64,000 nucleotides of DNA from NCBI RefSeq assembly GCF_900129645.1, contig NZ_FSQZ01000001.1, positions 1,512,001 to 1,576,000 on the forward strand. The letters run 5' to 3'. The notes beneath the pieces were generated by a model. It was given only the letters and a program-made list of their open reading frames with translations. It was not told the origin of the DNA and ran no database searches. Within the stretch, counting starts at the first letter, position 1. The number at the start of each line of letters is the position of its first letter. Source of the DNA: Acetomicrobium flavidum (GTDB lineage Bacteria > Synergistota > Synergistia > Synergistales > Acetomicrobiaceae). Shown piece after piece: positions 1 to 64,000 of this stretch. Position numbers and translations under genes: made by a program.

Positions 1-1
1 G

Positions 2-1300
2 ACGTTGGTTGCCACTTATGTCAGCGCAAGCAGCTTCATTGGCGGGCCTGGCATGGCTTACAAGGTTGGCTTGGGCTGGGTCTTGCTTGCAATGGTACAG
101 GTACCTACTGCTTATCTTACATTGGGTTTTTTGGGCAAGAAGTTTGCCATAGTAGCTCGAAAGATTAATGCCATTACCATTAACGATTTTTTGAGGGTCA
201 GGTATGAAAATGCTGCAGTCGTGGTGATAGCTTCGGTTAGCCTGCTAATATTTTTTACCGCTGCTATAGTGGCCCAATTTATAGGAGGCGCAAGGCTTTT
301 TGAGGCAATAGGTGTTCCGTATAAGGTCGGCCTCTTTATTTTTGCCTTAACAGTCGTATTTTATACCGCCATTGGCGGATTTAGGGCTGTCGTATTGACC
401 GATGCATTTCAAGGGATAGTGATGGTATGCGGAACCTTTGCCTTGCTCTTTGGGATAATAAGGGCCGGAGGAGGCATGGAGGCCATTAGCGCGAGGATAA
501 TGGCACAAGATCCTGCATTGCTTACCCCCTTTGGAGCGGGGGGTTTTGTGACAAAACCCTTCATATTGTCCTTCTGGATATTGGTATGTCTTGGGGTAAT
601 AGGGCTACCCCATACGGCGGTGCGATGTATGGGGTATAAGGATTCGAGATCTATGCATAGGGCCATTGTAATAGGTACGTTCGTGACCGGCTTTTTGATG
701 TTGGGCATGCATCTGGCCGGCGCTCTCGGCAGGGGGGCCTTGCCGGGCATTGAGGTTGTAGATTCCGTCATTCCGACGCTGACGATTAAAATTTTGCCTC
801 CAATCTTTGCAGGCATATTTTTGGCCGGACCCATGGTCTCGATCATGTCTACTGTAGATTCTCAACTGCTGTTGGCGTCAGCGGCAATTATCAACGACTT
901 ATATGTGGGATATATCAACCCCGATGCAGCGCATAACGACTCTAAGGTTAGGCGCATTAGTTTTATAGTCACTGCCTTAATAGGGGTCATCGTATTTCTG
1001 GTTGCATTAAATCCGCCCAGTTTGATAGTATGGATAAACCTTTTTGCCTTCGGTGGTCTCGAGGCTGTCTTTTTCTGGCCCATAGTGATGGGTCTATATT
1101 GGAAACGTGCCACCGCTTCCGGCGCATTGGCTTCAATGATAGTCGGGGTTGTCTTTTTTATATTGCTCAGCCAATATTCTTCAATACTTCATGGTGTACA
1201 CCCAATTGTTCCCACCTTTGTTGTGACTTTCGTAGCCTTTGTGATTGGGAGTTACATGTCTCGTCCGTCTGTCGATGCCGTGAAGAAGGTGTGGGAGTAA
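2..1300 (+). CDS. panF: Sodium/pantothenate symporter PanF (5' end cut by window edge)
   Basis: Sodium:solute symporter family, predicted to import pantothenate with Na+ across the inner membrane. The reading frame is open from base 2, so the first ~50 residues lie outside the window. The visible part matches what I know of E. coli PanF over its whole length: TYVSASSFIGGPG followed by GLGWVLLAM near the start, then GVIGLPHTAVRC, GMHLAGALGR, a PMVSIMST segment and LFAFGGLEAVF near the end. It is strongly hydrophobic, with about eleven membrane segments in the visible portion. A TTG near base 5 is not the real start, because homology continues upstream of it. A strong promoter follows directly, so the next operon is separate. 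Confidence 0.93.
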   Translation, partial: TLVATYVSASSFIGGPGMAYKVGLGWVLLAMVQVPTAYLTLGFLGKKFAIVARKINAITINDFLRVRYENAAVVVIASVSLLIFFTAAIVAQFIGGARLFEAIGVPYKVGLFIFALTVVFYTAIGGFRAVVLTDAFQGIVMVCGTFALLFGIIRAGGGMEAISARIMAQDPALLTPFGAGGFVTKPFILSFWILVCLGVIGLPHTAVRCMGYKDSRSMHRAIVIGTFVTGFLMLGMHLAGALGRGALPGIEVVDSVIPTLTIKILPPIFAGIFLAGPMVSIMSTVDSQLLLASAAIINDLYVGYINPDAAHNDSKVRRISFIVTALIGVIVFLVALNPPSLIVWINLFAFGGLEAVFFWPIVMGLYWKRATASGALASMIVGVVFFILLSQYSSILHGVHPIVPTFVVTFVAFVIGSYMSRPSVDAVKKVWE

Positions 1301-1310
1301 GTAGATCGAT

Positions 1311-1339
1311 TTGACATTTAAGAGGCTGCTTAGTATTAT
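1311..1339 (+). promoter_or_regulatory. Sigma-70-type promoter for the tup operon
   Basis: TTGACA at 1311-1316 and TATTAT at 1334-1339 are separated by exactly 17 bases, which is close to the vegetative consensus. It lies just after the panF stop codon and about 45 bases before the structured leader, so the whole candidate riboswitch would be transcribed. Confidence 0.7.
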
Positions 1340-1385
1340 TAGTTTTAGCAGTGCGTCATCGTAATTTGAGATGTAAAAATTAAAT

Positions 1386-1480
1386 GCCTCCGAATCAATG
1401 TATCTAAGGGCATATTGCCTATGAGCATTGATCGATAGGGTCTTTTTGGAAACGAAAAGGCCTCCCGTCTGGAAAGGAGG
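1386..1480 (+). promoter_or_regulatory. Candidate molybdenum/tungsten cofactor (Moco) riboswitch
   Basis: A structured leader precedes the tungstate transporter. Helix ATCAATG (1394-1400) pairs with CATTGAT (1426-1432), with a smaller GGCA/TGCC hairpin inside. A second hairpin, CTTTTTG/CGAAAAG (1442-1459), is closed by a GAAA tetraloop. Then comes CCTCC (1461-1465) with GGAGG (1476-1480). A CCTCC at 1387-1391 can instead pair with the last GGAGG, forming a closing helix. The order of helices, the GGCCTCCCG segment and the GNRA hairpin resemble the Moco RNA motif as I remember it. That motif is known upstream of Mo/W cofactor and transport genes. Assignment is by pattern, not by covariance model. 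Confidence 0.65.
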
Positions 1481-1489
1481 AAGAGCTTT

Positions 1490-1523
1490 AAAACCTCTTT
1501 CCTAACGGGAAGGGGTTTTATTT
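1490..1523 (+). terminator. Intrinsic terminator of the tup leader (riboswitch expression platform)
   Basis: AAAACCTCTTTCC (1490-1502) and GGGAAGGGGTTTT (1507-1519) form a 13-bp stem with G-U pairs and a TAAC loop, running into a T-rich stretch. The left arm and loop region (1494-1513) is also nearly complementary to 1461-1480 of the upstream aptamer, so the two structures are mutually exclusive. This fits ligand-controlled premature termination before tupA. Confidence 0.65.
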
Positions 1524-1571
1524 ATGAGGATTTACCAAAAATCTACTATACCAGGCTAAGGAGGGATTTGC

Positions 1572-2423
1572 ATGAAGACGTTCGTCAAAAGGATATTGCC
1601 AATTTTTATCATATCCTTGCTGTGCCTATCTTTCGTTCAGGGTATAGCTCGCGCAGATGAACAGGTGCTTTTAATGGCCACCACCACGAGCACTGATGAT
1701 ACGGGGTTGCTCGATTACCTGGCACCGCTTTTCAAGGCCGATACCGGCATAACCCTTCAGTGGACTGCAACCGGTACGGGTAAGGCTTTGAAATTGGGCG
1801 AGAATTGCGACGTAGATGTCTTGCTGGTTCACGATCCAGATTCTGAAAAGAAGTTTGTGGAGGCGGGATTTGGCATCGACAGAACTCAGGTGATGTATAA
1901 CGACTTCATCATCATCGGTCCCAAAGAGGATCCAGCTGGAATAAAGGGATTAACATCGACCGAGGCATTCAAAAAGATTGCCGAGAAAAAGGCCGTTTTC
2001 GTCAGTAGGGCAGACGAGTCCGGCACTCACATGAAAGAAAAGTTCATTTGGAAGACGGCGGGATTACCTGTTCCCGATAAGGAAGAATGGTATGTACAAA
2101 CGGGTCAGGGCATGTTGGTAACCATCAATGTCGCTGCCGAAAAGAAGGGTTATACCCTCACCGATAGAGGAACCTATATAAAATACGAAGCCGATCATCA
2201 GGGCAATCCGCCTTTAGTGATCCTTTGCGAGGGCGATAAATATCTGATAAACCAATACAGCGTAATAGCCGTTAACCCGGAGCATTGCCCGAAAGTCAAA
2301 TATGATTTGGCAAAGAAGTTTATAGAGTGGATGGCAGGTCCAGAAGGGCAAAAAGCAATAGCAGACTTCAGGCTCATGGGAAAGCAGCTGTTTTTCCCAA
2401 ATGCTGACGCCACATCCAAATAA
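1572..2423 (+). CDS. tupA: Tungstate ABC transporter, substrate-binding protein TupA
   Basis: Periplasmic receptor that captures tungstate and hands it to TupB/TupC. The protein is 283 residues. A Sec signal peptide covers about residues 1-28 (basic start, hydrophobic core, cleavage after ARA). The mature protein opens with a TTTST motif (residues 37-41), typical of the oxyanion-binding loop in TupA/WtpA-like proteins. It also has WTATGTGKAL and the SRADESGTH segment. The ATG at 1572 follows a strong AAGGAGGG SD. It heads tupABC behind the leader structure described above. A hairpin after the stop codon may lower expression of the two downstream genes. WtpA is the main alternative name, but the sequence pattern is TupA-like. 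Confidence 0.92.
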   Translation: MKTFVKRILPIFIISLLCLSFVQGIARADEQVLLMATTTSTDDTGLLDYLAPLFKADTGITLQWTATGTGKALKLGENCDVDVLLVHDPDSEKKFVEAGFGIDRTQVMYNDFIIIGPKEDPAGIKGLTSTEAFKKIAEKKAVFVSRADESGTHMKEKFIWKTAGLPVPDKEEWYVQTGQGMLVTINVAAEKKGYTLTDRGTYIKYEADHQGNPPLVILCEGDKYLINQYSVIAVNPEHCPKVKYDLAKKFIEWMAGPEGQKAIADFRLMGKQLFFPNADATSK

Positions 2424-2473
2424 GACATCCTACGCATTTTAAGTTGATAATAGAATGCTCCAATCCCCCAATG

Positions 2474-2501
2474 AGGCCGTTGCATCCCCCTGCGACGGCC
2501 T
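2474..2501 (+). terminator. Intercistronic hairpin between tupA and tupB
   Basis: AGGCCGT (2474-2480) and ACGGCCT (2495-2501) form a perfect 7-bp stem followed by a weak T-rich tail. It may be a partial terminator or 3'-end stabiliser, giving more binding protein than membrane components. It also argues against a tupB start upstream of it. Confidence 0.5.
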
Positions 2502-2574
2502 GTCTTTATATTATATATCATACTTGCATTATTATTTATTGCTTGATAAGGTACGTTTAAGGGGGTCGAACTTT

Positions 2575-3273
2575 GTGGATTATATATTCGACGGGATAAG
2601 AGAGGCTTTTGTTTTGTTATTTAGCGGAAACGAGGAAGTCTATTCCGCCGTTTACGCTACGCTCAAAGCGTCTTCGTTGGCCATATTGATTGCTTTGTTG
2701 ATCGGTTTTCCGCTCGGCTTCTTTTTAGGATACTCCGATTTCCCCGGGAAGCGGTTCATAAGATCGGTTGCAGATACATTGCTTGCTCTTCCAACGGTTC
2801 TGGTTGGGTTATGGGTATACGCTTTCATCTCGAGCCGGGGTCCGCTTGGCAATTTGAATTTACTTTTTACCATCAAGGGTGTCATCGTTGGCGAAGTTGT
2901 CCTTGCACTTCCTATCATAATTGCCTTATCGGCTCAGGCAGTGGAAGAATTAGATCTGTCAGTAAGGGATACACTTCTTACTTTGGGGGCTACAGGAAAA
3001 AGATTAGTATTGGATATGTTATGGGAAGCTCGCTATGGAATCTTGATGGCGGCAGTAACGGCATACGGTCGCATCATATCCGAAGTTGGTTCCGCTTCTA
3101 TGCTTGGCGGAAACATCAAATGGAGAACAAGGACCATTACGACAGCCATGGCATTTGAGACCAATAAAGGACAATTTGCCATGGGTATAGCCTTAGGCTT
3201 AATACTTCTTCTAATAGCCTTTTTAGTCAATGGTACCCTGGCCTTTGCTAAAAGAAGACGACAATCGCGGTGA
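2575..3273 (+). CDS. tupB: Tungstate ABC transporter, permease TupB
   Basis: Inner-membrane permease of the tungstate importer, 232 residues, with five or six hydrophobic segments. The permease-ATPase coupling loop is visible around TLGATGKRLVLDML with a downstream Gly-Arg, and SEVGSASMLGGN is characteristic of TupB/WtpB permeases. I start at the GTG at 2575, which has a GGGGG-type SD about 10 bases upstream. An in-frame ATG at 2455 would place about 40 unlike residues and the intercistronic hairpin inside the gene. tupC starts 3 bases after the stop. Confidence 0.9.
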   Translation: MDYIFDGIREAFVLLFSGNEEVYSAVYATLKASSLAILIALLIGFPLGFFLGYSDFPGKRFIRSVADTLLALPTVLVGLWVYAFISSRGPLGNLNLLFTIKGVIVGEVVLALPIIIALSAQAVEELDLSVRDTLLTLGATGKRLVLDMLWEARYGILMAAVTAYGRIISEVGSASMLGGNIKWRTRTITTAMAFETNKGQFAMGIALGLILLLIAFLVNGTLAFAKRRRQSR

Positions 3274-3276
3274 GCT

Positions 3277-4302
3277 ATGATGCTTTACAGATTAACTGGG
3301 ATCAAACGCTACTATAACGAAAGATGTGCCCTTTCCATAGACCATCTGGTGATAGAGGAGGGCAAGATATATGGCTTAGTTGGCCCCAATGGCAGCGGGA
3401 AGACAACATTACTGAGGATTTTAGCCTTCTTGGATGAGCCTGATGCTGGAAACATTTATTATAACGGATCTTTAGTATCGCCTCAGCTTGTGCCCTCTTT
3501 GCGCCGAGAGGTGACCATGCTTTTGCAAAACACACGGCTATTAACCCGCAGGGTGAAGGATAACGTAGCATTTGGTTTAAAGATGAGGCATATGGATTTG
3601 AACACAATAAAACATCGTGTTAAAGAGGCCTTGGAAATGGTGGGCTTACCCGTAAAGGATTTTGCCAATAGGCAATGGTATGAGCTTTCAGGAGGAGAAG
3701 CACAGAGGGTTGCATTGGCTGCTAGATTGGCACTGAGACCGAAGGTCCTACTTTTGGATGAACCAACGGCCAACGTAGATACTGTCTCTGAGACCCTCAT
3801 AAATGAGGCTGTGGTAAGGGCAAAGGAAGAGTGGAAGACTACTATAATAATGGTCAGCCACGATTTGTTGTGGCTTTACAACTCAGCCGACGAAACCATT
3901 TCTCTGTGGGGAGGCCGCGTCGCAAGCCATGGCCCAGAAAACGTCATCCTCGGACCATGGGAAAAGGTTGGCGACGGTCTTTACTGCAAGAAGCTAAAGG
4001 ATGGACAGAAAATTTATGTCTCAGGCATTCCATCTTCTTCAAATGCCGTGACTGTAAGCCCCGGTGACATATCCCTGCTGAGCAATGCCATCAACGATGA
4101 TGGAGGGTCAGCATGCAATTTACTTCGCGGCCTCGTAACGCAGATGGTTTATTCTAACGACGGGCTACTTAGGGTTTCCATTGCCCTTGGCGAATTAAAT
4201 TTGGTGTCTTTGGTCGACAAAGACTATATCAAAAGTCTCGATATATATCCAGGGATGGAGGTATATGCCTCATTTAAGCCTTCGGCAGCTCAGTGGCTAT
4301 AA
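3277..4302 (+). CDS. tupC: Tungstate ABC transporter, ATP-binding protein TupC
   Basis: ABC ATPase that powers tungstate import, 341 residues. Walker A GPNGSGKTT is at residues 36-44, the signature is LSGGEAQR, Walker B is VLLLDEPTANVD, and the H-loop His sits in MVSHD. A C-terminal extension from about residue 270 (TVSPGDISLL...MEVYASFKPSA) resembles a TOBE/Mop oxyanion-binding domain. Such domains in ModC-type ATPases bind the substrate and regulate transport. The gene is almost fused to tupB (3-base gap), so translation is probably coupled. ModC is an alternative reading, but its TupA and TupB partners favour tungstate. Confidence 0.9.
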   Translation: MMLYRLTGIKRYYNERCALSIDHLVIEEGKIYGLVGPNGSGKTTLLRILAFLDEPDAGNIYYNGSLVSPQLVPSLRREVTMLLQNTRLLTRRVKDNVAFGLKMRHMDLNTIKHRVKEALEMVGLPVKDFANRQWYELSGGEAQRVALAARLALRPKVLLLDEPTANVDTVSETLINEAVVRAKEEWKTTIIMVSHDLLWLYNSADETISLWGGRVASHGPENVILGPWEKVGDGLYCKKLKDGQKIYVSGIPSSSNAVTVSPGDISLLSNAINDDGGSACNLLRGLVTQMVYSNDGLLRVSIALGELNLVSLVDKDYIKSLDIYPGMEVYASFKPSAAQWL

Positions 4303-4364
4303 TTTAAGCTGTAAATGTATAACCATCATAGAAATCATACATTTCCAGTTTTGGGGGTTAAGGG

Positions 4365-6020
4365 TTGCAAAAGACGAGCTTTACGGTTCACATTAAGGAT
4401 AATGGCAGTTTGACGTCAGAAAGGCCCTTAAAGGGGCAAGAAGTTCTCTTGGCCTGCGGGAAAGATGGCGAATCCAATATAGTTGCCTGGAGGGTAAATA
4501 ATTATTTGCGGTCCCTAGACTGGACGGTAGATGATGATTGTTTTGTGGAGTTTGTCGATACCTCCAGCTTTGAAGGGATGGAGGTATACAGAAGAAGCCT
4601 CAGCTTTTTGTTGGTGCTTGCCTCTAAAAGGGCCTTGTCCGAGGACGTCTTTATAAGGCATTCCATAAGCGACGGATATTACTGTGAGCTTGAATCGGGA
4701 TCAGTTTCTGAAGACAAGGTCTGGGCGATCAAAGAAGAACTCAAGAGATTAGTAGCTTCGGATATTCCACTGAAGCGAGAAATTATCTCCGGTGATAAGG
4801 CGATAAGGATATTTACCCGCCAGGGCAATGTGGATAAGGCTAACTTATTTCGATGGGCAGCAGTAGATCCCATAGAGGTCTATAGATGTAACGATATGTA
4901 CGGCTATTTTTACGCTCCCCTGGCCCCATCTACCGGTTACATGAAAGTGTTTGATCTGGTGCCATATGAGCAGGGGATGGTCCTGCGTTTCCCGACTGTG
5001 GCCTATCCTCAGGGGCTTCCGCCTTTTATGCCCTCGAAACGTTTGTCCGAAGTATTTACGCAATATGCCAAATGGCTCGACATCTTGGGCGTGAGCACCA
5101 TGGAAAGCCTTCACGGCTTGGTGTCGCGGGGAGAATCCAACGATGTGATTCAGATATCTGAGGCATTGCACTCTCAATGGCTGTCTCATTTAGCGGAAAT
5201 GATTGCGACCAATGACGACATCAGGCTTATTTGCATAGCCGGACCTTCAGCATCCGGCAAGACGACGACGGCCCAGAGGTTGCGCATACAAATTCAGGTC
5301 TTCGGCAAGCGAGCTTTTATGATCTCCTTAGATGACTATTTTGTAGAGAGGGAAAGAACCCCTAGGGACGAAAAGGGAAATTACGATTTTGAAGCTCTGG
5401 AAGCTTTAGATCTGGATCTTATTAACGATAACCTAATAAAGCTGATCGAGGGTTTTGAGGTCGAACTGCCCCGTTTTAACTTCTTCACCGGCAGCAGGGA
5501 AAGGGGGCGCACGGTGCGTTTGGGCAAAGATACCATCATAATAGTGGAGGGCATACACGGCCTGAATGAATCCATAAGCCAAAGCGTTCCGGAGGCTCAG
5601 AAGTGGCGTTTGTATGTGTCCCCCTTGACGGGCATCAACTTGGATCGACACAATAGGACCAGCACCACGGATAATAGATTAATACGACGTCTGGTTCGAG
5701 ATCATCGCACTCGAGGAAAAAGCCCTGAGGATACCTTGCTTCAGTGGCCTTCAGTGATCAGGGGAGCGCAAAGGCATATTTTCCCCTACCAGGAAAGGGC
5801 TCATGTGATGTTTAATTCAGCGACGGTTTACGAATTGGCTGTCCTTAAGGGATATGCAGAGCCGTTGCTTAGAAACATCCATGAAGATTCTCCAATGTTT
5901 GGCGAGGCCCAACGACTATTGACCTTTTTGCACTATGTGCCATTTATGCCGGCAGATGAGGTACCAAATAATTCGATAATTCGTGAGTTTATAGGCGGAA
6001 GCTGTTTTGAGTCTGTCTAA
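4365..6020 (+). CDS. Nucleoside kinase with N-terminal ThrRS-like (TGS/SAD) region
   Basis: A 551-residue protein with two parts. The first ~270 residues resemble the TGS and second additional domain of threonyl-tRNA synthetase, without the catalytic core. The C-terminal half is a uridine kinase/phosphoribulokinase-type P-loop kinase: GPSASGKTT at about residues 292-300, ISLDDYFV, then IIIVEGIHGLNE. This architecture is known in Firmicutes and Thermotogae, where such proteins are called nucleoside kinases. Substrate preference cannot be read here. The TTG start at 4365 follows GGGGGTTAAGGG. The gene is probably its own unit downstream of tupC. What the ThrRS-like part binds is unknown. Confidence 0.85.
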   Translation: MQKTSFTVHIKDNGSLTSERPLKGQEVLLACGKDGESNIVAWRVNNYLRSLDWTVDDDCFVEFVDTSSFEGMEVYRRSLSFLLVLASKRALSEDVFIRHSISDGYYCELESGSVSEDKVWAIKEELKRLVASDIPLKREIISGDKAIRIFTRQGNVDKANLFRWAAVDPIEVYRCNDMYGYFYAPLAPSTGYMKVFDLVPYEQGMVLRFPTVAYPQGLPPFMPSKRLSEVFTQYAKWLDILGVSTMESLHGLVSRGESNDVIQISEALHSQWLSHLAEMIATNDDIRLICIAGPSASGKTTTAQRLRIQIQVFGKRAFMISLDDYFVERERTPRDEKGNYDFEALEALDLDLINDNLIKLIEGFEVELPRFNFFTGSRERGRTVRLGKDTIIIVEGIHGLNESISQSVPEAQKWRLYVSPLTGINLDRHNRTSTTDNRLIRRLVRDHRTRGKSPEDTLLQWPSVIRGAQRHIFPYQERAHVMFNSATVYELAVLKGYAEPLLRNIHEDSPMFGEAQRLLTFLHYVPFMPADEVPNNSIIREFIGGSCFESV

Positions 6021-6046
6021 AAACGGCAAGGGGATATCCGAGCGAA

Positions 6047-6703
6047 ATGAAAAGGTTTAAGCTTAATATGAAATTAAATTTGGGGCGTTTATCCTTTGTG
6101 CTGGTATCAGTGATCTTAGTGTTTTCGGTATTTTACACTGGTTCTGCCTATGGTAGCTTCAGGCTCGATGAAGAAAGGCTGCTTCAGATTGCAAGAAGGT
6201 ACTTCAGCACCCAACTGCACTTACATTCCGATGATCTGGTCACTGTTAAGCTTGCGAGGGATATAAAAGCCGATAAGCTTAAGAAGATATCATGGGTATG
6301 TGTCAAAGAAGATCATGTGTTGATAGCTGTTTCCGAGATTGATAAAGAGGTCTACGGAGGATGGTCAGTGGCAACTGGAAGAAGTCCGGGCCAGAAAACT
6401 AAAGTTGGAGATATGCGTACACCTGAGGGCATATTTCATATAAAGTCCATTGAGGATGCAAGTAACTGGGGATTTTACGAAGATAAAGCAACTAAACAGT
6501 TAATTGGCTACGGTCCTTATTTCGTTCGTCTCGAGACTAACAGATGGAAGGGGATTGGCATTCATGGAACCGATGAAAATCATCTCCATGAAATAGGAAC
6601 AAATGCTAGCCACGGTTGTATCAGGATGGCAAATGACGATCTCCTAGAGGTTGTAAGAATGGCAAAGATCGGACAAAAGGTAGTTATTTTGCCTTCTCTT
6701 TGA
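6047..6703 (+). CDS. L,D-transpeptidase (YkuD family)
   Basis: Predicted exported enzyme that cross-links or trims peptidoglycan through an active-site Cys. The protein is 218 residues. An N-terminal signal or anchor spans about residues 12-37. The YkuD domain fills the C-terminal half, with HGTDENHLHEIG and then SHGCIRM, which is the canonical His followed by SHGC arrangement. ATG 6047 was kept; the ATG at 6068 is an alternative, because the SD before either one is weak. A long bidirectional terminator follows. Confidence 0.9.
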   Translation: MKRFKLNMKLNLGRLSFVLVSVILVFSVFYTGSAYGSFRLDEERLLQIARRYFSTQLHLHSDDLVTVKLARDIKADKLKKISWVCVKEDHVLIAVSEIDKEVYGGWSVATGRSPGQKTKVGDMRTPEGIFHIKSIEDASNWGFYEDKATKQLIGYGPYFVRLETNRWKGIGIHGTDENHLHEIGTNASHGCIRMANDDLLEVVRMAKIGQKVVILPSL

Positions 6704-6722
6704 GCTCGTAGGATGGCAGGCA

Positions 6723-6771
6723 ACTAATACCCCTAACTCCTGATTGAAAGACAGGAGTTAGGGGTATTAGT
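6723..6771. terminator. Bidirectional terminator (20-bp perfect stem)
   Basis: ACTAATACCCCTAACTCCTG (6723-6742) is repeated in inverse complement at 6752-6771, with a 9-base loop. It lies between two convergent genes and can stop transcription from both. Confidence 0.85.
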
Positions 6772-6802
6772 TTAATATGCAACTGCAACTTCGAATATAG
6801 GC

Positions 6803-8746
6803 TTATACCTTAACGCCCGCATCAAAGCCAAATAGCACAGCATCTACAATTTTCCCTACGGCTCGGGCATCGCCCACGGTGATCACCGGGATGCCCATAT
6901 CGCACAGGGCTTTTGCCAGATCGCAGCCTGCAGGCTTTTGTCCGACGGCTAAGACGACATGCTTTGCAGGAACCTCACGAACCCTCTTATAGGCATCCAC
7001 GATTTGGATGGCTTCAGGCGTTATGGCCGTAACCAGGCTTTTCGTCAGCATCTTGACTCCTTTAGAAACGAATGTATTAAGAAGATCGAATCGCCCGATA
7101 GGCTCCATATCCAATGCTATGTCGTCCAACATCTCAACGATTGTGACCTTGCATCCCTTATCCAGGAGATAATGAGCCGTTTCGCAGCCTACCAATCCGC
7201 CTCCAATCACTACCACTTCCTCTCCGGAAGGTACGTTAACCTTGCCCTTTAGCACATCCCAGGACAGATATGCCCTTTCGATGCCGGGGATATTGGGCAC
7301 TATGGGTTCAGCACCTGTTGCAAGGATAACTATATCCGGCCTGAGGGCAGATATCTTTTCGGGGGTTGCGCATTCTCCAAGGCGCAGTGTAACATTCTGA
7401 CGCTTCAGCTCTCCTTCAAGCCATTCGGTAAACCATGAGATCTTCTCCTTGCCGGGCGGCAGGCATGAAATGTTCAGCTGTCCCCCTATTTTATTTTCCT
7501 TTTCGAAGAGAACGACCTCGTGACCCCTACTAGCTGCAGTTATGGCCGCATAGGCTCCCGCGGGCCCGCCACCGATCACCACGACCTTTTTCTTCTCGCA
7601 GGCACATGGCAAATAGGGATATTTCCATTCATATCCCACCCTGGGATTGACGGAACATCTCATCCTTTGCCCAGAGAAGACCTTTAAGCCGATGCAGGTG
7701 TTGCACGAAATGCATTTGCGGATCTCCTCGTCGCGACCTTCGTATGCCTTCTTTGGCCACTCCGGGTCTGCTATCAGTCCCCGTCCAATGGCCACGAAGT
7801 CGGCTTTGCCTTCCGCTATAATGGAGTCGGCAAGGACGGGGTCACGTATGACTCCAACCGTGATGACGGGGATATTTACCACCTTTTTAATGGCTTCCGC
7901 AGTGTAAACCCGCCAACCTTCCTCGAAATGGAAGGGCTCCAAGAGCGTTGGCATCGCTTCATATATGCCGACGCTGACGTTTAATACATCCACACCAGCA
8001 TCCTCGAGGATTCGAGCGATCTTCTTGGCCTCCTCGATGTCGATGCCGTCTTCTACGAAATCATCCGCATTGAAACGGAAACATATCGGAAAATTGGGGC
8101 CAAGTTTTTCGCGTATGCCCCTTATGATCTCAAGGGGAAAGCGCATGCGCCTTTCAGTGCTTCCTCCCCACTTGTCGGTGCGTTTGTTTATATGAGGTGA
8201 CATAAACTGGCCGATGAGGTAACCATGAGCTCCATGGAGCTCTACGCCATCAATTCCGGCCATCTTGGCCCGAACGGCAGCGCTTACGAATTTTTGTACC
8301 AGATCTTCTATCTCCTCGTTTGACAGTTCTCTGGGTGTGACGTTCAAAAATCCTTCATGGGTTGCAGAGGGACACACCGGCTGAATTCCTCCGGTAATGT
8401 CCGGAGTAGTTTGTCTTCCTGCATGATGAAGTTGAACAAATATCTTGGCTCCTTCTAAGTGTACTGACTCTGCCAGGTCGGCAAATCCGCCAATGTATTT
8501 ATCGTCATCGAGGCACAGCTGGTTGGTTATGGCCTTGCCTACCGGACTATCGACACATACTATCTCTACGATGATGAGACCGACTCCGCCGCGGGCCCTC
8601 TCGGTGTAATAATCGATGAGAGTCTGACTGACAGAGCCATCTGCATTTGCAAAGTTAGTTCCCATTGGAGGCATTACAATGCGGTTTCTAAGCCTCAAGT
8701 TGCCGATTTTTCCTTCCGAAAACAAATGGCTATACTTTACCGTCAT
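6803..8746 (-). CDS. NADH:flavin oxidoreductase / 2,4-dienoyl-CoA reductase-like (OYE + FAD/NAD domains)
   Basis: A 647-residue iron-sulfur flavoenzyme. Residues ~1-340 form an Old Yellow Enzyme TIM barrel (RNRIVMPPMGTN, ELHGAHGYLIGQFMSP). CISCNTCIG plus a further Cys (MRCSVNPR) supply the [4Fe-4S] ligands. The C-terminal half carries two dinucleotide-binding motifs (VVVIGGGPAGAYAA and EVVVIGGGLVGCE). This is the layout of FadH, trimethylamine dehydrogenase and related enoate reductases. The natural substrate cannot be fixed. The start ATG is preceded on the minus strand by AAAGGAGGTG. It appears monocistronic. Confidence 0.9.
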   Translation of the reverse strand: MTVKYSHLFSEGKIGNLRLRNRIVMPPMGTNFANADGSVSQTLIDYYTERARGGVGLIIVEIVCVDSPVGKAITNQLCLDDDKYIGGFADLAESVHLEGAKIFVQLHHAGRQTTPDITGGIQPVCPSATHEGFLNVTPRELSNEEIEDLVQKFVSAAVRAKMAGIDGVELHGAHGYLIGQFMSPHINKRTDKWGGSTERRMRFPLEIIRGIREKLGPNFPICFRFNADDFVEDGIDIEEAKKIARILEDAGVDVLNVSVGIYEAMPTLLEPFHFEEGWRVYTAEAIKKVVNIPVITVGVIRDPVLADSIIAEGKADFVAIGRGLIADPEWPKKAYEGRDEEIRKCISCNTCIGLKVFSGQRMRCSVNPRVGYEWKYPYLPCACEKKKVVVIGGGPAGAYAAITAASRGHEVVLFEKENKIGGQLNISCLPPGKEKISWFTEWLEGELKRQNVTLRLGECATPEKISALRPDIVILATGAEPIVPNIPGIERAYLSWDVLKGKVNVPSGEEVVVIGGGLVGCETAHYLLDKGCKVTIVEMLDDIALDMEPIGRFDLLNTFVSKGVKMLTKSLVTAITPEAIQIVDAYKRVREVPAKHVVLAVGQKPAGCDLAKALCDMGIPVITVGDARAVGKIVDAVLFGFDAGVKV

Positions 8747-8943
8747 CTAAAAACACCTCCTTTTATCCTTCTTCCTAGACAATATTATATCATTGCCCTT
8801 GCGCTGGATTGCAAATATCAAACTGCGAGGTGGGGTTTCCGGCAAGAAAGACATGCTCTTGGTCCAATTTTAGGGCAAACAGTTGGTCTTATCGCTGGAT
8901 AATGTCGATAATATTGAGGGGGCTGTTATGGGAGGTGATGCCC

Positions 8944-9108
8944 ATGGAGACAGGGCAGGTCAGCGCCATTTCTCAAGAAATGCTTAACGATGTACAAGGC
9001 GTTGTAGCAACGACGATGCTGAAGAAAAACCTCGAGCTGCAGCAAGTGATGTTGCAAGAACTGTTTCAAAGCATGGGGATAAGTCGTAATGTAGACTTAT
9101 TAGCCTAA
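8944..9108 (+). CDS. YjfB-like putative motility protein
   Basis: A short protein of 54 residues when started at the ATG at 8944, which has GGAGGTG six bases upstream. An upstream in-frame extension lacks an SD. The body (QGVVATTMLKKNLELQQVML) is a single amphipathic helix like the small YjfB/'putative motility protein' family. That link is from remembered family character only. CheX and a chemoreceptor elsewhere in the window support a motile cell. Function is unknown. A terminator follows immediately. Confidence 0.65.
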   Translation: METGQVSAISQEMLNDVQGVVATTMLKKNLELQQVMLQELFQSMGISRNVDLLA

Positions 9109-9117
9109 TGCCCTCAG

Positions 9118-9150
9118 GCAAGACGGAAGATTTATTATCTTCCGTCTTGC
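9118..9150 (+). terminator. Intrinsic terminator after the YjfB-like gene
   Basis: GCAAGACGGAAGAT (9118-9131) pairs perfectly with ATCTTCCGTCTTGC (9137-9150) around a TTATT loop, followed by a T-rich tail. Confidence 0.9.
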
Positions 9151-9227
9151 TGTTTATTTTGTCCAGGTGACGGTTTTATTGAGATAAAATAACTGGGTAT
9201 GGTAGGTTATGCTTAGAGGTGAAGTTG

Positions 9228-10076
9228 ATGTCCGTTACAATGGCTGATGTTGCAAAAGAGGCGGGAGTTGATAAAGCTACTGTAAGCCGCGTCTTAAGGG
9301 GTGATCCCCGAATATCTCCAAAGACAAGGGAGAGGGTGTGGGAGGTCATAAAGCGCTTGGGATACAAGCCCAACGCTCTTGCGCGCGGCTTATCAGCAAG
9401 AAAGTCCGGCCTCGTCTACATAGTGTTCGAGGAGCAGGATGTACCTCAGATGAACAAGTTTCTTAAAGGCCTGGGCCGCATACTTGCTGCCATGGATAAG
9501 GAGCCAATAGTGTATGTGGCTGACTACTTTGATGCCGATTTTATAAAATCGCGCTCGATGGCCCATGAGGTAGAGGGCATTATATGGGTTGGAAATCCAC
9601 CGCCGGATATGAAAGTGCCCACCGTCGCTGTAGGAGATACGACCGATCAATATGTTTGCGTGTCGCCCTTTTGGTCTGATATCGCAAGGGAGATCAAAAA
9701 AATCGCTGATGGAAGGCATATAGCCTTCATAGGCGATACTAAGGCAAATTCGATGCTCAAACAGGAACTTATCGAATATGACGCTGACGGTAAAAATACC
9801 CTCTGGATCTGCGACGGCTCACTGCCGGATGGAATAAAGAGGCTTATTTATCAAGATAAGGAATCAAGGGACTCCATAAATTCGGACCAGGAATTTTCGA
9901 TGGGCGATATGTTATTATTATTTAACGACATAAACTATGCCAAGGCCTTGGGCGGTGGTTGCATATATTTGCCCTCCTTTGAAATGGGAGTGTTGGCTGC
10001 CAGGTTGTTGGTTAACATGCTCAAAAACCGTGAGGTGCCACAGAAAAATTTGGTTCGCCTTACCATAGAACTTTAG
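9228..10076 (+). CDS. LacI-family transcriptional regulator (short sensor domain)
   Basis: The N-terminal helix-turn-helix is clear: TMADVAKEAGVDKATVSRVL followed by RVWEVIKRLGYKPNALARGL, the classical LacI head and hinge. At 282 residues it is shorter than the usual 330-340, and the effector-binding part (from about residue 60) is divergent and appears trimmed. It is the first gene of a unit with a FecCD-type permease and ATPase, so it probably controls them. The start is the ATG at 9228, six bases after AGAGGTG. A 16-base imperfect palindrome (TTTTAT TGAG ATAAAA, 9174-9189) upstream could be an autoregulatory operator. The effector is unknown. Confidence 0.85.
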   Translation: MSVTMADVAKEAGVDKATVSRVLRGDPRISPKTRERVWEVIKRLGYKPNALARGLSARKSGLVYIVFEEQDVPQMNKFLKGLGRILAAMDKEPIVYVADYFDADFIKSRSMAHEVEGIIWVGNPPPDMKVPTVAVGDTTDQYVCVSPFWSDIAREIKKIADGRHIAFIGDTKANSMLKQELIEYDADGKNTLWICDGSLPDGIKRLIYQDKESRDSINSDQEFSMGDMLLLFNDINYAKALGGGCIYLPSFEMGVLAARLLVNMLKNREVPQKNLVRLTIEL

Positions 10077-10090
10077 AGGGGAAGAATCTG

Positions 10091-11074
10091 GTGAATAGAA
10101 AGGGTTACATGCTTTTCGTTGCGGTAAGCCTATTTTTGGCTTTTTTCAGCGCATGTTTGTCGCTTGCAGTTGGAGAGGTGCGCATCCCCCTGCCGGAAGT
10201 GGCGAATATCATTCTGGGCAAGGTGGGATTTCCTTCTTCGGGGGCAGGTGCCTCAGGTGTTTATGACACGATTCTTTTATTCGTAAGGCTTCCAAGGACT
10301 CTCATGGTCTTTTTCGTCGGATCGGTTTTGGGAGTTACAGGAGCTGTTTATCAGGGACTTTTGTTAAATCCCTTGGCCGAAAGTTATACCCTGGGAGTTG
10401 CCTCAGGGGCAGCCTTGGGAGCAACCATCGCCATCGCCTTCAACGTCAATTTAGTCAGACTCTTTGCATTCCTCGGAGGAGCCTTAACTTTGTTGGGGGT
10501 GTGGGCTTTAAGCCATAGATCCCGTTCCGTTGATCCTACACGGCTCATCCTTTCGGGAGTGGTTGTCGGCAGCATCCTTCAAGCTTTGATGATGCTTCTT
10601 CAGACCTTGTTCCCCGAAAAATTAGGGGCTTTCTTTTTTTGGGTCATGGGAAGTTTTAATTCGGCAAGCTGGAGGTGGTTACCGGGATGCCTTATTGCGT
10701 CATGCATAGCCCTTTTATTTTTGTTGTTACATAGGGAATTGGACATCATATCCCTTGGAGAAGGGAAGGCCGAGACCCTGGGAATGAACATAGTGCGCAT
10801 GAGATGGATCTTGCTGTTAGCGGCCTCCTTGATCACGTCGGTAGTTGTGTCCTATTGTGGTGTCATAGGCTTCGTGGGGTTAATAGTGCCTCACTTGCTT
10901 CGGATGATGGTCGGACATTCCCATGGCAGGTTGCTCTTTGCTTCCTGGATGGGTGGAGGTTTGATGCTGCTTTGGGCGGATGTGACGGCTCGTGCTATAG
11001 GATCTCTGCCGGTTGGGGTATTGACTGCCCTTGTGGGAGGCCCAATATTTTGCTTGTTTCTTTGGAAATCATGA
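10091..11074 (+). CDS. FecCD-family ABC permease (iron-chelate/cobalamin type)
   Basis: Inner-membrane permease of 327 residues with about nine or ten hydrophobic segments. It has family landmarks such as LPRTLMVFFVGSVLGVTGA (type II importer), GVIGFVGLIVPH and PVGVLTALVGGPIF near the C-terminus. It is related to BtuC, FecC/D and FhuB permeases for siderophores, heme or cobalamin. It starts with GTG after a GAGGGG SD, 14 bases from the regulator gene. No periplasmic binding protein is encoded beside it, so the substrate is not fixed by context. The neighbouring feoAB operon makes an iron role plausible. Confidence 0.9.
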   Translation: MNRKGYMLFVAVSLFLAFFSACLSLAVGEVRIPLPEVANIILGKVGFPSSGAGASGVYDTILLFVRLPRTLMVFFVGSVLGVTGAVYQGLLLNPLAESYTLGVASGAALGATIAIAFNVNLVRLFAFLGGALTLLGVWALSHRSRSVDPTRLILSGVVVGSILQALMMLLQTLFPEKLGAFFFWVMGSFNSASWRWLPGCLIASCIALLFLLLHRELDIISLGEGKAETLGMNIVRMRWILLLAASLITSVVVSYCGVIGFVGLIVPHLLRMMVGHSHGRLLFASWMGGGLMLLWADVTARAIGSLPVGVLTALVGGPIFCLFLWKS

Positions 11075-11114
11075 TCGAGACGGATGGTGTTTGGCTTTGG
11101 CACATGAGGGCAAC

Positions 11115-11879
11115 ATGAGACCTATTTTGTTGAGCGCTATCGGCGTTTCGGTATACTATGGCAGTAAAAAGGTCGTTTATGACGTTTCGCTTGACATGCG
11201 AAGCGGGGAAGTGTTTGCACTGCTTGGCCCCAATGGCAGCGGAAAGAGCACTATGGTGAAGGCCTTCGTCAGATTGGCGGACAAAGAAGGAGATATAAGG
11301 ATATTAAATTTGCCCATGGAGAGCTTTACCCGCAAGACATTAGCCAGGGCTGCAGCATATATGCCCCAAAAGGTTCAGGTGGTCATGCCTTTCAAGGTGA
11401 TGGATGTCGTGTTGCTCGGGCGATATCCATGGATTTCATTTCTTGGAGATTATAGCGATAAAGACCTTAATCTTGCCCGACATAACTTAGATGAGGTTGG
11501 CATGACTGGCTTTGAGGATCGAATAATTACTACCCTGTCGGGGGGCGAAGTGCAAAGGGTTATGATTGCCCAATGTCTTACGCAGGACGCGGCCATCATG
11601 TTGCTTGATGAGCCAACGAGCGCGTTGGACCCAAAGTATTCGATAGCTGTAATGAGGATACTGCGAAATTACGTCAAGAACGGAAGGGCTGCTCTTTGTG
11701 TCATGCACGACGTAAATCTGGCGCTTAGATTTGCCGACAGAGTAGCACTTATGAAGGAGGGATCCATCAGATACATTTGTGGTTCAAGCGAAGTAGATGC
11801 AAGCATGCTAAGCGATGTGTTTGATGTGCCGTGGCATATAGAGGAGTGGCAAGGCGGACGTATAGCTCTTCCTTTATAG
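11115..11879 (+). CDS. FecE/BtuD-type ABC ATPase
   Basis: ATP-binding subunit partnering the preceding permease, 254 residues. Walker A is GPNGSGKST, the signature is TLSGGEVQRV, Walker B is IMLLDEPTSALD, and the switch His is in VMHDVNLAL. I start at the ATG at 11115, which has GAGGG upstream and gives the usual family length. An in-frame ATG further upstream would overlap the permease gene and adds unrelated residues. It ends 7 bases from the convergent feoB stop with no obvious terminator hairpin between them. Confidence 0.88.
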   Translation: MRPILLSAIGVSVYYGSKKVVYDVSLDMRSGEVFALLGPNGSGKSTMVKAFVRLADKEGDIRILNLPMESFTRKTLARAAAYMPQKVQVVMPFKVMDVVLLGRYPWISFLGDYSDKDLNLARHNLDEVGMTGFEDRIITTLSGGEVQRVMIAQCLTQDAAIMLLDEPTSALDPKYSIAVMRILRNYVKNGRAALCVMHDVNLALRFADRVALMKEGSIRYICGSSEVDASMLSDVFDVPWHIEEWQGGRIALPL

Positions 11880-11886
11880 CCTATGA

Positions 11887-13797
11887 TCATATTGCTAAAT
11901 ATGAAAGTAGATAGTTGAGAGCAATGCCGGTTATAAGCGAGATGGATATCATGATTAAAACGCTTTGAATCAGCCTCTTTAAGCCCAATTCCTTGAAAAG
12001 CACGACGAAGGTGGCTATGCATGGAAATGTCATTGCCAGGACTACCGTAGCTACCACAAGCTGACGTGGGGTCAACCCCAAAGGCAGAAGCAATCCCACC
12101 GCCACGTCCTTCCTCAAAAATCCAAGTAATATAGCACCCATGGCCTGGGGTGGAAGGCCAAGCAATTTGACTAAAGGGCTTAAGATGTTGGATAAAAAGG
12201 GCAAGACCGAGCTGGAATATAGTAAATTGGCTATCAGTATTCCAAGCAAAACTAGCGGTGTGGCCTCGAGCAGGAATCCAGATATGCGAAACCATAGCTT
12301 GAAGCCCAAGTTGCGAAGCGATGGCAGCCTGTAGGGCGGTATTTCCACTATAAGCTCGGGGCTTTGTCCGGAGAGAGTTTTATTGAGCATGTAACCCAAT
12401 ATCAACCATACTCCTAAAAGCGAAGCATATACGATCGCGATATAAACCAGGCCAAGCGAACCTATGACGCCAAATATCATGGCCTGAAGCCCCGCACAGG
12501 GCACTGCAACGGAGATCAGCGTCGCGGCAATAAAGCGTTCTCGCTCGGATTCCAACACCCTGGTGGCCAGAATTCCCGGGACGTTACATCCCAATCCCAG
12601 CAGTGTAGGTACTATGGCAAATCCGTGTAAGCCTATCTTGTGAAGCAGTGCGTCGAACAGTACGGCTAGTCTTGGCAGATAGCCGATATCCTCAAGGAGC
12701 GATAAAACCAGATAAAAAGAGATGATGTAAGGAAAGACCATGGCGAATTCCACGTAAATGCCCGTCGACAATATGCCGAAACTTTGCTCCCAGTTTATGC
12801 TCCCATCTATCAGATGACCTATGAGAATGTCATGTATGAAACCCGATCCGCCCAAGACGTTGGATATGACGTTCAAAAAAGGGCCCCATATTGAATTAAA
12901 AAAGGGATCGAGGAGGTAATTTATCAGGCCTTCACCTATAATCCTTACGGCGTAAAAGCTGGCAATTATCACTAAAAGGCTTAAAAACATCCCAGACAGG
13001 GGATGAACGCTTATGTCTTCAAGTCTATCTCTAAACGTGTGGTGTCTATGCGTCACCATCTGGACGCGCATCACTATGTCGCCTATGAAACGCCAACGTT
13101 CGTCCTTGGTCATCGGAAGCAGAAATGAGGGGCGTGCCTTGGGAAGTGCTGCCTTGAGGGCTGCAATTCCTTCCCCGGTAAGCGCTACCGTTGACACGAC
13201 GGGAACGCCTAGCTCCCTTTCTAAGGCCTTTAGATCAATCTGTATGCCCTTGTGTCTGGCCTCGTCAATCATGTTCAGTACTATCACTGAAGGGTAGCCC
13301 TTTTCCAGTACTTGAAGGGCCAAATATAAATTTCTCTCTAGCGCCGTGGCATCTAAGATTATTATTACTATATCTGCTCCCTCGTTTAAAATGCGCAGGG
13401 CAACCTCCTCGGCTTCGTTTGTCGGATCCAAGGTGTAAGCGCCAGGTACATCTATGAGCTTGTAAGTCTCGCCATTTATTACGACCGATCCTTCCAAAAA
13501 ACCCACTGTAGTGCCGGGATAATTGGAAGAGATGGCATGAAGTCCCGTCAAACGAGAAAATATTGCACTCTTTCCCACGTTCGGGTTGCCCATTAAAAGC
13601 ACTCTTTTGAGTTTTTTGTCCATTAACGTAGAATTCGGCGGGTTTCCTTCGCTCTTCATGCTGCATCGCGATGCCAAAGGACATTCGCTACAATGAAATT
13701 CCCCGCAGTGAAAAATCTCGTTATCGCGAGGAACAGTATTTTCTTTTGTTCTTCCGTGTTTTTCGAATAATTTACCAAACAGACCGTGACAGGACAT
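11887..13797 (-). CDS. feoB: Ferrous iron transporter FeoB
   Basis: Inner-membrane Fe(II) transporter with a cytoplasmic G-protein domain, 636 residues. GTPase motifs: GNPNVGKS at residues 70-77, then DVPGAY and NMID. The membrane part contains the gate motifs (TLLGLGCNVPGI, SVAVPCAGLQAM). An N-terminal extension of about 60 residues holds four Cys (31, 36, 39, 45; HCGEFHCSECPLASRC). This Cys-rich head may bind metal or an Fe-S cluster, which is inference. The ATG lies 6 bases after the feoA stop, with GGAGTG inside the feoA end, so translation is coupled. It is regulated with feoA. Confidence 0.93.
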   Translation of the reverse strand: MSCHGLFGKLFEKHGRTKENTVPRDNEIFHCGEFHCSECPLASRCSMKSEGNPPNSTLMDKKLKRVLLMGNPNVGKSAIFSRLTGLHAISSNYPGTTVGFLEGSVVINGETYKLIDVPGAYTLDPTNEAEEVALRILNEGADIVIIILDATALERNLYLALQVLEKGYPSVIVLNMIDEARHKGIQIDLKALERELGVPVVSTVALTGEGIAALKAALPKARPSFLLPMTKDERWRFIGDIVMRVQMVTHRHHTFRDRLEDISVHPLSGMFLSLLVIIASFYAVRIIGEGLINYLLDPFFNSIWGPFLNVISNVLGGSGFIHDILIGHLIDGSINWEQSFGILSTGIYVEFAMVFPYIISFYLVLSLLEDIGYLPRLAVLFDALLHKIGLHGFAIVPTLLGLGCNVPGILATRVLESERERFIAATLISVAVPCAGLQAMIFGVIGSLGLVYIAIVYASLLGVWLILGYMLNKTLSGQSPELIVEIPPYRLPSLRNLGFKLWFRISGFLLEATPLVLLGILIANLLYSSSVLPFLSNILSPLVKLLGLPPQAMGAILLGFLRKDVAVGLLLPLGLTPRQLVVATVVLAMTFPCIATFVVLFKELGLKRLIQSVLIMISISLITGIALNYLLSYLAI

Positions 13798-13803
13798 TTG
13801 TGA

Positions 13804-14079
13804 TCACTCCAAGGCCACATTTTCTTGTTTCAAGGTCTTTACAATAATTCGCGATGCAGCGCCATATCCTATGGCGATCTGTCTTCCGTCTATTTCTAAA
13901 GTAACAGGACCACAGAAGGGCATGCCGTATAGTTTTTTTATAATTTTGCCGGGCCTAAGTCCAAGGGCCTCTAACCTTTTCCCGCACTGCCCAGGGGGCA
14001 GGGAAATGACCTCTGCAAAGGTGCTGTTATCCAAGAAAATTAGGGGTTGCGCTTCCCCGTCCGTCCTTTTTGCCATCAT
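13804..14079 (-). CDS. feoA: Ferrous iron transport protein FeoA
   Basis: A cytoplasmic SH3-like accessory protein of 91 residues that works with FeoB. The FeoA pattern is visible: a 'leaving small Gly' core (CGKRLEALGLRPGKIIKKL) and a VTLEIDGRQIAIGYGAASRI end. It starts with a double ATG; the upstream minus-strand GAAGGGATG may be the SD. It is first in the feoAB operon, behind a promoter overlapped by a DtxR/IdeR-like palindrome. It is on the same strand as the DUF4139 gene upstream, but separated by about 150 bases of promoter. Confidence 0.9.
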   Translation of the reverse strand: MMAKRTDGEAQPLIFLDNSTFAEVISLPPGQCGKRLEALGLRPGKIIKKLYGMPFCGPVTLEIDGRQIAIGYGAASRIIVKTLKQENVALE

Positions 14080-14156
14080 CTCAATAAATACATCCCTTCA
14101 TAATGAATGTAGCGCCTTCGTTTTTTCCTGATGTTTAACGCTTAAAACATAACCAT

Positions 14157-14202
14157 AAAAGTTAGCCTAACCAAATTTATACCCTAACACTCGACTTGTC
14201 AA
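14157..14202 (-). promoter_or_regulatory. feoAB promoter with DtxR/IdeR-like operator
   Basis: On the minus strand, TTGACA (14202-14197) is followed 15 bases later by TATAAA (14181-14176). The alternative hexamer TAAATT gives 17-base spacing. GTTAGCCTAAC (14161-14171) is a perfect palindrome just downstream. It equals the core of the DtxR/IdeR box (TTAGGTTAGSCTAACCTAA), with flanking bases only partly matching. Repression of feoAB by an iron-loaded DtxR-family protein is the natural reading. Confidence 0.6.
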
Positions 14203-14233
14203 GGAAACCGAGGCAGAGCGGGAAAGAAAAGCG

Positions 14234-15742
14234 CTAAAACATAGGATGTATCACGATTTCCCTATCTTTAGGATAGGTTATCTCGTATTTGACCGATATG
14301 ACCTTCTCTTCTCCCCGTTTTAATTTCAATTTCCAGGTGCACAGTCCCTTTTGGGTAATCTCCACCGGCTTGGGATCCAGGGTTATGGTGTTTACCTTTA
14401 TGTCTTGGTGGGTGCTAACGGGTATCCTATCTATGACGGTTACGGAAGCTTCGCTTGAAAGTCCGTTTGCTACTCGAATGCTGTATCCGTCCACAAAAAT
14501 TCCCTTGTCAGGTTTTTCCTCGGATTTAGCGGGTATTAATGCCTCTCTTGTCGCCATCACCAGTGGCACTCTACCTAAGGAAATGACAAGGCTTTCTCCT
14601 GGGCTTTTTTCTTCTATGGTCGTCGTTCCCGTAGGGACATCGTCAATGGATACATGGGCCTTGCCGCTTAAGGTAGCTTTGCCAAGGGGTTTTGTGCGAG
14701 CGACTGCCCAGGCTTGTACGTCTATTTGCGGCAAACAAATTATCTCTAGATCGATTTTTTCAACATTCCTTTCAAGTGGCAGTGTAGTGGGAATGCCAAT
14801 CCCTGAAACTTGACCCTTTACGCTATATGTTAGCCCCGAAAGCGACTCAATCCTTCTTGCTCCGCCAGCGTCTAGGGTGAGTCTTGCCGCTTCGACGGGA
14901 AAGCTCTTTAGGGTGACCGGTTCCCTAAACTCCACGACCAAAGGTGGCAATTCGGGCATAGCCACATCCCCTTGGGCTGCATTAGAGTAGAGCTTGATTT
15001 CGCCCATCCATGGTATCCCCGTTTTCTGCGTAATTTCAGCCTTTAGGTCAAGGGTAAGTTCTCCCTTCTTGGAACTGTAGTTGACGTAGTAAAGTGGTTG
15101 CCAACCGGCATTCTTGCTAAAGGCTCGAATTCTGATCTTTCCCTTTCCAGAAGAAGACATGTTGATGCTGGTAGCGAAGTTCTCTTTGGGGCAAAGCTCG
15201 TTCCATTGATCTTGTAGGGATTTTAAGCTTGTCCTTTGTTTTTCTAAATCGAGTTCGAAATCGCGAAGTTGGCGTTCGATGGCATATCTTTCCTGCCGTA
15301 GATCGCTAAGAATTTCCTTTGACTTCGTTGTATCGGCAGGCAATATGGTATTTTCGAGTATCCTTGCAGATTGTGTGAGGGTATTTATCTGGGATTGAAT
15401 CTCCGCTATCTGGGCCTTTTTTGAATTGATCTGACGATTTAGAGCAATTAACTCCTCTGGCAACCATTGGTCCAAGAGGACCATGCTCTTTTCTATTTTT
15501 GTGATCTGCACGCCTTGATCTGGGTGTACGGATATGCTGTTGGGGTCCAGCGACGGAGGAAGAACTACGTTTGCCTCTCCAGCTGGCACTTCAAAGTAAA
15601 GGTAAGCGCCTTCCGGAAATACATCCACTTTAACGGGAGATGTTGGGGATTGCTCGTTTCCGTAGGCAGCATATATCCATCCGCCCATGAATGCCAATAA
15701 CATTATCATCGTCAGTTGCAAAATAACACGTCTTTTTGTCAT
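14234..15742 (-). CDS. DUF4139 (mucoidy-inhibitor-A-like) secreted protein
   Basis: A 502-residue exported protein of unknown function. An N-terminal hydrophobic segment (about residues 8-27) is a signal or anchor. A charged coiled coil runs over about residues 95-195 (QINSKKAQIAEIQSQINTL and beyond). The C-terminal beta-rich part (AGWQPLYYVNYSSKKGELTL, then repeated beta strands ending EITYPKDREIVIHP) matches the DUF4140/DUF4139 arrangement of MuiA-like proteins. I start at the ATG at 15742, which has AAAGGAGCT upstream on the minus strand; 24 extra in-frame codons further out lack support. It stands alone between a Nudix gene and feoA. Confidence 0.75.
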   Translation of the reverse strand: MTKRRVILQLTMIMLLAFMGGWIYAAYGNEQSPTSPVKVDVFPEGAYLYFEVPAGEANVVLPPSLDPNSISVHPDQGVQITKIEKSMVLLDQWLPEELIALNRQINSKKAQIAEIQSQINTLTQSARILENTILPADTTKSKEILSDLRQERYAIERQLRDFELDLEKQRTSLKSLQDQWNELCPKENFATSINMSSSGKGKIRIRAFSKNAGWQPLYYVNYSSKKGELTLDLKAEITQKTGIPWMGEIKLYSNAAQGDVAMPELPPLVVEFREPVTLKSFPVEAARLTLDAGGARRIESLSGLTYSVKGQVSGIGIPTTLPLERNVEKIDLEIICLPQIDVQAWAVARTKPLGKATLSGKAHVSIDDVPTGTTTIEEKSPGESLVISLGRVPLVMATREALIPAKSEEKPDKGIFVDGYSIRVANGLSSEASVTVIDRIPVSTHQDIKVNTITLDPKPVEITQKGLCTWKLKLKRGEEKVISVKYEITYPKDREIVIHPMF

Positions 15743-15901
15743 GCCATTCAGCTCCTTTAAGCATTGTTTTTGTCGAAAACGTTCTCGTCTTAAAGAATCT
15801 ATTAAAAGGGGCATTTCGTGCGTAGTCGCTAATTCAATGACATTATATTAAAATATAAAATAAAAATACAGCGCCCATGGAGAATGGAGGCAGGTTAAGA
15901 G

Positions 15902-16318
15902 GTGAAGGTGAAAAGCGTAAGTTCTGGCGCAGTTGTCTTCTTTATCGAGGATGGCAAGCCTTTATACCTAGTCCTTAGAGCTTTTAGGAATTGGGACTTT
16001 CCTAAGGGGGAGATAGAACCAACAGAAGATCCTTTAAGTGCTGCCAAGCGCGAAGTAGCCGAGGAGACAGGCTTGACTGATCTGGAGTTCTTTGAAGATT
16101 ACATCGAAACGCCGCCTTACGGTAAGGGCAAGGTCGCTAGGTTTTACATTGCCAAATCGAAGAGCAAGGAGGTTTTTCTCCCTGTTTCGCCCGAGCTCGG
16201 ACGTCCTGAACATCATGAATACAGATGGATGATGTACGACGAGGCAAGGGCAATCTTGAACGATCGGTTAAGATCTGTCCTCGATTGGGCTCATCGCAAG
16301 ATCTGTAATATGGGTTAA
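15902..16318 (+). CDS. Nudix hydrolase (Ap4A-hydrolase-like)
   Basis: A 138-residue pyrophosphohydrolase. The full Nudix box is present at residues 36-58 (G36, then REVAEETGL). The preceding FPKGE and later EYRWM resemble diadenosine polyphosphate hydrolases, so cleavage of Ap4A-type nucleotides is the best guess. The GTG at 15902 has GGAGG upstream; a second GTG six bases later is also possible. The gene appears to head a co-directional group with ychF, thiDME and an M48 protease, whose intergenic gaps are all short. Confidence 0.85.
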   Translation: MKVKSVSSGAVVFFIEDGKPLYLVLRAFRNWDFPKGEIEPTEDPLSAAKREVAEETGLTDLEFFEDYIETPPYGKGKVARFYIAKSKSKEVFLPVSPELGRPEHHEYRWMMYDEARAILNDRLRSVLDWAHRKICNMG

Positions 16319-16346
16319 AATGTAGGGGGCATGCGAGAAAGGGGTG

Positions 16347-17447
16347 ATGACCTTGCTAAATTGCGGAATAATTGGCCTGCCTTTATCGGGAAAAACGACG
16401 ATCTTTAATGTCTTGACCGGAGCAGGCGCTCAAGTCAAATCTTATTCCAGCGGAAAGACAGAGCCAAACAGGGCCGTCGTAAATGTTCCAGACAGGAGGC
16501 TGGAGGAACTAGCTGCAGTCTATAAGCCTAAAAAAGTAACTCCTGCTCAAATCGAGTTCGTTGACCTTGCAGGGCTTTCGAGGGATGCAAGCAAAGGCGC
16601 AGGGTTGGGCAATGCCTTTTTGTCCTTCGTCGCGGATTCCGATGCGTTGATACACGTGATCAGATGCTTCGATAACCCGGAGGTTCCACATCCGGAAGGA
16701 AGCATAGATCCAGTGCGGGACTTCGGCATTGTGGAGATGGAGCTGATATTTCGAGACCTGTCGGTCATAGAAAATCGTTTGGAAAGGCTTTCCAAAAAGA
16801 AGGTCTTACAAAAGGAGGAGAGCGAAGAAAAGGAGCTGCTCGAGAAATATCGATCGCATCTTTTTTCGGAGCGACCCTTACGCGAGCTACAGCTTCCGCC
16901 TGAGGAGCTTAGAAGGATCAAGGGTTTTTCCTTTTTAACCCTAAAGCCTGAGCTGATAGTGTTAAATTTAGATGAAACCCAAACGTCGGATAAGGCCATT
17001 CCTGGCTACGAAGAGATGTTGCATCTGACTTCCAGCGGAGGGCTTTCGTTGGTCAAGGTGTACGGAAGGATAGAAATGGAAATGAGCGACCTTTCCCCGG
17101 AAGATCAAAGGGAATTCATGAGAGAGTTGGGTATAGATGAGCTTGGCAGAGAAAGGCTCATACGTGAAGCCTATAAAATGCTTGGATTAATTACCTTTTT
17201 TACCGTAGGGCATGACGAAGTGCGAGCCTGGACGATACCCTTAAATTCCACTTCCATTGATGCAGCTGGAGCCATCCATACGGATATGGCAAGGGGCTTT
17301 ATGCGAGCCCAGGTGGTCCATTTCGATGATTTCAAAGAACACGGCTTTTCGATGGCAGCAGTCAGAGAGAAGGGCCTTCTTAGGTTGGAGGGCAAGGATT
17401 ATATCGTTCGTGACGGAGACATTATAGAGATACGCTTTAACATATAA
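16347..17447 (+). CDS. ychF: YchF/OLA1-type redox-regulated GTPase/ATPase
   Basis: An Obg-related P-loop protein of about 366 residues. The G1 loop is GLPLSGKTT near residue 10, G3 is DLAGLSRDASKGAGLGN, and the G4 position reads NLDE rather than NKxD. This loss of guanine specificity is the hallmark of YchF, which prefers ATP. A coiled-coil arm follows (about residues 125-170). The C-terminal 80 residues form a TGS-like domain (EVRAWTIPLNSTSIDAAGAI). The family binds ribosomes and acts in stress responses. The start is uncertain: the ATG at 16347 lies very close to AAAGGGG, and the TTG at 16353 has better spacing. Confidence 0.88.
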   Translation: MTLLNCGIIGLPLSGKTTIFNVLTGAGAQVKSYSSGKTEPNRAVVNVPDRRLEELAAVYKPKKVTPAQIEFVDLAGLSRDASKGAGLGNAFLSFVADSDALIHVIRCFDNPEVPHPEGSIDPVRDFGIVEMELIFRDLSVIENRLERLSKKKVLQKEESEEKELLEKYRSHLFSERPLRELQLPPEELRRIKGFSFLTLKPELIVLNLDETQTSDKAIPGYEEMLHLTSSGGLSLVKVYGRIEMEMSDLSPEDQREFMRELGIDELGRERLIREAYKMLGLITFFTVGHDEVRAWTIPLNSTSIDAAGAIHTDMARGFMRAQVVHFDDFKEHGFSMAAVREKGLLRLEGKDYIVRDGDIIEIRFNI

Positions 17448-17464
17448 GACTTGGGGTGATGGTT

Positions 17465-18277
17465 GTGACTTATAGGGGAATTGCGATGACAATAGCTGGT
17501 AGCGATTCTGGCGGAGGGGCCGGCATCGAGGCCGATCTGGCGACTTTTTTACACCTGCGGGTATTCGGCACTGTGGCAATTACGGCCGTTACAGCCCAAA
17601 ATAGTTTAGGGGTTCATGAGGTCTTCGATGTTCCGACCGAGATCATAAGGGCGCAAATGCGTGCGGTGTTGACCGATTTTACCGTTGGAGCTGTAAAGAC
17701 GGGCATGCTATCGCGGAGGGAGACCATTTCCGAGGTGGCTGAGGGGATAAAGGCCCACAGGATCACAAAACTGGTCGTTGATCCGGTGATGGTCGCACAA
17801 AGCGGCGATCCCTTGATGTTCGGGGCAGCCTTAGATGCATTAAAATGCGAGCTTTTGCCACTGGCCCTCATCGTCACTCCTAACGTTCCTGAGGCTGAAA
17901 AACTGAGCGACATGAAGATAACGTCGATGCAGGAAATGAAGGAGGCTGCAAAGATTATAGCCGAATTGGGGCCTAGGGGTGTTCTTATAAAGGGAGGGCA
18001 CTTGGAAGGTCCCAAAGTCACTGACTTGTTCTACTATGAAGGCAAATTCTCCGTCCTTGAACAGGATAGAATAGACACAAATGATCATCACGGCACAGGT
18101 TGCACTCTATCGGCTGCAATTGCCGCAGAACTTGCTGCAGGGACAGGCGTTTTTGAGGCAGTGAAAAGGGCTCACGATTATACCAGATTGGCCATAGAGC
18201 ATAGGTTTAAAGGCGGGAAAGGCTATGGGTGCGTAGGCCATGTGTTCGATATTGAGTGGCTTAAGCCTGCTAATTGA
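17465..18277 (+). CDS. thiD: Hydroxymethylpyrimidine/phosphomethylpyrimidine kinase ThiD
   Basis: Phosphorylates HMP and HMP-phosphate for thiamine synthesis or salvage. The protein is about 270 residues, a ribokinase-fold enzyme with the ThiD opening [19 protein letters not shown], the middle [10 protein letters not shown] and the anion-hole/catalytic segment [16 protein letters not shown]. The GTG at 17465 gives good SD spacing from GGGGTGAT; the ATG at 17459 is also possible. It is followed by thiM and thiE, so the cell can build thiamine phosphate from preformed HMP and thiazole. No thiC or thiG is seen and no TPP riboswitch was found upstream. Confidence 0.92.
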
Positions 18278-18315
18278 GGCCTTTAATTTTTCATTGCTCT
18301 TTAGGAGGCATTGTG

Positions 18316-19128
18316 ATGTTTGATCTCAAACGGGTTGATTTTTCAAAGGTTTTGAAGGACGTGACCCTCCGCAAGCCCTTGATATATCACATGACTAACG
18401 GTGTTGCCATGAGCGAACAGGCTCATCTGGCCTTGGCAATAGGGGCTTCTCCTGTAATGTCACTTTATCCAGGAGAAGCAGCAGAGTTGATTTCTGTAGC
18501 CGACGTTTTGCTTGTAAACATAGGTACTCCTTCCAGAGAAGGAATCGAGGCGATGTTCGTCGCTGTGAGAGAAGCCCGTGAATTGGGTAAGCCCGCCATT
18601 TTAGACCCTGTAGGATATGGGGCAACGAAGATGAGAGTAGATCTCGTGAATAGATTGCTCGATACAAAGGCCTTTCGTGTCATAAAGGGCAACGGAGCAG
18701 AGATTTCTCTGCTTGGTGGTCAAGAAGCCCAAGTGCGCGGCGTCGATTCCATGGATTCTCCTCGGACGGCCCTGGCAGTTAAGACATTGGCCCTAAAGCA
18801 CGATTGCATAGCAGTGGCTACGGGGCCTACTGATTACGTCTCCGACGGCAAGGATGTTTATGCATTAAGGCGCGGTCACGAGTGGTTGACGCTCCTGTCT
18901 GGCTCTGGATGTTATGTTGGCACCATGATGGCCGCATATATGAGCGTAACTGAGCCGTTGATAGCAGCAATGACTGCATTAGCCTTAATGAGCGTCGCAT
19001 CCGAAGTGGCAGCCATGAAATCCGACGGTCCTGGTACATTTCGTGCAAATCTTTTTGATATCCTTCACGATTTTTCCCTAAATCCAAGCTCTTTTGATAT
19101 GCCAATATGGGAAAAACTTGAAATATAG
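18316..19128 (+). CDS. thiM: Hydroxyethylthiazole kinase ThiM
   Basis: Phosphorylates the thiazole moiety in thiamine salvage, 270 residues. The N-terminal segment [16 protein letters not shown] and the C-terminal [15 protein letters not shown], carrying the catalytic Cys, identify ThiM. The family usually reads HxxTNxV and GTGC; the first Gly-Thr pair is Gly-Ser here. I start at the ATG at 18316, which has AGGAGG eight bases upstream. An in-frame ATG at 18274 overlapping thiD lacks an SD. It is the middle gene of thiDME. Confidence 0.92.
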
Positions 19129-19147
19129 CCTTTGGGTGGTGAACCGG

Positions 19148-19777
19148 TTGGTTTCCAACTTAAAAGATAAGTTGAAGCTTTATGTCATATTGGACAGGTT
19201 TCTTGGCAAGGGCGTCCCTTTATGCGAACAAGCCCGACTTGCCATAATGGGCGGAGCAACGGCCATCCAATTGCGCGATAAAAAGATGCAGGGCCGGGAC
19301 TTTTACAGGGCCGCCTTGGCCGTAGGTGAAATTTGCAGGGAACAAGGGGTACTTTTTATAGTTAACGACAGGCTTGATGTGGCCTTAGCTGCCGAGGCTG
19401 ACGGCGTACATTTGGGGCAGGAGGATTTGCCCTTAGAGGCTGCTAAAAAGATAATTCCGCCAGGTTTCATAGTAGGCATCTCGGTGAGGACTCCTGCTCA
19501 AGCTAAGGCGGCTCAAGCGGGAGGAGCTGATTATTTGGGCGTAGGAGATGTCTTTGGCACCTCAAGCAAGCCTGATGCCAAAACGATCGGTGTCGTGGGA
19601 TTGCGAGAGGTGTGTCAAAGTACACCCCTTCCCTGCGTTGCCATTGGCGGTATTAACGTAGGTAATGTTAGGATTGCCTTGCAGGCAGGGGTCGTGGGCG
19701 TGGCCGTCATATCTGCGGTGGTGTCTCAGAAAGACATAGTTGCCGCAGCAAAAGCTTTGAGGGCTTTGATTCCATAG
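19148..19777 (+). CDS. thiE: Thiamine-phosphate synthase ThiE
   Basis: Joins HMP-pyrophosphate and thiazole phosphate into thiamine phosphate. It is a TIM barrel of 209 residues, the usual family length, when started at the TTG at 19148 (GGGTGGTG six bases upstream). Landmarks: GGATAIQLRDKKM, FIVNDRLDVALAAEADGVHL with GQEDLP, GVGDVFGTSSKPDAK, and the phosphate loop AIGGINVGNV. It closes the thiamine salvage set. The downstream M48 gene begins one base after the stop, so the two may be co-translated. Confidence 0.92.
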   Translation: MVSNLKDKLKLYVILDRFLGKGVPLCEQARLAIMGGATAIQLRDKKMQGRDFYRAALAVGEICREQGVLFIVNDRLDVALAAEADGVHLGQEDLPLEAAKKIIPPGFIVGISVRTPAQAKAAQAGGADYLGVGDVFGTSSKPDAKTIGVVGLREVCQSTPLPCVAIGGINVGNVRIALQAGVVGVAVISAVVSQKDIVAAAKALRALIP

Positions 19778-19778
19778 C

Positions 19779-21005
19779 ATGTGCGAATTCCTGTTTTGGT
19801 TAGCCCTCTATGTGGCTGCGGTGTGGGAGGTCTCCCTTCATTTACTAGAGCTGAGACACTTAGGGAAAATGCAAAAAGGCCTTTTCCCATTTCCTGGTTT
19901 ACCGCAAGCCATGCCTTCTTTCGGCAATTTAGACAATAGCATTGCATACGCAAGGAATCGCGTGAAACTATCCCTGGGAGAGACGTTGACGAATTATATC
20001 CTGTGTGTGGCAATCGCGGCATATGGGGTTCCCGACCGGATCAGCCAATTGATTGGCAATGTTGTAAATTCACAGGGCCTGATAGCAGGGTTATCGGGCC
20101 TTGTATTATGCTTCCTATTTTGGTCATGCAATTTGCCGTGGGCATGGTTGAGGACGTTCCGCGTTGAGCGCAAATATGGCTTTAACCTCACTACGAAAAT
20201 GACGTTTGCCAGAGATAAGCTCATTGGGCTGATTTTATTGACATCCGTCTCCTTCGCTTCGCTTTTCTACTTTGCCTTGATATTTCGATATCCATTATGG
20301 CCACTTTATTTGATGCTTACTTTATTTCTATTTGAATTCATTATTATGCTAGTCGTCCCCGTGATCATCTTGCCGTTATTTTTTAAACTTCAACCTCTTA
20401 TGGACGAAGATCTGGCGTTTAAAATAAGGGGCTTGCTCGATAAGTTAGGCATTAGGAATTTCAACATTTATGTCGCCGATGCATCGAGAAGAACCTTACA
20501 CGGCAACGCCTTTATCGCGGGAATGGGAAAGGTCAAGAGGATAGTGCTCTTTGATACGTTGTTGTCGCGCTTGAAAGCCGATGAAGTATGTGCTGTCTTA
20601 GCGCATGAGTTAGGGCATTGGAAGCTTCGCCATATCGGGAAACGCCTGGTCCTTCTATGGGCTGTACAGGCCACCTTGATCCTTTGTGCCTATCTAATGT
20701 GGAGCTTTGGGTTCGTCCAAGCTCTGCATATCCAAAGCCCTCAAGCCTTTGCCGTGTATGTCTTCGTGTTCTTGAACGCATTCATGACCTTGGCGTTTCA
20801 ACCCTTGATATTGCATGTTTCTAGAAAACACGAGCTGGAGGCTGACCGGTTTGCTGCAGAAAGCCTGGATCGAGAAAGCGTGATCCAGGCTTTATCCAAG
20901 ATATCGAGTGACAACTTGAGCTGGTTGCCCTCCAGCAAAATATATGCTATGTGGTATTCAACGCATCCCTCTATCCTTGAGCGCATAACAATATTAAATC
21001 AATAG
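19779..21005 (+). CDS. M48 family (Ste24/CAAX-prenyl-protease-1-like) membrane zinc peptidase
   Basis: A polytopic membrane metalloprotease of 408 residues. Several hydrophobic segments surround the active site. The zinc motif HELGH sits in CAVLAHELGHWKLRH, and the third ligand Glu is in HELEADRFAAE. A conserved ADASRRTLHGNAFIAG stretch precedes it, as in Ste24 homologues. In bacteria without prenylated CAAX proteins the role is likely membrane-protein quality control, which is inference. The ATG lies one base after the thiE stop. It converges on the M20 gene with only about 24 bases between. Confidence 0.85.
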   Translation: MCEFLFWLALYVAAVWEVSLHLLELRHLGKMQKGLFPFPGLPQAMPSFGNLDNSIAYARNRVKLSLGETLTNYILCVAIAAYGVPDRISQLIGNVVNSQGLIAGLSGLVLCFLFWSCNLPWAWLRTFRVERKYGFNLTTKMTFARDKLIGLILLTSVSFASLFYFALIFRYPLWPLYLMLTLFLFEFIIMLVVPVIILPLFFKLQPLMDEDLAFKIRGLLDKLGIRNFNIYVADASRRTLHGNAFIAGMGKVKRIVLFDTLLSRLKADEVCAVLAHELGHWKLRHIGKRLVLLWAVQATLILCAYLMWSFGFVQALHIQSPQAFAVYVFVFLNAFMTLAFQPLILHVSRKHELEADRFAAESLDRESVIQALSKISSDNLSWLPSSKIYAMWYSTHPSILERITILNQ

Positions 21006-21029
21006 CAATTTGTCAAGTACTAGCCTGTT

Positions 21030-22208
21030 TCACATTGACAAAGCCTTTTGAGCACAGGCGGCTTGTAGGGCTGCTCCGATGGGAAGGCAATCCTCGTCTA
21101 TGTCAAACAAATCGTTATGGCCAGGATGGATAGCTCCTTTTGCCTCATTGCGGCAGCCTAATTGATAAAATGCTCCTGGTATTTTTTCAAGGAAGTATGC
21201 AAAATCTTCCACCCCAAGGCTGGGTTTTTCAAGCAAGACCACTGAGTTTTCACCAAGAAGCTCATTTGCTGTATTGATGACAAAATCCACCCATTGAGAG
21301 TGATTAGTCAGAGCAGGATATCCCTTTATCCTCTCTAAAATTCCTTGGCCTCCCATGCCCTTGGGAATTAACTCGACGTATTGCCTTATCTTTTCGTTGA
21401 GCTTTTCGCGAGTGTCGGGGGATAAGGTTCGAAGAGTTCCCGTCATGGTCACTTCGTCGGCGACGATGTTGTTCTGGCTGCCGCCTTTTATGGTGCCAAA
21501 GGTCAAGACTGCGGAGTCCCTTGGGTCCGTAGCCCTGCTTACTATCGTTTGCAGGGCAGAGATAAGCTGTCCTGCTATTACTATGGCATCTATCCCCTCG
21601 TGTGGGTAAGCTCCGTGAGTGCTTTTGCCCATAACTTTTAGCGTCAGCATGTCTGAGGCTGCATTCATTTGACCATATCTGATGCCTATTTTGCCTGTAG
21701 TTAACTCGGTCGATACGTGAAGGCCAAAGATGGCCTTCGTGTTTTCGTCAAAGATACCGTCCTCTATCATCTGCTTGGCTCCACCTGTTGTCTCTTCTGC
21801 AGGCTGGAAAACCAACAAGACATTTCCCTTAAGCGATTTTCTTTCCTCGGCCAATAGCCTGGCAGCTCCAAGGAGCACTACCATGTGGGCATCGTGTCCG
21901 CAGGCATGCATTACGCCTTTGTTTTGCGACGCGTATTCTACTGTTTTTTTGTCCTGGATTGGGAGAGCATCCATATCGGCTCGCAGGGCTACGCTTAAAT
22001 TGCCGCTTCCTTCTATCAACCCCACTACGCCGTAGTGATGATTAAATGTTTTATACGGTATTTTTAGCTCCTCCAGATATTTTATTATCATGTCGCGCGT
22101 GCGCTTTTCCTGCCCAGAAAGCTCAGGATGTCTGTGAAAATCCCTTCTGATGTTTACCATCCAATCACTTATCTTTAGTGCCCTTTCAATTACCGTCATT
22201 TCCGACAT
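21030..22208 (-). CDS. M20 family amidohydrolase (aminoacylase/hippurate-hydrolase type)
   Basis: A cytosolic metal-dependent amidase of 392 residues in the M20D group that includes hippurate and IAA-amino-acid hydrolases. FHRHPELSGQEKRT opens the catalytic domain. MHACGHDAHM carries the metal ligands, FQPAEETTGGAKQM the catalytic and ligand Glu residues, and GLHVSTELTTG and GKSTHGAYPHEG the dimer/lid region. A late Glu in GVEDFAYF and HPGHND complete the site. It probably deacylates N-acyl amino acids or trims short peptides, in line with an amino-acid fermenter. AAGGAGCG precedes the start on the minus strand. Confidence 0.9.
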   Translation of the reverse strand: MSEMTVIERALKISDWMVNIRRDFHRHPELSGQEKRTRDMIIKYLEELKIPYKTFNHHYGVVGLIEGSGNLSVALRADMDALPIQDKKTVEYASQNKGVMHACGHDAHMVVLLGAARLLAEERKSLKGNVLLVFQPAEETTGGAKQMIEDGIFDENTKAIFGLHVSTELTTGKIGIRYGQMNAASDMLTLKVMGKSTHGAYPHEGIDAIVIAGQLISALQTIVSRATDPRDSAVLTFGTIKGGSQNNIVADEVTMTGTLRTLSPDTREKLNEKIRQYVELIPKGMGGQGILERIKGYPALTNHSQWVDFVINTANELLGENSVVLLEKPSLGVEDFAYFLEKIPGAFYQLGCRNEAKGAIHPGHNDLFDIDEDCLPIGAALQAACAQKALSM

Positions 22209-22289
22209 GACTTTCTACGCTCCTTTTTAGATCAATCATCATCAATGCTAGAATATTATATATTTTAATGACGGAGGAGCTCTTTTATA

Positions 22290-22979
22290 ATGGAAGTTAT
22301 AAAATTAAAGCTGGACGTAACTGAAATTGAGCTAGATGCACTGATCCCTCATCAAACCAAGTCAAACCCTGACCAAGAGACGATTGAGGGGCAAGCAAGA
22401 AGGCTTCTTTTGGACATAAAGGAACTTGTGACGCCGACGCTTTTATACGAATTTTGCCAACCCTGCTTTGATGAACGCGGCTTAGTTCTTACCTTCGACG
22501 GGAAAAAATTGGCCTTTAGCCCTGAGGATGGGTTATCAGACCTCAAAGCGGCGGATGAAGTTTTCGTTGGTTTAGCCACGATTGGACCTGCCATAGAAGA
22601 AAAAATTGAAATATATAACTCAAGAAACGAACTTCTCGTCTCTTATATCTTAAGCGAGCTTAGCGTGGCTGTTATGGGACAGGTCATCAAAAAAATAAAG
22701 AATTTATTGCTTGATATAGCACGTCAAAGGGGATATGGCGTAAGCTTGGTCCACATACCAGGTTCTACGCCGGGCCTGCCCTTGTCCCTGCAACCTTTGA
22801 TAGTCGAGGGTTTAAATGGGAGGGCTTATGGGATTACCGTAAACGAGCACGATATAATTAAGCCCTTCTATTCCGTTACCTTCATGGTTGGCATGGGATC
22901 TAATTATGCTCGCGACGAACTGCTTCCAAAGTGCCCCGGTTGTTCCAGAAAGGACAGCTGTGCCTGGAGGAACAAATAG
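22290..22979 (+). CDS. Stand-alone MetH-type (B12-dependent methionine synthase) activation-domain protein
   Basis: A 229-residue protein resembling the vitamin-B12-dependent methionine synthase activation domain that binds SAM in MetH. The segment PGSTPGLPLSLQPLI and the C-terminal Cys cluster KCPGCSRKDSCAWR match the free-standing form I know from anaerobes. No methionine synthase is encoded nearby, so the partner is unknown. Involvement in cobalamin reactivation is inferred from the family only. It starts 81 bases from the divergent M20 gene, with GACGGAGGAGC upstream, and is followed 41 bases later by hisD. Confidence 0.7.
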   Translation: MEVIKLKLDVTEIELDALIPHQTKSNPDQETIEGQARRLLLDIKELVTPTLLYEFCQPCFDERGLVLTFDGKKLAFSPEDGLSDLKAADEVFVGLATIGPAIEEKIEIYNSRNELLVSYILSELSVAVMGQVIKKIKNLLLDIARQRGYGVSLVHIPGSTPGLPLSLQPLIVEGLNGRAYGITVNEHDIIKPFYSVTFMVGMGSNYARDELLPKCPGCSRKDSCAWRNK

Positions 22980-23020
22980 CTTGGTTTTCTAAGACTTCGA
23001 TGAAGGAGTGAAAATTTGTC

Positions 23021-24271
23021 ATGCGTTTTATCAAACGTCCGGAAGTTGTAATTGGCGAGGACTTAATGCGCGAAGTGTCTGACAAGGTTGAGGATATTTT
23101 AAGTCAGATAAAGAAAAAGGGATGGGAGAGCTTGGTAAATATATGCCAATCCCTTGACGGCATAGCACCATTTAGGATTAACCCCAAAGACATGACGAAA
23201 GCCTGGCGAGATTTGTCTCAAGATCTAAAGGACGCATTAAAGATGGCTGAAAAAAACATTCGAACTTTTCATAGGGCGCAAAGGGACATATTCAAGACCT
23301 TTGAGTGCGACGTAGCGGATGGCATAAAAGCTGGAATACGATTTATCCCCGTAAAAAGCACCGCCATTTACGTTCCCGGGGGCAGATATCCGTTGCCAAG
23401 CAGCGTCTTGATGGGGGTGATTCCCGCCCAGGAGGCCGGCGTTGAAAGGGTAGTGGTGTTAACTCCTCCGGGAAAGGAAGGTAACCCTAATCCGGTTACG
23501 CTTGCAGCAATGGGCCTGCTCGGCGTTAAGGAGGCATGGGCGATCGGGGGTGCACAAGCCGTTGCAGCTGTGGCTTTTGGAGCGGGCGATATAAAGCCTG
23601 TAGATTTTATAGCAGGGCCCGGAAATGTCTTTGTGACGGAGGCGAAAAGGCAGGTCTTTGGTACCGTGGGCATTGACGGTTTAGCAGGTCCAAGTGAGGT
23701 CTTGATCGTGGCAGACGAAAGCGCAGATCCGAAATTCCTTGCAGCTGATATGATTGCCCAGCTTGAACATGATCCCAATGCCAAAGCTACGTTGCTTGCC
23801 ACCGACGAGACAATTGCAGAAAAGACAATAAAAGAAGCCTTAAACATTCTCTCAAATCTTGAGACGGCCTCAATAGCTTCAATTTCATGGGAAAAAGGGG
23901 CGACGATTGCAGTGGGCAGCCTGCAGGAGATAGCAGAGTATGCAGATAAGCTTGCCCCTGAGCATCTGGAATTGGCGTTGAAGGATCCCCAAGGCAAGCT
24001 TCAACTTTTCTCATGCTACGGCGCTGCCTTTTTGGGGAAATACTCCTCAGTGCCCTTCGGAGATTACATCGCTGGCACAAATCACGTGTTGCCCACGGGT
24101 GGGTCTGCGAGATTTCAAGGTGGCCTAGGGGTAGGAACTTTTCTTCGTCCGATGCAACACCTGCATTTGTCGCCTAAAGCCGCAGCGATGCTTGCCTTGC
24201 ATGGGGCGACGATAGCCAGGGCGGAAGGTCTGGCTGCTCATGAAATTGCCATGAAATTGCGGCACATGTAA
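23021..24271 (+). CDS. hisD: Histidinol dehydrogenase family protein
   Basis: A zinc-dependent NAD+ enzyme that oxidises histidinol to histidine in two steps, 416 residues. Family motifs: TAIYVPGGRYPLPSSVLMG, IDGLAGPSEVLIVAD, LEHDPNAKATLL, the catalytic Glu314-His315 pair in LAPEHLEL, the zinc region SARFQGGLGVGTF and the C-terminal GLAAHE. No other his biosynthesis gene is in the window. This leaves open an orphan HisD, or a HisD-like dehydrogenase of another substrate, for example the sulfopropanediol type. The ATG follows GAAGGAG. It is cotranscribed with the MetH-activation-like gene. Confidence 0.85.
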   Translation: MRFIKRPEVVIGEDLMREVSDKVEDILSQIKKKGWESLVNICQSLDGIAPFRINPKDMTKAWRDLSQDLKDALKMAEKNIRTFHRAQRDIFKTFECDVADGIKAGIRFIPVKSTAIYVPGGRYPLPSSVLMGVIPAQEAGVERVVVLTPPGKEGNPNPVTLAAMGLLGVKEAWAIGGAQAVAAVAFGAGDIKPVDFIAGPGNVFVTEAKRQVFGTVGIDGLAGPSEVLIVADESADPKFLAADMIAQLEHDPNAKATLLATDETIAEKTIKEALNILSNLETASIASISWEKGATIAVGSLQEIAEYADKLAPEHLELALKDPQGKLQLFSCYGAAFLGKYSSVPFGDYIAGTNHVLPTGGSARFQGGLGVGTFLRPMQHLHLSPKAAAMLALHGATIARAEGLAAHEIAMKLRHM

Positions 24272-24272
24272 C

Positions 24273-24452
24273 TTAAGGGATATTCAGTTTATCCTTTATC
24301 GTCCGCACGTCGTCGTAAATTTTTCCTATGGCATAAAGTACAATCCCGTTAATGGTGACCGCAAGCCCCGATGGGATTGTCACGACGGGAATCATTATAA
24401 TGATTCCAAGGACGATGCCTATAATCCCGAATATCCTCAGCATTTTACCCAT
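24273..24452 (-). CDS. Small membrane protein, 59 residues
   Basis: A short gene on the minus strand between hisD and csaA. It begins with ATG preceded by CAGGAGG seven bases upstream, which is strong support for translation. The product has two hydrophobic stretches (FGIIGIVLGIIIMIPVV and LAVTINGIVLYAIG) and a charged tail (KIYDDVRTIKDKL). It looks like a two-helix membrane protein. No family is recognised. It is divergent from csaA and its stop lies one base from the hisD stop. Confidence 0.6.
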   Translation of the reverse strand: MGKMLRIFGIIGIVLGIIIMIPVVTIPSGLAVTINGIVLYAIGKIYDDVRTIKDKLNIP

Positions 24453-24563
24453 GGTCGGACCTCCTGTTTGAAAAAAGGATTTAATAAGATTAATTGCAGC
24501 ATAGCAGGTATAAAACTAAATAGAAAGGCCATAGATAAACTTGAATGGGCGGAGGTGCTCAAG

Positions 24564-24902
24564 GTGGCTACTATAACTTACGAACAGTTTGATGCTGTGG
24601 ACATGAGGGTGGGAAAAATTTTAAAGGCAGAGATCAACGAAAAGGCGAGGAAGCCAGCCTATAAGCTTTGGATCGATTTCGGCGATGAAATTGGAGTAAA
24701 GCAATCGAGCGCTCAGATAACGAAGCTTTATTCTCCAAGTTCCCTAGAGGGCAAGTTGATCATTGCCGTACTTAACTTTCCGCCGAAGACTGTTGCCGGA
24801 TTTAAAAGTGAAGTTTTAGTTCTTGGAGTGCCAAACAAAGACGGAGATGTTGTGTTATTATCGGTAGACGATGATCCCCCTTTGGGGGGTAGGGTATTCT
24901 AA
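24564..24902 (+). CDS. csaA: CsaA-like tRNA-binding/chaperone protein
   Basis: A 112-residue OB-fold protein homologous to the C-terminal dimerisation/tRNA-binding domain of methionyl-tRNA synthetase. The pattern VDMRVGKILKAEINEKARKP with later KQSSAQIT and LNFPPKTVAGFKSEVLVLG matches CsaA, proposed as a secretion-related chaperone that also binds tRNA-like RNA. I start at the GTG at 24564 with GGAGGT eight bases upstream, giving the usual length. The 32 in-frame codons before it lack similarity. Confidence 0.85.
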   Translation: MATITYEQFDAVDMRVGKILKAEINEKARKPAYKLWIDFGDEIGVKQSSAQITKLYSPSSLEGKLIIAVLNFPPKTVAGFKSEVLVLGVPNKDGDVVLLSVDDDPPLGGRVF

Positions 24903-24931
24903 GTTTTTTGGATTTGAAATATAAAAAGTGC

Positions 24932-24960
24932 TTGACTTTTGAACAATATGGTGTATTATA
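24932..24960 (+). promoter_or_regulatory. Promoter of the cold-shock gene
   Basis: TTGACT (24932-24937) and ATTATA/TATTAT (24954-24960) are spaced 16-17 bases apart. The transcript would carry a roughly 60-base 5' leader before the cold-shock GTG, in keeping with leader-based control in this family. Confidence 0.65.
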
Positions 24961-25027
24961 TCTTGTGTCGATAGGCGCCATCGACAATAATAAAATTTAC
25001 AAAACAAGTATTTAGGAGGCAACATTA

Positions 25028-25231
25028 GTGAAAACACAGGGAACAGTCAAGTGGTTTAACGAGTCTAAGGGATATGGCTTCATCACTGCAGACACCGGCA
25101 AGGACGTCTTCGTTCATTACAGCGCTATACAGCAGGATGGATTTAAGACATTGGCAGAAGGTCAAAGGGTTTCTTTCGAGATAGTACAGGGAACCAAAGG
25201 GCCACAGGCTTCTGAAGTAACGGCTCTATAA
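25028..25231 (+). CDS. csp: Cold-shock protein, CspA family
   Basis: A 67-residue single-domain nucleic-acid-binding protein (OB fold) that melts RNA structure. RNP1 is KGYGFIT and RNP2 is VFVHYSAI, both intact. The first residues [14 protein letters not shown] are typical. It starts with GTG after AGGAGG. It is monocistronic, with its own promoter and terminator. Confidence 0.97.
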
Positions 25232-25263
25232 ATTAGAGAATAATACTTAATAGCCTATCGAGG

Positions 25264-25286
25264 GGGGCATCTCTTAGAGATGCCCC
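25264..25286 (+). terminator. Terminator of the cold-shock gene
   Basis: GGGGCATCTC and GAGATGCCCC form a 10-bp perfect stem around a TTA loop, followed by an A/T tail ending TTTT. Confidence 0.9.
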
Positions 25287-25297
25287 ATAAATTTTGT

Positions 25298-25576
25298 CTA
25301 CTGCGGTGTATTGGCATCGATGTTGCGGGCGGCATTAATGATCAGATCACGAACAAATTTTTTACGCTCATTTTCATTGGCAATATTTATATAATCATTA
25401 AGAACATCAAAAGTATCTAGTCGGGCAGTTTCTACGATTTGAGTAAACATGTCTATGATCTCGTCAGTATGTTTATTGATGAATCTCTTCTTGGTTTTTT
25501 CCAGTTTTTCTTGTGTCTTAAGTATCATTTCCTCTATTGTGCTTCTTCTCCTTCGTCTACCCTTATTTTCTGGCAA
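25298..25576 (-). CDS. Hypothetical basic/helical protein, 92 residues
   Basis: No recognised family. On the minus strand, AAAGGAGGG precedes a TTG at 25576, which I take as the start; a further eight in-frame codons to an upstream ATG are less likely. The N-terminus is very basic (a run of five Arg at RRRRR). The rest is predicted helical and charged (EEMILKTQEKLEKTKKRF, then DIINAARNI-like segments). The basic head suggests nucleic-acid or membrane-surface contact, but this is a guess. It is convergent with the cold-shock gene. Confidence 0.6.
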   Translation of the reverse strand: MPENKGRRRRRSTIEEMILKTQEKLEKTKKRFINKHTDEIIDMFTQIVETARLDTFDVLNDYINIANENERKKFVRDLIINAARNIDANTPQ

Positions 25577-25707
25577 TTTAGTTCCCTCCTTTCGTCTCAA
25601 ATTTGAAGTTCATTATACTATCAATAATCATTAAAATCCATTAGTTTTTGTTGAAATATAAAAAAATCATATTATATGCAATATGAACTTTTTTAACTAG
25701 GGGAAAT

Positions 25708-26034
25708 TTAGTTGTTTTTTATGTGCTCTCTATGTCGTAAGCCTGTTAGTTCGGATACTAAAAATGTGAATATTATGCCCGTTCCAGGTTCATTAAGTTT
25801 GCCGGCCTCGACGATGGCATCGTATATTGACTTGTATTCGTTAATATCGCTAAGTATTAGAATTATCTCTTTGGACGCTTCTATGTGTAAGTTGAAAAAT
25901 TTTAGTGCTTCGGATTGTCCCGTGCCTCTCCCATAAAGAATGGTCGCTCCCTTTGCACCTGCCTTTTTTGCCTTTTCGACTACTTTGTCAGCTTTTCCCC
26001 TTTCTACGATGGCAACGATACATTTAACATCCAT
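25708..26034 (-). CDS. P-II-like regulatory protein
   Basis: A 108-residue protein of the nitrogen-regulatory PII fold: VKCIVAIVERGKADKVVEKAKKAGAKGATILYG, then GTGIIFTFLVSE near the end. The T-loop sequence of GlnB/GlnK, including the uridylylated Tyr, is not present, so this is a divergent PII-like member. AAAAGGAGAG precedes the ATG on the minus strand. It follows a DUF1538 membrane protein by 49 bases. That pairing is common as I recall and suggests the PII-like protein gates this transporter-like partner. Confidence 0.8.
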   Translation of the reverse strand: MDVKCIVAIVERGKADKVVEKAKKAGAKGATILYGRGTGQSEALKFFNLHIEASKEIILILSDINEYKSIYDAIVEAGKLNEPGTGIIFTFLVSELTGLRHREHIKNN

Positions 26035-26083
26035 AGTAATGTCTCTCCTTTTGTGCTTTATTTAAAAGGCGGTAATTGATAGT

Positions 26084-26785
26084 CTATAATTTCGTCAATA
26101 TCCCTAATATTAATACAGAAATTACAGCTCCAGTAGAAGTGAGACCTATGATGCCGAAACCGTATGCAAGCGGGTCGACATTTTCGAGCATTTTTGCCAA
26201 GCCTATTGCTATGGCCATATTGATTGGAATGTTGACAGGCCCGGTAGTAGCGCTGGCTGAATCCATGGCTATCGATATGAACTCATCGGGTGTAAAGAAA
26301 ATCAGTGTTAATATCAGCAAAAGCAAGGGTATTATGACCTTTGCATAGGATATGTTGTTTAAGATTTTATATATACCTATGCCCATCCCAATGCCGAAAC
26401 CTATAGCAACGGCATGAATTAGGGTTTTATGCGGGATAGCTCCAATTGATACCTCTTCGACCTCTAAAGCCAAAGTCTTTAATGCCGGCTCTACAAGGGT
26501 CCCGCAATATCCTATGGCAAATACCGCAGCTATGATCGACCATTTATGCTTTAGGACTACCAAATTGCCTCCTACCGAATCGGCCAGAGGATGGAGGCTC
26601 ATAAAAACGCCCTTTAGGAAGAAGTGTAGTCCAAAGACACACAGCAAGATTCCTATTACAAATTCCCTTGTGTTTCTTAGGGGCTTCTTAAGCACTATAA
26701 GCTGAAACAAGACAAGTATGATCGCTAATGGAAGTACGCTTCTGATTGTTTCAAATAGGTCATTTAAGCTTGCTAGTATTCTCAC
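26084..26785 (-). CDS. DUF1538 membrane protein
   Basis: A polytopic inner-membrane protein of 233 residues with about seven hydrophobic segments. It has features of DUF1538: ILLCVFGLHFFLKGVFMSLHP, then FAIGYCGTLVEPAL and the repeat-like ASATTGPVNIPINMA. Many family members are double-length; this one is a single unit. Function is unknown, but a transport role regulated by the adjacent PII-like protein is plausible. The start appears to be GTG at 26785, with GGAGGG about 12 bases upstream, a somewhat wide spacing. Confidence 0.8.
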   Translation of the reverse strand: MRILASLNDLFETIRSVLPLAIILVLFQLIVLKKPLRNTREFVIGILLCVFGLHFFLKGVFMSLHPLADSVGGNLVVLKHKWSIIAAVFAIGYCGTLVEPALKTLALEVEEVSIGAIPHKTLIHAVAIGFGIGMGIGIYKILNNISYAKVIIPLLLLILTLIFFTPDEFISIAMDSASATTGPVNIPINMAIAIGLAKMLENVDPLAYGFGIIGLTSTGAVISVLILGILTKL

Positions 26786-27190
26786 GATTCTATGACCCTC
26801 CTCTATAATATTTGTCTAGGAAAGGGGACTTTAAGTTGCAAGACGGCAAAATATATTTTATTTTTAGGTGTATCTTACAAAGCATGGTGTGCGCTTAAAA
26901 TGCAAGTTGATCCATTTACATCCTATCATTTAAAGCAAAATAAATAAAGGTAACCTGCACTATTGAAATGAAAAACACATATTTCCGTAGAATGGCTATA
27001 GGAGAAGGTTTAAGAAGCAAGCAAAGACGTGAAGAAGAATTAGCGAACTACACTAATTATTGGTTTTTGGGATAATTCGAGCTTGCAAATTCTTGGGATA
27101 TGTCGCTATACTATGATTGGCGTTGTAAGTTAAAGGTCGGGGGATTATATATTAAAATGTAGAGCCTAATTTACAGGGAGGTCGAATGGA
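26786..27190. other. Intergenic region between DUF1538 and spoVS
   Basis: AT-rich 405-base gap with divergent promoters expected. The one clear signal is TTGCAA (27083-27088) with TATACT (27107-27112) at 18-base spacing, a good promoter for spoVS. A 35-codon ORF at 26968-27075 has no SD and is not called. Nothing else is recognised. Confidence 0.5.
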
Positions 27191-27451
27191 ATGGAAGTTC
27201 TCAAGGTCTCCGCAAACTCTCAGCCAAAATCTGTTGCAGGAGCTATAGCTGCAGTCATGCGAGAGAAGGGTGCAGTGGAGGTGCAAGCGGTAGGTGCAGG
27301 GGCGGTTAACCAAGCTGTAAAGGCGATAGCGATTGCACGGGGCTATGTGGCACCCAATGGTATTGATTTGATCTGCATCCCTGCTTTCGCTAAGATCAGC
27401 ATTGACGGTGAAGAAAGGACGGCAATTAAGTTTCAACTAGAGTCAAGATAA
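27191..27451 (+). CDS. spoVS: Stage V sporulation protein S (SpoVS)
   Basis: An 86-residue Alba-like protein nearly identical in pattern to SpoVS: EVLKVSANSQPKSVAGAIAA, GAGAVNQAVKAIAIARGYVAP, then PAFAKISIDGEERTAIKF. In Bacillus it affects septation and spore coat assembly. It is also common in non-sporulating lineages, where its role is unknown. AGGGAGG precedes the ATG. It is monocistronic, with an upstream TTGCAA/TATACT promoter and a terminator downstream. Confidence 0.95.
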   Translation: MEVLKVSANSQPKSVAGAIAAVMREKGAVEVQAVGAGAVNQAVKAIAIARGYVAPNGIDLICIPAFAKISIDGEERTAIKFQLESR

Positions 27452-27504
27452 GGGATAATCTTTCGTAGACGTTCATAGGCAAATCCCCGACAGGCAAGAA
27501 CAGA

Positions 27505-27531
27505 AAGCGCGGCATTTGGAAGGCCGCGCTT
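27505..27531 (+). terminator. Terminator after spoVS
   Basis: AAGCGCGGC and GCCGCGCTT form a GC-rich 9-bp stem with a 9-base loop, ending in a TTTT run. Confidence 0.9.
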
Positions 27532-27633
27532 TTTACTATACAGATCTTTTGATATCATATTTTTTGCTGTCGTTATTTGTGAACTATCATTAATAAATAA
27601 TAAGATCGTAAAAACAGGAGGCAACGATACATC

Positions 27634-28902
27634 ATGGATATCATCAAGGCACCCAGAGGAGTGAGGGATGTTCTTCCCGATGAATCGTGGAAATGGGCTT
27701 ATGTCATGGATGCGGCAAGGAAAGTATCGAACGTTTTTGGATATAGCGAAGTGCATCTGCCTATTTTTGAGCATACGGAGCTTTTTGCCAGGGGGATAGG
27801 CGATTCTACGGACGTAGTTGAAAAAGAGATGTATACCTTTGAGGATCGATCCGGCAGAAGCTTAACCTTGCGACCTGAACTCACGGCCTCCATGGTCAGA
27901 TGCTACTTGGAGCACGGTATGTCGCAAAAGGTGCAGCCAGTTAAGATGTGGAGCGCAGGCCCCATGTTTCGCTATGAACGTCCGCAAAAGGGAAGGTATC
28001 GCCAATTTTGGCAGCTAGACGTCGAAGCGTTGGGTTCCGATGCTCCGGAAGTCGATCTGGAGATCATCTCCTTTGCCATCTACCTTTTTGACATGCTCGG
28101 TCTTTCGAATTTAGAGGTCGTAGTTAACTCGGTAGGTTGTCCGGAATGCAGGCCCACTTACAGACAGGCTCTCAAGGACTATGTTGGATCAAAGTTCGAG
28201 CTGCTTTGTCCGACCTGTCAAAATAGGTTCGATAGAAACCCGCTGAGAATATTGGATTGCAAGAATGAGGGATGCAGGGAAATCATGAAGGAAGCTCCAG
28301 GCATGACGGATTATCTTTGTGACGAGTGTAAAGAGCACTTTCATAGGGTCAAGGAGGGCATGTCGCTGCTAGGCATCCACTATAAAGAGGACAAAAACCT
28401 CGTTCGTGGATTAGATTACTATACAAAGACCGCATTCGAGGTCCTTTCCGGTGAATTGGGGGCACAGAATGCCGTTTGTGGAGGCGGAAGGTACGATAAT
28501 CTGGCCGAAGCAATCGGAGGTCCTCACGTCCCCGGCGTCGGCTTTGCTGCCGGTATCGAGCGTATCGTTTTGACGATGGAGGGGCAGGGATGCGATTTTG
28601 GCCCCAAGCCCGCCATCGACGTGTTTGTGGTAACTGCAGATGATTCTGCCAAGCGGGCAGCATTGAAGTTGCTTTACGAAATACGGCAAAACCGTATCAG
28701 CGTTGATATGGATTATTCCGGCAAGTCGTTAGGATCCCAGCTTAAGATGGCATCAAATAAGGAAGCGAGGCTGGCCTGCATCTTGGGGGGCACCGAATTG
28801 CAAAAGGGCGTAGTGACCGTGAAGGATTTAGCCAGTGGTTCGCAAGAGGAGGTTTCCCGAGATTCTTTGGTAGATTACATTAGACATAGTATTGCACATT
28901 AG
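27634..28902 (+). CDS. hisS: Histidyl-tRNA synthetase
   Basis: Class II aminoacyl-tRNA synthetase, 422 residues. Motif 2 FRYERPQKGRYRQFWQ, the histidine-binding loop LVRGLDYYTKTAFE, GGGRYDNL and motif 3 (GVGFAAGIERI) are all intact. The C-terminal anticodon domain follows. An insertion contains two Cys pairs (CPTC and CDEC, with other Cys), which suggests a zinc-binding knuckle. The ATG follows GGAGGCAAC. aspS follows within 20 bases, the common hisS-aspS pair. Confidence 0.97.
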   Translation: MDIIKAPRGVRDVLPDESWKWAYVMDAARKVSNVFGYSEVHLPIFEHTELFARGIGDSTDVVEKEMYTFEDRSGRSLTLRPELTASMVRCYLEHGMSQKVQPVKMWSAGPMFRYERPQKGRYRQFWQLDVEALGSDAPEVDLEIISFAIYLFDMLGLSNLEVVVNSVGCPECRPTYRQALKDYVGSKFELLCPTCQNRFDRNPLRILDCKNEGCREIMKEAPGMTDYLCDECKEHFHRVKEGMSLLGIHYKEDKNLVRGLDYYTKTAFEVLSGELGAQNAVCGGGRYDNLAEAIGGPHVPGVGFAAGIERIVLTMEGQGCDFGPKPAIDVFVVTADDSAKRAALKLLYEIRQNRISVDMDYSGKSLGSQLKMASNKEARLACILGGTELQKGVVTVKDLASGSQEEVSRDSLVDYIRHSIAH

Positions 28903-28919
28903 ATTTGGAGGCGAAGGAA

Positions 28920-30737
28920 TTGTTTGACGCAGTATTTGACAAAAATTGGAAGAGGACGGTTTATTGTGGCAATATAAATCAAAGCTATGCGGATAAACCC
29001 GTCACGATTAACGGATGGGTACGAAAGCGAAGGGACTTAGGCGGGATAATATTCCTCGAAATTTGGGATCACACCGGCATGGTTCAGGTCGTGATCAATC
29101 CGGAGAATAACGCTTCCGTACATGAGAGGGCAAAGCAACTTAGGAGCGAATACGTGGTATCAATAAAGGGCACGATCAAAAGAAGACCTGTTGGGACAGA
29201 AAATCCCTCGCTTGCGACGGGAAATTTTGAATTAATTGCCGAAGACCTCTTAGTGCTTTCACCGGCTGTTTTGCCTCCCTTCGATCCCAACGATGCTGGC
29301 ATGATCGATGAGAATATAAGGCTTAAATACAGATATTTGGACTTAAGGCGAGAGGCCATGCAAAGGAATTTGCGCCTTAGAAGCAAGGCTGCACAGTACA
29401 CCAGATCGTTTTTTACCGGCGAGGGCTTCATTGAAGTAGAAACGCCAATGCTGACAAAATCGACGCCTGAGGGTGCGAGGGACTACTTGGTTCCAAGCAG
29501 GGTAAACCCCGGCAAATTTTATGCCCTTCCTCAGTCGCCACAGATCTTTAAACAGATCCTCATGATCTCCGGAGTGGATAGGTACTTTCAGATAGCCAGA
29601 TGTTTTCGCGATGAGGATTTAAGGGCTGACAGGCAACCTGAGTTTACCCAGATCGATGTGGAGATGAGCTTTTTAACGGAGGAAGATATTTTTGAGTTGG
29701 TCGAGGATTATATGAAAGGGTTGTTCAAGGAGACGATTGGGCTGGATATTCAAACACCCTTTCCCAGGCTCAGTTATGCGGAAGCCATGGAACGATTCGG
29801 TTCCGATAAGCCGGATTTGAGAATACCCTTTGAGCTTATGGATTTAAAAGAGGTCTTTTCTGGCAAGGGCATCAAAGCCTTCGAAGTAGGAGATAGCGGA
29901 GCAATTAAGGGATTTGTCCTACCTGGCGGGGCTAACCTGTCGCGACAAGAGGTCGGCAACATCGAGGCGAAGGCAAAAGAGCTTGGAGCTAAGGGGTTGG
30001 CTTGTTTCCAAAGGGGAGAAGATCTAAAGGGTCCTTTAGTCAAATTTTTGGACGAAGCGGGTAAGGAGCTTTTGATAGAGCGCTCAAAGCTATCGCAGGG
30101 CGAAGCTCTTTTCGTCATGGCGGATACAGATAAGCGCAAGGTATGTGAGGTCATGGGTCAACTTCGCCTGGAGCTTGCAAAAAAATATGACCTGATCGAA
30201 AGAGATAAGTGGGCTTTCCTATGGGTTGTAGATTTTCCTTTGTTCGAATGGAGCGATACGGAGAACCGTTACGTTTCTGTCCATCATCCCTTTACCGCTC
30301 CTAAAAACGAAGATCTCCATCTTCTTGAAAGCGAGCCGTGGAAGGCCAGATCGCGCGCTTATGATATAGTATTAAATGGAAATGAAGTTGGGGGAGGTTC
30401 GATAAGGATCCACGATCCCAGGGTTCAGGAAAGCGTGTTTAAGGTCCTGGGTTTAAACGAAGAGGAAGCTTTGAATCGCTTTGGGTTCTTGTTAACTGCC
30501 CTTTCTTATGGAACACCTCCTCATGGAGGAATAGCTCTTGGGTTCGATAGGCTTGTGATGTTACTAGCCGGGGCGAAGTCCATTCGCGATGTAATTGCTT
30601 TTCCTAAGACACAAAAGGCCCAATGCCTTCTTTCGGGCGCTCCTTCTTATGTCGATGAAAAGCAGCTGGATGAGCTGCACATCAAGGTTACGGCAACGGA
30701 AGAAGAGGATGAGGATGATGGCCTTCAAACATCTTAA
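28920..30737 (+). CDS. aspS: Aspartyl-tRNA synthetase (bacterial type)
   Basis: Class II synthetase of 605 residues. An N-terminal OB fold binds the anticodon (INGWVRKRRDLGGIIFLEIWD). Motif 2 is FRDEDLRADRQPEFTQID, the bacterial GAD insertion covers about residues 285-415, and motif 3 is GIALGFDRLVMLL. I start at the TTG at 28920, eight bases after GGAGG. A few residues upstream from TTG 28905 are possible. Whether it is the discriminating or non-discriminating form cannot be judged by eye. It overlaps the next small gene by about 23 bases. Confidence 0.96.
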   Translation: MFDAVFDKNWKRTVYCGNINQSYADKPVTINGWVRKRRDLGGIIFLEIWDHTGMVQVVINPENNASVHERAKQLRSEYVVSIKGTIKRRPVGTENPSLATGNFELIAEDLLVLSPAVLPPFDPNDAGMIDENIRLKYRYLDLRREAMQRNLRLRSKAAQYTRSFFTGEGFIEVETPMLTKSTPEGARDYLVPSRVNPGKFYALPQSPQIFKQILMISGVDRYFQIARCFRDEDLRADRQPEFTQIDVEMSFLTEEDIFELVEDYMKGLFKETIGLDIQTPFPRLSYAEAMERFGSDKPDLRIPFELMDLKEVFSGKGIKAFEVGDSGAIKGFVLPGGANLSRQEVGNIEAKAKELGAKGLACFQRGEDLKGPLVKFLDEAGKELLIERSKLSQGEALFVMADTDKRKVCEVMGQLRLELAKKYDLIERDKWAFLWVVDFPLFEWSDTENRYVSVHHPFTAPKNEDLHLLESEPWKARSRAYDIVLNGNEVGGGSIRIHDPRVQESVFKVLGLNEEEALNRFGFLLTALSYGTPPHGGIALGFDRLVMLLAGAKSIRDVIAFPKTQKAQCLLSGAPSYVDEKQLDELHIKVTATEEEDEDDGLQTS

Positions 30738-31002
30738 AGGTCGTGGCCTTACTATTGATGGTACATATGAAAGCTGGCTTTACGATCTAGAGGGAGACGC
30801 CGTCATGAACGGGTATTTGTTCGTCGATGGATGGGAGGAGGCCAAATTTATGAGGGCATGGTATGAAAGAAATCGGGGTAATCCAGTATTTGTAAGGGTT
30901 CTTAATTGCAATCTAAAGATACGCCTTGTTGGAATAGAATACGATGAGTCGGGACATTACAGCTCATCGCGGGTAAAGGTGATAGCGGAATGCGTTGTTT
31001 AA
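30715..31002 (+). CDS. Hypothetical protein, ~95 residues
   Basis: Unrecognised. It overlaps the 3' end of aspS in another frame and the start of the next gene, so it is probably translated by coupling. The likely start is one of three closely spaced ATG codons (30709, 30715, 30718) near GAGGATGAGG. The sequence is compact and mixed alpha/beta (LTIDGTYESWLYDLEGDA, FVRVLNCNLKIRLVGIEYDE). Its ORF continues far upstream inside aspS only by chance. A role linked to aspS or to the glycosyltransferase that follows cannot be assigned. Confidence 0.55.
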   Translation: MMAFKHLKGRGLTIDGTYESWLYDLEGDAVMNGYLFVDGWEEAKFMRAWYERNRGNPVFVRVLNCNLKIRLVGIEYDESGHYSSSRVKVIAECVV

Positions 31003-31886
31003 TCGTAAAGACGGGGGAAACGGAGTTATTGCGGGATTCAAAGATCGAGGGCATCTCCGATGGGGAGGTATTTAGGAGCGGGGTGCTGCTTTCGCGCCTA
31101 CTGCAGCGACATGATGTATATTGGTATGGGGCTCCCAAGAAACTTCAAGCCCTCTTTCCTCCACAACACAACTTGCACTTCGTAGATTCCTTCGAAGACA
31201 TCGGGGAGCCAGATGTTGTATTTTATCTGGAAAGGACAGATATACCCCTTCCAGATAAGTGGAAATCAAAAGTGCGGGGCTTTTATTTGGATGGAGACCA
31301 TTGGCGCACCAATCCACGGGTACCAGAACTGGAAGATATCATTTACTCCACGGGGAGAAAAGTCCGCCTTTCCCATGCTCATTGGCTTTACAAGCTTTGC
31401 GGCATGACGTGGAGTGGGGAACCTTACTGGTCTTACCTGCGCATAGGTGTGGGCGAGAGGCGCAAGGTTCCGCTTATAGGGTTAAATCCAAGGGTGGGGC
31501 TCAAGTGGTCCCAAAAGGCATGGCCTATGGAACGATGGTGGAGCTTAGCCAAAAAACTTCAAAATCAAGGTTATGAAGTAACGTGGCAACCGGGTGGCAC
31601 CATGCAAAGTTATGTCGATTGGATTTACGATTTGGATTTACTGATAAGCGTGGATACTCTAGGCCTTCATATAGCACTGGGGGGGAGAGTCCCGGTAATC
31701 GGGCTCTTTGGTCCGACATACCCTACGGAAATACCTAGGTGGGGAGTGGGCCTTTGGCTGTGGGAACGTTCCGGTAAAATGGCTCACTCCGTAGATAGGG
31801 TGTTTAATGTCGCGAGAAACTACCTGGGGGCTATCAGGGGCGGTTATATAAAGGGGCAATATGATATATCACTATCAAACAAGTAA
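30990..31886 (+). CDS. Glycosyltransferase family 9 (heptosyltransferase-like)
   Basis: A 298-residue GT-B type enzyme resembling ADP-heptose:LPS heptosyltransferases in the C-terminal half: PLIGLNPRVGLKWSQKAWPM, then DLLISVDTLGLHIALGGRVP and VIGLFGPTYPTE, which contain the family's sugar-nucleotide-binding segments. The N-terminal half is divergent. It probably acts on lipopolysaccharide or another surface glycan, which supports a diderm cell. It overlaps the preceding small gene and is the end of the hisS-aspS run. Confidence 0.75.
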   Translation: MRCLIVKTGETELLRDSKIEGISDGEVFRSGVLLSRLLQRHDVYWYGAPKKLQALFPPQHNLHFVDSFEDIGEPDVVFYLERTDIPLPDKWKSKVRGFYLDGDHWRTNPRVPELEDIIYSTGRKVRLSHAHWLYKLCGMTWSGEPYWSYLRIGVGERRKVPLIGLNPRVGLKWSQKAWPMERWWSLAKKLQNQGYEVTWQPGGTMQSYVDWIYDLDLLISVDTLGLHIALGGRVPVIGLFGPTYPTEIPRWGVGLWLWERSGKMAHSVDRVFNVARNYLGAIRGGYIKGQYDISLSNK

Positions 31887-31990
31887 TATGCCCATTTAGC
31901 GTGAATAGATCAACTTGATGCATGGTCATTTTATATATTTTAGTATAATAGTAGGTAGGAAATTTCTTTATCGAAGAGGAGGTGTTTAAA

Positions 31991-32674
31991 GTGGCCAGAG
32001 TGACATATTTAGGACATGCTGCTTTTTATATAGAAGGAGAGGGCATTAAGGCTTTAATTGATCCTTTTCTGTCCGGTAATCCATCCAGTGCGTGGAAGCC
32101 GGCAAGCATCACGGATTTAAATTACATATTCGTAACCCATGGTCATGATGATCATATAGGCGATACCGTTCAAATTGCGAAAAATACCGGTGCAACCGTT
32201 ATAGCAAACGCCGAAATATCGACCTATTTAGCCTCGAAGGGACTGAAGTGTCACAGCATGCACATAGGAGGCAGGTTTGCCTTTCCATTTGGACGTGTCA
32301 AGCTTACTCCGGCATGGCATGGCTCCGGAATAGCCGAAGGCGATAAGATGCTTTACGGGGGGACTCCCTGCGGATTTCTGATAGAGGTGGAGGGGAAAAA
32401 GTTGTACCATGCGGGCGATACAGGTCTTACCATGGAGATGAAGCTTCTTGAGCATGAAAAAGTAGACCTTGCCATGTTGCCCATAGGCGGAAACTACGTG
32501 ATGGACATAGACGATGCCGTCAGAGCCGTCGAGTTCATTAAACCTAGAAAGGTAATCCCGATGCACTACGGGACTTTTCCGGTGATAAAGGCAGATCCGC
32601 AGGAGTTTAAGGCGAAAGTTGGATCTTTGGCCGAGGTTATAATCTTAGAGCCGGGCCAAAGCTACGAAATTTAG
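31991..32674 (+). CDS. UPF0173 metal-dependent hydrolase (metallo-beta-lactamase fold)
   Basis: A 227-residue MBL-fold hydrolase. The metal motif is [10 protein letters not shown], with further ligands in AWHGSG, HAGDTGL and the late MHYGTFP. The length and motifs fit the YtkL/UPF0173 family, of unproven substrate. The GTG at 31991 follows GAGGAGGTG by six bases; a GTG at 31982 is too close to the SD. A TATAAT-like box at 31944 may be its promoter. A terminator follows. Confidence 0.88.
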
Positions 32675-32721
32675 CCATTCGTAAACGCAAAATACGTAAG
32701 CTTATCCGTTTATTCTTTTGA

Positions 32722-32767
32722 GGTAAACCCCTCTCGATGGTTTTACGACAATCGGGAGGGGTTTACC
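32722..32767. terminator. Terminator between the UPF0173 gene and the radical SAM gene
   Basis: GGTAAACCCCTCTCGAT (32722-32738) pairs with ATCGGGAGGGGTTTACC (32751-32767) with one wobble, making a 17-bp stem between converging genes. Confidence 0.8.
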
Positions 32768-32790
32768 TTGGTTGGCTTAGCAACATATGA

Positions 32791-34119
32791 TCAATTCAAT
32801 GATCCAAGCGATAGTTTGGACATTTTTGCTTCAAAATTAAGGGCCTTTCTAAAGCTAAGGTTGAGCGTTAAAATCGGTACAAAATAGAGTAAATATCTAT
32901 GAAGTTCATACTTCATTCCAAAAACTCTCTTTAAGATCGAGCCGTGAGAATAAAATTGTCTCCATGCCCATCCATTGCCCTTCTCAAGCTCCTCTGCCGT
33001 CATCTGGGCGGGCCTGAAAACAGCATTTCCAAAGTCATATTTGGACCAGTCCTTGTCGATGATGCGGTTTTCGAGGGACAGCTTCTCGTATAGTTTGGTT
33101 CCGGGCAAGGGCGTCAGGACGCTGAATTGAGCTAAGTCCAGCTTGGAATCAAGTGCGAAATCCAGTGTCCTTTTAAAGACGTCCCTGTCGTCGCTGTCGA
33201 AGCCAAAGATAAAGGCTCCCATGACCATTATTCCGTGATCATGTAATATCTTTAACCCTTCCTTAAATTTTTTAATTTTGTTCTGAGGTTTGCCTATCTC
33301 CTTCATGCTTGCTTCCGAAATGCTCTCAAGGCCGATGAAAAGCCCCACGCAACCGCTTTTTTGTGCGAGCCCCAGCAATTCTTTATCCTCGACGATGTTA
33401 AAGGAACTTTGCCCAACCCACTTTTTGCCGTAGGGGATGAGGGCCTTGAACAGCTCCTTGCTATGCTTGGGATCACCGATGATGTTGTCGTCCATGAATG
33501 CGATCAATTTTCCCTTCATGTGGCTTATCTCCCGAACAACATCTCCTACGGGTCTGTGGCGGTAGGTATTGCCAAAGAAGTTCGAAACAGAACAAAAGGA
33601 GCATCCAAAGGGACAACCTCTGCTGATCTGGATTGTGTTTTCGAGGTAGTAGGCTCCTTTTTTGTACAGATCCCTTCGTGGTTCAGGTAAATTTTCCAGG
33701 CTTGGAAGATGTTCGTTAGAATAAAATTGCTTTAGGTCACCCTTTTCAAAATCATCGATGAGCCTCTGCCAGGCACCCTCGGCCTCTCCAATGACTACCG
33801 CATCGCAGTGTTTTATCGCTTCCTGAGGAAGCGCGGAAGGATGCGGGCCTCCCAATATGACTTTGGCTCCTCGGGCTCTGAATTCGTCGGCGATTTTGTA
33901 TGCCCTTGGGGCCACGGAGGTCATAACTGTTATGCCGACCAGATCGTAGGGGTCATCATAGTTTATGGGTTCGACATGTTCATCGACTAATGCGACCTCT
34001 ATGCCTGGTTTAATTAAAGCGGCTATGGTGCTTAAGGTTAAGGGAGGGAGTTTCAACGCGCTTTTTAACCGCTTGGCGTAGTAATCGTCCTTGCCTGGAG
34101 ATATCAAAGCTACTTTCAT
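32791..34119 (-). CDS. B12-binding-domain radical SAM protein
   Basis: A 442-residue enzyme. Residues ~1-135 resemble a B12-binding Rossmann domain (VALISPGKDDYY, VILGGPHPSALPQEA) and residues ~160-380 a radical SAM core with CPFGCSFC, the CX3CX2C cluster ligand set. IGLESISEASMKEIGK and the C-terminal DUF4070-like segment are as in family members annotated hopanoid C-2 methylase, Mg-protoporphyrin cyclase or BchE-like. The substrate cannot be named. I start at the ATG at 34119 (AAAGGTGG upstream on the minus strand). It is monocistronic between a terminator and the murR-type gene. Confidence 0.8.
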   Translation of the reverse strand: MKVALISPGKDDYYAKRLKSALKLPPLTLSTIAALIKPGIEVALVDEHVEPINYDDPYDLVGITVMTSVAPRAYKIADEFRARGAKVILGGPHPSALPQEAIKHCDAVVIGEAEGAWQRLIDDFEKGDLKQFYSNEHLPSLENLPEPRRDLYKKGAYYLENTIQISRGCPFGCSFCSVSNFFGNTYRHRPVGDVVREISHMKGKLIAFMDDNIIGDPKHSKELFKALIPYGKKWVGQSSFNIVEDKELLGLAQKSGCVGLFIGLESISEASMKEIGKPQNKIKKFKEGLKILHDHGIMVMGAFIFGFDSDDRDVFKRTLDFALDSKLDLAQFSVLTPLPGTKLYEKLSLENRIIDKDWSKYDFGNAVFRPAQMTAEELEKGNGWAWRQFYSHGSILKRVFGMKYELHRYLLYFVPILTLNLSFRKALNFEAKMSKLSLGSLN

Positions 34120-34407
34120 ATTAGAATACCACCTTTGCATCAAAAAATTCATATAAAACCTGAAGGCGTATTAACCGAGTCCTCTAAGAATGTTTGCAAT
34201 TTAGCGTAGAAATCTAGCTGCTGTTTGGCTAACCGAAACAACCGTATGTATTTGCCTTCCCGGTAAAACTACCAAAGGTTTCAGTCCTTTGAAGTGTTGT
34301 TATTATGTGTTTCCTATTACAACTCTTATTATAACTCTTAATATTTCATATATGCTGTAATTTTGTGCTTTTGATTGCCCTCAAATTTATAACTGCTGGT
34401 GAGTATT

Positions 34408-35274
34408 TCAATATCTTAAACCAAAGACAGGGTGAAATATCCTTTCATCGTGTAAAAACTGCACCTGGTCCTCGAGGGCATGTTGAGCAGCCTCCCCGAG
34501 CTCTACAGAGAGTATGGAGGTTAAGATGTGCGCCAAAAACAACGGCCCTATGATGCTGCTACCGAATGTAGGGCTTAGAGCACTGACGTAAAACTGAAGC
34601 GTCGCCATGGGGCAAACCGGAGCGGCAGCAGTATCGGTTATGGTAACTATGCTGGCCTTTTGTGCTGCGCACTTTGCGATTGCCTCCGTTACCTCCACCA
34701 CGTAACTTGGAAGTTCACATACGATTACTACGTCTCCTTCTTTGATGCAACGAACCTGTTCAACAATCGCAAGGGATCCCCTTTTGATCAGGTGTCCGGG
34801 TAGGCCCATGACCCTTAAACGCATGTAAAAGGTCTCCGCAACGAGAGAAGATATGCCCCACCCCATGCAATAAATGTTATTTGCCTTTTTGACCAGGTCG
34901 ATGAAGGCGTTAATCTTTTCTTTGCTGATCATTCTCCAGGTGTTATCCAAGTTTGCATGTTCCGTGTCAAATATATTTGGAGCCAGTCCTTCGCCGCTTT
35001 CTTTTGCTTTGACCAGCATCGTGACAGGGTTGATCTGCTCCAGTATGGCCTTTTGGAAGGCCGATTTCAGCTCTGCATACCCTTGAAAACCAAGGATCCT
35101 GGCCACTCGTACCAATTGAGCCTTTGATACCTGAAGCTCTTGGGCTACCTGTCCGATCGAGTTGAATGCCACTTCTCGCATGTTCGACAGTAAATATTCC
35201 GCCACCCTTCTGGCCTTTTTTGGCAAAGTTGGTATCTTATCCCGCAAAAGGGATTCAAGCTCTTCTCGAGTCAT
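34408..35274 (-). CDS. MurR/RpiR-family transcriptional regulator
   Basis: A 288-residue regulator. An N-terminal HTH_6 domain spans residues ~1-80 (LPKKARRVAEYLLSNMREVAF, then VAQELQVSKAQLVRVARILG) and a SIS sugar-phosphate-binding domain residues ~110-250 (IYCMGWGISSLVAETFYMRL, EGDVVIVCE). It is divergent from the gltS-like gene, with about 276 bases between, so it most likely controls that transporter. The start is the ATG at 35274 with AAGGTGG upstream. An inverted repeat, CAATGAT/ATCATTG (35359-35389), lies in the intergenic region as a candidate operator. Confidence 0.88.
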   Translation of the reverse strand: MTREELESLLRDKIPTLPKKARRVAEYLLSNMREVAFNSIGQVAQELQVSKAQLVRVARILGFQGYAELKSAFQKAILEQINPVTMLVKAKESGEGLAPNIFDTEHANLDNTWRMISKEKINAFIDLVKKANNIYCMGWGISSLVAETFYMRLRVMGLPGHLIKRGSLAIVEQVRCIKEGDVVIVCELPSYVVEVTEAIAKCAAQKASIVTITDTAAAPVCPMATLQFYVSALSPTFGSSIIGPLFLAHILTSILSVELGEAAQHALEDQVQFLHDERIFHPVFGLRY

Positions 35275-35550
35275 TTTGCGCACCACCTTCAAACTGACAA
35301 ATAAGATATTTTTGTTCAAAATTAACAAAGTGAGTTTATAGGTTAACTGTACGATTGTCAATGATGCGATCGCGTTATGTTGATCATTGCGCCTCAGGGT
35401 TTCCTTCCTGTAATATAGTTGGGCTAGCGGTATTTTGGCTTTCGCAAACAATAAAGAACCTTTAGGGGGTGCTACAGAAAGAATATTACATATTAGTTCG
35501 ATGCTTTCATGAAGCTGTCCAGAGGAAAGAGAATAAGGGAGGCTACAAAA

Positions 35551-36789
35551 ATGTCCTGGGAAACTGCTAACGGTATTTTTACTATCAGTCTTGATGGCAT
35601 ATGGACTACAGCATTAGCAGCGCTCTTGCTATTGTTGGGATATGGATTGCGCAAGAGGGTCAATTTCTTGGAAACTTTTTGTATACCAGCACCTGTCATT
35701 GGTGGAGTTTTAATGTCTCTTTTGGCTTTAGCCCTACATCATCAAGGAGGGAGTGCACTTAAGTTCAATACGGTTCTTCAATCTCCTTTGATGATAGCCT
35801 TTTTTACTACCGTGGGAATAGGCGGTAGTTTCGGGCTGTTGAAACGGGGCGGAAGGGCGCTTATAGTTTATCTTGTTTTTTGTTGGGGAGTGGCAATATT
35901 CCAGAATGCCTTTGGTACTACGTTGGCAAGATTACTTGGCATACATCCAGTTTTAGGCGTAATGGCGGGGGCAGTTTCCTTAGAGGGGGGTCACGGTGCT
36001 GCTGCGGCTTTCGGTCCAGTCGCGGAGGAGCTTGGTGTTGTTGGCGCACAGGTAGTTGCTATTGCCTCAGCAACATATGGCCTAATTGCCGGAGGCCTTC
36101 TTGGAGGTCCTGTCGCACGCTGGCTCATTGAGCATTACAAGGTTACGATTAAAGCAAGCGAGGACGATTTATATACCAAGCATCTTACGGAAGGCAAGGA
36201 CGAAAAAGAAGAAACGTTTTCCAACTTTGATTTTATGAAGATGCTTGCGCTTGTGCTCGTCATAATGGCTTTAGGTAGTTTGATAACAACTAAAATTAAA
36301 GAATTGTACAATTTCAGCCTTCCCGGTTACGTGGCAGCGATGTTCGTTGCCGTTGTGTTCCGCAATATAAACGACCACATCTCAATTATAAAACTTCGAG
36401 GGAAGGCCATAGACCTCATAGCAGATGTGTCTTTAGGGATATTTTTAACCATGGCTATGATGAGCTTGCGCATATGGGAGCTTTACGATCTTGCAGTACC
36501 TCTTGTTGTGATTCTTGTGCTGCAAACAATAGCTTTACTATTGGGGACAGTTTTCTTGCTCTTCCGCTTATTGGGCAGGGACTATGATGCAGCAGTCATG
36601 TGTGCAGGTTTGATGGGACATGGTCTTGGAGCAACTCCCAATGCCGTTGCCAATATGGGTGCCGTTTGCGAGCACTATAAGGTGATGTCCTATAAGGCCT
36701 TTCTTATCGTTCCCTTATGCGGTGCGGTGTTAATTGACCTAGTGGGCATTCCAAGCATTGTATGGTTCATTAACTATTTTGCTAAATAG
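35551..36789 (+). CDS. gltS: GltS-type sodium/amino-acid (glutamate) symporter
   Basis: A 412-residue polytopic carrier of the Na+/glutamate symporter family. Hallmarks: CIPAPVIGGVLMSL, TTVGIGG, the first re-entrant segment SLEGGHGAAAAFGP, a central hydrophilic loop, and the second re-entrant GHGLGATPNAVANM. I start at the ATG at 35551, nine bases after AGGGAGG; 14 in-frame codons upstream are less likely. A second, broken copy lies at 60420-61607. The transported amino acid may differ from glutamate. It is probably under the divergent MurR/RpiR protein. Confidence 0.9.
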   Translation: MSWETANGIFTISLDGIWTTALAALLLLLGYGLRKRVNFLETFCIPAPVIGGVLMSLLALALHHQGGSALKFNTVLQSPLMIAFFTTVGIGGSFGLLKRGGRALIVYLVFCWGVAIFQNAFGTTLARLLGIHPVLGVMAGAVSLEGGHGAAAAFGPVAEELGVVGAQVVAIASATYGLIAGGLLGGPVARWLIEHYKVTIKASEDDLYTKHLTEGKDEKEETFSNFDFMKMLALVLVIMALGSLITTKIKELYNFSLPGYVAAMFVAVVFRNINDHISIIKLRGKAIDLIADVSLGIFLTMAMMSLRIWELYDLAVPLVVILVLQTIALLLGTVFLLFRLLGRDYDAAVMCAGLMGHGLGATPNAVANMGAVCEHYKVMSYKAFLIVPLCGAVLIDLVGIPSIVWFINYFAK

Positions 36790-36809
36790 CCAAATATTAT
36801 TTTGATAGT

Positions 36810-36857
36810 AAATGAATTGTGTCCCTGGAGCGGCAGCTTCGGGGACATAATTCATTT
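36810..36857. terminator. Bidirectional terminator between gltS and cheX
   Basis: AAATGAATTGTGTCCC (36810-36825) pairs with GGGACATAATTCATTT (36842-36857) with one G-U pair. It includes the stop region of the convergent gene. Confidence 0.75.
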
Positions 36858-37344
36858 ACGCATTTATGGTCAATACCAAATAAATTTTATTTCCGCTGCG
36901 CATTGTAAAGGGAAGGGTAAAGCTTCGCACTGTGTCCTCTGCTGACGGTACGGCCATTATTAGCTCGCCAGTTAATAGCTGTGGAGGGGTAATGGATATT
37001 TCGCTTGTATTGGATTGTATAAAAGCACGGCCACTGGTCATATTTGCGAGTTCGCCTATTACGCTCAGAGCTAGAGAGTCGCTAAGGCTTGGCACAATAC
37101 TACCGCCGGACATGACAGTAACTATTTCGTTAAAAGATGGTTCCTCTACAAGCAACCCTATCGTTCCCTTTATGGTAGGGGTCACGAAGCCTATCAGTGC
37201 CGCGGCACGATTATTTGGAAAACGAGAATCGGATGAAATGTTGCTTTTGTCCAAGGACACCTCGATCCCCATGCTTTTGCATACATCTATAAGTGCTTTA
37301 CCAAAGCTGTTCACAATTTTTGCGACTACAGCAGTATCCGTCAT
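36856..37344 (-). CDS. cheX: CheX-like chemotaxis phosphatase
   Basis: A 162-residue CheC/CheX/FliY-class protein thought to dephosphorylate CheY-P. The CheX active-site pair Glu-x-x-Asn is visible in LSVIGELANMTSGRAFI. The KGTIGLLVEEPSFNEIVTVM segment is also typical. The gene is alone between the gltS terminator and the htrA promoter region. A chemoreceptor is encoded at 61659-63596 and a YjfB-like protein at 8944, but no flagellar genes are seen. GGAGG-like bases (AAGGGGGTC) precede the ATG. Confidence 0.88.
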   Translation of the reverse strand: MTDTAVVAKIVNSFGKALIDVCKSMGIEVSLDKSNISSDSRFPNNRAAALIGFVTPTIKGTIGLLVEEPSFNEIVTVMSGGSIVPSLSDSLALSVIGELANMTSGRAFIQSNTSEISITPPQLLTGELIMAVPSAEDTVRSFTLPFTMRSGNKIYLVLTINA

Positions 37345-37593
37345 TTTATGACCCCCTTCATTTTATTTGTATAATTACGATAAGCGAAACTGCTATCAGT
37401 ATAACATGCCAAATATGAATTTTAAAGTGTGTAAATACCGTTCCACTTACTGTGATACAATTTGGGCATAGCGTTAGGAACGGAAGGGTTACCTTAGGTA
37501 TAATTTACGATGCATTCGACCCATTGCAAGTATATATACAACATCGTTGGTGCGTAAAGATTTGATGTATGAAGATCTTCGGAGGTGGTGAAA

Positions 37594-39006
37594 TTGCTAA
37601 AAAAATTTTCTAACGTTTTCGTATTAGTTTTGCTGGGATTGCTTTTAATAGTTCTTCCCCTGGAAACGAGGGTTGCAAAATCAAGCAATGCTGGTAGTTC
37701 CGACAAGGGCGATCCTTTTACCGGAAACCCGATTGTTAAGATTGCACAAGTTGCCTCTCCTGCCGTAGTAAATATCGATACTGAGGCTTTAGTAAAGCAG
37801 CCGCTTTTTCCTTTTGCTGATGATCCGTTCTTTAAGCAATTTTTCGGGGAAGATTTGCAGCAGTTTACGCAGGTTATCCCAATGAAAGGCAAGGGCTCAG
37901 GGTTTATCGTTTCAAAGGATGGCTATATATTGACCAATAACCACGTCATAGAGGGCGCAGACAAGATAACCGTTACCCTTGCCGACGGCAGGCAGTTCGA
38001 TGCCAAAGTTGTCGGAAAAGATCCAACCTTTGACCTAGCAGTGATCAAGGTCAAAGCGAGTAATTTGCCGGTCCTTGCGTTGGGCGATTCCGATGCGGTC
38101 CAAGTCGGAGAGTGGGTTGTGGCCATAGGAAACCCCTTCGGCTTGGAACACACGGTCACGGTAGGCGTAATCTCGGCGAAAAATCGCTCTGTTCGTGCCG
38201 GCAACCTCAGCTTTGACGGTTTTCTGCAGACTGACGCCGCAATAAACCCGGGAAACAGCGGCGGACCGCTCTTGGATCTCAACGGTAAAGTCGTGGGCAT
38301 AAACACTGCCATCATACCTTACGCTCAGGGCATAGGCTTTGCCATACCGGTCAATATGGCCAAAGGGGTCATAGATGACCTAGTAAACTATGGTAAGGTG
38401 CGAAGGGGTTGGCTCGGGGTTTACACTCAGCCTCTCACGCCGGACTTCATACAGGCATATGGGCTAAAGGTGAATAAGGGAGCCGTCGTAGCTGATGTCG
38501 TTCCCAACTCTCCAGCCGATAAAGCAGGCATAAAGAGGGGAAACGTCATAACGAAAGTTGAAGGCGTAGATATCGAAGATCCGCAAGATTTGGTATTTCA
38601 GATCCGAAAGCGCAATGCAGGAGAAAAGGTAAAACTGGAAGTGGTAACTCAAAGTGGTAGCAAGACCATAACAGTTACTCTTGGAGACCTGCCGGGACAG
38701 GTTGAGGCTCCTCGCGCCGAGGGAACCGATTTGGAAAATTTGGGCCTAAAGGTTGCCTCCATTACCCCTGCCTTGAGGGAGAAGTATAGCCTACCGCAAG
38801 GTGACGGTTTGGTGGTAACCGGAGTCAAGCCTGGTTCCGTTAGCGATACCATAGGCATTCAAGAAGGCGATGTCATCTTAGAAGCCAATGGATTGTCGGT
38901 TAACACTGTCGATGATCTGAAAAAGGCTCTGAAGAAAGGCTCTGATACCATCGTACTTCTAATTTGGCGTGACGGACGGACATTCTTCGTTTCTCTGCGT
39001 CTATAG
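37594..39006 (+). CDS. degP: HtrA/DegP-type periplasmic serine protease
   Basis: A 470-residue envelope protease/chaperone. An N-terminal signal segment covers about residues 6-22. The catalytic triad is visible at His117 (NNHVIEG), Asp147 (FDLAVIKV) and Ser222 (GNSGGPL). Two PDZ domains follow at about residues 270-370 (GWLGVYTQPLTP...) and 385-470. It degrades misfolded exported proteins. I start at the TTG at 37594, eight bases after GGAGG; the GTG codons at 37585 and 37588 sit too close to the SD. It has a 29-base gap to guaA. Confidence 0.92.
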   Translation: MLKKFSNVFVLVLLGLLLIVLPLETRVAKSSNAGSSDKGDPFTGNPIVKIAQVASPAVVNIDTEALVKQPLFPFADDPFFKQFFGEDLQQFTQVIPMKGKGSGFIVSKDGYILTNNHVIEGADKITVTLADGRQFDAKVVGKDPTFDLAVIKVKASNLPVLALGDSDAVQVGEWVVAIGNPFGLEHTVTVGVISAKNRSVRAGNLSFDGFLQTDAAINPGNSGGPLLDLNGKVVGINTAIIPYAQGIGFAIPVNMAKGVIDDLVNYGKVRRGWLGVYTQPLTPDFIQAYGLKVNKGAVVADVVPNSPADKAGIKRGNVITKVEGVDIEDPQDLVFQIRKRNAGEKVKLEVVTQSGSKTITVTLGDLPGQVEAPRAEGTDLENLGLKVASITPALREKYSLPQGDGLVVTGVKPGSVSDTIGIQEGDVILEANGLSVNTVDDLKKALKKGSDTIVLLIWRDGRTFFVSLRL

Positions 39007-39035
39007 ACTGTAAAAGGCAGCTGGAGGTGTATCCT

Positions 39036-40580
39036 TTGAGGGCAAAAGACGTCGTAGTGGTTTTGGATTGTGGTTCTCAGTATACGCAGCTCATTGCAAG
39101 AAGGATCAGGGAACTAAAGGTTTACAGCGAGATCCTTCCCTGGGATGCTTCGTTGGAGGAAATACGGTCAAAAAATCCCAAGGGGATAATAATATCAGGT
39201 AGTCCTAAAAGCATATTGTTGCCTGGGTCTCCTATGATATCGAAGGAGCTTTTGGAGTTAGGCATACCTGTATTGGGCATTTGCTATGGCATGCAGTTAC
39301 TGTCGCATATTTTAGGAGGTCAAGTGGGAAGGGTTGGGCTGGCCGAATACGGACGTGCTTGCATTGAGATTCAAGGGGAAGGAGAGGGCCTCTTTAAAGG
39401 CCTTCCAAAGCAATTTAACGTATGGATGAGCCATGGCGATACGGTCGTAAAGCTTCCGCCAAAGGCGCGCGTCTTGGCGAAAAGCGAAGGTGGGCTTATA
39501 GCCGCCATGGCTGTCGAGGGTAAACAAATATTTGGCCTGCAGTTTCACCCCGAGGTTGTCCATACGGAGCATGGGGTCGAAATATTAAAGAACTTTGTGT
39601 TCGATATATGCCAATGCGAGCCTTCATGGAACTTGGGCGATTGGGTCGACGAGCAAATCAAGGAAATTGCCAGAACGGTTGGCGACGGCAAGGTGATCTC
39701 AGCCGTATCAGGCGGCGTAGATTCTACTGTGGCTGCCGTGCTCACCAAAAGGGCAATAGGAGATAACCTTCATTGTGTCTTTGTAAATAACGGCCTTTTG
39801 CGACTCAACGAGCCAGAAAGCGTGCTTTCCGTTTACCGCGATAAATTAGACCTTAACGTGCATTATGTAGATGCCTCGGACAAGTTTTTGGCAGCATTAA
39901 AGGGCATAACGGATCCCGAAGAAAAACGCAAAGCTGTGGGCAGGACCTTCATAGAGGTCTTCGAGGAGGAGGCCGAAAAGTTTGGCGATGCTCAGTGGCT
40001 GCTGCAAGGTACCCTTTACCCCGACGTTATAGAAAGCGGCCATAAGGGCAAAGGCGCATCCGTGATTAAGACGCATCACAACGTGGGCGGATTGCCGGAA
40101 AAGATGAAGTTTAAACTCTTGGAGCCGCTGAAGGACCTCTTTAAGGATGAAGTGCGAGCCATTGGGGCAATTTTGGGAGTTCCTCGAAGCATATTACGGC
40201 GTCATCCCTTTCCCGGCCCTGGCTTGTCCGTACGGTGTCTAGGAGAGGTAACGCGAGAAAAGCTGGACCTCTTAAGGCGGGCGGATGCCATATTCATTGA
40301 AGAGCTGGACTTGGCAGGGTTTTACGAAAAGGTGTGGCAGGCGTTTTGCGTTCTTCTCCCAGTAAGAAGCGTTGGCGTTATGGGAGACGAGCGCACATAC
40401 GGTTATACCATTGCGCTGCGAGCGGTTGAGTCCTTGGACGGCATGACGGCAGATTGGACCTATCTTAATCGCGAGTTACTCGACAAGGTCGCTCGACGCA
40501 TATGCAATGAGGTTCACGGCATCAATAGGGTAGTCTTAGATGTGACCAGCAAGCCACCTGCAACAATAGAATGGGAATAG
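39036..40580 (+). CDS. guaA: GMP synthase (glutamine-hydrolysing)
   Basis: A bifunctional enzyme of 514 residues. The N-terminal class I glutaminase has the nucleophile Cys in GICYGMQLL and the late His in LQFHPEV. The ATP pyrophosphatase has the P-loop SGGVDSTVAA. The C-terminal dimerisation part includes HHNVGGLPE and ends KPPATIEWE. I start at the TTG at 39036, eight bases after GGAGG. Converts XMP to GMP. A strong terminator follows. Confidence 0.96.
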   Translation: MRAKDVVVVLDCGSQYTQLIARRIRELKVYSEILPWDASLEEIRSKNPKGIIISGSPKSILLPGSPMISKELLELGIPVLGICYGMQLLSHILGGQVGRVGLAEYGRACIEIQGEGEGLFKGLPKQFNVWMSHGDTVVKLPPKARVLAKSEGGLIAAMAVEGKQIFGLQFHPEVVHTEHGVEILKNFVFDICQCEPSWNLGDWVDEQIKEIARTVGDGKVISAVSGGVDSTVAAVLTKRAIGDNLHCVFVNNGLLRLNEPESVLSVYRDKLDLNVHYVDASDKFLAALKGITDPEEKRKAVGRTFIEVFEEEAEKFGDAQWLLQGTLYPDVIESGHKGKGASVIKTHHNVGGLPEKMKFKLLEPLKDLFKDEVRAIGAILGVPRSILRRHPFPGPGLSVRCLGEVTREKLDLLRRADAIFIEELDLAGFYEKVWQAFCVLLPVRSVGVMGDERTYGYTIALRAVESLDGMTADWTYLNRELLDKVARRICNEVHGINRVVLDVTSKPPATIEWE

Positions 40581-40620
40581 CTGTAGGAGCTTAGTAACGG
40601 GCGAAGCTTTACTTAAAACA

Positions 40621-40650
40621 AAAAAGAGGAGGAAAGTTCCTCCTCTTTTT
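40621..40650. terminator. Terminator after guaA / the small Cys-rich gene
   Basis: AAAAAGAGGAGGAA and TTCCTCCTCTTTTT form a 14-bp stem with a 2-base AG centre. It has a T-run on both strands, so it can serve both convergent units. Confidence 0.85.
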
Positions 40651-40663
40651 TGTACCTTAATGT

Positions 40664-40801
40664 TTATTCATGGCAACAGCCTGGACGGCCTTCGCATCCA
40701 TCCAGCTGCTCAAAAGCATCCATCATGAGCTTTTCCTTTTCCTCATCGGTGAGCTCTTTCTTTTTATCGATTGGATTGACGACTTTCTTTTCTTCCGGCA
40801 T
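40664..40801 (-). CDS. Small Cys-rich protein, 45 residues, next to the selenocysteine rhodanese
   Basis: A very short gene on the minus strand, not a known family to me. The start ATG is preceded by AAAGGAGG about seven bases upstream, strong evidence that it is translated. The first ~35 residues are charged and helical (MPEEKKVVNPIDKKKELTDE). The C-terminus is CEGRPGCCHE, with three Cys and a His that could bind metal or carry persulfide/redox chemistry. It lies 29 bases after the rhodanese stop on the same strand, so the two are probably cotranscribed. Partner or substrate roles for the rhodanese are a guess. Confidence 0.7.
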   Translation of the reverse strand: MPEEKKVVNPIDKKKELTDEEKEKLMMDAFEQLDGCEGRPGCCHE

Positions 40802-40830
40802 TATTATGCCTCCTTTTTGTTTGATACGGT

Positions 40831-41142
40831 TTAAAGGAGCGGGTACCCTGCCTGTTTCCAGGCATTTACACCTCCGGCCAAGACCTTAACATTAGAGAAG
40901 CCCTTATTTTCGTATGACGCTGCCACACGGGCAGACGTAGCGTCGTCATGTCAGGCGCAGTAGAATATGATCTCCTGATCCTTGCTTATGTCCTTTTCTT
41001 TGCTGCGAAATTCACCGAAAGATATGGCGCCTTCGAGGTGCACCTTATTAAAACGCTCGTCATCCTCATAGGCGCAGACTAACAAGGCCTTGCCGGACTG
41101 CACCGCTTGTCTTGCCTCTTGCGGGCTGACTTTTTTCGCCAT
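40831..41142 (-). CDS. Rhodanese-like protein with selenocysteine (UGA) at the active site
   Basis: A sulfurtransferase-fold protein of 103 residues if the UGA at 40951-40953 is read as Sec (residue 64). Before it lies a rhodanese N-terminal half (VSPQEARQAVQSGKALLV, HLEGAISFGE, then IIFYCA). After it the frame continues HDDATSARVAASYENKGF and VLAGGVNAWKQAGYPLL, which are the expected rhodanese end. Family members usually read YCACxxxATSARVA, so UGA replaces the second Cys of the CxC motif. A stem-loop follows at once. The start ATG has a GGAGG SD (GGAGGGGATAGCT). The alternative, a pseudogene, is less likely because both halves are intact and in frame. Confidence 0.8.
40914..40953 (-). promoter_or_regulatory. 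Candidate bacterial SECIS element
   Basis: Starting one base after the UGA codon, minus strand: ATGACG (40949-40944), a 9-base bulge, CTGCC, loop CGTGT, GGCAG, CGTCAT (40919-40914). The apical loop has G at its second position and lies about 21 bases from UGA, inside the 16-37 base range I know for bacterial SECIS elements. Confidence 0.65.
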
Positions 41143-41232
41143 AGCTATCCCCTCCTTTAAAACCTATATATTAGCCACGCCTAAATTATATCAAATTCAA
41201 ATTGTTTTAGCTACACAAACGTTGAAAATGAT

Positions 41233-42429
41233 TTATTTAATTTTAAGGTACTTTTGAGGTACCTGAAGCTTCGTCAAACCAAGATATCCCTTCCCGAAGA
41301 CATAGGTATCCTGATAGACGAGTATGTAATTTGTCTTTTCGATGCCGGTGTTTAGATCGACGTAATAGCTACCGTTCCATTGCGATCCTGGCGTGTATTT
41401 TTCGTATGCCTTAATAAGGTCTCCAATAGATGCTTTTGCTTTACCATCAATAACCCTTTTGGCTAATTCGACTAAACCTGCAGATTCTGCATATCCGCAG
41501 GAATAAGCCCAAGTGCCAAGCCTTCCACTGGCTCCCTTTTGTATAATCACATTTTCAATTTTTTTCATGATCGCGGGGAAGTTGCCCTTTTCAGCCGTCA
41601 GATCCAACCCCAATGCTCCGGGATAACCTCTTAGTGGTGATGGTACGGATGACTCCACGTAATATCCTCCGTAAGTAACAATTTGTCTGATAAGCGGTTC
41701 AACGTGAGCGACGTTGGTATTAAAGAAAGCTGTATTAGGACCGTATTTCTTAAGCCAAGCGGGCACTTTCTCCAGAATGAACTGCTGGGCTCCTGCCACC
41801 CCAACATCGCTCACCGGGTCCGGCGCCGTTTCGAAGTGAAATTTCAAACCAATATCTTTACATGTGGCTTCCATGATGTTACGCCTTCTGGAGAGCAGCT
41901 CATAGCTCATGTGGCGTGGAAAGGATATATGAACAAAATCGGTTGCTCCCATCATCTTTGCCGCTACTGGAATGAGATACCCTCTATAGATGTCGTTAAC
42001 GCTCGTGACCAGATCCGCCACGGAGCTAATGACGCCAGGATCCTCTTGAGCTTCGGCGGCAAAGCATAAAATGTCTGGTCTTCTTTCCTTCACACGCCTA
42101 AAGGCCTCTGTCGTTCCAGGTATAGATTGGTTTACTACAATTGCTTTCATAAGGGGATCGTCGGCTAAGCCAACGATCTGGCTTATTACCGTTTCCATTT
42201 CTTGCATAAAATTATCCGGGTAGGTCACATGCACTATCATGCCTCCGGATGCTGCATCTCCATACTCTTGTATGACTCTCTCTGCGCCGCGAAGTTCGTC
42301 TTCACCCTGTGACACAGTTCCCGTAACAATTCCGATATGATATGGTGCTGCAGCATAAACAATATCACATGTTGTTAGAAGAAACATAAAAAGCATTGCA
42401 ATTACGACGTATACAGCTCTTCTCATCAT
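41233..42429 (-). CDS. DUF3798 periplasmic-binding-like protein (copy A)
   Basis: A 398-residue exported protein of the DUF3798 family, whose fold resembles periplasmic binding proteins. The signal peptide ends near VYAAAPYHIG. Conserved stretches include VTGTVSQGEDELRGAE, VTYPDNFMQEMET, FVHISFPRHMSYELLSRRR and SDVGVAGAQQFILEKVPAW. No ABC permease is nearby. It is about 70% identical by eye to copies B and C downstream of the CRISPR locus. The start is an ATG pair at 42429/42426 with GGAGGT upstream. Its ligand is unknown; an amino acid or peptide is plausible. Confidence 0.9.
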   Translation of the reverse strand: MMRRAVYVVIAMLFMFLLTTCDIVYAAAPYHIGIVTGTVSQGEDELRGAERVIQEYGDAASGGMIVHVTYPDNFMQEMETVISQIVGLADDPLMKAIVVNQSIPGTTEAFRRVKERRPDILCFAAEAQEDPGVISSVADLVTSVNDIYRGYLIPVAAKMMGATDFVHISFPRHMSYELLSRRRNIMEATCKDIGLKFHFETAPDPVSDVGVAGAQQFILEKVPAWLKKYGPNTAFFNTNVAHVEPLIRQIVTYGGYYVESSVPSPLRGYPGALGLDLTAEKGNFPAIMKKIENVIIQKGASGRLGTWAYSCGYAESAGLVELAKRVIDGKAKASIGDLIKAYEKYTPGSQWNGSYYVDLNTGIEKTNYILVYQDTYVFGKGYLGLTKLQVPQKYLKIK

Positions 42430-42931
42430 TATTACCTCCATATGACCATACGGTATTTGGTATATGGAACATGTTACTTTTTTGAGTTTGCTTTGTCAAT
42501 GAACATCATGTTCAGAGATACCTATATCAAATATAAACATTGTTAAAGTCAACATAATAGTATAAAAATAGTAAAAATGGCGATTGGTGCAGCCTCCAGG
42601 TGGAGGCTAAAGTCGCTTTATTGTAATCTTGATTGGATAGCATCCAAGCAGAGCGGCCAGAGTGGCTAAGAAATATGTTCACATATATAGTTTCAGGTAT
42701 CATACAGGATTATTTTGTAACCGTGGATAGAGCTTGACATTGTGATAGCAATTTAGTATAGTATGCCCAGTTATTGCGTTCTATATAAATAAAGTTAATT
42801 TATCTTAGTCATTGCCACGCAAATATGTCGTGTTAACTTGTCTTAGATATTATTTTATAAGTTATTTGTTTAATAAAAAACATATGCGCTATATAACAAT
42901 TATTAAAAATATTTAAAATGAGGTTTATTAT
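42430..42931. other. Intergenic region between DUF3798 copy A and the cas operon
   Basis: AT-rich 502-base gap between divergent units. It holds a minus-strand promoter for copy A (TTGACA 42499-42494, TAACAT 42476-42471). Next to it is GAACATCATGTTC (42501-42513), a perfect 13-base palindrome, and a second, looser GAACATGTTA (42467-42476). A hairpin AGCCTCC/GGAGGCT (42591-42608) and the cas promoter lie further right. A 30-codon ORF at 42577 has no SD. Confidence 0.55.
42734..42762 (+). promoter_or_regulatory. Promoter of the cas operon
   Basis: TTGACA (42734-42739) and TATAGT (42757-42762) with 17-base spacing, nearly consensus. About 165 bases of untranslated leader separate it from cas6. 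Confidence 0.75.
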
Positions 42932-43705
42932 ATGAAATTAACACTTTTATTTAATGTAACTTCAAGTGATAGCTTGGTTTTGGGGAGGAAAAATCAATAT
43001 TTACTTCAAGCTATGGTTTACAATTTGTTGGATCCGGAATATGCTGATTTTCTCCATAATGAAGGGTTCGTTTACGAAGGTAAGCGCCACTTTAAATTGT
43101 TTAGTTTCTCTAAGCTTTATAGTAGTGTCCCTATAAAACTAAAAGATGACTTGGTATTTTTTCAACCTCCAATAAGGTTAGTGATTACATCTCCTGTTAA
43201 CTCAATTCTAAAACAACTGGCCACCAATGCTTTATCGCTAGGCGAGATAAAGCTGGGAAATAATTTACTTACATGCAAAGAAGTAAAAATTGAATCTCCT
43301 TGTGTTGATAGCGAAGAGATTGAGTGTCATACTCTTTCCCCGATAGTGTGTTATTCTACACTAAAAAAATATGATAGAAGCAATTTCACCTACTATTATT
43401 CCCCTAAAGAAAGAGAGTTTAGCGAGCAAATTTATGCCAATCTGATTAAGAAATTTCAGATAATAGCCCCCCAAGAAGATATTCCGGACGGTACAATAAA
43501 AATTGAATTTACCAGCAGAGCAAAGGAGGAAGTTAAGTTTTTTAGCCCCGAGGATAATCGCCCTATAAAGGGGTGGAGTGGCAAATTTAGGCTTTATGGC
43601 CCGAAAGTTTTGCTTCAAGTAGCCTTGGATGCTGGACTTGGCGCGAAAAACAGCGCTGGGTTTGGATGTATAGAGCTTCTATCAAATGAGAGAGGAAGGA
43701 GGTGA
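42932..43705 (+). CDS. cas6: CRISPR pre-crRNA endoribonuclease Cas6
   Basis: First gene of the type I-B locus, 257 residues, a RAMP-family RNase that cuts the repeat RNA to make crRNA. The N-terminal ferredoxin-like pattern (LVLGRKNQYLLQAMVYNLL) and the C-terminal glycine-rich loop DAGLGAKNSAGFGCIELL fit Cas6. The ATG at 42932 has an AT-rich context with a weak SD (ATGAGGTT). cas8b begins four bases after the stop. Catalytic residues are not certain by eye. Confidence 0.9.
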   Translation: MKLTLLFNVTSSDSLVLGRKNQYLLQAMVYNLLDPEYADFLHNEGFVYEGKRHFKLFSFSKLYSSVPIKLKDDLVFFQPPIRLVITSPVNSILKQLATNALSLGEIKLGNNLLTCKEVKIESPCVDSEEIECHTLSPIVCYSTLKKYDRSNFTYYYSPKEREFSEQIYANLIKKFQIIAPQEDIPDGTIKIEFTSRAKEEVKFFSPEDNRPIKGWSGKFRLYGPKVLLQVALDAGLGAKNSAGFGCIELLSNERGRR

Positions 43706-43709
43706 AGAT

Positions 43710-45200
43710 ATGGGATTTTTAAAGGCCGTTTATGAACTTGGCAAAGTCGAATTAGGGTCGAAAAATAAGAATGCAGAATCTTATTTTTCTGATATCGACA
43801 GTTTCCTGCAACTTCCCATGCCGATAATAGAAGACGATCAAAGACAAGGCAGAGAAATAAGGATATGGCTGAATGTAAGGGATAGGAATGCTAAATGTTT
43901 GGAAGTTACTGGCATAGCGAAGATAGACCTAAAAGACTATTTGAACAGTAACGATTCGGACAAAATTAATGAGACAAAACAAAAAATGCTTTACAGGGAA
44001 CCACCTGGTTCCAGTACCCAGTGGAGATACTCTCCTGTATATAAGTTGGGAAAGGCAACTACAAACCCTAATGGTGCTTTGCTTGGGAAAAGCGGAACAT
44101 GGAGGGACGATAACGACTCCAGGTATTATAAGATTTACAAGACAGTATTAAAACCACTTGAAGACATTGGCGTGTTTTCAAGTGGGAGCGCAGACCTTAT
44201 AATGTCGGAGCTTGAAGAAAAAGCGGACAGAATTGCCGAACTTTGGAAGGACAAAAAAAGATTATACATTTTAGTCTTTGGAATTAACGATAACGGCAAT
44301 TTTTTGTATCCAGGTGAGCTAGAGATTTTTCGTAATCATTTCAAGTCAAGATTAGAGCAAAACATTGGCGGGAAGATGTCTGCGACTTGCAGTTTGTGTC
44401 ACGCAAAGGCTGAATCTGGAGCAAACCTGGATAAAATCTTTAAATTTTCAACGTTCGACAAGGAAAGCTTTCTTCCGGGGATTAAAGATGGCCGTGGCGT
44501 CCGCGAAAAAGTGTTTCCACTATGCGATGACTGCATATCGGTCATGTCCATGGGAAGGGAGGTTTTGAATGGACGTTTTCTTGACAGGCAAACCATCCCA
44601 AAGATGAACATATATGTAGTCCCTGAACTGATCTTCGGGAATACAGACCTTGATGACGTTGCAGTCAACGTGGAGAACTTCATTAAAAGTGGCCTCAAGA
44701 AAGCCGAGAGATTGTTTAGCTACCTTGCAAAGCAGGATGAAATTTTAGTTTACCATTTTATTTTTTGGGAAAAGAACCAAGCCCAGGAGCGATTGCACGT
44801 AATGGTGGAAGATGTGCCTCCATCGAGGTTAAAATGCCTGGAAAGGCTGTGGCAGGAGACTTATAAGGTATTGCTTTGGAAGGATGCTGGAAAGACTGAA
44901 TTTCGACCCGGAGACATAGGTGTCGATCTTGATCAGGCATTTAGAACTATTTATTCTACCTTAATATCCCTATCTGGAAAAGACGAAGCTGACAAAAACA
45001 TCATGCGCAAGCGGATAATAAACATCATTAGCAAATTACTTGGCGGCAAAACAGTGGATGTAGAATTCGTTAAACAGCTGATGGTCTCTAGATTTGCCGG
45101 GTTATTTGCAGATACTCAATGGATCAGATATGGACACTGGGAGCTTAGAAAGATGATGGCGGTATTGGAGTTTTTAGGTAAGGTGAACGGTAGGAGGTGA
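43710..45200 (+). CDS. cas8b: Type I-B Cascade large subunit Cas8b
   Basis: A 496-residue protein of the TM1802/Csh1-type Cas8b class, which recognises the PAM and anchors Cascade. A zinc-finger pair, CSLCHAK and CDDC, lies around residues 220-275. The N-terminus is FLKAVYELGKVELG. The family's C-terminal helical region is missing here and is encoded by the next gene. The start at ATG 43710 has AAGGAGGTG upstream. Its stop is preceded by AGGAGGTGA, which doubles as the SD of the next gene, so the two are translationally coupled. Confidence 0.88.
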   Translation: MGFLKAVYELGKVELGSKNKNAESYFSDIDSFLQLPMPIIEDDQRQGREIRIWLNVRDRNAKCLEVTGIAKIDLKDYLNSNDSDKINETKQKMLYREPPGSSTQWRYSPVYKLGKATTNPNGALLGKSGTWRDDNDSRYYKIYKTVLKPLEDIGVFSSGSADLIMSELEEKADRIAELWKDKKRLYILVFGINDNGNFLYPGELEIFRNHFKSRLEQNIGGKMSATCSLCHAKAESGANLDKIFKFSTFDKESFLPGIKDGRGVREKVFPLCDDCISVMSMGREVLNGRFLDRQTIPKMNIYVVPELIFGNTDLDDVAVNVENFIKSGLKKAERLFSYLAKQDEILVYHFIFWEKNQAQERLHVMVEDVPPSRLKCLERLWQETYKVLLWKDAGKTEFRPGDIGVDLDQAFRTIYSTLISLSGKDEADKNIMRKRIINIISKLLGGKTVDVEFVKQLMVSRFAGLFADTQWIRYGHWELRKMMAVLEFLGKVNGRR

Positions 45201-45208
45201 GTTAATTT

Positions 45209-45670
45209 ATGAAGCTGGATTTCTTCGATGAATTCACGGATCCATACCTTAAGACTAAAAGTGGTAGGGGTGTTTTTTTAGCTGGGGTTGTGTTGGGCTT
45301 TATAGCAAGATCTCAGGTCAAGGGGGATTTTCAAGGCTCGCCTGAAGATATAAGTACATCTCCGCTTTTCAAACAACTTAATTTTGGACGTATGAACAAA
45401 AGAGATCTGTTTAAGCATCTTGCGAGGGTCCCTGAGCTCGTAAGGGCTTATCATCTCGATTATGCCGATATGATTGAATCCCTATGTGCAAAGGCTGGAG
45501 AGTTAATCTTGCAAAAAGATGACAAAGGGCGTGACTTAGGCGTGGACGGCAACTTCGTGTTCTCCGTGGCCTTTTTGAACGCTCGCAAGTACTTCTGGAC
45601 GATTTTTGGTAAGAAAGATGTTTCTGAGATAGAACCTACGATGGAGGAGGAAACTCAAGATGTCATTTGA
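45209..45670 (+). CDS. cas11b: Separate Cascade small subunit, Cas11b-like (Cas8b C-terminal region)
   Basis: A 153-residue, mostly helical protein (GVFLAGVVLGFIARSQ, SPLFKQLNFGRMNKRDLFKH, NFVFSVAFLNARKYFW) matching the C-terminal helical part of Csh1/TM1802-type Cas8b. In other type I-B systems this small subunit arises from an internal start within cas8b. Here it has its own ORF, starting eight bases after cas8b with AGGAGGTGA upstream. The ATG at 45209 is well supported. Its end overlaps cas7 by 11 bases. The identification is from pattern and position; fusion loss is an inference. Confidence 0.75.
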   Translation: MKLDFFDEFTDPYLKTKSGRGVFLAGVVLGFIARSQVKGDFQGSPEDISTSPLFKQLNFGRMNKRDLFKHLARVPELVRAYHLDYADMIESLCAKAGELILQKDDKGRDLGVDGNFVFSVAFLNARKYFWTIFGKKDVSEIEPTMEEETQDVI

Positions 45671-46568
45671 AAACAGGCGGGAGTATTTGTTTGTTTACTC
45701 GGTCAAAGATGCCAATCCCAACGGCGATCCTTTGGATGCCAATCATCCAAGATATGATGAAGAGTCCGGTCAAATAATGGTTTCAGATGTAAGGATTAAA
45801 CGTACTGTTCGAGATCAATGGCTTAGGGAAGGTAAGGACATCTTTGTTGACGGAGAAGCTAAGACACTTGCAAATCGTGTAAGCGAGTTAAAAGAAAGGT
45901 TTAATCGCGATACAGGAAGAGAGATACTTTCGCAATGCATCGATACCAGGTTGTTTGGAGCAACCTATGCTCTTGGTAAAGAGGCATTTTCATGGACTGG
46001 CCCGGTACAATTCAAGTGGGGTCGATCGCTACATAGGGCTGAGGCAAAATTTGTCCAAGGTACAGCGGCCTTTGCTACAAAGGAAGCCAGCGAGCAGCGC
46101 TCATTTCGCAACGAATACATTGTACCATTTGCATTGATAGCTGTTTACGGCATCGCCAATCAGTATGCCTCTAGCCAGACCAACGCGTCCGATGACGATC
46201 TCGATGCCCTGTTTGAGGCCCTTTGGAAAGGTACGGCCAATTTGATAACAAGAAGCAAAATAGGGCATACCCCTAGACTTCTCATCGAATTTAAATACGT
46301 TGCAGGTTTTGATGGAGCCTTAGGGTCTTTAGATGAAAGAGTTGTGCTCAAATCATTAAAAGGAGATCCTTTAACTGATGATGAACAGTTGGCCTTGAGG
46401 TCCATTGATGAAGTTAAGTTGGACATTAGCGAGGTTGCAGACAAGGCATCTCTTATAGAGGACAAAATAGAATCAGTAAGAATCGTTAAGGATGCAGCTG
46501 TTCAGGTTGAACCGCTAGATAAGTTGGAGGAGATTTTTGGGGGCAAACTGAAAATAGAGGTCAGGTGA
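45660..46568 (+). CDS. cas7: Cascade backbone subunit Cas7 (Csh2 type)
   Basis: A 302-residue Csh2/Cas7 protein that forms the crRNA-bound filament of type I-B Cascade. The N-terminus YLFVYSVKDANPNGDPLDAN, followed by VSDVRIKRTVRDQWL, is the family signature. The middle ARLFGA-like segment (DTRLFGATYALGK) also fits. It overlaps the preceding gene by 11 bases. Confidence 0.95.
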   Translation: MSFENRREYLFVYSVKDANPNGDPLDANHPRYDEESGQIMVSDVRIKRTVRDQWLREGKDIFVDGEAKTLANRVSELKERFNRDTGREILSQCIDTRLFGATYALGKEAFSWTGPVQFKWGRSLHRAEAKFVQGTAAFATKEASEQRSFRNEYIVPFALIAVYGIANQYASSQTNASDDDLDALFEALWKGTANLITRSKIGHTPRLLIEFKYVAGFDGALGSLDERVVLKSLKGDPLTDDEQLALRSIDEVKLDISEVADKASLIEDKIESVRIVKDAAVQVEPLDKLEEIFGGKLKIEVR

Positions 46569-46574
46569 AAGGAC

Positions 46575-47285
46575 ATGCCAGTTGTATTTGATGTTTCGGG
46601 GCAAATGGCGATGTTTCGAAAACCGTATACTACGACCTCATCAATATCTTTTGCCTTCCCGCCTCCCACAGCCATAGCCGGTTTAATTTCCGGAATAGTT
46701 GGAATATCTAATGGTAGCAACGATGATGGCTGTAATGCCAAATATTGGGAATCTCTCATTGGCACTAAGGTTTCAGTAGCATTACTGAGCGATATATCAT
46801 GGATGTGGCATGCCATAAATTTTTGGAACGTAAAACAGCCACAAAAAAGTCCGCATATCCAGGTAAAACATCAATTTGTGATTAATCCCAAGTATCGTAT
46901 ATTCGTTGACGGTGGAATTGAGGATAAGCTACGGTGTATGTTAGAGAAGGATAGCTTTAAATTTACCCCTTATCTGGGTACGGCATATGCTATAGCCAAT
47001 GTCGTCTATATTGGCCAGTTTAGCAATCAATCGCTGACAGAAGATGAGGTTTTCGTTGATAGCGTTGTGCCGTGGAACGAAAAAGTAAGGATCTTAAATA
47101 TCCTAGATGTCGGTGGAACGTTTAAGGAAGAGATGCCCTTTAAGATGGATGTGACTAGAAAATTTATTGAAAGCATCGAGGTTCTATATTCTCCGTCTCC
47201 GCAAAAAAAGCTTTTGATAAACAAAGGAGCGGGAGATGTTACAAAGTGCGGGAACGATGTGGTCGCCTGGTTTCCTCGATGGTGA
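46575..47285 (+). CDS. cas5: Cascade subunit Cas5 (type I-B, Cas5h)
   Basis: A 236-residue RAMP protein that caps the 5' handle of the crRNA. The N-terminal half contains FDVSGQMAMFRKPYTTTSSI, then SFAFPPPTAIAGLISGIVGI, which is a clear Cas5 feature. The ATG is 6 bases after cas7. It overlaps cas3 by about 50 bases. Confidence 0.92.
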   Translation: MPVVFDVSGQMAMFRKPYTTTSSISFAFPPPTAIAGLISGIVGISNGSNDDGCNAKYWESLIGTKVSVALLSDISWMWHAINFWNVKQPQKSPHIQVKHQFVINPKYRIFVDGGIEDKLRCMLEKDSFKFTPYLGTAYAIANVVYIGQFSNQSLTEDEVFVDSVVPWNEKVRILNILDVGGTFKEEMPFKMDVTRKFIESIEVLYSPSPQKKLLINKGAGDVTKCGNDVVAWFPRW

Positions 47286-49527
47286 GCTTAAAAGCCACCC
47301 TGAGAGACCTTTAAAGGATCATCTTAACGGTACATATCGCCTGATGAGCGATATGGCTCAATATCATGGATTAAAGTCGATCCTTCCCGATATAGACATT
47401 GAAATAGCGGGTATTACCCATGATCTTGGGAAAGCGCATCCCTTGTTTCAGGATTACCTTAATGGCAGAGGTGATGGCATAGATCATGCCTTGCCCTCTG
47501 CCTGGTTTGCTCTTAACCTATCAAAGTTCCACACGAATGAAGATAGTTTCTCTGATATTTGGTTGGCTGAGGCAGTAAGACGACATCATACATATATGGT
47601 CGATGGGGGCGAAGCTTTAGATTTTTGGGTGCAGCATAATAAGCAGGCCTTTAAGGAACAAAAGGATGCGATGAAGAAATTGGTCCCCACCTGGAACATT
47701 TTCTTAAGTGAAGAACAATGGGAAGATTACGCAGAAGCATTAATGCTAAAGCGTAAGAAGATACTCAACGCACAGACGTGGTTGTTTTATCGGTTACTTT
47801 ACTCTCTTCTTATAACTGCTGATCGTATGGATGCGATAGGCGTGAGAGGTCTCAAGATGCATCATTTGCCTCTTTTTAAGGAGCCGGATTTTTCGGGACG
47901 AGAAAGCAGCCCATTGGATGCATGGAGACAACAGACTCGCGAAGCTTGCATTAGATCGGTGGACGACATTGAACATCCGGGCCTTTTCACTTTAACCTTG
48001 CCTACAGGAGCAGGTAAGACAATTACAGGCCTGGATATTGCTCGTAGGATGGCACATAAACTGGGCAGCAAAACCATCATTTACGCCTTACCTTTTATCA
48101 GTATAGTTGAACAAAACTCCTTGGTGGCAAAAGGTCTTTTTGGAGAAGAAGATGTGCAGGAAGATCATAGTCTATCTACACTTGTAGAGACGAGCGAAAA
48201 AAACCAGGATCCCATGACTCGCATGAAGACATTTTTCAGGTATTGGGATGCGCCGGTGATATTAACGACAATGGTTCAACTCTGGGAGAGTATCTACAGC
48301 CCGAAGGCCAACGATACAATTGACTTTCATCGTTTGAGCGATGCAGTTGTAATCATGGACGAGCCACAGACGATAAATCCAAGATATTGGCACGGTTTTG
48401 GGGAAACCTTACAATACCTGAGCGATAAACTACACACCAGCTATATCCTTATGACGGCAACCCAACCTTATATAATAAAGGGAATCGAATTATCTCCCAA
48501 GGGGCTGTCATTTCCTTATAATAGACATACATATAAAATACTTCCTCACAAGTATCAATTGAATGAATTACCCAGTCTTCTTGAGGATCATATCGAAAGG
48601 TTGTATGAAAAATCAGGACTGATTGTACTTAATACCAGAAAATCTGCAGTTGAAGTTTATAGGATGATCAAAAACGCCATGGGTGCACCTGTTTACTTTT
48701 TATCAACTTGGATGACTCCGCATCACAGACGTTTAACGATGAGGCTTTTAAGGTATCTGGAAAAGAAAAAAATACAACATTATTTAGTATCGACTCAGGT
48801 TGTCGAAGCAGGAGTAGATTTGGATTTCGACTGGGTATTTCGCGATCTGGGGCCTTTGGATAGTGTCGTTCAGGTAGCCGGAAGATGCAACAGACACAGC
48901 AGGTCCGAAAGGGGTGGTTTAGTGCTTGTTGCGGAGCTCATGAACGAACAGGGTAAATCTTTTTCTAATATGGTTTACGATGACATACTTTTAGATAGCT
49001 CACGGTCGACGCTTCGCCAGGAAGACAGAATAAACATCTTCGAAGAAAACATGGCGCCGATAAAAGTTGACAGTTACTACAGAGACATCACGGAGAGGCT
49101 GCAAGATAAGGGTATATGGAAAAATTTATGCGATGGCAGGTGGGGACCTCAAGATAGACCAAACCTTATAGACAAACATTATGATCCCTTGTCGGCTGAA
49201 GTGTATGTGGAACAAAACAACACTGTGCGTCCAATGTTTGAAAAACTTATAAACACTAAGTGGACACTAGAAAACTTAAATGAAAAAAGGCATCTGCATC
49301 GTAAATTGCTTCAATACATGATTGAAGTACCTCTAAAAGCACTCGAATCGTGGCGAAATAAGCTGGCTACCATAGCGTTTCAAGATGAATTACCTCCGCT
49401 TGATTTCAATGCAAGGTTTCAATGTTGGTTTCTTACTAAGGAAGGCAGGAAACATGTATACGATCACATTAGTGGGTTTAACTTGACTAAAGACAGCGAG
49501 GATGAGGAAGGTGCCTGTTTTCTCTGA
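47236..49527 (+). CDS. cas3: CRISPR-associated nuclease-helicase Cas3
   Basis: A 763-residue type I effector with an N-terminal HD nuclease and SF2 helicase. HD motif ITHDLGKAHPLFQDYL lies near residues 59-74. The helicase begins with TLPTGAGKTITG (about residue 255), Walker B is MDEPQ, motif III is MTATQP, and motif VI is QVAGRCNRHSR. It degrades DNA unwound after Cascade recognition. The start ATG lies inside cas5, with AAAGGAGCGGGAG upstream. A second in-frame ATG about 21 bases on is possible. Confidence 0.95.
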   Translation: MLQSAGTMWSPGFLDGELKSHPERPLKDHLNGTYRLMSDMAQYHGLKSILPDIDIEIAGITHDLGKAHPLFQDYLNGRGDGIDHALPSAWFALNLSKFHTNEDSFSDIWLAEAVRRHHTYMVDGGEALDFWVQHNKQAFKEQKDAMKKLVPTWNIFLSEEQWEDYAEALMLKRKKILNAQTWLFYRLLYSLLITADRMDAIGVRGLKMHHLPLFKEPDFSGRESSPLDAWRQQTREACIRSVDDIEHPGLFTLTLPTGAGKTITGLDIARRMAHKLGSKTIIYALPFISIVEQNSLVAKGLFGEEDVQEDHSLSTLVETSEKNQDPMTRMKTFFRYWDAPVILTTMVQLWESIYSPKANDTIDFHRLSDAVVIMDEPQTINPRYWHGFGETLQYLSDKLHTSYILMTATQPYIIKGIELSPKGLSFPYNRHTYKILPHKYQLNELPSLLEDHIERLYEKSGLIVLNTRKSAVEVYRMIKNAMGAPVYFLSTWMTPHHRRLTMRLLRYLEKKKIQHYLVSTQVVEAGVDLDFDWVFRDLGPLDSVVQVAGRCNRHSRSERGGLVLVAELMNEQGKSFSNMVYDDILLDSSRSTLRQEDRINIFEENMAPIKVDSYYRDITERLQDKGIWKNLCDGRWGPQDRPNLIDKHYDPLSAEVYVEQNNTVRPMFEKLINTKWTLENLNEKRHLHRKLLQYMIEVPLKALESWRNKLATIAFQDELPPLDFNARFQCWFLTKEGRKHVYDHISGFNLTKDSEDEEGACFL

Positions 49528-50023
49528 GTTACCAAGGATAGGCGGAACTTTGGTATGGTATTGTCTTATATGTAAACGTCAGGTCTGGTTGATATCTCAT
49601 GGCGTTGAGGCTGATAAGGAAGATGAATTCCTTAAGCTTGGAAGGTTAATCGATGAATCTTCCTACGAGAGGGTTCGTCACAGCGTTAGCTTTGGGGACA
49701 GTAAATTTGACCTTCTTAAAGAAGAGAAGGGTGTTTTGGTAATAGGCGAGATAAAAAAGAGCAGTCGCTCTATAGAAGCCGCTCGATTGCAGCTAGCCCA
49801 TTATCTTTATGAACTTGCAAAATCTGGAATTGCAGCAAGAGGCGAGCTTCTTTTCCCGGAGGAAAGAAGACGCGAGGATGTCTCCATAACCGAAGATTTA
49901 CAATCGAAACTTGATGAAATTTATATCGAAATTAAAGACATTGTGGTATCACCCTGTCCCCCTAAAGCGCAAGAGTGCAAGTATTGCAAGCACTGTGCTT
50001 ATAAAGAACTATGCTGGAGCTGA
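49502..50023 (+). CDS. cas4: CRISPR adaptation nuclease Cas4
   Basis: A 173-residue RecB-like nuclease of the PD-(D/E)XK class. It helps select and trim spacers with the correct PAM. The nuclease core is VIGEIKKSSRSIEAARLQLAHYL. Four Cys, one pair near the N-terminus (YCLICKR) and a cluster CKYCKHCAYKELC near the end, form the [4Fe-4S] site. It overlaps cas3 by 26 bases. Present with cas1 and cas2, so spacer uptake should be functional. Confidence 0.92.
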   Translation: MRKVPVFSELPRIGGTLVWYCLICKRQVWLISHGVEADKEDEFLKLGRLIDESSYERVRHSVSFGDSKFDLLKEEKGVLVIGEIKKSSRSIEAARLQLAHYLYELAKSGIAARGELLFPEERRREDVSITEDLQSKLDEIYIEIKDIVVSPCPPKAQECKYCKHCAYKELCWS

Positions 50024-50029
50024 TAAGTA

Positions 50030-51028
50030 ATGGGTAAATGTATCTACATCCTTTCTTCGGGTAACCTTAAGCGTAAGGATAATACAATTGTAATTGAAAA
50101 TGAGAATGAAAGAAAATTTGTACCAGTAGAAACCACCGATGAGATATTTATATTTGGCGAAGTAGATTTAAATAAGCGTTTTCTTGAATTTTGTACTTCA
50201 AACAAGATTATGTTACACTTCTTTAATCATCACCATTACTATCAGGGGACATACTATCCTAGAGAACACATGAATTCCGGTGCTGTTATTTTAGCGCAAG
50301 CAAGAAATTGCCTTGATGCTGAAAAAAGATTAGTTTTAGCAAAAAAATTTGTAGCAGGCGCTATTAATAATATGAAGATAGTTTTGCTGTATTATTTTAG
50401 ACACGCAGATTTAGCGTTGGGTCAAACAATAGAAGCTATGGATAATTTTAACGAATTAAGTCAGAGACAAAACGGAATACTTGAGCTAATGGCCATAGAG
50501 GGCAACGCACGAGACAGATATTATTCTGCATTTGATGTAATAACAGGTGGTGGTACTTTTACGATGGAAAATAGAAGCAAAAGACCTCCTCAGAATAGAT
50601 TGAACGCACTCATAAGCTTTTTGAATTCCTTATGTTATGTGACGACCTTGGCGCAAATCTATAAAACACACCTCGATCCTCGTATAGGGTTCCTTCATGA
50701 GACTAATTTTAGGCGTTTTAGTTTAAATCTTGATATTGCGGAGATATTCAAACCAATTTTGGTAGACCGATTGATATTTTCTTTGATAAATAAAAAACAA
50801 ATTCAAGCCAAACATTTTGCGGGTCAAGCTGGCGGAGGTATATTTTTGTCCGAAAAGGGGGTGCAAATCGTATTACAAGCCTGGGAAGAACGGTTGATGG
50901 CGACAATACAACATCCCAGGTTAAATAGAAACGTAAGCTATCGCAGTTTACTTAGAATGGAGGCTTATAAATTAGAAAAGCATATACTTGATGACGAAGA
51001 ATATGAGCCTTTCTCGATGCGATGGTAA
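50030..51028 (+). CDS. cas1: CRISPR integrase Cas1
   Basis: A 332-residue integrase. Metal ligands are recognised as Glu in LMAIEGNARDRYYSAF, His in IGFLHETNFRRFSLNLDIAE and the acidic residues of that same segment. It forms the Cas1-Cas2 complex. It starts 6 bases after cas4. Confidence 0.96.
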   Translation: MGKCIYILSSGNLKRKDNTIVIENENERKFVPVETTDEIFIFGEVDLNKRFLEFCTSNKIMLHFFNHHHYYQGTYYPREHMNSGAVILAQARNCLDAEKRLVLAKKFVAGAINNMKIVLLYYFRHADLALGQTIEAMDNFNELSQRQNGILELMAIEGNARDRYYSAFDVITGGGTFTMENRSKRPPQNRLNALISFLNSLCYVTTLAQIYKTHLDPRIGFLHETNFRRFSLNLDIAEIFKPILVDRLIFSLINKKQIQAKHFAGQAGGGIFLSEKGVQIVLQAWEERLMATIQHPRLNRNVSYRSLLRMEAYKLEKHILDDEEYEPFSMRW

Positions 51029-51031
51029 CTG

Positions 51032-51319
51032 TTGTTAAAAATGGGGGTGCCATTTATTTTTGTATTGATGATTTATGATGTTGGGGAAGAGCGCGTGAAT
51101 AAAGTGCTAAAGATTGGTCGTAAATACCTTAGTTGGATTCAAAATTCCGTATTAGAAGGAGACCTTACCCCTGCTACGTTTGCATCCCTTAAACGTGAGG
51201 TTTGCAAAGTTATAAAAGATGATTATGACAGTGTTATATTTTATACATGGAGATCCGAGCGTTACACCTCCCGAGAGGTTATAGGTAAAGAGAAAGGGTC
51301 AAGTGAAATTTTTATTTAG
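51032..51319 (+). CDS. cas2: CRISPR adaptation protein Cas2
   Basis: A 95-residue ferredoxin-like protein: LMIYDVGEERVNKVLKIGRK, then YLSWIQNSVLEGDLT, a canonical Cas2 pattern with the Asp of IYDV. The start is uncertain. I list the TTG at 51032, directly after cas1, but the ATG at 51041, or a codon near 51065 (which gives the usual first residues), is also possible. It is the last gene before the CRISPR leader. Confidence 0.92.
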   Translation: MLKMGVPFIFVLMIYDVGEERVNKVLKIGRKYLSWIQNSVLEGDLTPATFASLKREVCKVIKDDYDSVIFYTWRSERYTSREVIGKEKGSSEIFI

Positions 51320-51489
51320 CTGTGTCGACATTCAATAGTGCATAAATCCCGGGAGATCGACACAACCTAACAAAATGGCTATTTTATCGTTACCATCATA
51401 AATGTTGGTGTTCATGGAACCTTGAAAAATAAATAGGACACAATATAGCCTACATGGCTAAAATACGGTAGAATCAATGTATGCGACGG
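51320..51489. promoter_or_regulatory. CRISPR leader candidate
   Basis: An AT-rich 170-base segment between cas2 and the first repeat. It begins with TGTGTCGA (51321-51328), inversely repeated as TCGACACA (51357-51364). It has no ORF with an SD. The position next to cas genes and the intact repeats at this end suggest that it drives array transcription to the right. An integration-host-type site is not recognisable. Confidence 0.55.
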
Positions 51490-53999
51490 GTTTTTGAACT
51501 TCCTATGAGGGATGGAAACTTTATAAGGAAAGCGAAGGATTATATATGATGGCAGGTTTTTGAACTTCCTATGAGGGATGGAAACGATCACAGTGAGCGA
51601 ATGGGCCGACATGTACAGGAGTTTTTGAACTTCCTATGAGGGATGGAAACTGTTTCTGCCAAAGTCTTTTCATTTTATTTCCTCCTCGTTTTTGAACTTC
51701 CTATGAGGGATGGAAACCGCTGCGAACAGCGTTTCGAGATACTGCGGATCGTAGTTTTTGAACTTCCTATGAGGGATGGAAACATCTTATGTCGATATGC
51801 CATTCATGTCATATGAAAATAGTTTTTGAACTTCCTATGAGGGATGGAAACACCGCTTCGTATGAGCTGCTTGCAAAATAAGCTCCAAGTTTTTGAACTT
51901 CCTATGAGGGATGGAAACGGAATGTAGACGCCCTGTTGTGCCGCCCGTACCTCCGTTTTTGAACTTCCTATGAGGGATGGAAACTCACAAGTGGCCTCGT
52001 GCCCGTGCCTAGCGGCTAGGGTTTTTGAACTTCCTATGAGGGATGGAAACCGAAATCGCAAGCGAGACCTCGCGCCCGTTCCACAAGTTTTTGAACTTCC
52101 TATGAGGGATGGAAACTCTCCTCAATGTTTCTGTCACTGTGTTTCCGTGCGTGTTTTTGAACTTCCTATGAGGGATGGAAACAAACTTCTAAAAGACAAA
52201 ATAGAACATTTCATTTCAGTTTTTGAACTTCCTATGAGGGATGGAAACACGAATGCTTTGAGTTAATCCTTGAAATAGAGGGCGGGTTTTTGAACTTCCT
52301 ATGAGGGATGGAAACTCGTCCCAAATATCCTTCCGTCCTCTACCCACTCCCGTTTTTGAACTTCCTATGAGGGATGGAAACACGTTACAGGCGCCGAAAC
52401 GGTTTGACCTTTAACTCGTTTTTGAACTTCCTATGAGGGATGGAAACCACTTCCGCCTTCCACGCGTCCCAGCTGTACCCGTAAAGTTTTTGAACTTCCT
52501 ATGAGGGATGGAAACAGGCTGAAAACAAAGCGCTCCGTGAGGGGCTGGAGCGCGAGTTTTTGAACTTCCTATGAGGGATGGAAACTCTTCAATCCCGAGG
52601 TCATCTATGACCAGTACCCTGGTTTTTGAACTTCCTATGAGGGATGGAAACCCTCTTCCAACGTCCTCCTTAGCCTCGCCTGTTCCTCGTTTTTGAACTT
52701 CCTATGAGGGATGGAAACTCCTCCTCCTCGATTGCCGCGTCTTCATCACCAAGCACGTTTTTGAACTTCCTATGAGGGATGGAAACGAACATACTATCCG
52801 GGGCAGTCAGAAGCGGCAAGACATGTTTTTGAACTTCCTATGAGGGATGGAAACGGGTTGGCGACACGTGTGAAGTTACGCAACAAGCGAGTTTTTGAAC
52901 TTCCTATGAGGGATGGAAACGCATTACCTTTCTGACATAGTCCATCTCGCCATCAAGTGTTTTTGAACTTCCTATGAGGGATGGAAACCTTCATCCCCGT
53001 AGGCATACACAAGGCCGATCCCTTGTTTTTGAACTTCCTATGAGGGATGGAAACCGCTTGTATTCGACCGCAGACTTCGATATGCCCAACGTGTTTTTGA
53101 ACTTCCTATGAGGGATGGAAACGCGCAGGCCCATGCCATTCCGCCCTCGCCCACGCTTTTGCTGGTTTTTGAACTTCCTATGAGGGATGGAAACAGAGCA
53201 TCAGCGACAGCGTCAGGCTCAGTAGGGACTTGTTTTTGAACTTCCTATGAGGGATGGAAACAGAGCATCAGCGACAGCGTCAGGCTCAGTAGGGACTTGT
53301 TTTTGAACTTCCTATGAGGGATGGAAACTCCTTTTCATTTTCTTTGTCCCTCCTCAAGCTGTTTATAGTTTTTGAACTTCCTATGAGGGATGGAAACCGG
53401 CATATTCGGCGGGCGCGTCGGACGGCAGGCGGGGTTTTTGAACTTCCTATGAGGGATGGAAACTGATAAAACAGCAGCACAGGTTGTAAATTCTTCCTCG
53501 TTTTTGAACTTCCTATGAGGGATGGAAACACGACTTTTGCCAGCCAATTTATGAAATATGGCTTAGGTTTTTGAACTTCCTATGAGGGATGGAAACGCCA
53601 GGCACCGGCCGCCGCCAATGGGATCTTCTTCCCAGTTTTTGAACTTCCTATGAGGGATGGAAACCCGTCACCTCCTGTCATTCTCGCCCGCATTGCACTC
53701 GTTTTTGAACTTCCTATGAGGGATGGAAACGGGCAAAGGGCGGGATAAGGTCGTATCTGAGCTTTCCCGGTTTTTGAACTTCCTATGAGAGATGGAAACG
53801 GAGAAGAAGTCTTGCAAAACGTAAAAACAATACTCGTTTTTGAACTTCCTATGAGGGATGGAAACATAGCGATTATGACCCGGAATACGACAGAATAGAA
53901 CGTTTTTGAACTTCCTATGAGGGATGGAAACACATAGAGAGCCAAGGCGCTGCGGTAAACCCCATCATAGTTTTTGAACTTCCTATGAGGGATGGAAAC
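51490..53999 (+). CRISPR. CRISPR array, 38 repeats and 37 spacers
   Basis: The 30-base repeat starts GTTTTTGAACTT and ends GATGGAAAC. It is identical in 37 copies; the copy at 53770-53799 carries one G-to-A change. Spacers are 35-42 bases, mostly 36-38. First repeat 51490-51519, last 53970-53999. Spacers 26 (53195-53231) and 27 (53262-53298) are identical. Several spacer sequences translate into phage-type motifs. Many spacers are GC-richer than the repeats and flanking DNA. It belongs to the type I-B cas genes upstream. Confidence 0.98.
53165..53298 (+). repeat. Duplicated repeat-spacer unit
   Basis: The 67-base unit 53165-53231 is followed by an identical copy at 53232-53298 (spacers 26 and 27). 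It is a tandem duplication inside the array, not two independent acquisitions. Confidence 0.95.
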
Positions 54000-54208
54000 A
54001 TAAATGAAAAGGATATTTAAGTTGCTCCTAATATTGAAAAAACTGGCATTTGAATTGCTAGTATTTATATTATTAAAGTGTCTGTATTTTTGATCAGCCT
54101 AATACTTTAATTGATAGGTAAAAGATCTTTTTATACTTAATCTTAATTTATGAATAAAGAAAAAAGCGATTATAATTAAATAAAATCTCAAATTTGAGGT
54201 GAGCTATT

Positions 54209-55048
54209 GTGAAGATTTATATAAGCGTGGATATGGAAGGCGCAACTGGAGTAGTTAACCCCCTTCAAGTACGGGCAGAATCGCCGTCTGAGTATGCCTT
54301 TGGTTGTAAAATGCAACTTCATGATCTTAAGGCTGTAATAGACGGTGCTTTTGAGGGAGGGGCAACAGAAATACTTGTTAACGATTCTCATGCCCGAATG
54401 ATAAACGTAGATGTATCACAGCTTCCCCAAAATGTCAGGCTTATCTCCGGCAACCTTAAACCTTTGGCAATGGCAGAAGGCATAAAAGATGGTTGCGATT
54501 GCGCGTTTTTTGTGGCTTATCATGCTATGGCTGGAACTGTTAATGCTATACTGGATCACACAGTATCAAGTAAAACAATATTTAGTGTTAAACTTAATGG
54601 AACGTTAGTAGGCGAAACTGGGCTTAATGCAGCAGTGTGTATGGAAAGTAAGGTCCCCGTTGTTTTGGTTACTGGAGATAAGGCGGTCTCTGAAGAAGCA
54701 AAAATGCTCTTCGATAATGAAAGGATTGTAACATGTGCAGTAAAAGAGGGCCGTTCCAATAGTTGCGCCACCCTTTTGCCCCCTGAAGAGACCTATCAAC
54801 TATTGAAAGATGCTGCCGCAAGGGCCTTAAAAACCTTTAATTCGACCTACATTTCTCAAGATCTTTTCGAGTGCCCCTATAATTTGGAGATCACTTTTAG
54901 ACAGACCTCTCAATGTGATACGGTTTCTTACTTGCCAGGGATAAAAAGGTTGGATGGGAGAACAATTCAAGTGCAATGCGATTCTGCCGATAAAGTATGG
55001 CGGTGGGTTGATGCAGCAGTGACGCTGGCAAGTTCTGCTACAATTTAG
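54209..55048 (+). CDS. M55 family D-aminopeptidase (DppA-like)
   Basis: A 279-residue metal-dependent aminopeptidase of the DppA class, which removes D-amino acids from peptides. Metal motif SVDMEGATG is at residues 6-14. It is followed by VNDSHARM, FVAYHAMAGT (His) and GETGLNA. It starts with GTG after GAGGTGAGC, about 209 bases from the array end. A DUF3798 gene and an M24 peptidase follow with short gaps, so all three may form an operon for peptide use. The physiological substrate is not known. Confidence 0.88.
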   Translation: MKIYISVDMEGATGVVNPLQVRAESPSEYAFGCKMQLHDLKAVIDGAFEGGATEILVNDSHARMINVDVSQLPQNVRLISGNLKPLAMAEGIKDGCDCAFFVAYHAMAGTVNAILDHTVSSKTIFSVKLNGTLVGETGLNAAVCMESKVPVVLVTGDKAVSEEAKMLFDNERIVTCAVKEGRSNSCATLLPPEETYQLLKDAAARALKTFNSTYISQDLFECPYNLEITFRQTSQCDTVSYLPGIKRLDGRTIQVQCDSADKVWRWVDAAVTLASSATI

Positions 55049-55095
55049 CATATGGCAAAAATACTTTGCAATCTAGACTTGACGGGGGGAAAATC

Positions 55096-56292
55096 ATGAG
55101 GAGTAAAAGAATGGTATTGATACTTCTAACAATTGCTTTATTTGTTTTGTGTGGAAATAGCCTGGCTTATGCTGCAGCGCCGTACCATATTGGTATTGTG
55201 ACTGGGACCGTTTCTCAAGGCGAAGATCAGCTTCGGGGGGCAGAAAGGCTTATCGAGGAATACGGAGACGAGACTAAAGGCGGCATAATAAAACACGTTA
55301 CATATCCAGATAACTTTATGCAGGAAATGGAAACAACTATCAGCCAAATTGCGTCTTTAGCAGATGATCCTCTGATGAAAGCCATTATCGTTAACGAAGC
55401 AGTCCCTGGCACCACGGAGGCATTTAGGAGAGTGAAGGATAAAAGGCCCGATATTCTATGTTTCGCCGGTGAGCCGCATGAAGACCCAGCTGTCATATGT
55501 TCGATAGCAGATGCATGCGCAAACCTAAATGATATTTATAAAGGGTATCTGATCCCTGTAGCCGCAAAGATGATGGGTGCAACTGACTTTGTGCATATAT
55601 CTTTCCCAAGACACATGAGCTATGAGCTTCTATCTAGAAGGCGTAACATAATGGAAGCAACTTGCAAGGACATAGGAGTGAAGTTCCATTTTGAATCGGC
55701 TCCGGATCCGGTAAGCGATGTTGGTGTAGCAGGAGCACAACAATTCATCCTAGAAAAGGTACCAGCCTGGCTTGAAAAATACGGCAAGAAAACAGCGTTC
55801 TATTGCACGAATGATGCGCAAACTGAACCTTTGATCAGGCAAGTGGTAAATTATGGCGGTTATTTTGTTGAACCGAACGTCCCTTCACCTCTGTTAGGGT
55901 ATCCTGGTGCACTAGGTATAGATTTATCTGCAGAGAAGGGTAATTTTCCAGCAATAATAAAGAAGATTGAAGAAGTAATCATTCAAAAAGGAGCTTCAGG
56001 ACGTCTTGGCACCGCTACTTATTCTCACGCATATTGTACGACTGCCGCACTAGGGGAGTTTGCTAAAAGGGTTATAGACAAAAAGGCAAGTATAACATTA
56101 AAGGACTTAGTTGCTGCATATGAGAAGTTTACTCCTGGGGCGGCGTGGAATGGGAGTTATTATTTAGATCTGGGCACGGGCGTCGAAAGAAAGAATTTCA
56201 TGATGGTTTACCAGGATACCTACGTATTTGGGAAAGGCTATCTTGGTTTGACAAAGCTCAAGGTCCCCGAAAAGTATTTGACTATACGATAA
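55096..56292 (+). CDS. DUF3798 periplasmic-binding-like protein (copy B)
   Basis: A 398-residue exported protein with a signal peptide ending at LAYAAAPYHIG. Strongly similar to copies A and C across VTGTVSQGEDQLRGAE, HISFPRHMSYELLSRRR, QFILEKVPAWLEKYG and the C-terminal DTYVFGKGYLGLTKLKVP. The start is at ATG 55096, after GGGGGGAAAATC. It lies between the M55 and M24 peptidases, which supports a role in peptide or amino-acid capture. No transporter subunits are near. Confidence 0.9.
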   Translation: MRSKRMVLILLTIALFVLCGNSLAYAAAPYHIGIVTGTVSQGEDQLRGAERLIEEYGDETKGGIIKHVTYPDNFMQEMETTISQIASLADDPLMKAIIVNEAVPGTTEAFRRVKDKRPDILCFAGEPHEDPAVICSIADACANLNDIYKGYLIPVAAKMMGATDFVHISFPRHMSYELLSRRRNIMEATCKDIGVKFHFESAPDPVSDVGVAGAQQFILEKVPAWLEKYGKKTAFYCTNDAQTEPLIRQVVNYGGYFVEPNVPSPLLGYPGALGIDLSAEKGNFPAIIKKIEEVIIQKGASGRLGTATYSHAYCTTAALGEFAKRVIDKKASITLKDLVAAYEKFTPGAAWNGSYYLDLGTGVERKNFMMVYQDTYVFGKGYLGLTKLKVPEKYLTIR

Positions 56293-56317
56293 ATAAAAAG
56301 GATGGTAATGAGTTTTG

Positions 56318-57424
56318 ATGAATCGTAATTTGATCCTTGATAGACACAGCAGGGTTGGTAAAAGCTTGTGGCCAAACGGCATCGATGCCGTGGTGCTTTT
56401 TAATATCGAGGGTGTCGGGTGGGAAGACTTGTACTATTTTTCCGGTTTTCGAGGCACAAGCGGCGTTCTAATATTTGGCCCAAGGGAAAGGTTTTTAATC
56501 ACTGACGGCAGGTATATCTTGCAGGCTAGGGAACAATCACCTTTTACTGTGATAGATAAAGGCAATAATGAAGATATTGCTTTAGTGGAGTCATTGCTGA
56601 GAGATTTAGGCGCTAAAACGATTGGCATTAACGCTAAGACCCTGCCAAGCTATTTATACCTTAAATTAGCACGGCTTGGATTCGAATTGGTCGATGTGTC
56701 GGATGCCTTAGCTGTTTGTAGGCGAAAAAAATCGCAAGAAGAAGTTGAACTCATTAAAAAAGCCGCCGAGCAGGCCAGTAAGGCCTTTTTAAACATATTA
56801 AACGATATTAGGCCTGGCATCAAAGAAACGGAAGTAGCCGCAAGGCTGGAGTATGAAATGAGGCTTTTAGGCGCAGAAGGCGGTTGGGGAGATACGGGTT
56901 TCATAGTCGCTTCGGGTGAAAGGTCTGCCCTCCCTCACGGCAGACCTACCTTGCGGGAGTGGCAAAAGGGCGAATGGGCTACGATCGATTTTGGCGCCAG
57001 ATATGAAGGTTACGTTTCCGATATAACCAGGAACGTCTATATAGGGTCTCCATCTAAAAAGGCCGTGGAGATTCATAGCTTGCTGTGTATGGCCCATATC
57101 GAAGCGGTTTCAAGGATAAAACCTGGAGTTGCCGCTAGGGATGTCGATGCTGCAGCAAGGCAAATTTTAGCCAATCGAGGCCTGGATAAATATTTTACGC
57201 ACAGCTTAGGACATGGGATTGGCCTTGAGGTTCATGAAATGCCCAGACTATCGTCGAGATCTACGGATGTGCTCGAAGAGGGAGACGTTGTAACCGTCGA
57301 GCCGGGCGTTTATATGGAAGGCTATGGCGGCATGAGGGTGGAAGACGATTACCTCGTTACGGACAAGGGAGCGCAAAGGCTTACCGCAGATATTCCCATG
57401 GAGCTTTTTGTGGTGATGGTTTAA
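56318..57424 (+). CDS. M24 family Xaa-Pro aminopeptidase/dipeptidase
   Basis: A 368-residue pita-bread metallopeptidase. The N-terminal creatinase-like domain (residues ~1-130) is followed by the catalytic domain with metal ligands in ATIDFGARYEGYVSDITR, HSLGHGIGLEVHE, VVTVEPGVYM and GMRVEDDYLVT. It cleaves N-terminal or dipeptide bonds next to proline. The start is ATG 56318, just after DUF3798 copy B. AAAGGGCA at the stop and TGCCCTTTTTT 43 bases later may form a long-loop terminator. Confidence 0.9.
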   Translation: MNRNLILDRHSRVGKSLWPNGIDAVVLFNIEGVGWEDLYYFSGFRGTSGVLIFGPRERFLITDGRYILQAREQSPFTVIDKGNNEDIALVESLLRDLGAKTIGINAKTLPSYLYLKLARLGFELVDVSDALAVCRRKKSQEEVELIKKAAEQASKAFLNILNDIRPGIKETEVAARLEYEMRLLGAEGGWGDTGFIVASGERSALPHGRPTLREWQKGEWATIDFGARYEGYVSDITRNVYIGSPSKKAVEIHSLLCMAHIEAVSRIKPGVAARDVDAAARQILANRGLDKYFTHSLGHGIGLEVHEMPRLSSRSTDVLEEGDVVTVEPGVYMEGYGGMRVEDDYLVTDKGAQRLTADIPMELFVVMV

Positions 57425-57534
57425 AGGGCAAGGAGAAAAAATTTTTAAATCTTATGACCATATGAGGGTTACTGCCCTTTTTTGAGTATAATAAGTCTTG
57501 TGTCTATCCATATTGATGACGGGAGGATAAACTG

Positions 57535-58767
57535 ATGGATGACTTATATCGAGAATTTGAGTTGCGCAGGAAAGATTTTCCCTCCCTTGATCGGACCTAT
57601 AACGGTCATGTTTTAGCCTATTTTGACGGTCCTGGTGGAACACAGGTACCGAAGGCAGTGATGGATGCTGTCACGGCTTATTTTACGAATTGTAACGCTA
57701 ATTCCCATGGTTATTTCGTAACCACGATGGAATCCGACAGGTTAATAGCAGAGGCAAGAAATGCCGTCGCAGCTTTCTTGGGAGCGGAAGGCGGTAATAC
57801 CATCTCCTTTGGACAAAATATGACTACGTTGAACTATGCCCTAAGCAGAGCCATGGAAAGGTCCTTGCGACCGGGTGACGAGGTTCTCATCACCCAGTTG
57901 GATCACGAGGCAAATCGCGGTCCATGGTTGCGACTAAGGGAGCGTGGAGTTATCGTTCGCGAGGTGAAACTTCTTCCAAACGGTACGCTTAATATGGACG
58001 ATTTTCGCAAGAAGATGACGGAAAACACGCGCCTCGTCGCAATGGGTTTTTCTTCTAATGCCCTAGGGACTGTTAACGACGTTGCCACAGTCAGGCGTTG
58101 GACCTATGATGTTGGGGCTTACCTTTCGGTCGATGCGGTCCATTACGCCCCTCATTTTTCCATAGATGTTAAATCCCTGGGAGTGGACTTCTTGCTATGT
58201 TCTGCATATAAGTTTTATGGCCCTCACGTTGGGATCTTATATGCCAGGGAAGGTTTGCTCGAGCAGCTAGACTGCGAAAGGGTTTGCACTCAAGACCATA
58301 AAGCTCCCTATCGCATCGAGACCGGCACCCTAAATCACGAGGGCATAGCTGGAGTCAAGGCTGCCATCGAATATATCTCGACTTACGGGAAGGGCAATAC
58401 TTTGAGAGAAAAACTTGTATCCGCTATGGAAAAGATATCCTCCTACGAGCACGAACTTGCTTTGTACGCCTACAAGAACTTGGGATCCATTCCCGGCGTA
58501 ACGATATATGGTCCACACTTTGATGGAAGTCGCCGCGCCCCTACCATATCCTTCACCCTTGAGGGTCATGATCCCATCCAGGTGTGCAAGCATTTGAACG
58601 AAAAGGGGATACTGGCATGGGATGGTCACTTTTATGCGATACGTCCCGTAGAAATATTGGGATTGCTTGAAAGTGGTGGCCTTACGAGGATCGGCATTTC
58701 TTTATACAACACGAAGGAAGAGGTAGATAGGCTCGTAGATGCAGTTAAGGGATTGAGTGCGAGATAG
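57535..58767 (+). CDS. Class V aminotransferase (cysteine desulfurase-like PLP enzyme)
   Basis: A 410-residue PLP enzyme similar to cysteine desulfurase/selenocysteine lyase relatives of the VC1184 type. The PLP Lys is in LLCSAYKFYGPHVGIL; the Asp is in YLSVDAVHYAP. The loop where IscS/SufS carry the persulfide Cys does not show one; the end reads ESGGLTRIGISLYN. So a desulfurase role is not assured, and decarboxylase, racemase or epimerase activities are alternatives. The ATG follows GGGAGGA. A TATAAT-like sequence at 57487 may be its promoter. Confidence 0.8.
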   Translation: MDDLYREFELRRKDFPSLDRTYNGHVLAYFDGPGGTQVPKAVMDAVTAYFTNCNANSHGYFVTTMESDRLIAEARNAVAAFLGAEGGNTISFGQNMTTLNYALSRAMERSLRPGDEVLITQLDHEANRGPWLRLRERGVIVREVKLLPNGTLNMDDFRKKMTENTRLVAMGFSSNALGTVNDVATVRRWTYDVGAYLSVDAVHYAPHFSIDVKSLGVDFLLCSAYKFYGPHVGILYAREGLLEQLDCERVCTQDHKAPYRIETGTLNHEGIAGVKAAIEYISTYGKGNTLREKLVSAMEKISSYEHELALYAYKNLGSIPGVTIYGPHFDGSRRAPTISFTLEGHDPIQVCKHLNEKGILAWDGHFYAIRPVEILGLLESGGLTRIGISLYNTKEEVDRLVDAVKGLSAR

Positions 58768-58809
58768 ACGCAAAGGCCTGACAATGATCTGTCATAAGTA
58801 TTTAAAGCA

Positions 58810-58838
58810 TTGACCCTATCCTTTTTTGGTGCAATAAT
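58810..58838 (+). promoter_or_regulatory. Promoter of DUF3798 copy C
   Basis: TTGACC (58810-58815) and AATAAT (58833-58838) with a 17-base spacer, about 60 bases before the GTG start. Confidence 0.5.
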
Positions 58839-58898
58839 TCATTTTGGGATTGTTGCAACATTATGTTTTGTATATTTTATTAAGGGGAGGGAAAGTAC

Positions 58899-60098
58899 GT
58901 GAAAAAAGCCGGTAGTTTTGTTTTGATGCTCGCGGCTGTGGCGCTAGTTGTTTTATGCGGGTGTGGTGTGTCGTATGCGGCAGCGCCTTTTCATATTGGC
59001 GTCATGACTGGAACCGTATCGCAACAGGAAGACGAACTTCGCGGTGCCGAGAAACTGATGGAGATATATGGGGATGAGGCCCACGGAGGTATGGTAAAGC
59101 ACGTCACCTATCCCGATAACTTCATGCAAGAGATGGAAACTACGATAAGCCAGATAGTAGGCCTTGCGGATGATCCAAAGATGAAAGTGATCATCGCCAG
59201 CACGGCCGTCCCGGGCACCACCGAAGCATTTAGGAGGGTCAAGGAAAAAAGGCCGGATATATTGTGTTTAGCCGGAAACTCGCAAGAGGATCCGGGCGTC
59301 ATATCTTCTGTAGCTGATCTGACTGTGAATGCGAATGATATATATAGGGGTTACCTCCTTCCCGTCGCTGCCAAAAAGATGGGCGCAAAGAACTTCGTTC
59401 ATATTTCCTTCCCCAGGCACATGAGTTATGAGCTGCTTTCAAGAAGGCGCAACATAATGGAAGCTACATGCAAGGACATCGGAGTTAATTTTCACTTTGA
59501 AACGGCACCAGACCCGGTGAGCGATGTCGGTGTGGCTGGAGCCCAACAGTTCATATTGGAAAAAGTGCCCGCATGGCTAGAGAAATATGGCAAGGAAACT
59601 GCCTTCTTCTGCACTAACGACGCTCAGACCGAGCCGTTGATCAGGCAAATTGTAAATTACGGAGGATATTTTGTCGAACCCGATTACGCCTCTCCTTTAA
59701 TGGGATATCCGGGAGCGCTGGGATTGGATTTGACGGCTGAGAAGGGCAACTTCCCGGAGATAGTCAAAAAGATAGAAGAAGTTATAAAGCAAAAGGGAGC
59801 TAGCGGACGACTTGGCACATGGGTTTACTCTCATCCCTATGTTGTCACGGCCGGCTTAGGTGAATTGGGAAAGAGGGTAGTAGAGGGAAAGGCTAAACTC
59901 ACCGTCGAGGATTTCATAGCTGCGTGCAAGGGCATTACGCCGGGCATAAAGGTTAACGGTAGTCGTTATACAGACGTTAGCACGGGGGTTGAAAGGACAA
60001 ATTACATCATGGTTTACCAGGATACGTATGTATTTGGCAAAGGATATCTCGGCATGACTGAGATAGAGGTACCTAAAAAATATCTTTCAATAAAGTAG
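58899..60098 (+). CDS. DUF3798 periplasmic-binding-like protein (copy C)
   Basis: A 399-residue exported protein, similar to copies A and B throughout (MTGTVSQQEDELRGAEKLM, HISFPRHMSYELLSRRRN, CTNDAQTEPLIRQIVNYGGY). The hydrophobic signal segment includes VLCGC. This could be a weak lipobox, but the more likely cleavage is before AAPFH. It starts with GTG after GGGGAGG. A GC-rich hairpin follows; beyond it lies the broken gltS-like gene. No ABC transport genes are near. Confidence 0.9.
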   Translation: MKKAGSFVLMLAAVALVVLCGCGVSYAAAPFHIGVMTGTVSQQEDELRGAEKLMEIYGDEAHGGMVKHVTYPDNFMQEMETTISQIVGLADDPKMKVIIASTAVPGTTEAFRRVKEKRPDILCLAGNSQEDPGVISSVADLTVNANDIYRGYLLPVAAKKMGAKNFVHISFPRHMSYELLSRRRNIMEATCKDIGVNFHFETAPDPVSDVGVAGAQQFILEKVPAWLEKYGKETAFFCTNDAQTEPLIRQIVNYGGYFVEPDYASPLMGYPGALGLDLTAEKGNFPEIVKKIEEVIKQKGASGRLGTWVYSHPYVVTAGLGELGKRVVEGKAKLTVEDFIAACKGITPGIKVNGSRYTDVSTGVERTNYIMVYQDTYVFGKGYLGMTEIEVPKKYLSIK

Positions 60099-60419
60099 GA
60101 GCATTTGGCTAGATAAACAACTATATATGCAACAACAGGAAGAGGGGGGAAACCCCCTCTTCCTGCGTTAAAGTGAAAGTGTTATTTTAAAGTACAGTTA
60201 AAAGATAGCAATATGATCATAAAAAATTGCTGAAAGATGTGATAAGTTTGCTTTATCTAATGATTTCTTAATAATAGGAGGTAAATTGATGAAAGTATAC
60301 TTAAAATTACTTTACTATAACCTTTGAAGCTATATAATATTTTGTTAGGTGCTATAACTCCATAATTATTAGTGTTATTTACAGCATAATTACACTTAAT
60401 CTATCGGAGGGATCGAATT
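60099..60419. other. Intergenic region with terminator and leader of the broken gltS
   Basis: AT-rich 321-base gap. It contains the CAGGAAGAGGGGG/CCCCCTCTTCCTG hairpin (60136-60165) and, further on, several T-rich runs. TCGGAGGGA (60404-60412) gives the SD for the following gene. No further ORF of note. Confidence 0.6.
60136..60165 (+). terminator. Hairpin after DUF3798 copy C
   Basis: Perfect 13-bp stem with a GAAA tetraloop. The expected T-run is absent, so termination may be weak, or it may mark an mRNA 3' end. Confidence 0.6.
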
Positions 60420-61607
60420 ATGATCGTTAAGCTCGATATGATGCAGACAGCTGCATTGGCTGCCGTAGTCTTTTACTTTGGTGGTTACGTGAAATCTAAG
60501 GTGCCGATATTGTACAAATTTTGTATTCCGGATCCTGTGGTTGGAGGGCTAATTTTTGCTGCTGCTAACTTAATATTCAGGGAAACAGGATTGCTTACCC
60601 TGGAGATGGATACCACGTTGCAATCCCCATTTATGATGATATTTTTTACATCGATAGGATTTACGGCGAGCATCGAACTGATAAAAAGAGGAGGGCTTCA
60701 GGTTGTAATTTTTTGGTTATGTGCTGTGGTGCTCTGTGTAATTCAATGTGGGGTTGGTGTTACTCTCGCTAAAATATTGAATCAAAACCCGCTTTTAGGC
60801 TTAGTGACCGGTTCTGTCACAATGACAGGCGGACACGGTACGGGAGCTGCCTTTGCCCCGCTGCTTGAGGATCTAGGGTTGAATGGCGCTATGACAGCAG
60901 CTATGGCTGCTGCTACATTCGGGCTTGTGGCTGGGTCGTTAATCGGAGGTCCCATAGGAAGATTCTAGATAGAGAGAAATCACCTTCAACCTCATCCGGA
61001 GAAGTACGATCTCGATTTTGTAAATGGAAACGGGGACGAAAAACTTTCATATGATAGCTTGATGAAAAATTTCGCCTTTTTGCTGGCTGCCATAGGATTA
61101 GGCGCAGTGCTGGCGAACTTCTTCAAGAGACACGGGATAACATTGCCGGCATACGTGAGTTCCATGATAATTGCAGCGATTATACTGAACTTGGGTCATT
61201 TTACCCAAAAATGGACAATTAACCAGAAGGCAGTGGAAACGATTGGTGCTATAGGCCTTAATATGTTTTTGTCCCTTGCCTTGATAAACCTGAGGCTGTG
61301 GGAGCTGTTGGATTTGGCTGCTCCTATGCTTGTAATACTTATGAGTCAGACGTTTATTATGGCAGTTTATGCCATGTTTGTAGCATATAACTTGTGCGGT
61401 AGAGACTATGATTCTGCCGTAATAACTGCAGGTTTTTGTGGGTTTGGCTTAGGGGCGACGCCCAATGCCATGGCAAATATGAGGTCCGTTGTTGAGAGGT
61501 TTGGAGAGGCTCCAAGGGCATTTTTTGTCGTTCCCATTGTTGGTGCCTTTTTGATAGATTTTGCCAACGCAATAGTAATCACAACGTTTATAAACTACAT
61601 CGTTTGA
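60420..61607 (+). pseudogene. GltS-type symporter broken by one in-frame amber codon
   Basis: A second sodium/glutamate symporter homologue, with both halves in one frame. Residues 1-182 read CIPDPVVGGLIFAA, MTGGHGTGAAFAP, then GGPIGRF. After that comes TAG (60966-60968), and the frame continues IERNHLQPHPEKYD into the second half (CGFGLGATPNAMANM). In the intact copy the same place reads ARWLIEHY, so TAG sits where Leu is expected (a TTG-to-TAG change). No frameshift is needed. The intact copy is at 35551-36789. A sequencing error or amber suppression cannot be excluded. Confidence 0.75.
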
Positions 61608-61609
61608 TC

Positions 61610-61667
61610 ATAGCTTAAATTAAAATGTCCGGGCTCATCAAAGCCCGGACATTTTAATTTAAGCTAT
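61610..61667. terminator. Bidirectional terminator (26-bp perfect stem)
   Basis: ATAGCTTAAATTAAAATG and the following CCGGGCT (61610-61635) are repeated in inverse complement at 61642-61667 with a 6-base loop. It lies between the broken gltS and the convergent chemoreceptor gene, and includes the latter's stop codon. Confidence 0.9.
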
Positions 61668-63596
61668 TGTCCTTATGACATCGTATCTTTTATCATCGCT
61701 GGCAACGAAACCGTCGACAGGAGTTTTAAGCCCTTGAAATTCCTTGAATTCTACGAAGGCATTTTGTAATAATGAAGCTACTTCGTCAGGCATATTTGGA
61801 TTGACCGCTATGGCATCCTTCGGTATATCCTCCGTTTCAGCTATGATTTCCAGTGCGTTCACATCTAACCCCTTGGCCTTTGCCATATCCATTGCTTCAT
61901 TGTATGTCGCTCCGGCGTCTATTTCGCCGCTCAAGACTGCCTTAATAACATTATCGTGAGTTCCCATAAAAGATACCTTGCTAAAGATCCTGTCCGGGTC
62001 AAGACCGTTGGATTTCAGTATGTGCCTTGCGTATAAGTATCCCGATGCGCTTTGGGGGTCAACGTAACCAAAATGCTTTCCCTTTAAATCAGATAGGGAT
62101 CGTATGCCGCTGGATTTCTTGGTAATTATATATCCTCTATAAGAAAACTTGCTATTAACCCTTGGTGTTGCTATCGGTTTAACTCCTATTTTTTTGTGTG
62201 CCGTTACATAGGCGAAGGGGGAAAACCATCCGACGTCGATCAAGCCCTTTGCCATCCCATCTATTAAGGCATCGTAATCCTTCACGATGATAATTCTTGC
62301 CTTATATCCAATATTTTTACATAGTCTCTCAAGGATAGGGGCGTACATTTGCTTTATGTTTTCGGGGGATGTAAAGGGATTTACGCCAAATATGATTTCT
62401 TTATCAGTTTTAAGATTGGCCATCAATGTCTGTAAACTTAAGGCCGTATCGCATAGCTTATCGCTAAATTGCGCTAATTGAGCGTTTTTGTCCTTTTGGA
62501 TATCGATATCTTTGGAAAGATTTACAATTGTATTGTAAGTTTCTTCTACTGATTTTGCAATTGAATTTGAAGCCCCTTCGATCTCATTTAAAGCCCCCAT
62601 TTGGGTTGATGACATATCTGTCAACTCGGTCAAGGCAGCTCCGATTTTTTCTATGGCGTTTTCTATTTTTGTAATAATTTCCCTGGAAAAAGCTGATACT
62701 TTTTCAACTTCTTTAAGCTTATCTATACATGAGTTCATGGCTGTATTTGATCTCGATACTCGGTCATTGATCTCCTTGATTATGGGTGAGATTTCGGCCA
62801 CAGAGTTCTTGGTTTCATCTGCAAGTTTTTTGATTTCCAACGATACTACGGAGAATCCCTTACCTGTCTCTCCAGCTCTGGCTGCCTCTATGGAGGCGTT
62901 TAGAGATAACAAGTTTGTTTGTTTTGCTATCGAGCTAATATATTCTATTATCTTATTGATCTTTTTGGATGATTCCTGAAGCTTTAGGTTATCATCTGAG
63001 GCCATACGGATGACTTCTATCAATTCGTTCAAAAGAGGGCTTAAGTTGTCTAGCGTATCCTTGTCTTGTTTCAACATGTCTCTTGCTTGTATGGAGCTGT
63101 TTTCTATATTTAGAATACTATCACGTATTTTGGATGTTATGCTGGATAATTCATTTATACTGGCAGTTATTTCTTCCGTGCTGGCGGCATTTTGGTGGCT
63201 GTATTCCTCAATTTGCGCAAATATCTTTGAGATTTGGTCGAAGGTTTTCTTGGTATCTTTGGAAAGCCAGGAAATTTGTTGGGTGTCGAACCCCATTGTC
63301 TCGGCTACGGAAAAAAGTCTGTCGTAAACTTTTTCGTCGAGATTAAATGTTTGTCGACCTTGGTCTGGGGACCTTAATTCAAGCGTTGCCGTCAGTTGAG
63401 GCTTGAGGGGCATTAAGGGTTTGACCCCTTCTTTAAGATGCCACTTAAATGATGCAAAAAAGATTAGAGGACCTGTCAAGACTGTTGCAACGGCCATTAT
63501 GAACTTGGTGATGGGAAGAAGATACAAGATTAACTCCAATATGGCTATGCAGATTATGCTTAAAAGCCAAACCTTTTTCGATGGCACCTCGCTCAC
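61659..63596 (-). CDS. Methyl-accepting chemotaxis protein fused to a PhnD-like binding domain
   Basis: A 645-residue chemoreceptor. Two hydrophobic segments (about residues 10-50) are followed by a coiled-coil signalling region with the hairpin tip SIAKQTNLLSLNASIEAARA then GETGKGFSVV (about residues 215-250). From about residue 395 a type 2 periplasmic-binding domain of the PhnD (phosphonate/phosphate) class appears: GVNPFTSPENIKQMYAPIL, DVGWFSPFAYV, SASGYLYAR, GEIDAGATYNEAM. No HAMP domain or normal periplasmic sensor is seen. By order, the binding domain would lie on the cytoplasmic side. A terminator is shared with the upstream gene. Confidence 0.85.
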   Translation of the reverse strand: MSEVPSKKVWLLSIICIAILELILYLLPITKFIMAVATVLTGPLIFFASFKWHLKEGVKPLMPLKPQLTATLELRSPDQGRQTFNLDEKVYDRLFSVAETMGFDTQQISWLSKDTKKTFDQISKIFAQIEEYSHQNAASTEEITASINELSSITSKIRDSILNIENSSIQARDMLKQDKDTLDNLSPLLNELIEVIRMASDDNLKLQESSKKINKIIEYISSIAKQTNLLSLNASIEAARAGETGKGFSVVSLEIKKLADETKNSVAEISPIIKEINDRVSRSNTAMNSCIDKLKEVEKVSAFSREIITKIENAIEKIGAALTELTDMSSTQMGALNEIEGASNSIAKSVEETYNTIVNLSKDIDIQKDKNAQLAQFSDKLCDTALSLQTLMANLKTDKEIIFGVNPFTSPENIKQMYAPILERLCKNIGYKARIIIVKDYDALIDGMAKGLIDVGWFSPFAYVTAHKKIGVKPIATPRVNSKFSYRGYIITKKSSGIRSLSDLKGKHFGYVDPQSASGYLYARHILKSNGLDPDRIFSKVSFMGTHDNVIKAVLSGEIDAGATYNEAMDMAKAKGLDVNALEIIAETEDIPKDAIAVNPNMPDEVASLLQNAFVEFKEFQGLKTPVDGFVASDDKRYDVIRTIA

Positions 63597-63732
63597 CTCA
63601 ATCCATTAGGCAATCATTGATATTCATCGGGTATTAAAACAAATTTGCATTATATTATACTATATCTTAATGTGAACTAAAATTACAATTTATTGATCCC
63701 TCGTAATTTATGATTACTCCGGTAATTTCTTT

Positions 63733-64000
63733 TTATTTTGTAATGTCCACATAAAGAGTCGGCACCCTATCTTTAAAGACGGGGACTGTAGACCTTGCTT
63801 GGTCAACCTTGCAAACGTCTATATCTACGAACCATAACCCCTCCAAATTGCCGGCGTCCAGCAAGACTTCACCCCATGGATCTACCACCAATGACCCGCC
63901 GTCAAAGGCGTCCTTTCCCGTAGCGCCACATCTATTGCAAGATATCACGTACATCTGGTTTTCGATAGCCCTCGCCTTAAGCAGGATATCCCAATGCTTG
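63733..64000 (-). CDS. Carbon-nitrogen (nitrilase-superfamily) hydrolase, C-terminal part
   Basis: Open to the right edge of the window on the minus strand, so only about the last 89 residues are visible. HWDILLKARAIENQMYVISC followed by NRCG, then GGSLVVDPWGEVLLDAG, is typical of the C-terminal half of nitrilase/omega-amidase enzymes. The catalytic Glu, Lys and Cys lie outside the window. It converts amides or nitriles to acids. It ends about 136 bases beyond the chemoreceptor start on the same strand. Confidence 0.8.
   Translation of the reverse strand, partial: KHWDILLKARAIENQMYVISCNRCGATGKDAFDGGSLVVDPWGEVLLDAGNLEGLWFVDIDVCKVDQARSTVPVFKDRVPTLYVDITK

Follow-up and report, generated by a model that had tools for sequence, protein, structure and literature searches.

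A predicted Cys-x-Sec selenorhodanese and its small cysteine-rich operon partner in Acetomicrobium flavidum

A 64,000-nucleotide stretch of the Acetomicrobium flavidum genome (hereafter, the window) carries on its minus strand, at 40831..41142, a gene that in all likelihood encodes a true selenoprotein of the rhodanese fold, a selenorhodanese in which an in-frame UGA would be read as selenocysteine (Sec). The probability of this reading is put at about 0.96. The wider reading, in which the same gene also forms a two-gene operon with a short downstream gene, is highly probable as well, its chemistry being left aside. The computation documents the fold, the conservation of the UGA, selection on the codons after it, covariation in a downstream hairpin, the Sec machinery of the host, and the linkage of the two genes; that Sec is inserted in the cell is what we infer.

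The gene comprises 103 codons followed by a UAA stop and is preceded by a Shine-Dalgarno sequence, aaaggagggg. Its single in-frame UGA (40951..40953) corresponds to residue 64, and with Sec at this position the translation reads MAKK...IIFYCA-U-HDDATSARVA...GYPLL. Under table 11, translation stops after 63 residues, just as had been anticipated for ordinary gene calling, a length at which the second half of the rhodanese domain is missing. The full protein matches the Pfam Rhodanese family (PF00581) at 50.1 bits (cut-off 22.2) over residues 6-98, spanning the UGA. The coordinates, the frame, and the residues of the original prediction all hold. The AlphaFold (AF2) model has a pLDDT of 93.8, and its best PDB matches, found with Foldseek, are rhodanese domains, persulfide-processing enzymes among them.

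As the PF00581 family requires, the active-site loop opens with the catalytic cysteine. It is Cys62 (codon 40957..40959), which is aligned with the canonical rhodanese nucleophile and is invariant in alignment A5, where Sec is written as C; in two relatives (G013a and G022a), this codon is UGA and the residue is Sec. Sec64 lies two residues past Cys62, inside a loop that is two residues longer than usual (CAUHDDATS versus, for example, CRSGRRS in ordinary rhodaneses). The original prediction rightly placed the UGA second in a C-x-U pair, but its heading made the UGA the active-site position itself, while the place of the nucleophile belongs to Cys62. Another hallmark of the clade is the nearly invariant signature (L)VCAY, with the codons of Cys23-Ala24-Tyr25 at 41068..41076, which stands where ordinary rhodaneses have DVR. 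Neither a CxxGxR/S-type loop nor the Asp-Val-Arg motif, both signs of classical sulfurtransferases, was found in the alignment of the selenorhodanese, and sulfurtransferase activity is therefore not to be assumed.

Conservation of the UGA was followed in 101 genomes (the window's own, G000, and 100 relatives) and later by a profile search of 188 genomes in the phylum. CxU orthologues with the UGA at the identical codon are present in G000, in four genomes of the same genus (G001, G003, G004, and G005), in G006 and G015 (family f2), and in G037 (f10), while in G013 and G022 (f9) the gene contains a pair of UGA codons in a UxU arrangement (FYUAUP). The UGA is thus found at the same codon in 10 genomes belonging to five genera, four families, and one order, a degree of conservation that is far beyond chance. 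These are 10 of the 188 phylum genomes, the profile search having added none to the carriers already known from the 101. In the same 188 genomes, no orthologue turned out to have Cys encoded at the UGA position, and, aside from the carriers, the search brought up only two divergent paralogues (FYCDS and FYCDT), both in f9. Cysteine does occupy the Sec position in distant homologues from Granulicella, Caballeronia, and Cupriavidus (YCSCPNE, YCTCPSD, and YCVCPNE); these YC-T/S/V-CP proteins and the UGA gene described here make, on alignment, a classical Cys/Sec pair.

Comparison of the window gene with the seven other CxU orthologues gives pN/pS values of 0.22-0.34 after the UGA, which indicates that the downstream codons are under purifying selection. 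Degraded downstream sequence in close homologues had been named beforehand as evidence that would count against Sec, and what was found is the opposite: the UGA is retained, and the half of the gene after it is intact and under selection. That the UGA is an ordinary stop, leaving a pseudogene or a deliberately truncated 63-residue protein, agrees with standard gene calling but is extremely improbable in view of this conservation across 10 genomes, the incomplete domain that truncation would leave, and the co-varying hairpin described below.

Some further matches were noted in these searches. Rhodanese and small-peptide fragments lie at or near the contig ends of C70, C164, C189, and C140 in G001, which suggests a duplicated or repeat-broken locus in the assembly. 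A match with an internal TGA in G105 was rejected as a member of the selenorhodanese clade; its TGA lies elsewhere, in a rhodanese of the CRTGKRS type. Beyond the phylum, low-sensitivity scans were made: that of GTDB contigs with a single protein returned ordinary rhodaneses only, that of viral contigs revealed no relative of the selenorhodanese, and the plasmid matches were Cys homologues or ordinary rhodaneses.

The UGA is followed by a conserved hairpin, the probable SECIS, CUGCC-CGUGU-GGCAG (40920..40934, minus strand), occupying nucleotides 20-24/30-34 with the U of UGA as nucleotide 1. It has a 5-bp stem and a 5-nt loop, CGUGU, with G at position 2 of the apical loop and a spacing of 21 nt; in each of these four features it agrees with the published bSECIS rules (PMC13188914). 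When eight sequences of the window's clade are aligned with three from the known LYCAU family (see below), eleven in total, all 55 cells of the hairpin are paired, and two of the pairs are changed on both sides (C-G/G-C and U-A/C-G/A-U). The covariation score was reached by none of 500 shuffles, slid controls scored far lower, and RNAalifold recovers the same stem.

By the energy criterion for bSECIS elements, the MFE should be at most -7.5 kcal/mol and the hairpin should be the favoured fold. The bare hairpin of the window has -7.3 kcal/mol, and the window sequence folds to -11.7 kcal/mol with the conserved hairpin enforced versus -14.9 kcal/mol when free, with a mean pair probability of 0.01. 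Since the competing stem is more stable here, the conserved hairpin would need selection by SelB. The same hairpin is favoured (mean pair probability of at least 0.97) in G001, G015, G037, and the three LYCAU genes and reaches 0.74-0.75 in G006 and G013a. The stem-loop originally proposed right after the UGA does exist as the lowest-energy fold of this single sequence, starting two bases past the UGA, but it is not conserved across the relatives and was rejected as the SECIS; the conserved hairpin is a different one.

The genome encodes the full machinery for Sec, whose sel genes had been named beforehand as a check: selA and selB are adjacent, tRNA-Sec scores 81.3 bits, over its cut-off, and the gene of SelD has a Sec codon of its own (SGUAAK). 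SelA was identified from its position beside selB and from its sequence rather than by a family search. Among the ten carriers, nine have a selB over the cut-off; the exception is G022, whose assembly is 86% complete and consists of 270 contigs. Together with the conserved UGA and the selected downstream half, these genes uphold the earlier assignment of a likely Sec. Open on both sides of the UGA, the frame would also allow another amino acid there, whether UGA is reassigned throughout the genome (to Trp, Gly, or Cys) or stops are generally read through, but this is very improbable too, given the Sec machinery, the bSECIS-like hairpin, and the alignment of the UGA with Cys of unrelated CxC rhodaneses. 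Moreover, five relatives (G006, G015, G037, G013, and G022) end this very gene with a UGA that acts as a true stop, so UGA has not been globally reassigned. Conservation, selection, and the continued use of UGA as a stop thus rule out, for practical purposes, both the pseudogene and the code-reassignment readings.

The selenorhodanese gene has a small neighbour on the same strand. Beginning 29 nt past the rhodanese stop, at 40664..40801, and having its own Shine-Dalgarno sequence, aaggagg, a second gene encodes a 45-residue peptide, MPEEKK...FEQLDGCEGRPGCCHE. A hairpin resembling an intrinsic terminator (40620..40648, minus strand; 11 pairs and then a T run), known from a consensus scan only, closes the two-gene unit. 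The peptide is encoded directly 3′ of the rhodanese in seven genomes, that is, in all CxU carriers but G037, and it is absent from G037 and the UxU genomes; the genes around the pair differ between f1 and f2. Full-length strong matches to the peptide among the 188 genomes are confined to those seven loci, the next match being an 18-residue fragment in G001, and Pfam has no family for it. Its C-terminus reads DGCxGCPGCC in most genomes and CEGRPGCC in the window, with Arg in place of one Cys. Such linkage supports a shared function, and we infer an interaction of the two proteins. The two-gene operon with a previously unnamed CxGCPGCC peptide of about 45 residues is apparently new.

Upstream of the operon, at approximately 41180..41216 on the minus strand, lies a block, GTAGCTAAAAC...TTTGATATAATTTAG, which was recognised by eye and missed by the consensus scan. 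Its common form, AGC[TC]AAAAC..TTTGATATAATTT, precedes the genes of five relatives and is shared by genomes of genus f1 and family f2 despite their unlike neighbouring genes. The block is a probable promoter, possibly one that these genomes have in common, or else a site for a regulator. The next gene upstream, also on the minus strand, encodes a DUF3798 (PF12683) protein (41233-42441) and does not stand beside the rhodanese in carriers of other families. This neighbour and the abundance of Sec genes would fit Synergistota. Farther away in the window are a molybdenum cofactor riboswitch (RF01055, 77.3 bits; 1376-1495, plus strand), the Type I-B CRISPR-Cas genes Cas6, Cas8b, and Cas7b (42932-46568, plus strand), and, from 51475 onward, a CRISPR array in which the unit GTTTTTGAACTTCCTATGAGGGATGGAAAC is repeated about 38 times; two adjacent repeat-spacer units in it, 53162-53228 and 53229-53295, are near-exact duplicates (99%).

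The UxU relatives found in G013 and G022 (L026:1672-1680 and L027:1672-1680, respectively) are membrane-anchored proteins with the sequence UGA-GCN-UGA, i.e., Sec-Ala-Sec, so that both the nucleophile position and the next-but-one residue are Sec. A single SECIS apparently serves two Sec codons one codon apart, and these membrane-anchored forms are apparently new.

The Cys-x-Sec pair on a rhodanese fold had at first been regarded as an unusual site, but it is not unprecedented: CxU rhodanese selenoproteins are already catalogued as NF041203, rhodanese_LYCAU (PMC9312934, PMC13188914). In PMC13188914 it is a CxU rhodanese described as rhodanese-like domain-containing protein form 3, with the UxU form not named there, and TKB26178.1, the same representative, is given as CxU in PMC9312934. 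NF041203 is also the best NCBIfam match of the window protein, which shares with it the rhodanese fold, the C-A-U motif with Cys as the nucleophile, the two-residue loop extension, and the SECIS at the same distance. Nevertheless, plain membership is unlikely. The score is 64.5 bits, far under the curated cut-off of 115, while genuine members at 140-151 bits co-exist with the UxU forms in G013 (two copies) and G022. The tree sets the window clade apart from LYCAU with supports of 100/99 and 98/98, and the N-terminal half is unlike, with VCAY in place of IDVR/IDVQ. The window clade also differs in its CxGCPGCC-peptide operon, in having UxU relatives, and in that its CxU members lack the leader segment. 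Membership was thus rejected on score and tree. Both groups fall outside the sampled ordinary rhodaneses (90/87), but their sister relation is tentative because the tree rests on about 100 columns and its root is arbitrary; the placement of the window clade outside LYCAU is the firmer statement, and the clade is apparently a new subfamily of CxU selenorhodanese.

As for function, the hairpin lying 21 nt past the UGA would guide SelB in bringing Sec-tRNA to this codon, to give a 103-residue single-domain rhodanese with the active-site loop C62-A-U64, made from the short operon together with the Cys-rich peptide. Cys62, at the classical nucleophile position, may take up sulfane sulfur or become oxidised. 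Sec64, as a resolving residue, could then attack Cys62, so that sulfide (or a reduced product) would be freed and a Cys-Sec selenenylsulfide formed; the latter might be reduced by the Cys-rich peptide or by thioredoxin, or the sulfur might pass to one of them. Such a mechanism would make the protein an oxidoreductase that handles persulfides or polysulfides, not a thiosulfate:cyanide sulfurtransferase. This redox or sulfane-sulfur role, read from the anatomy of the protein and the operon structure, is tentative, its chances being a little short of even.

Rhodanese folds are able to carry selenium as well as sulfur, and a CxU pair with a Cys-rich partner is also typical of redox proteins. The selenoprotein might accordingly act as a selenium carrier, delivering selenide or perselenide to SelD, or as a peroxidase or reductase, and this alternative, though not the favoured one, is a serious contender. 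Against a carrier stand the absence of any adjacent sel gene in the neighbourhoods examined and the restriction of the family to 10 of 188 phylum genomes, which makes a general need of Sec synthesis for the selenorhodanese unlikely. A possible, still speculative generalisation is a dedicated two-protein chalcogen relay in which a selenorhodanese, CxU or, in one lineage, UxU, would have as its obligate acceptor of sulfane sulfur, selenium, or electrons the small CxGCPGCC carrier peptide of the adjacent downstream gene, the UxU form using Sec as both nucleophile and resolving residue under a single SECIS.

The family is likely to be missed in databases because annotation yields a 63-residue fragment and the curated CxU model scores it below its cut-off. 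It offers a compact, testable system in which to ask why selenium is placed beside the rhodanese nucleophile, or replaces it. The series CxC, CxU, UxU on a single fold, with a linked Cys-rich peptide, opens this question to homologue comparison, and the partner peptide offers a fresh clue to the destination of sulfur, selenium, or electrons.

Apart from NF041203, three known systems can be compared with the selenorhodanese. The Cys-only CxC rhodaneses with YC[STV]CP (for example, Granulicella WP_041598103.1 and those of Caballeronia and Cupriavidus plasmids) share the loop geometry, Cys standing where the selenorhodanese has Sec; they differ in having no Sec, in a hydrophobic, probably membrane-anchored N-terminus, and in belonging to bacteria of other phyla. 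TsoB (NF045694), a double selenoprotein resembling a rhodanese/DsbD fusion, is likewise rhodanese-related and has two Sec residues, but the match to it is weak (21.2 bits versus a cut-off of 805), and TsoB is a long fusion with another Sec spacing (UxxxxU). Finally, classical single-domain rhodaneses (GlpE, 1gmx, and the YgaP domain) share the fold (TM-score of about 0.78 to GlpE) and the nucleophilic Cys, whereas in the selenorhodanese CxUxxxxTS replaces the CxxGxRS loop and the DVR motif is lost.
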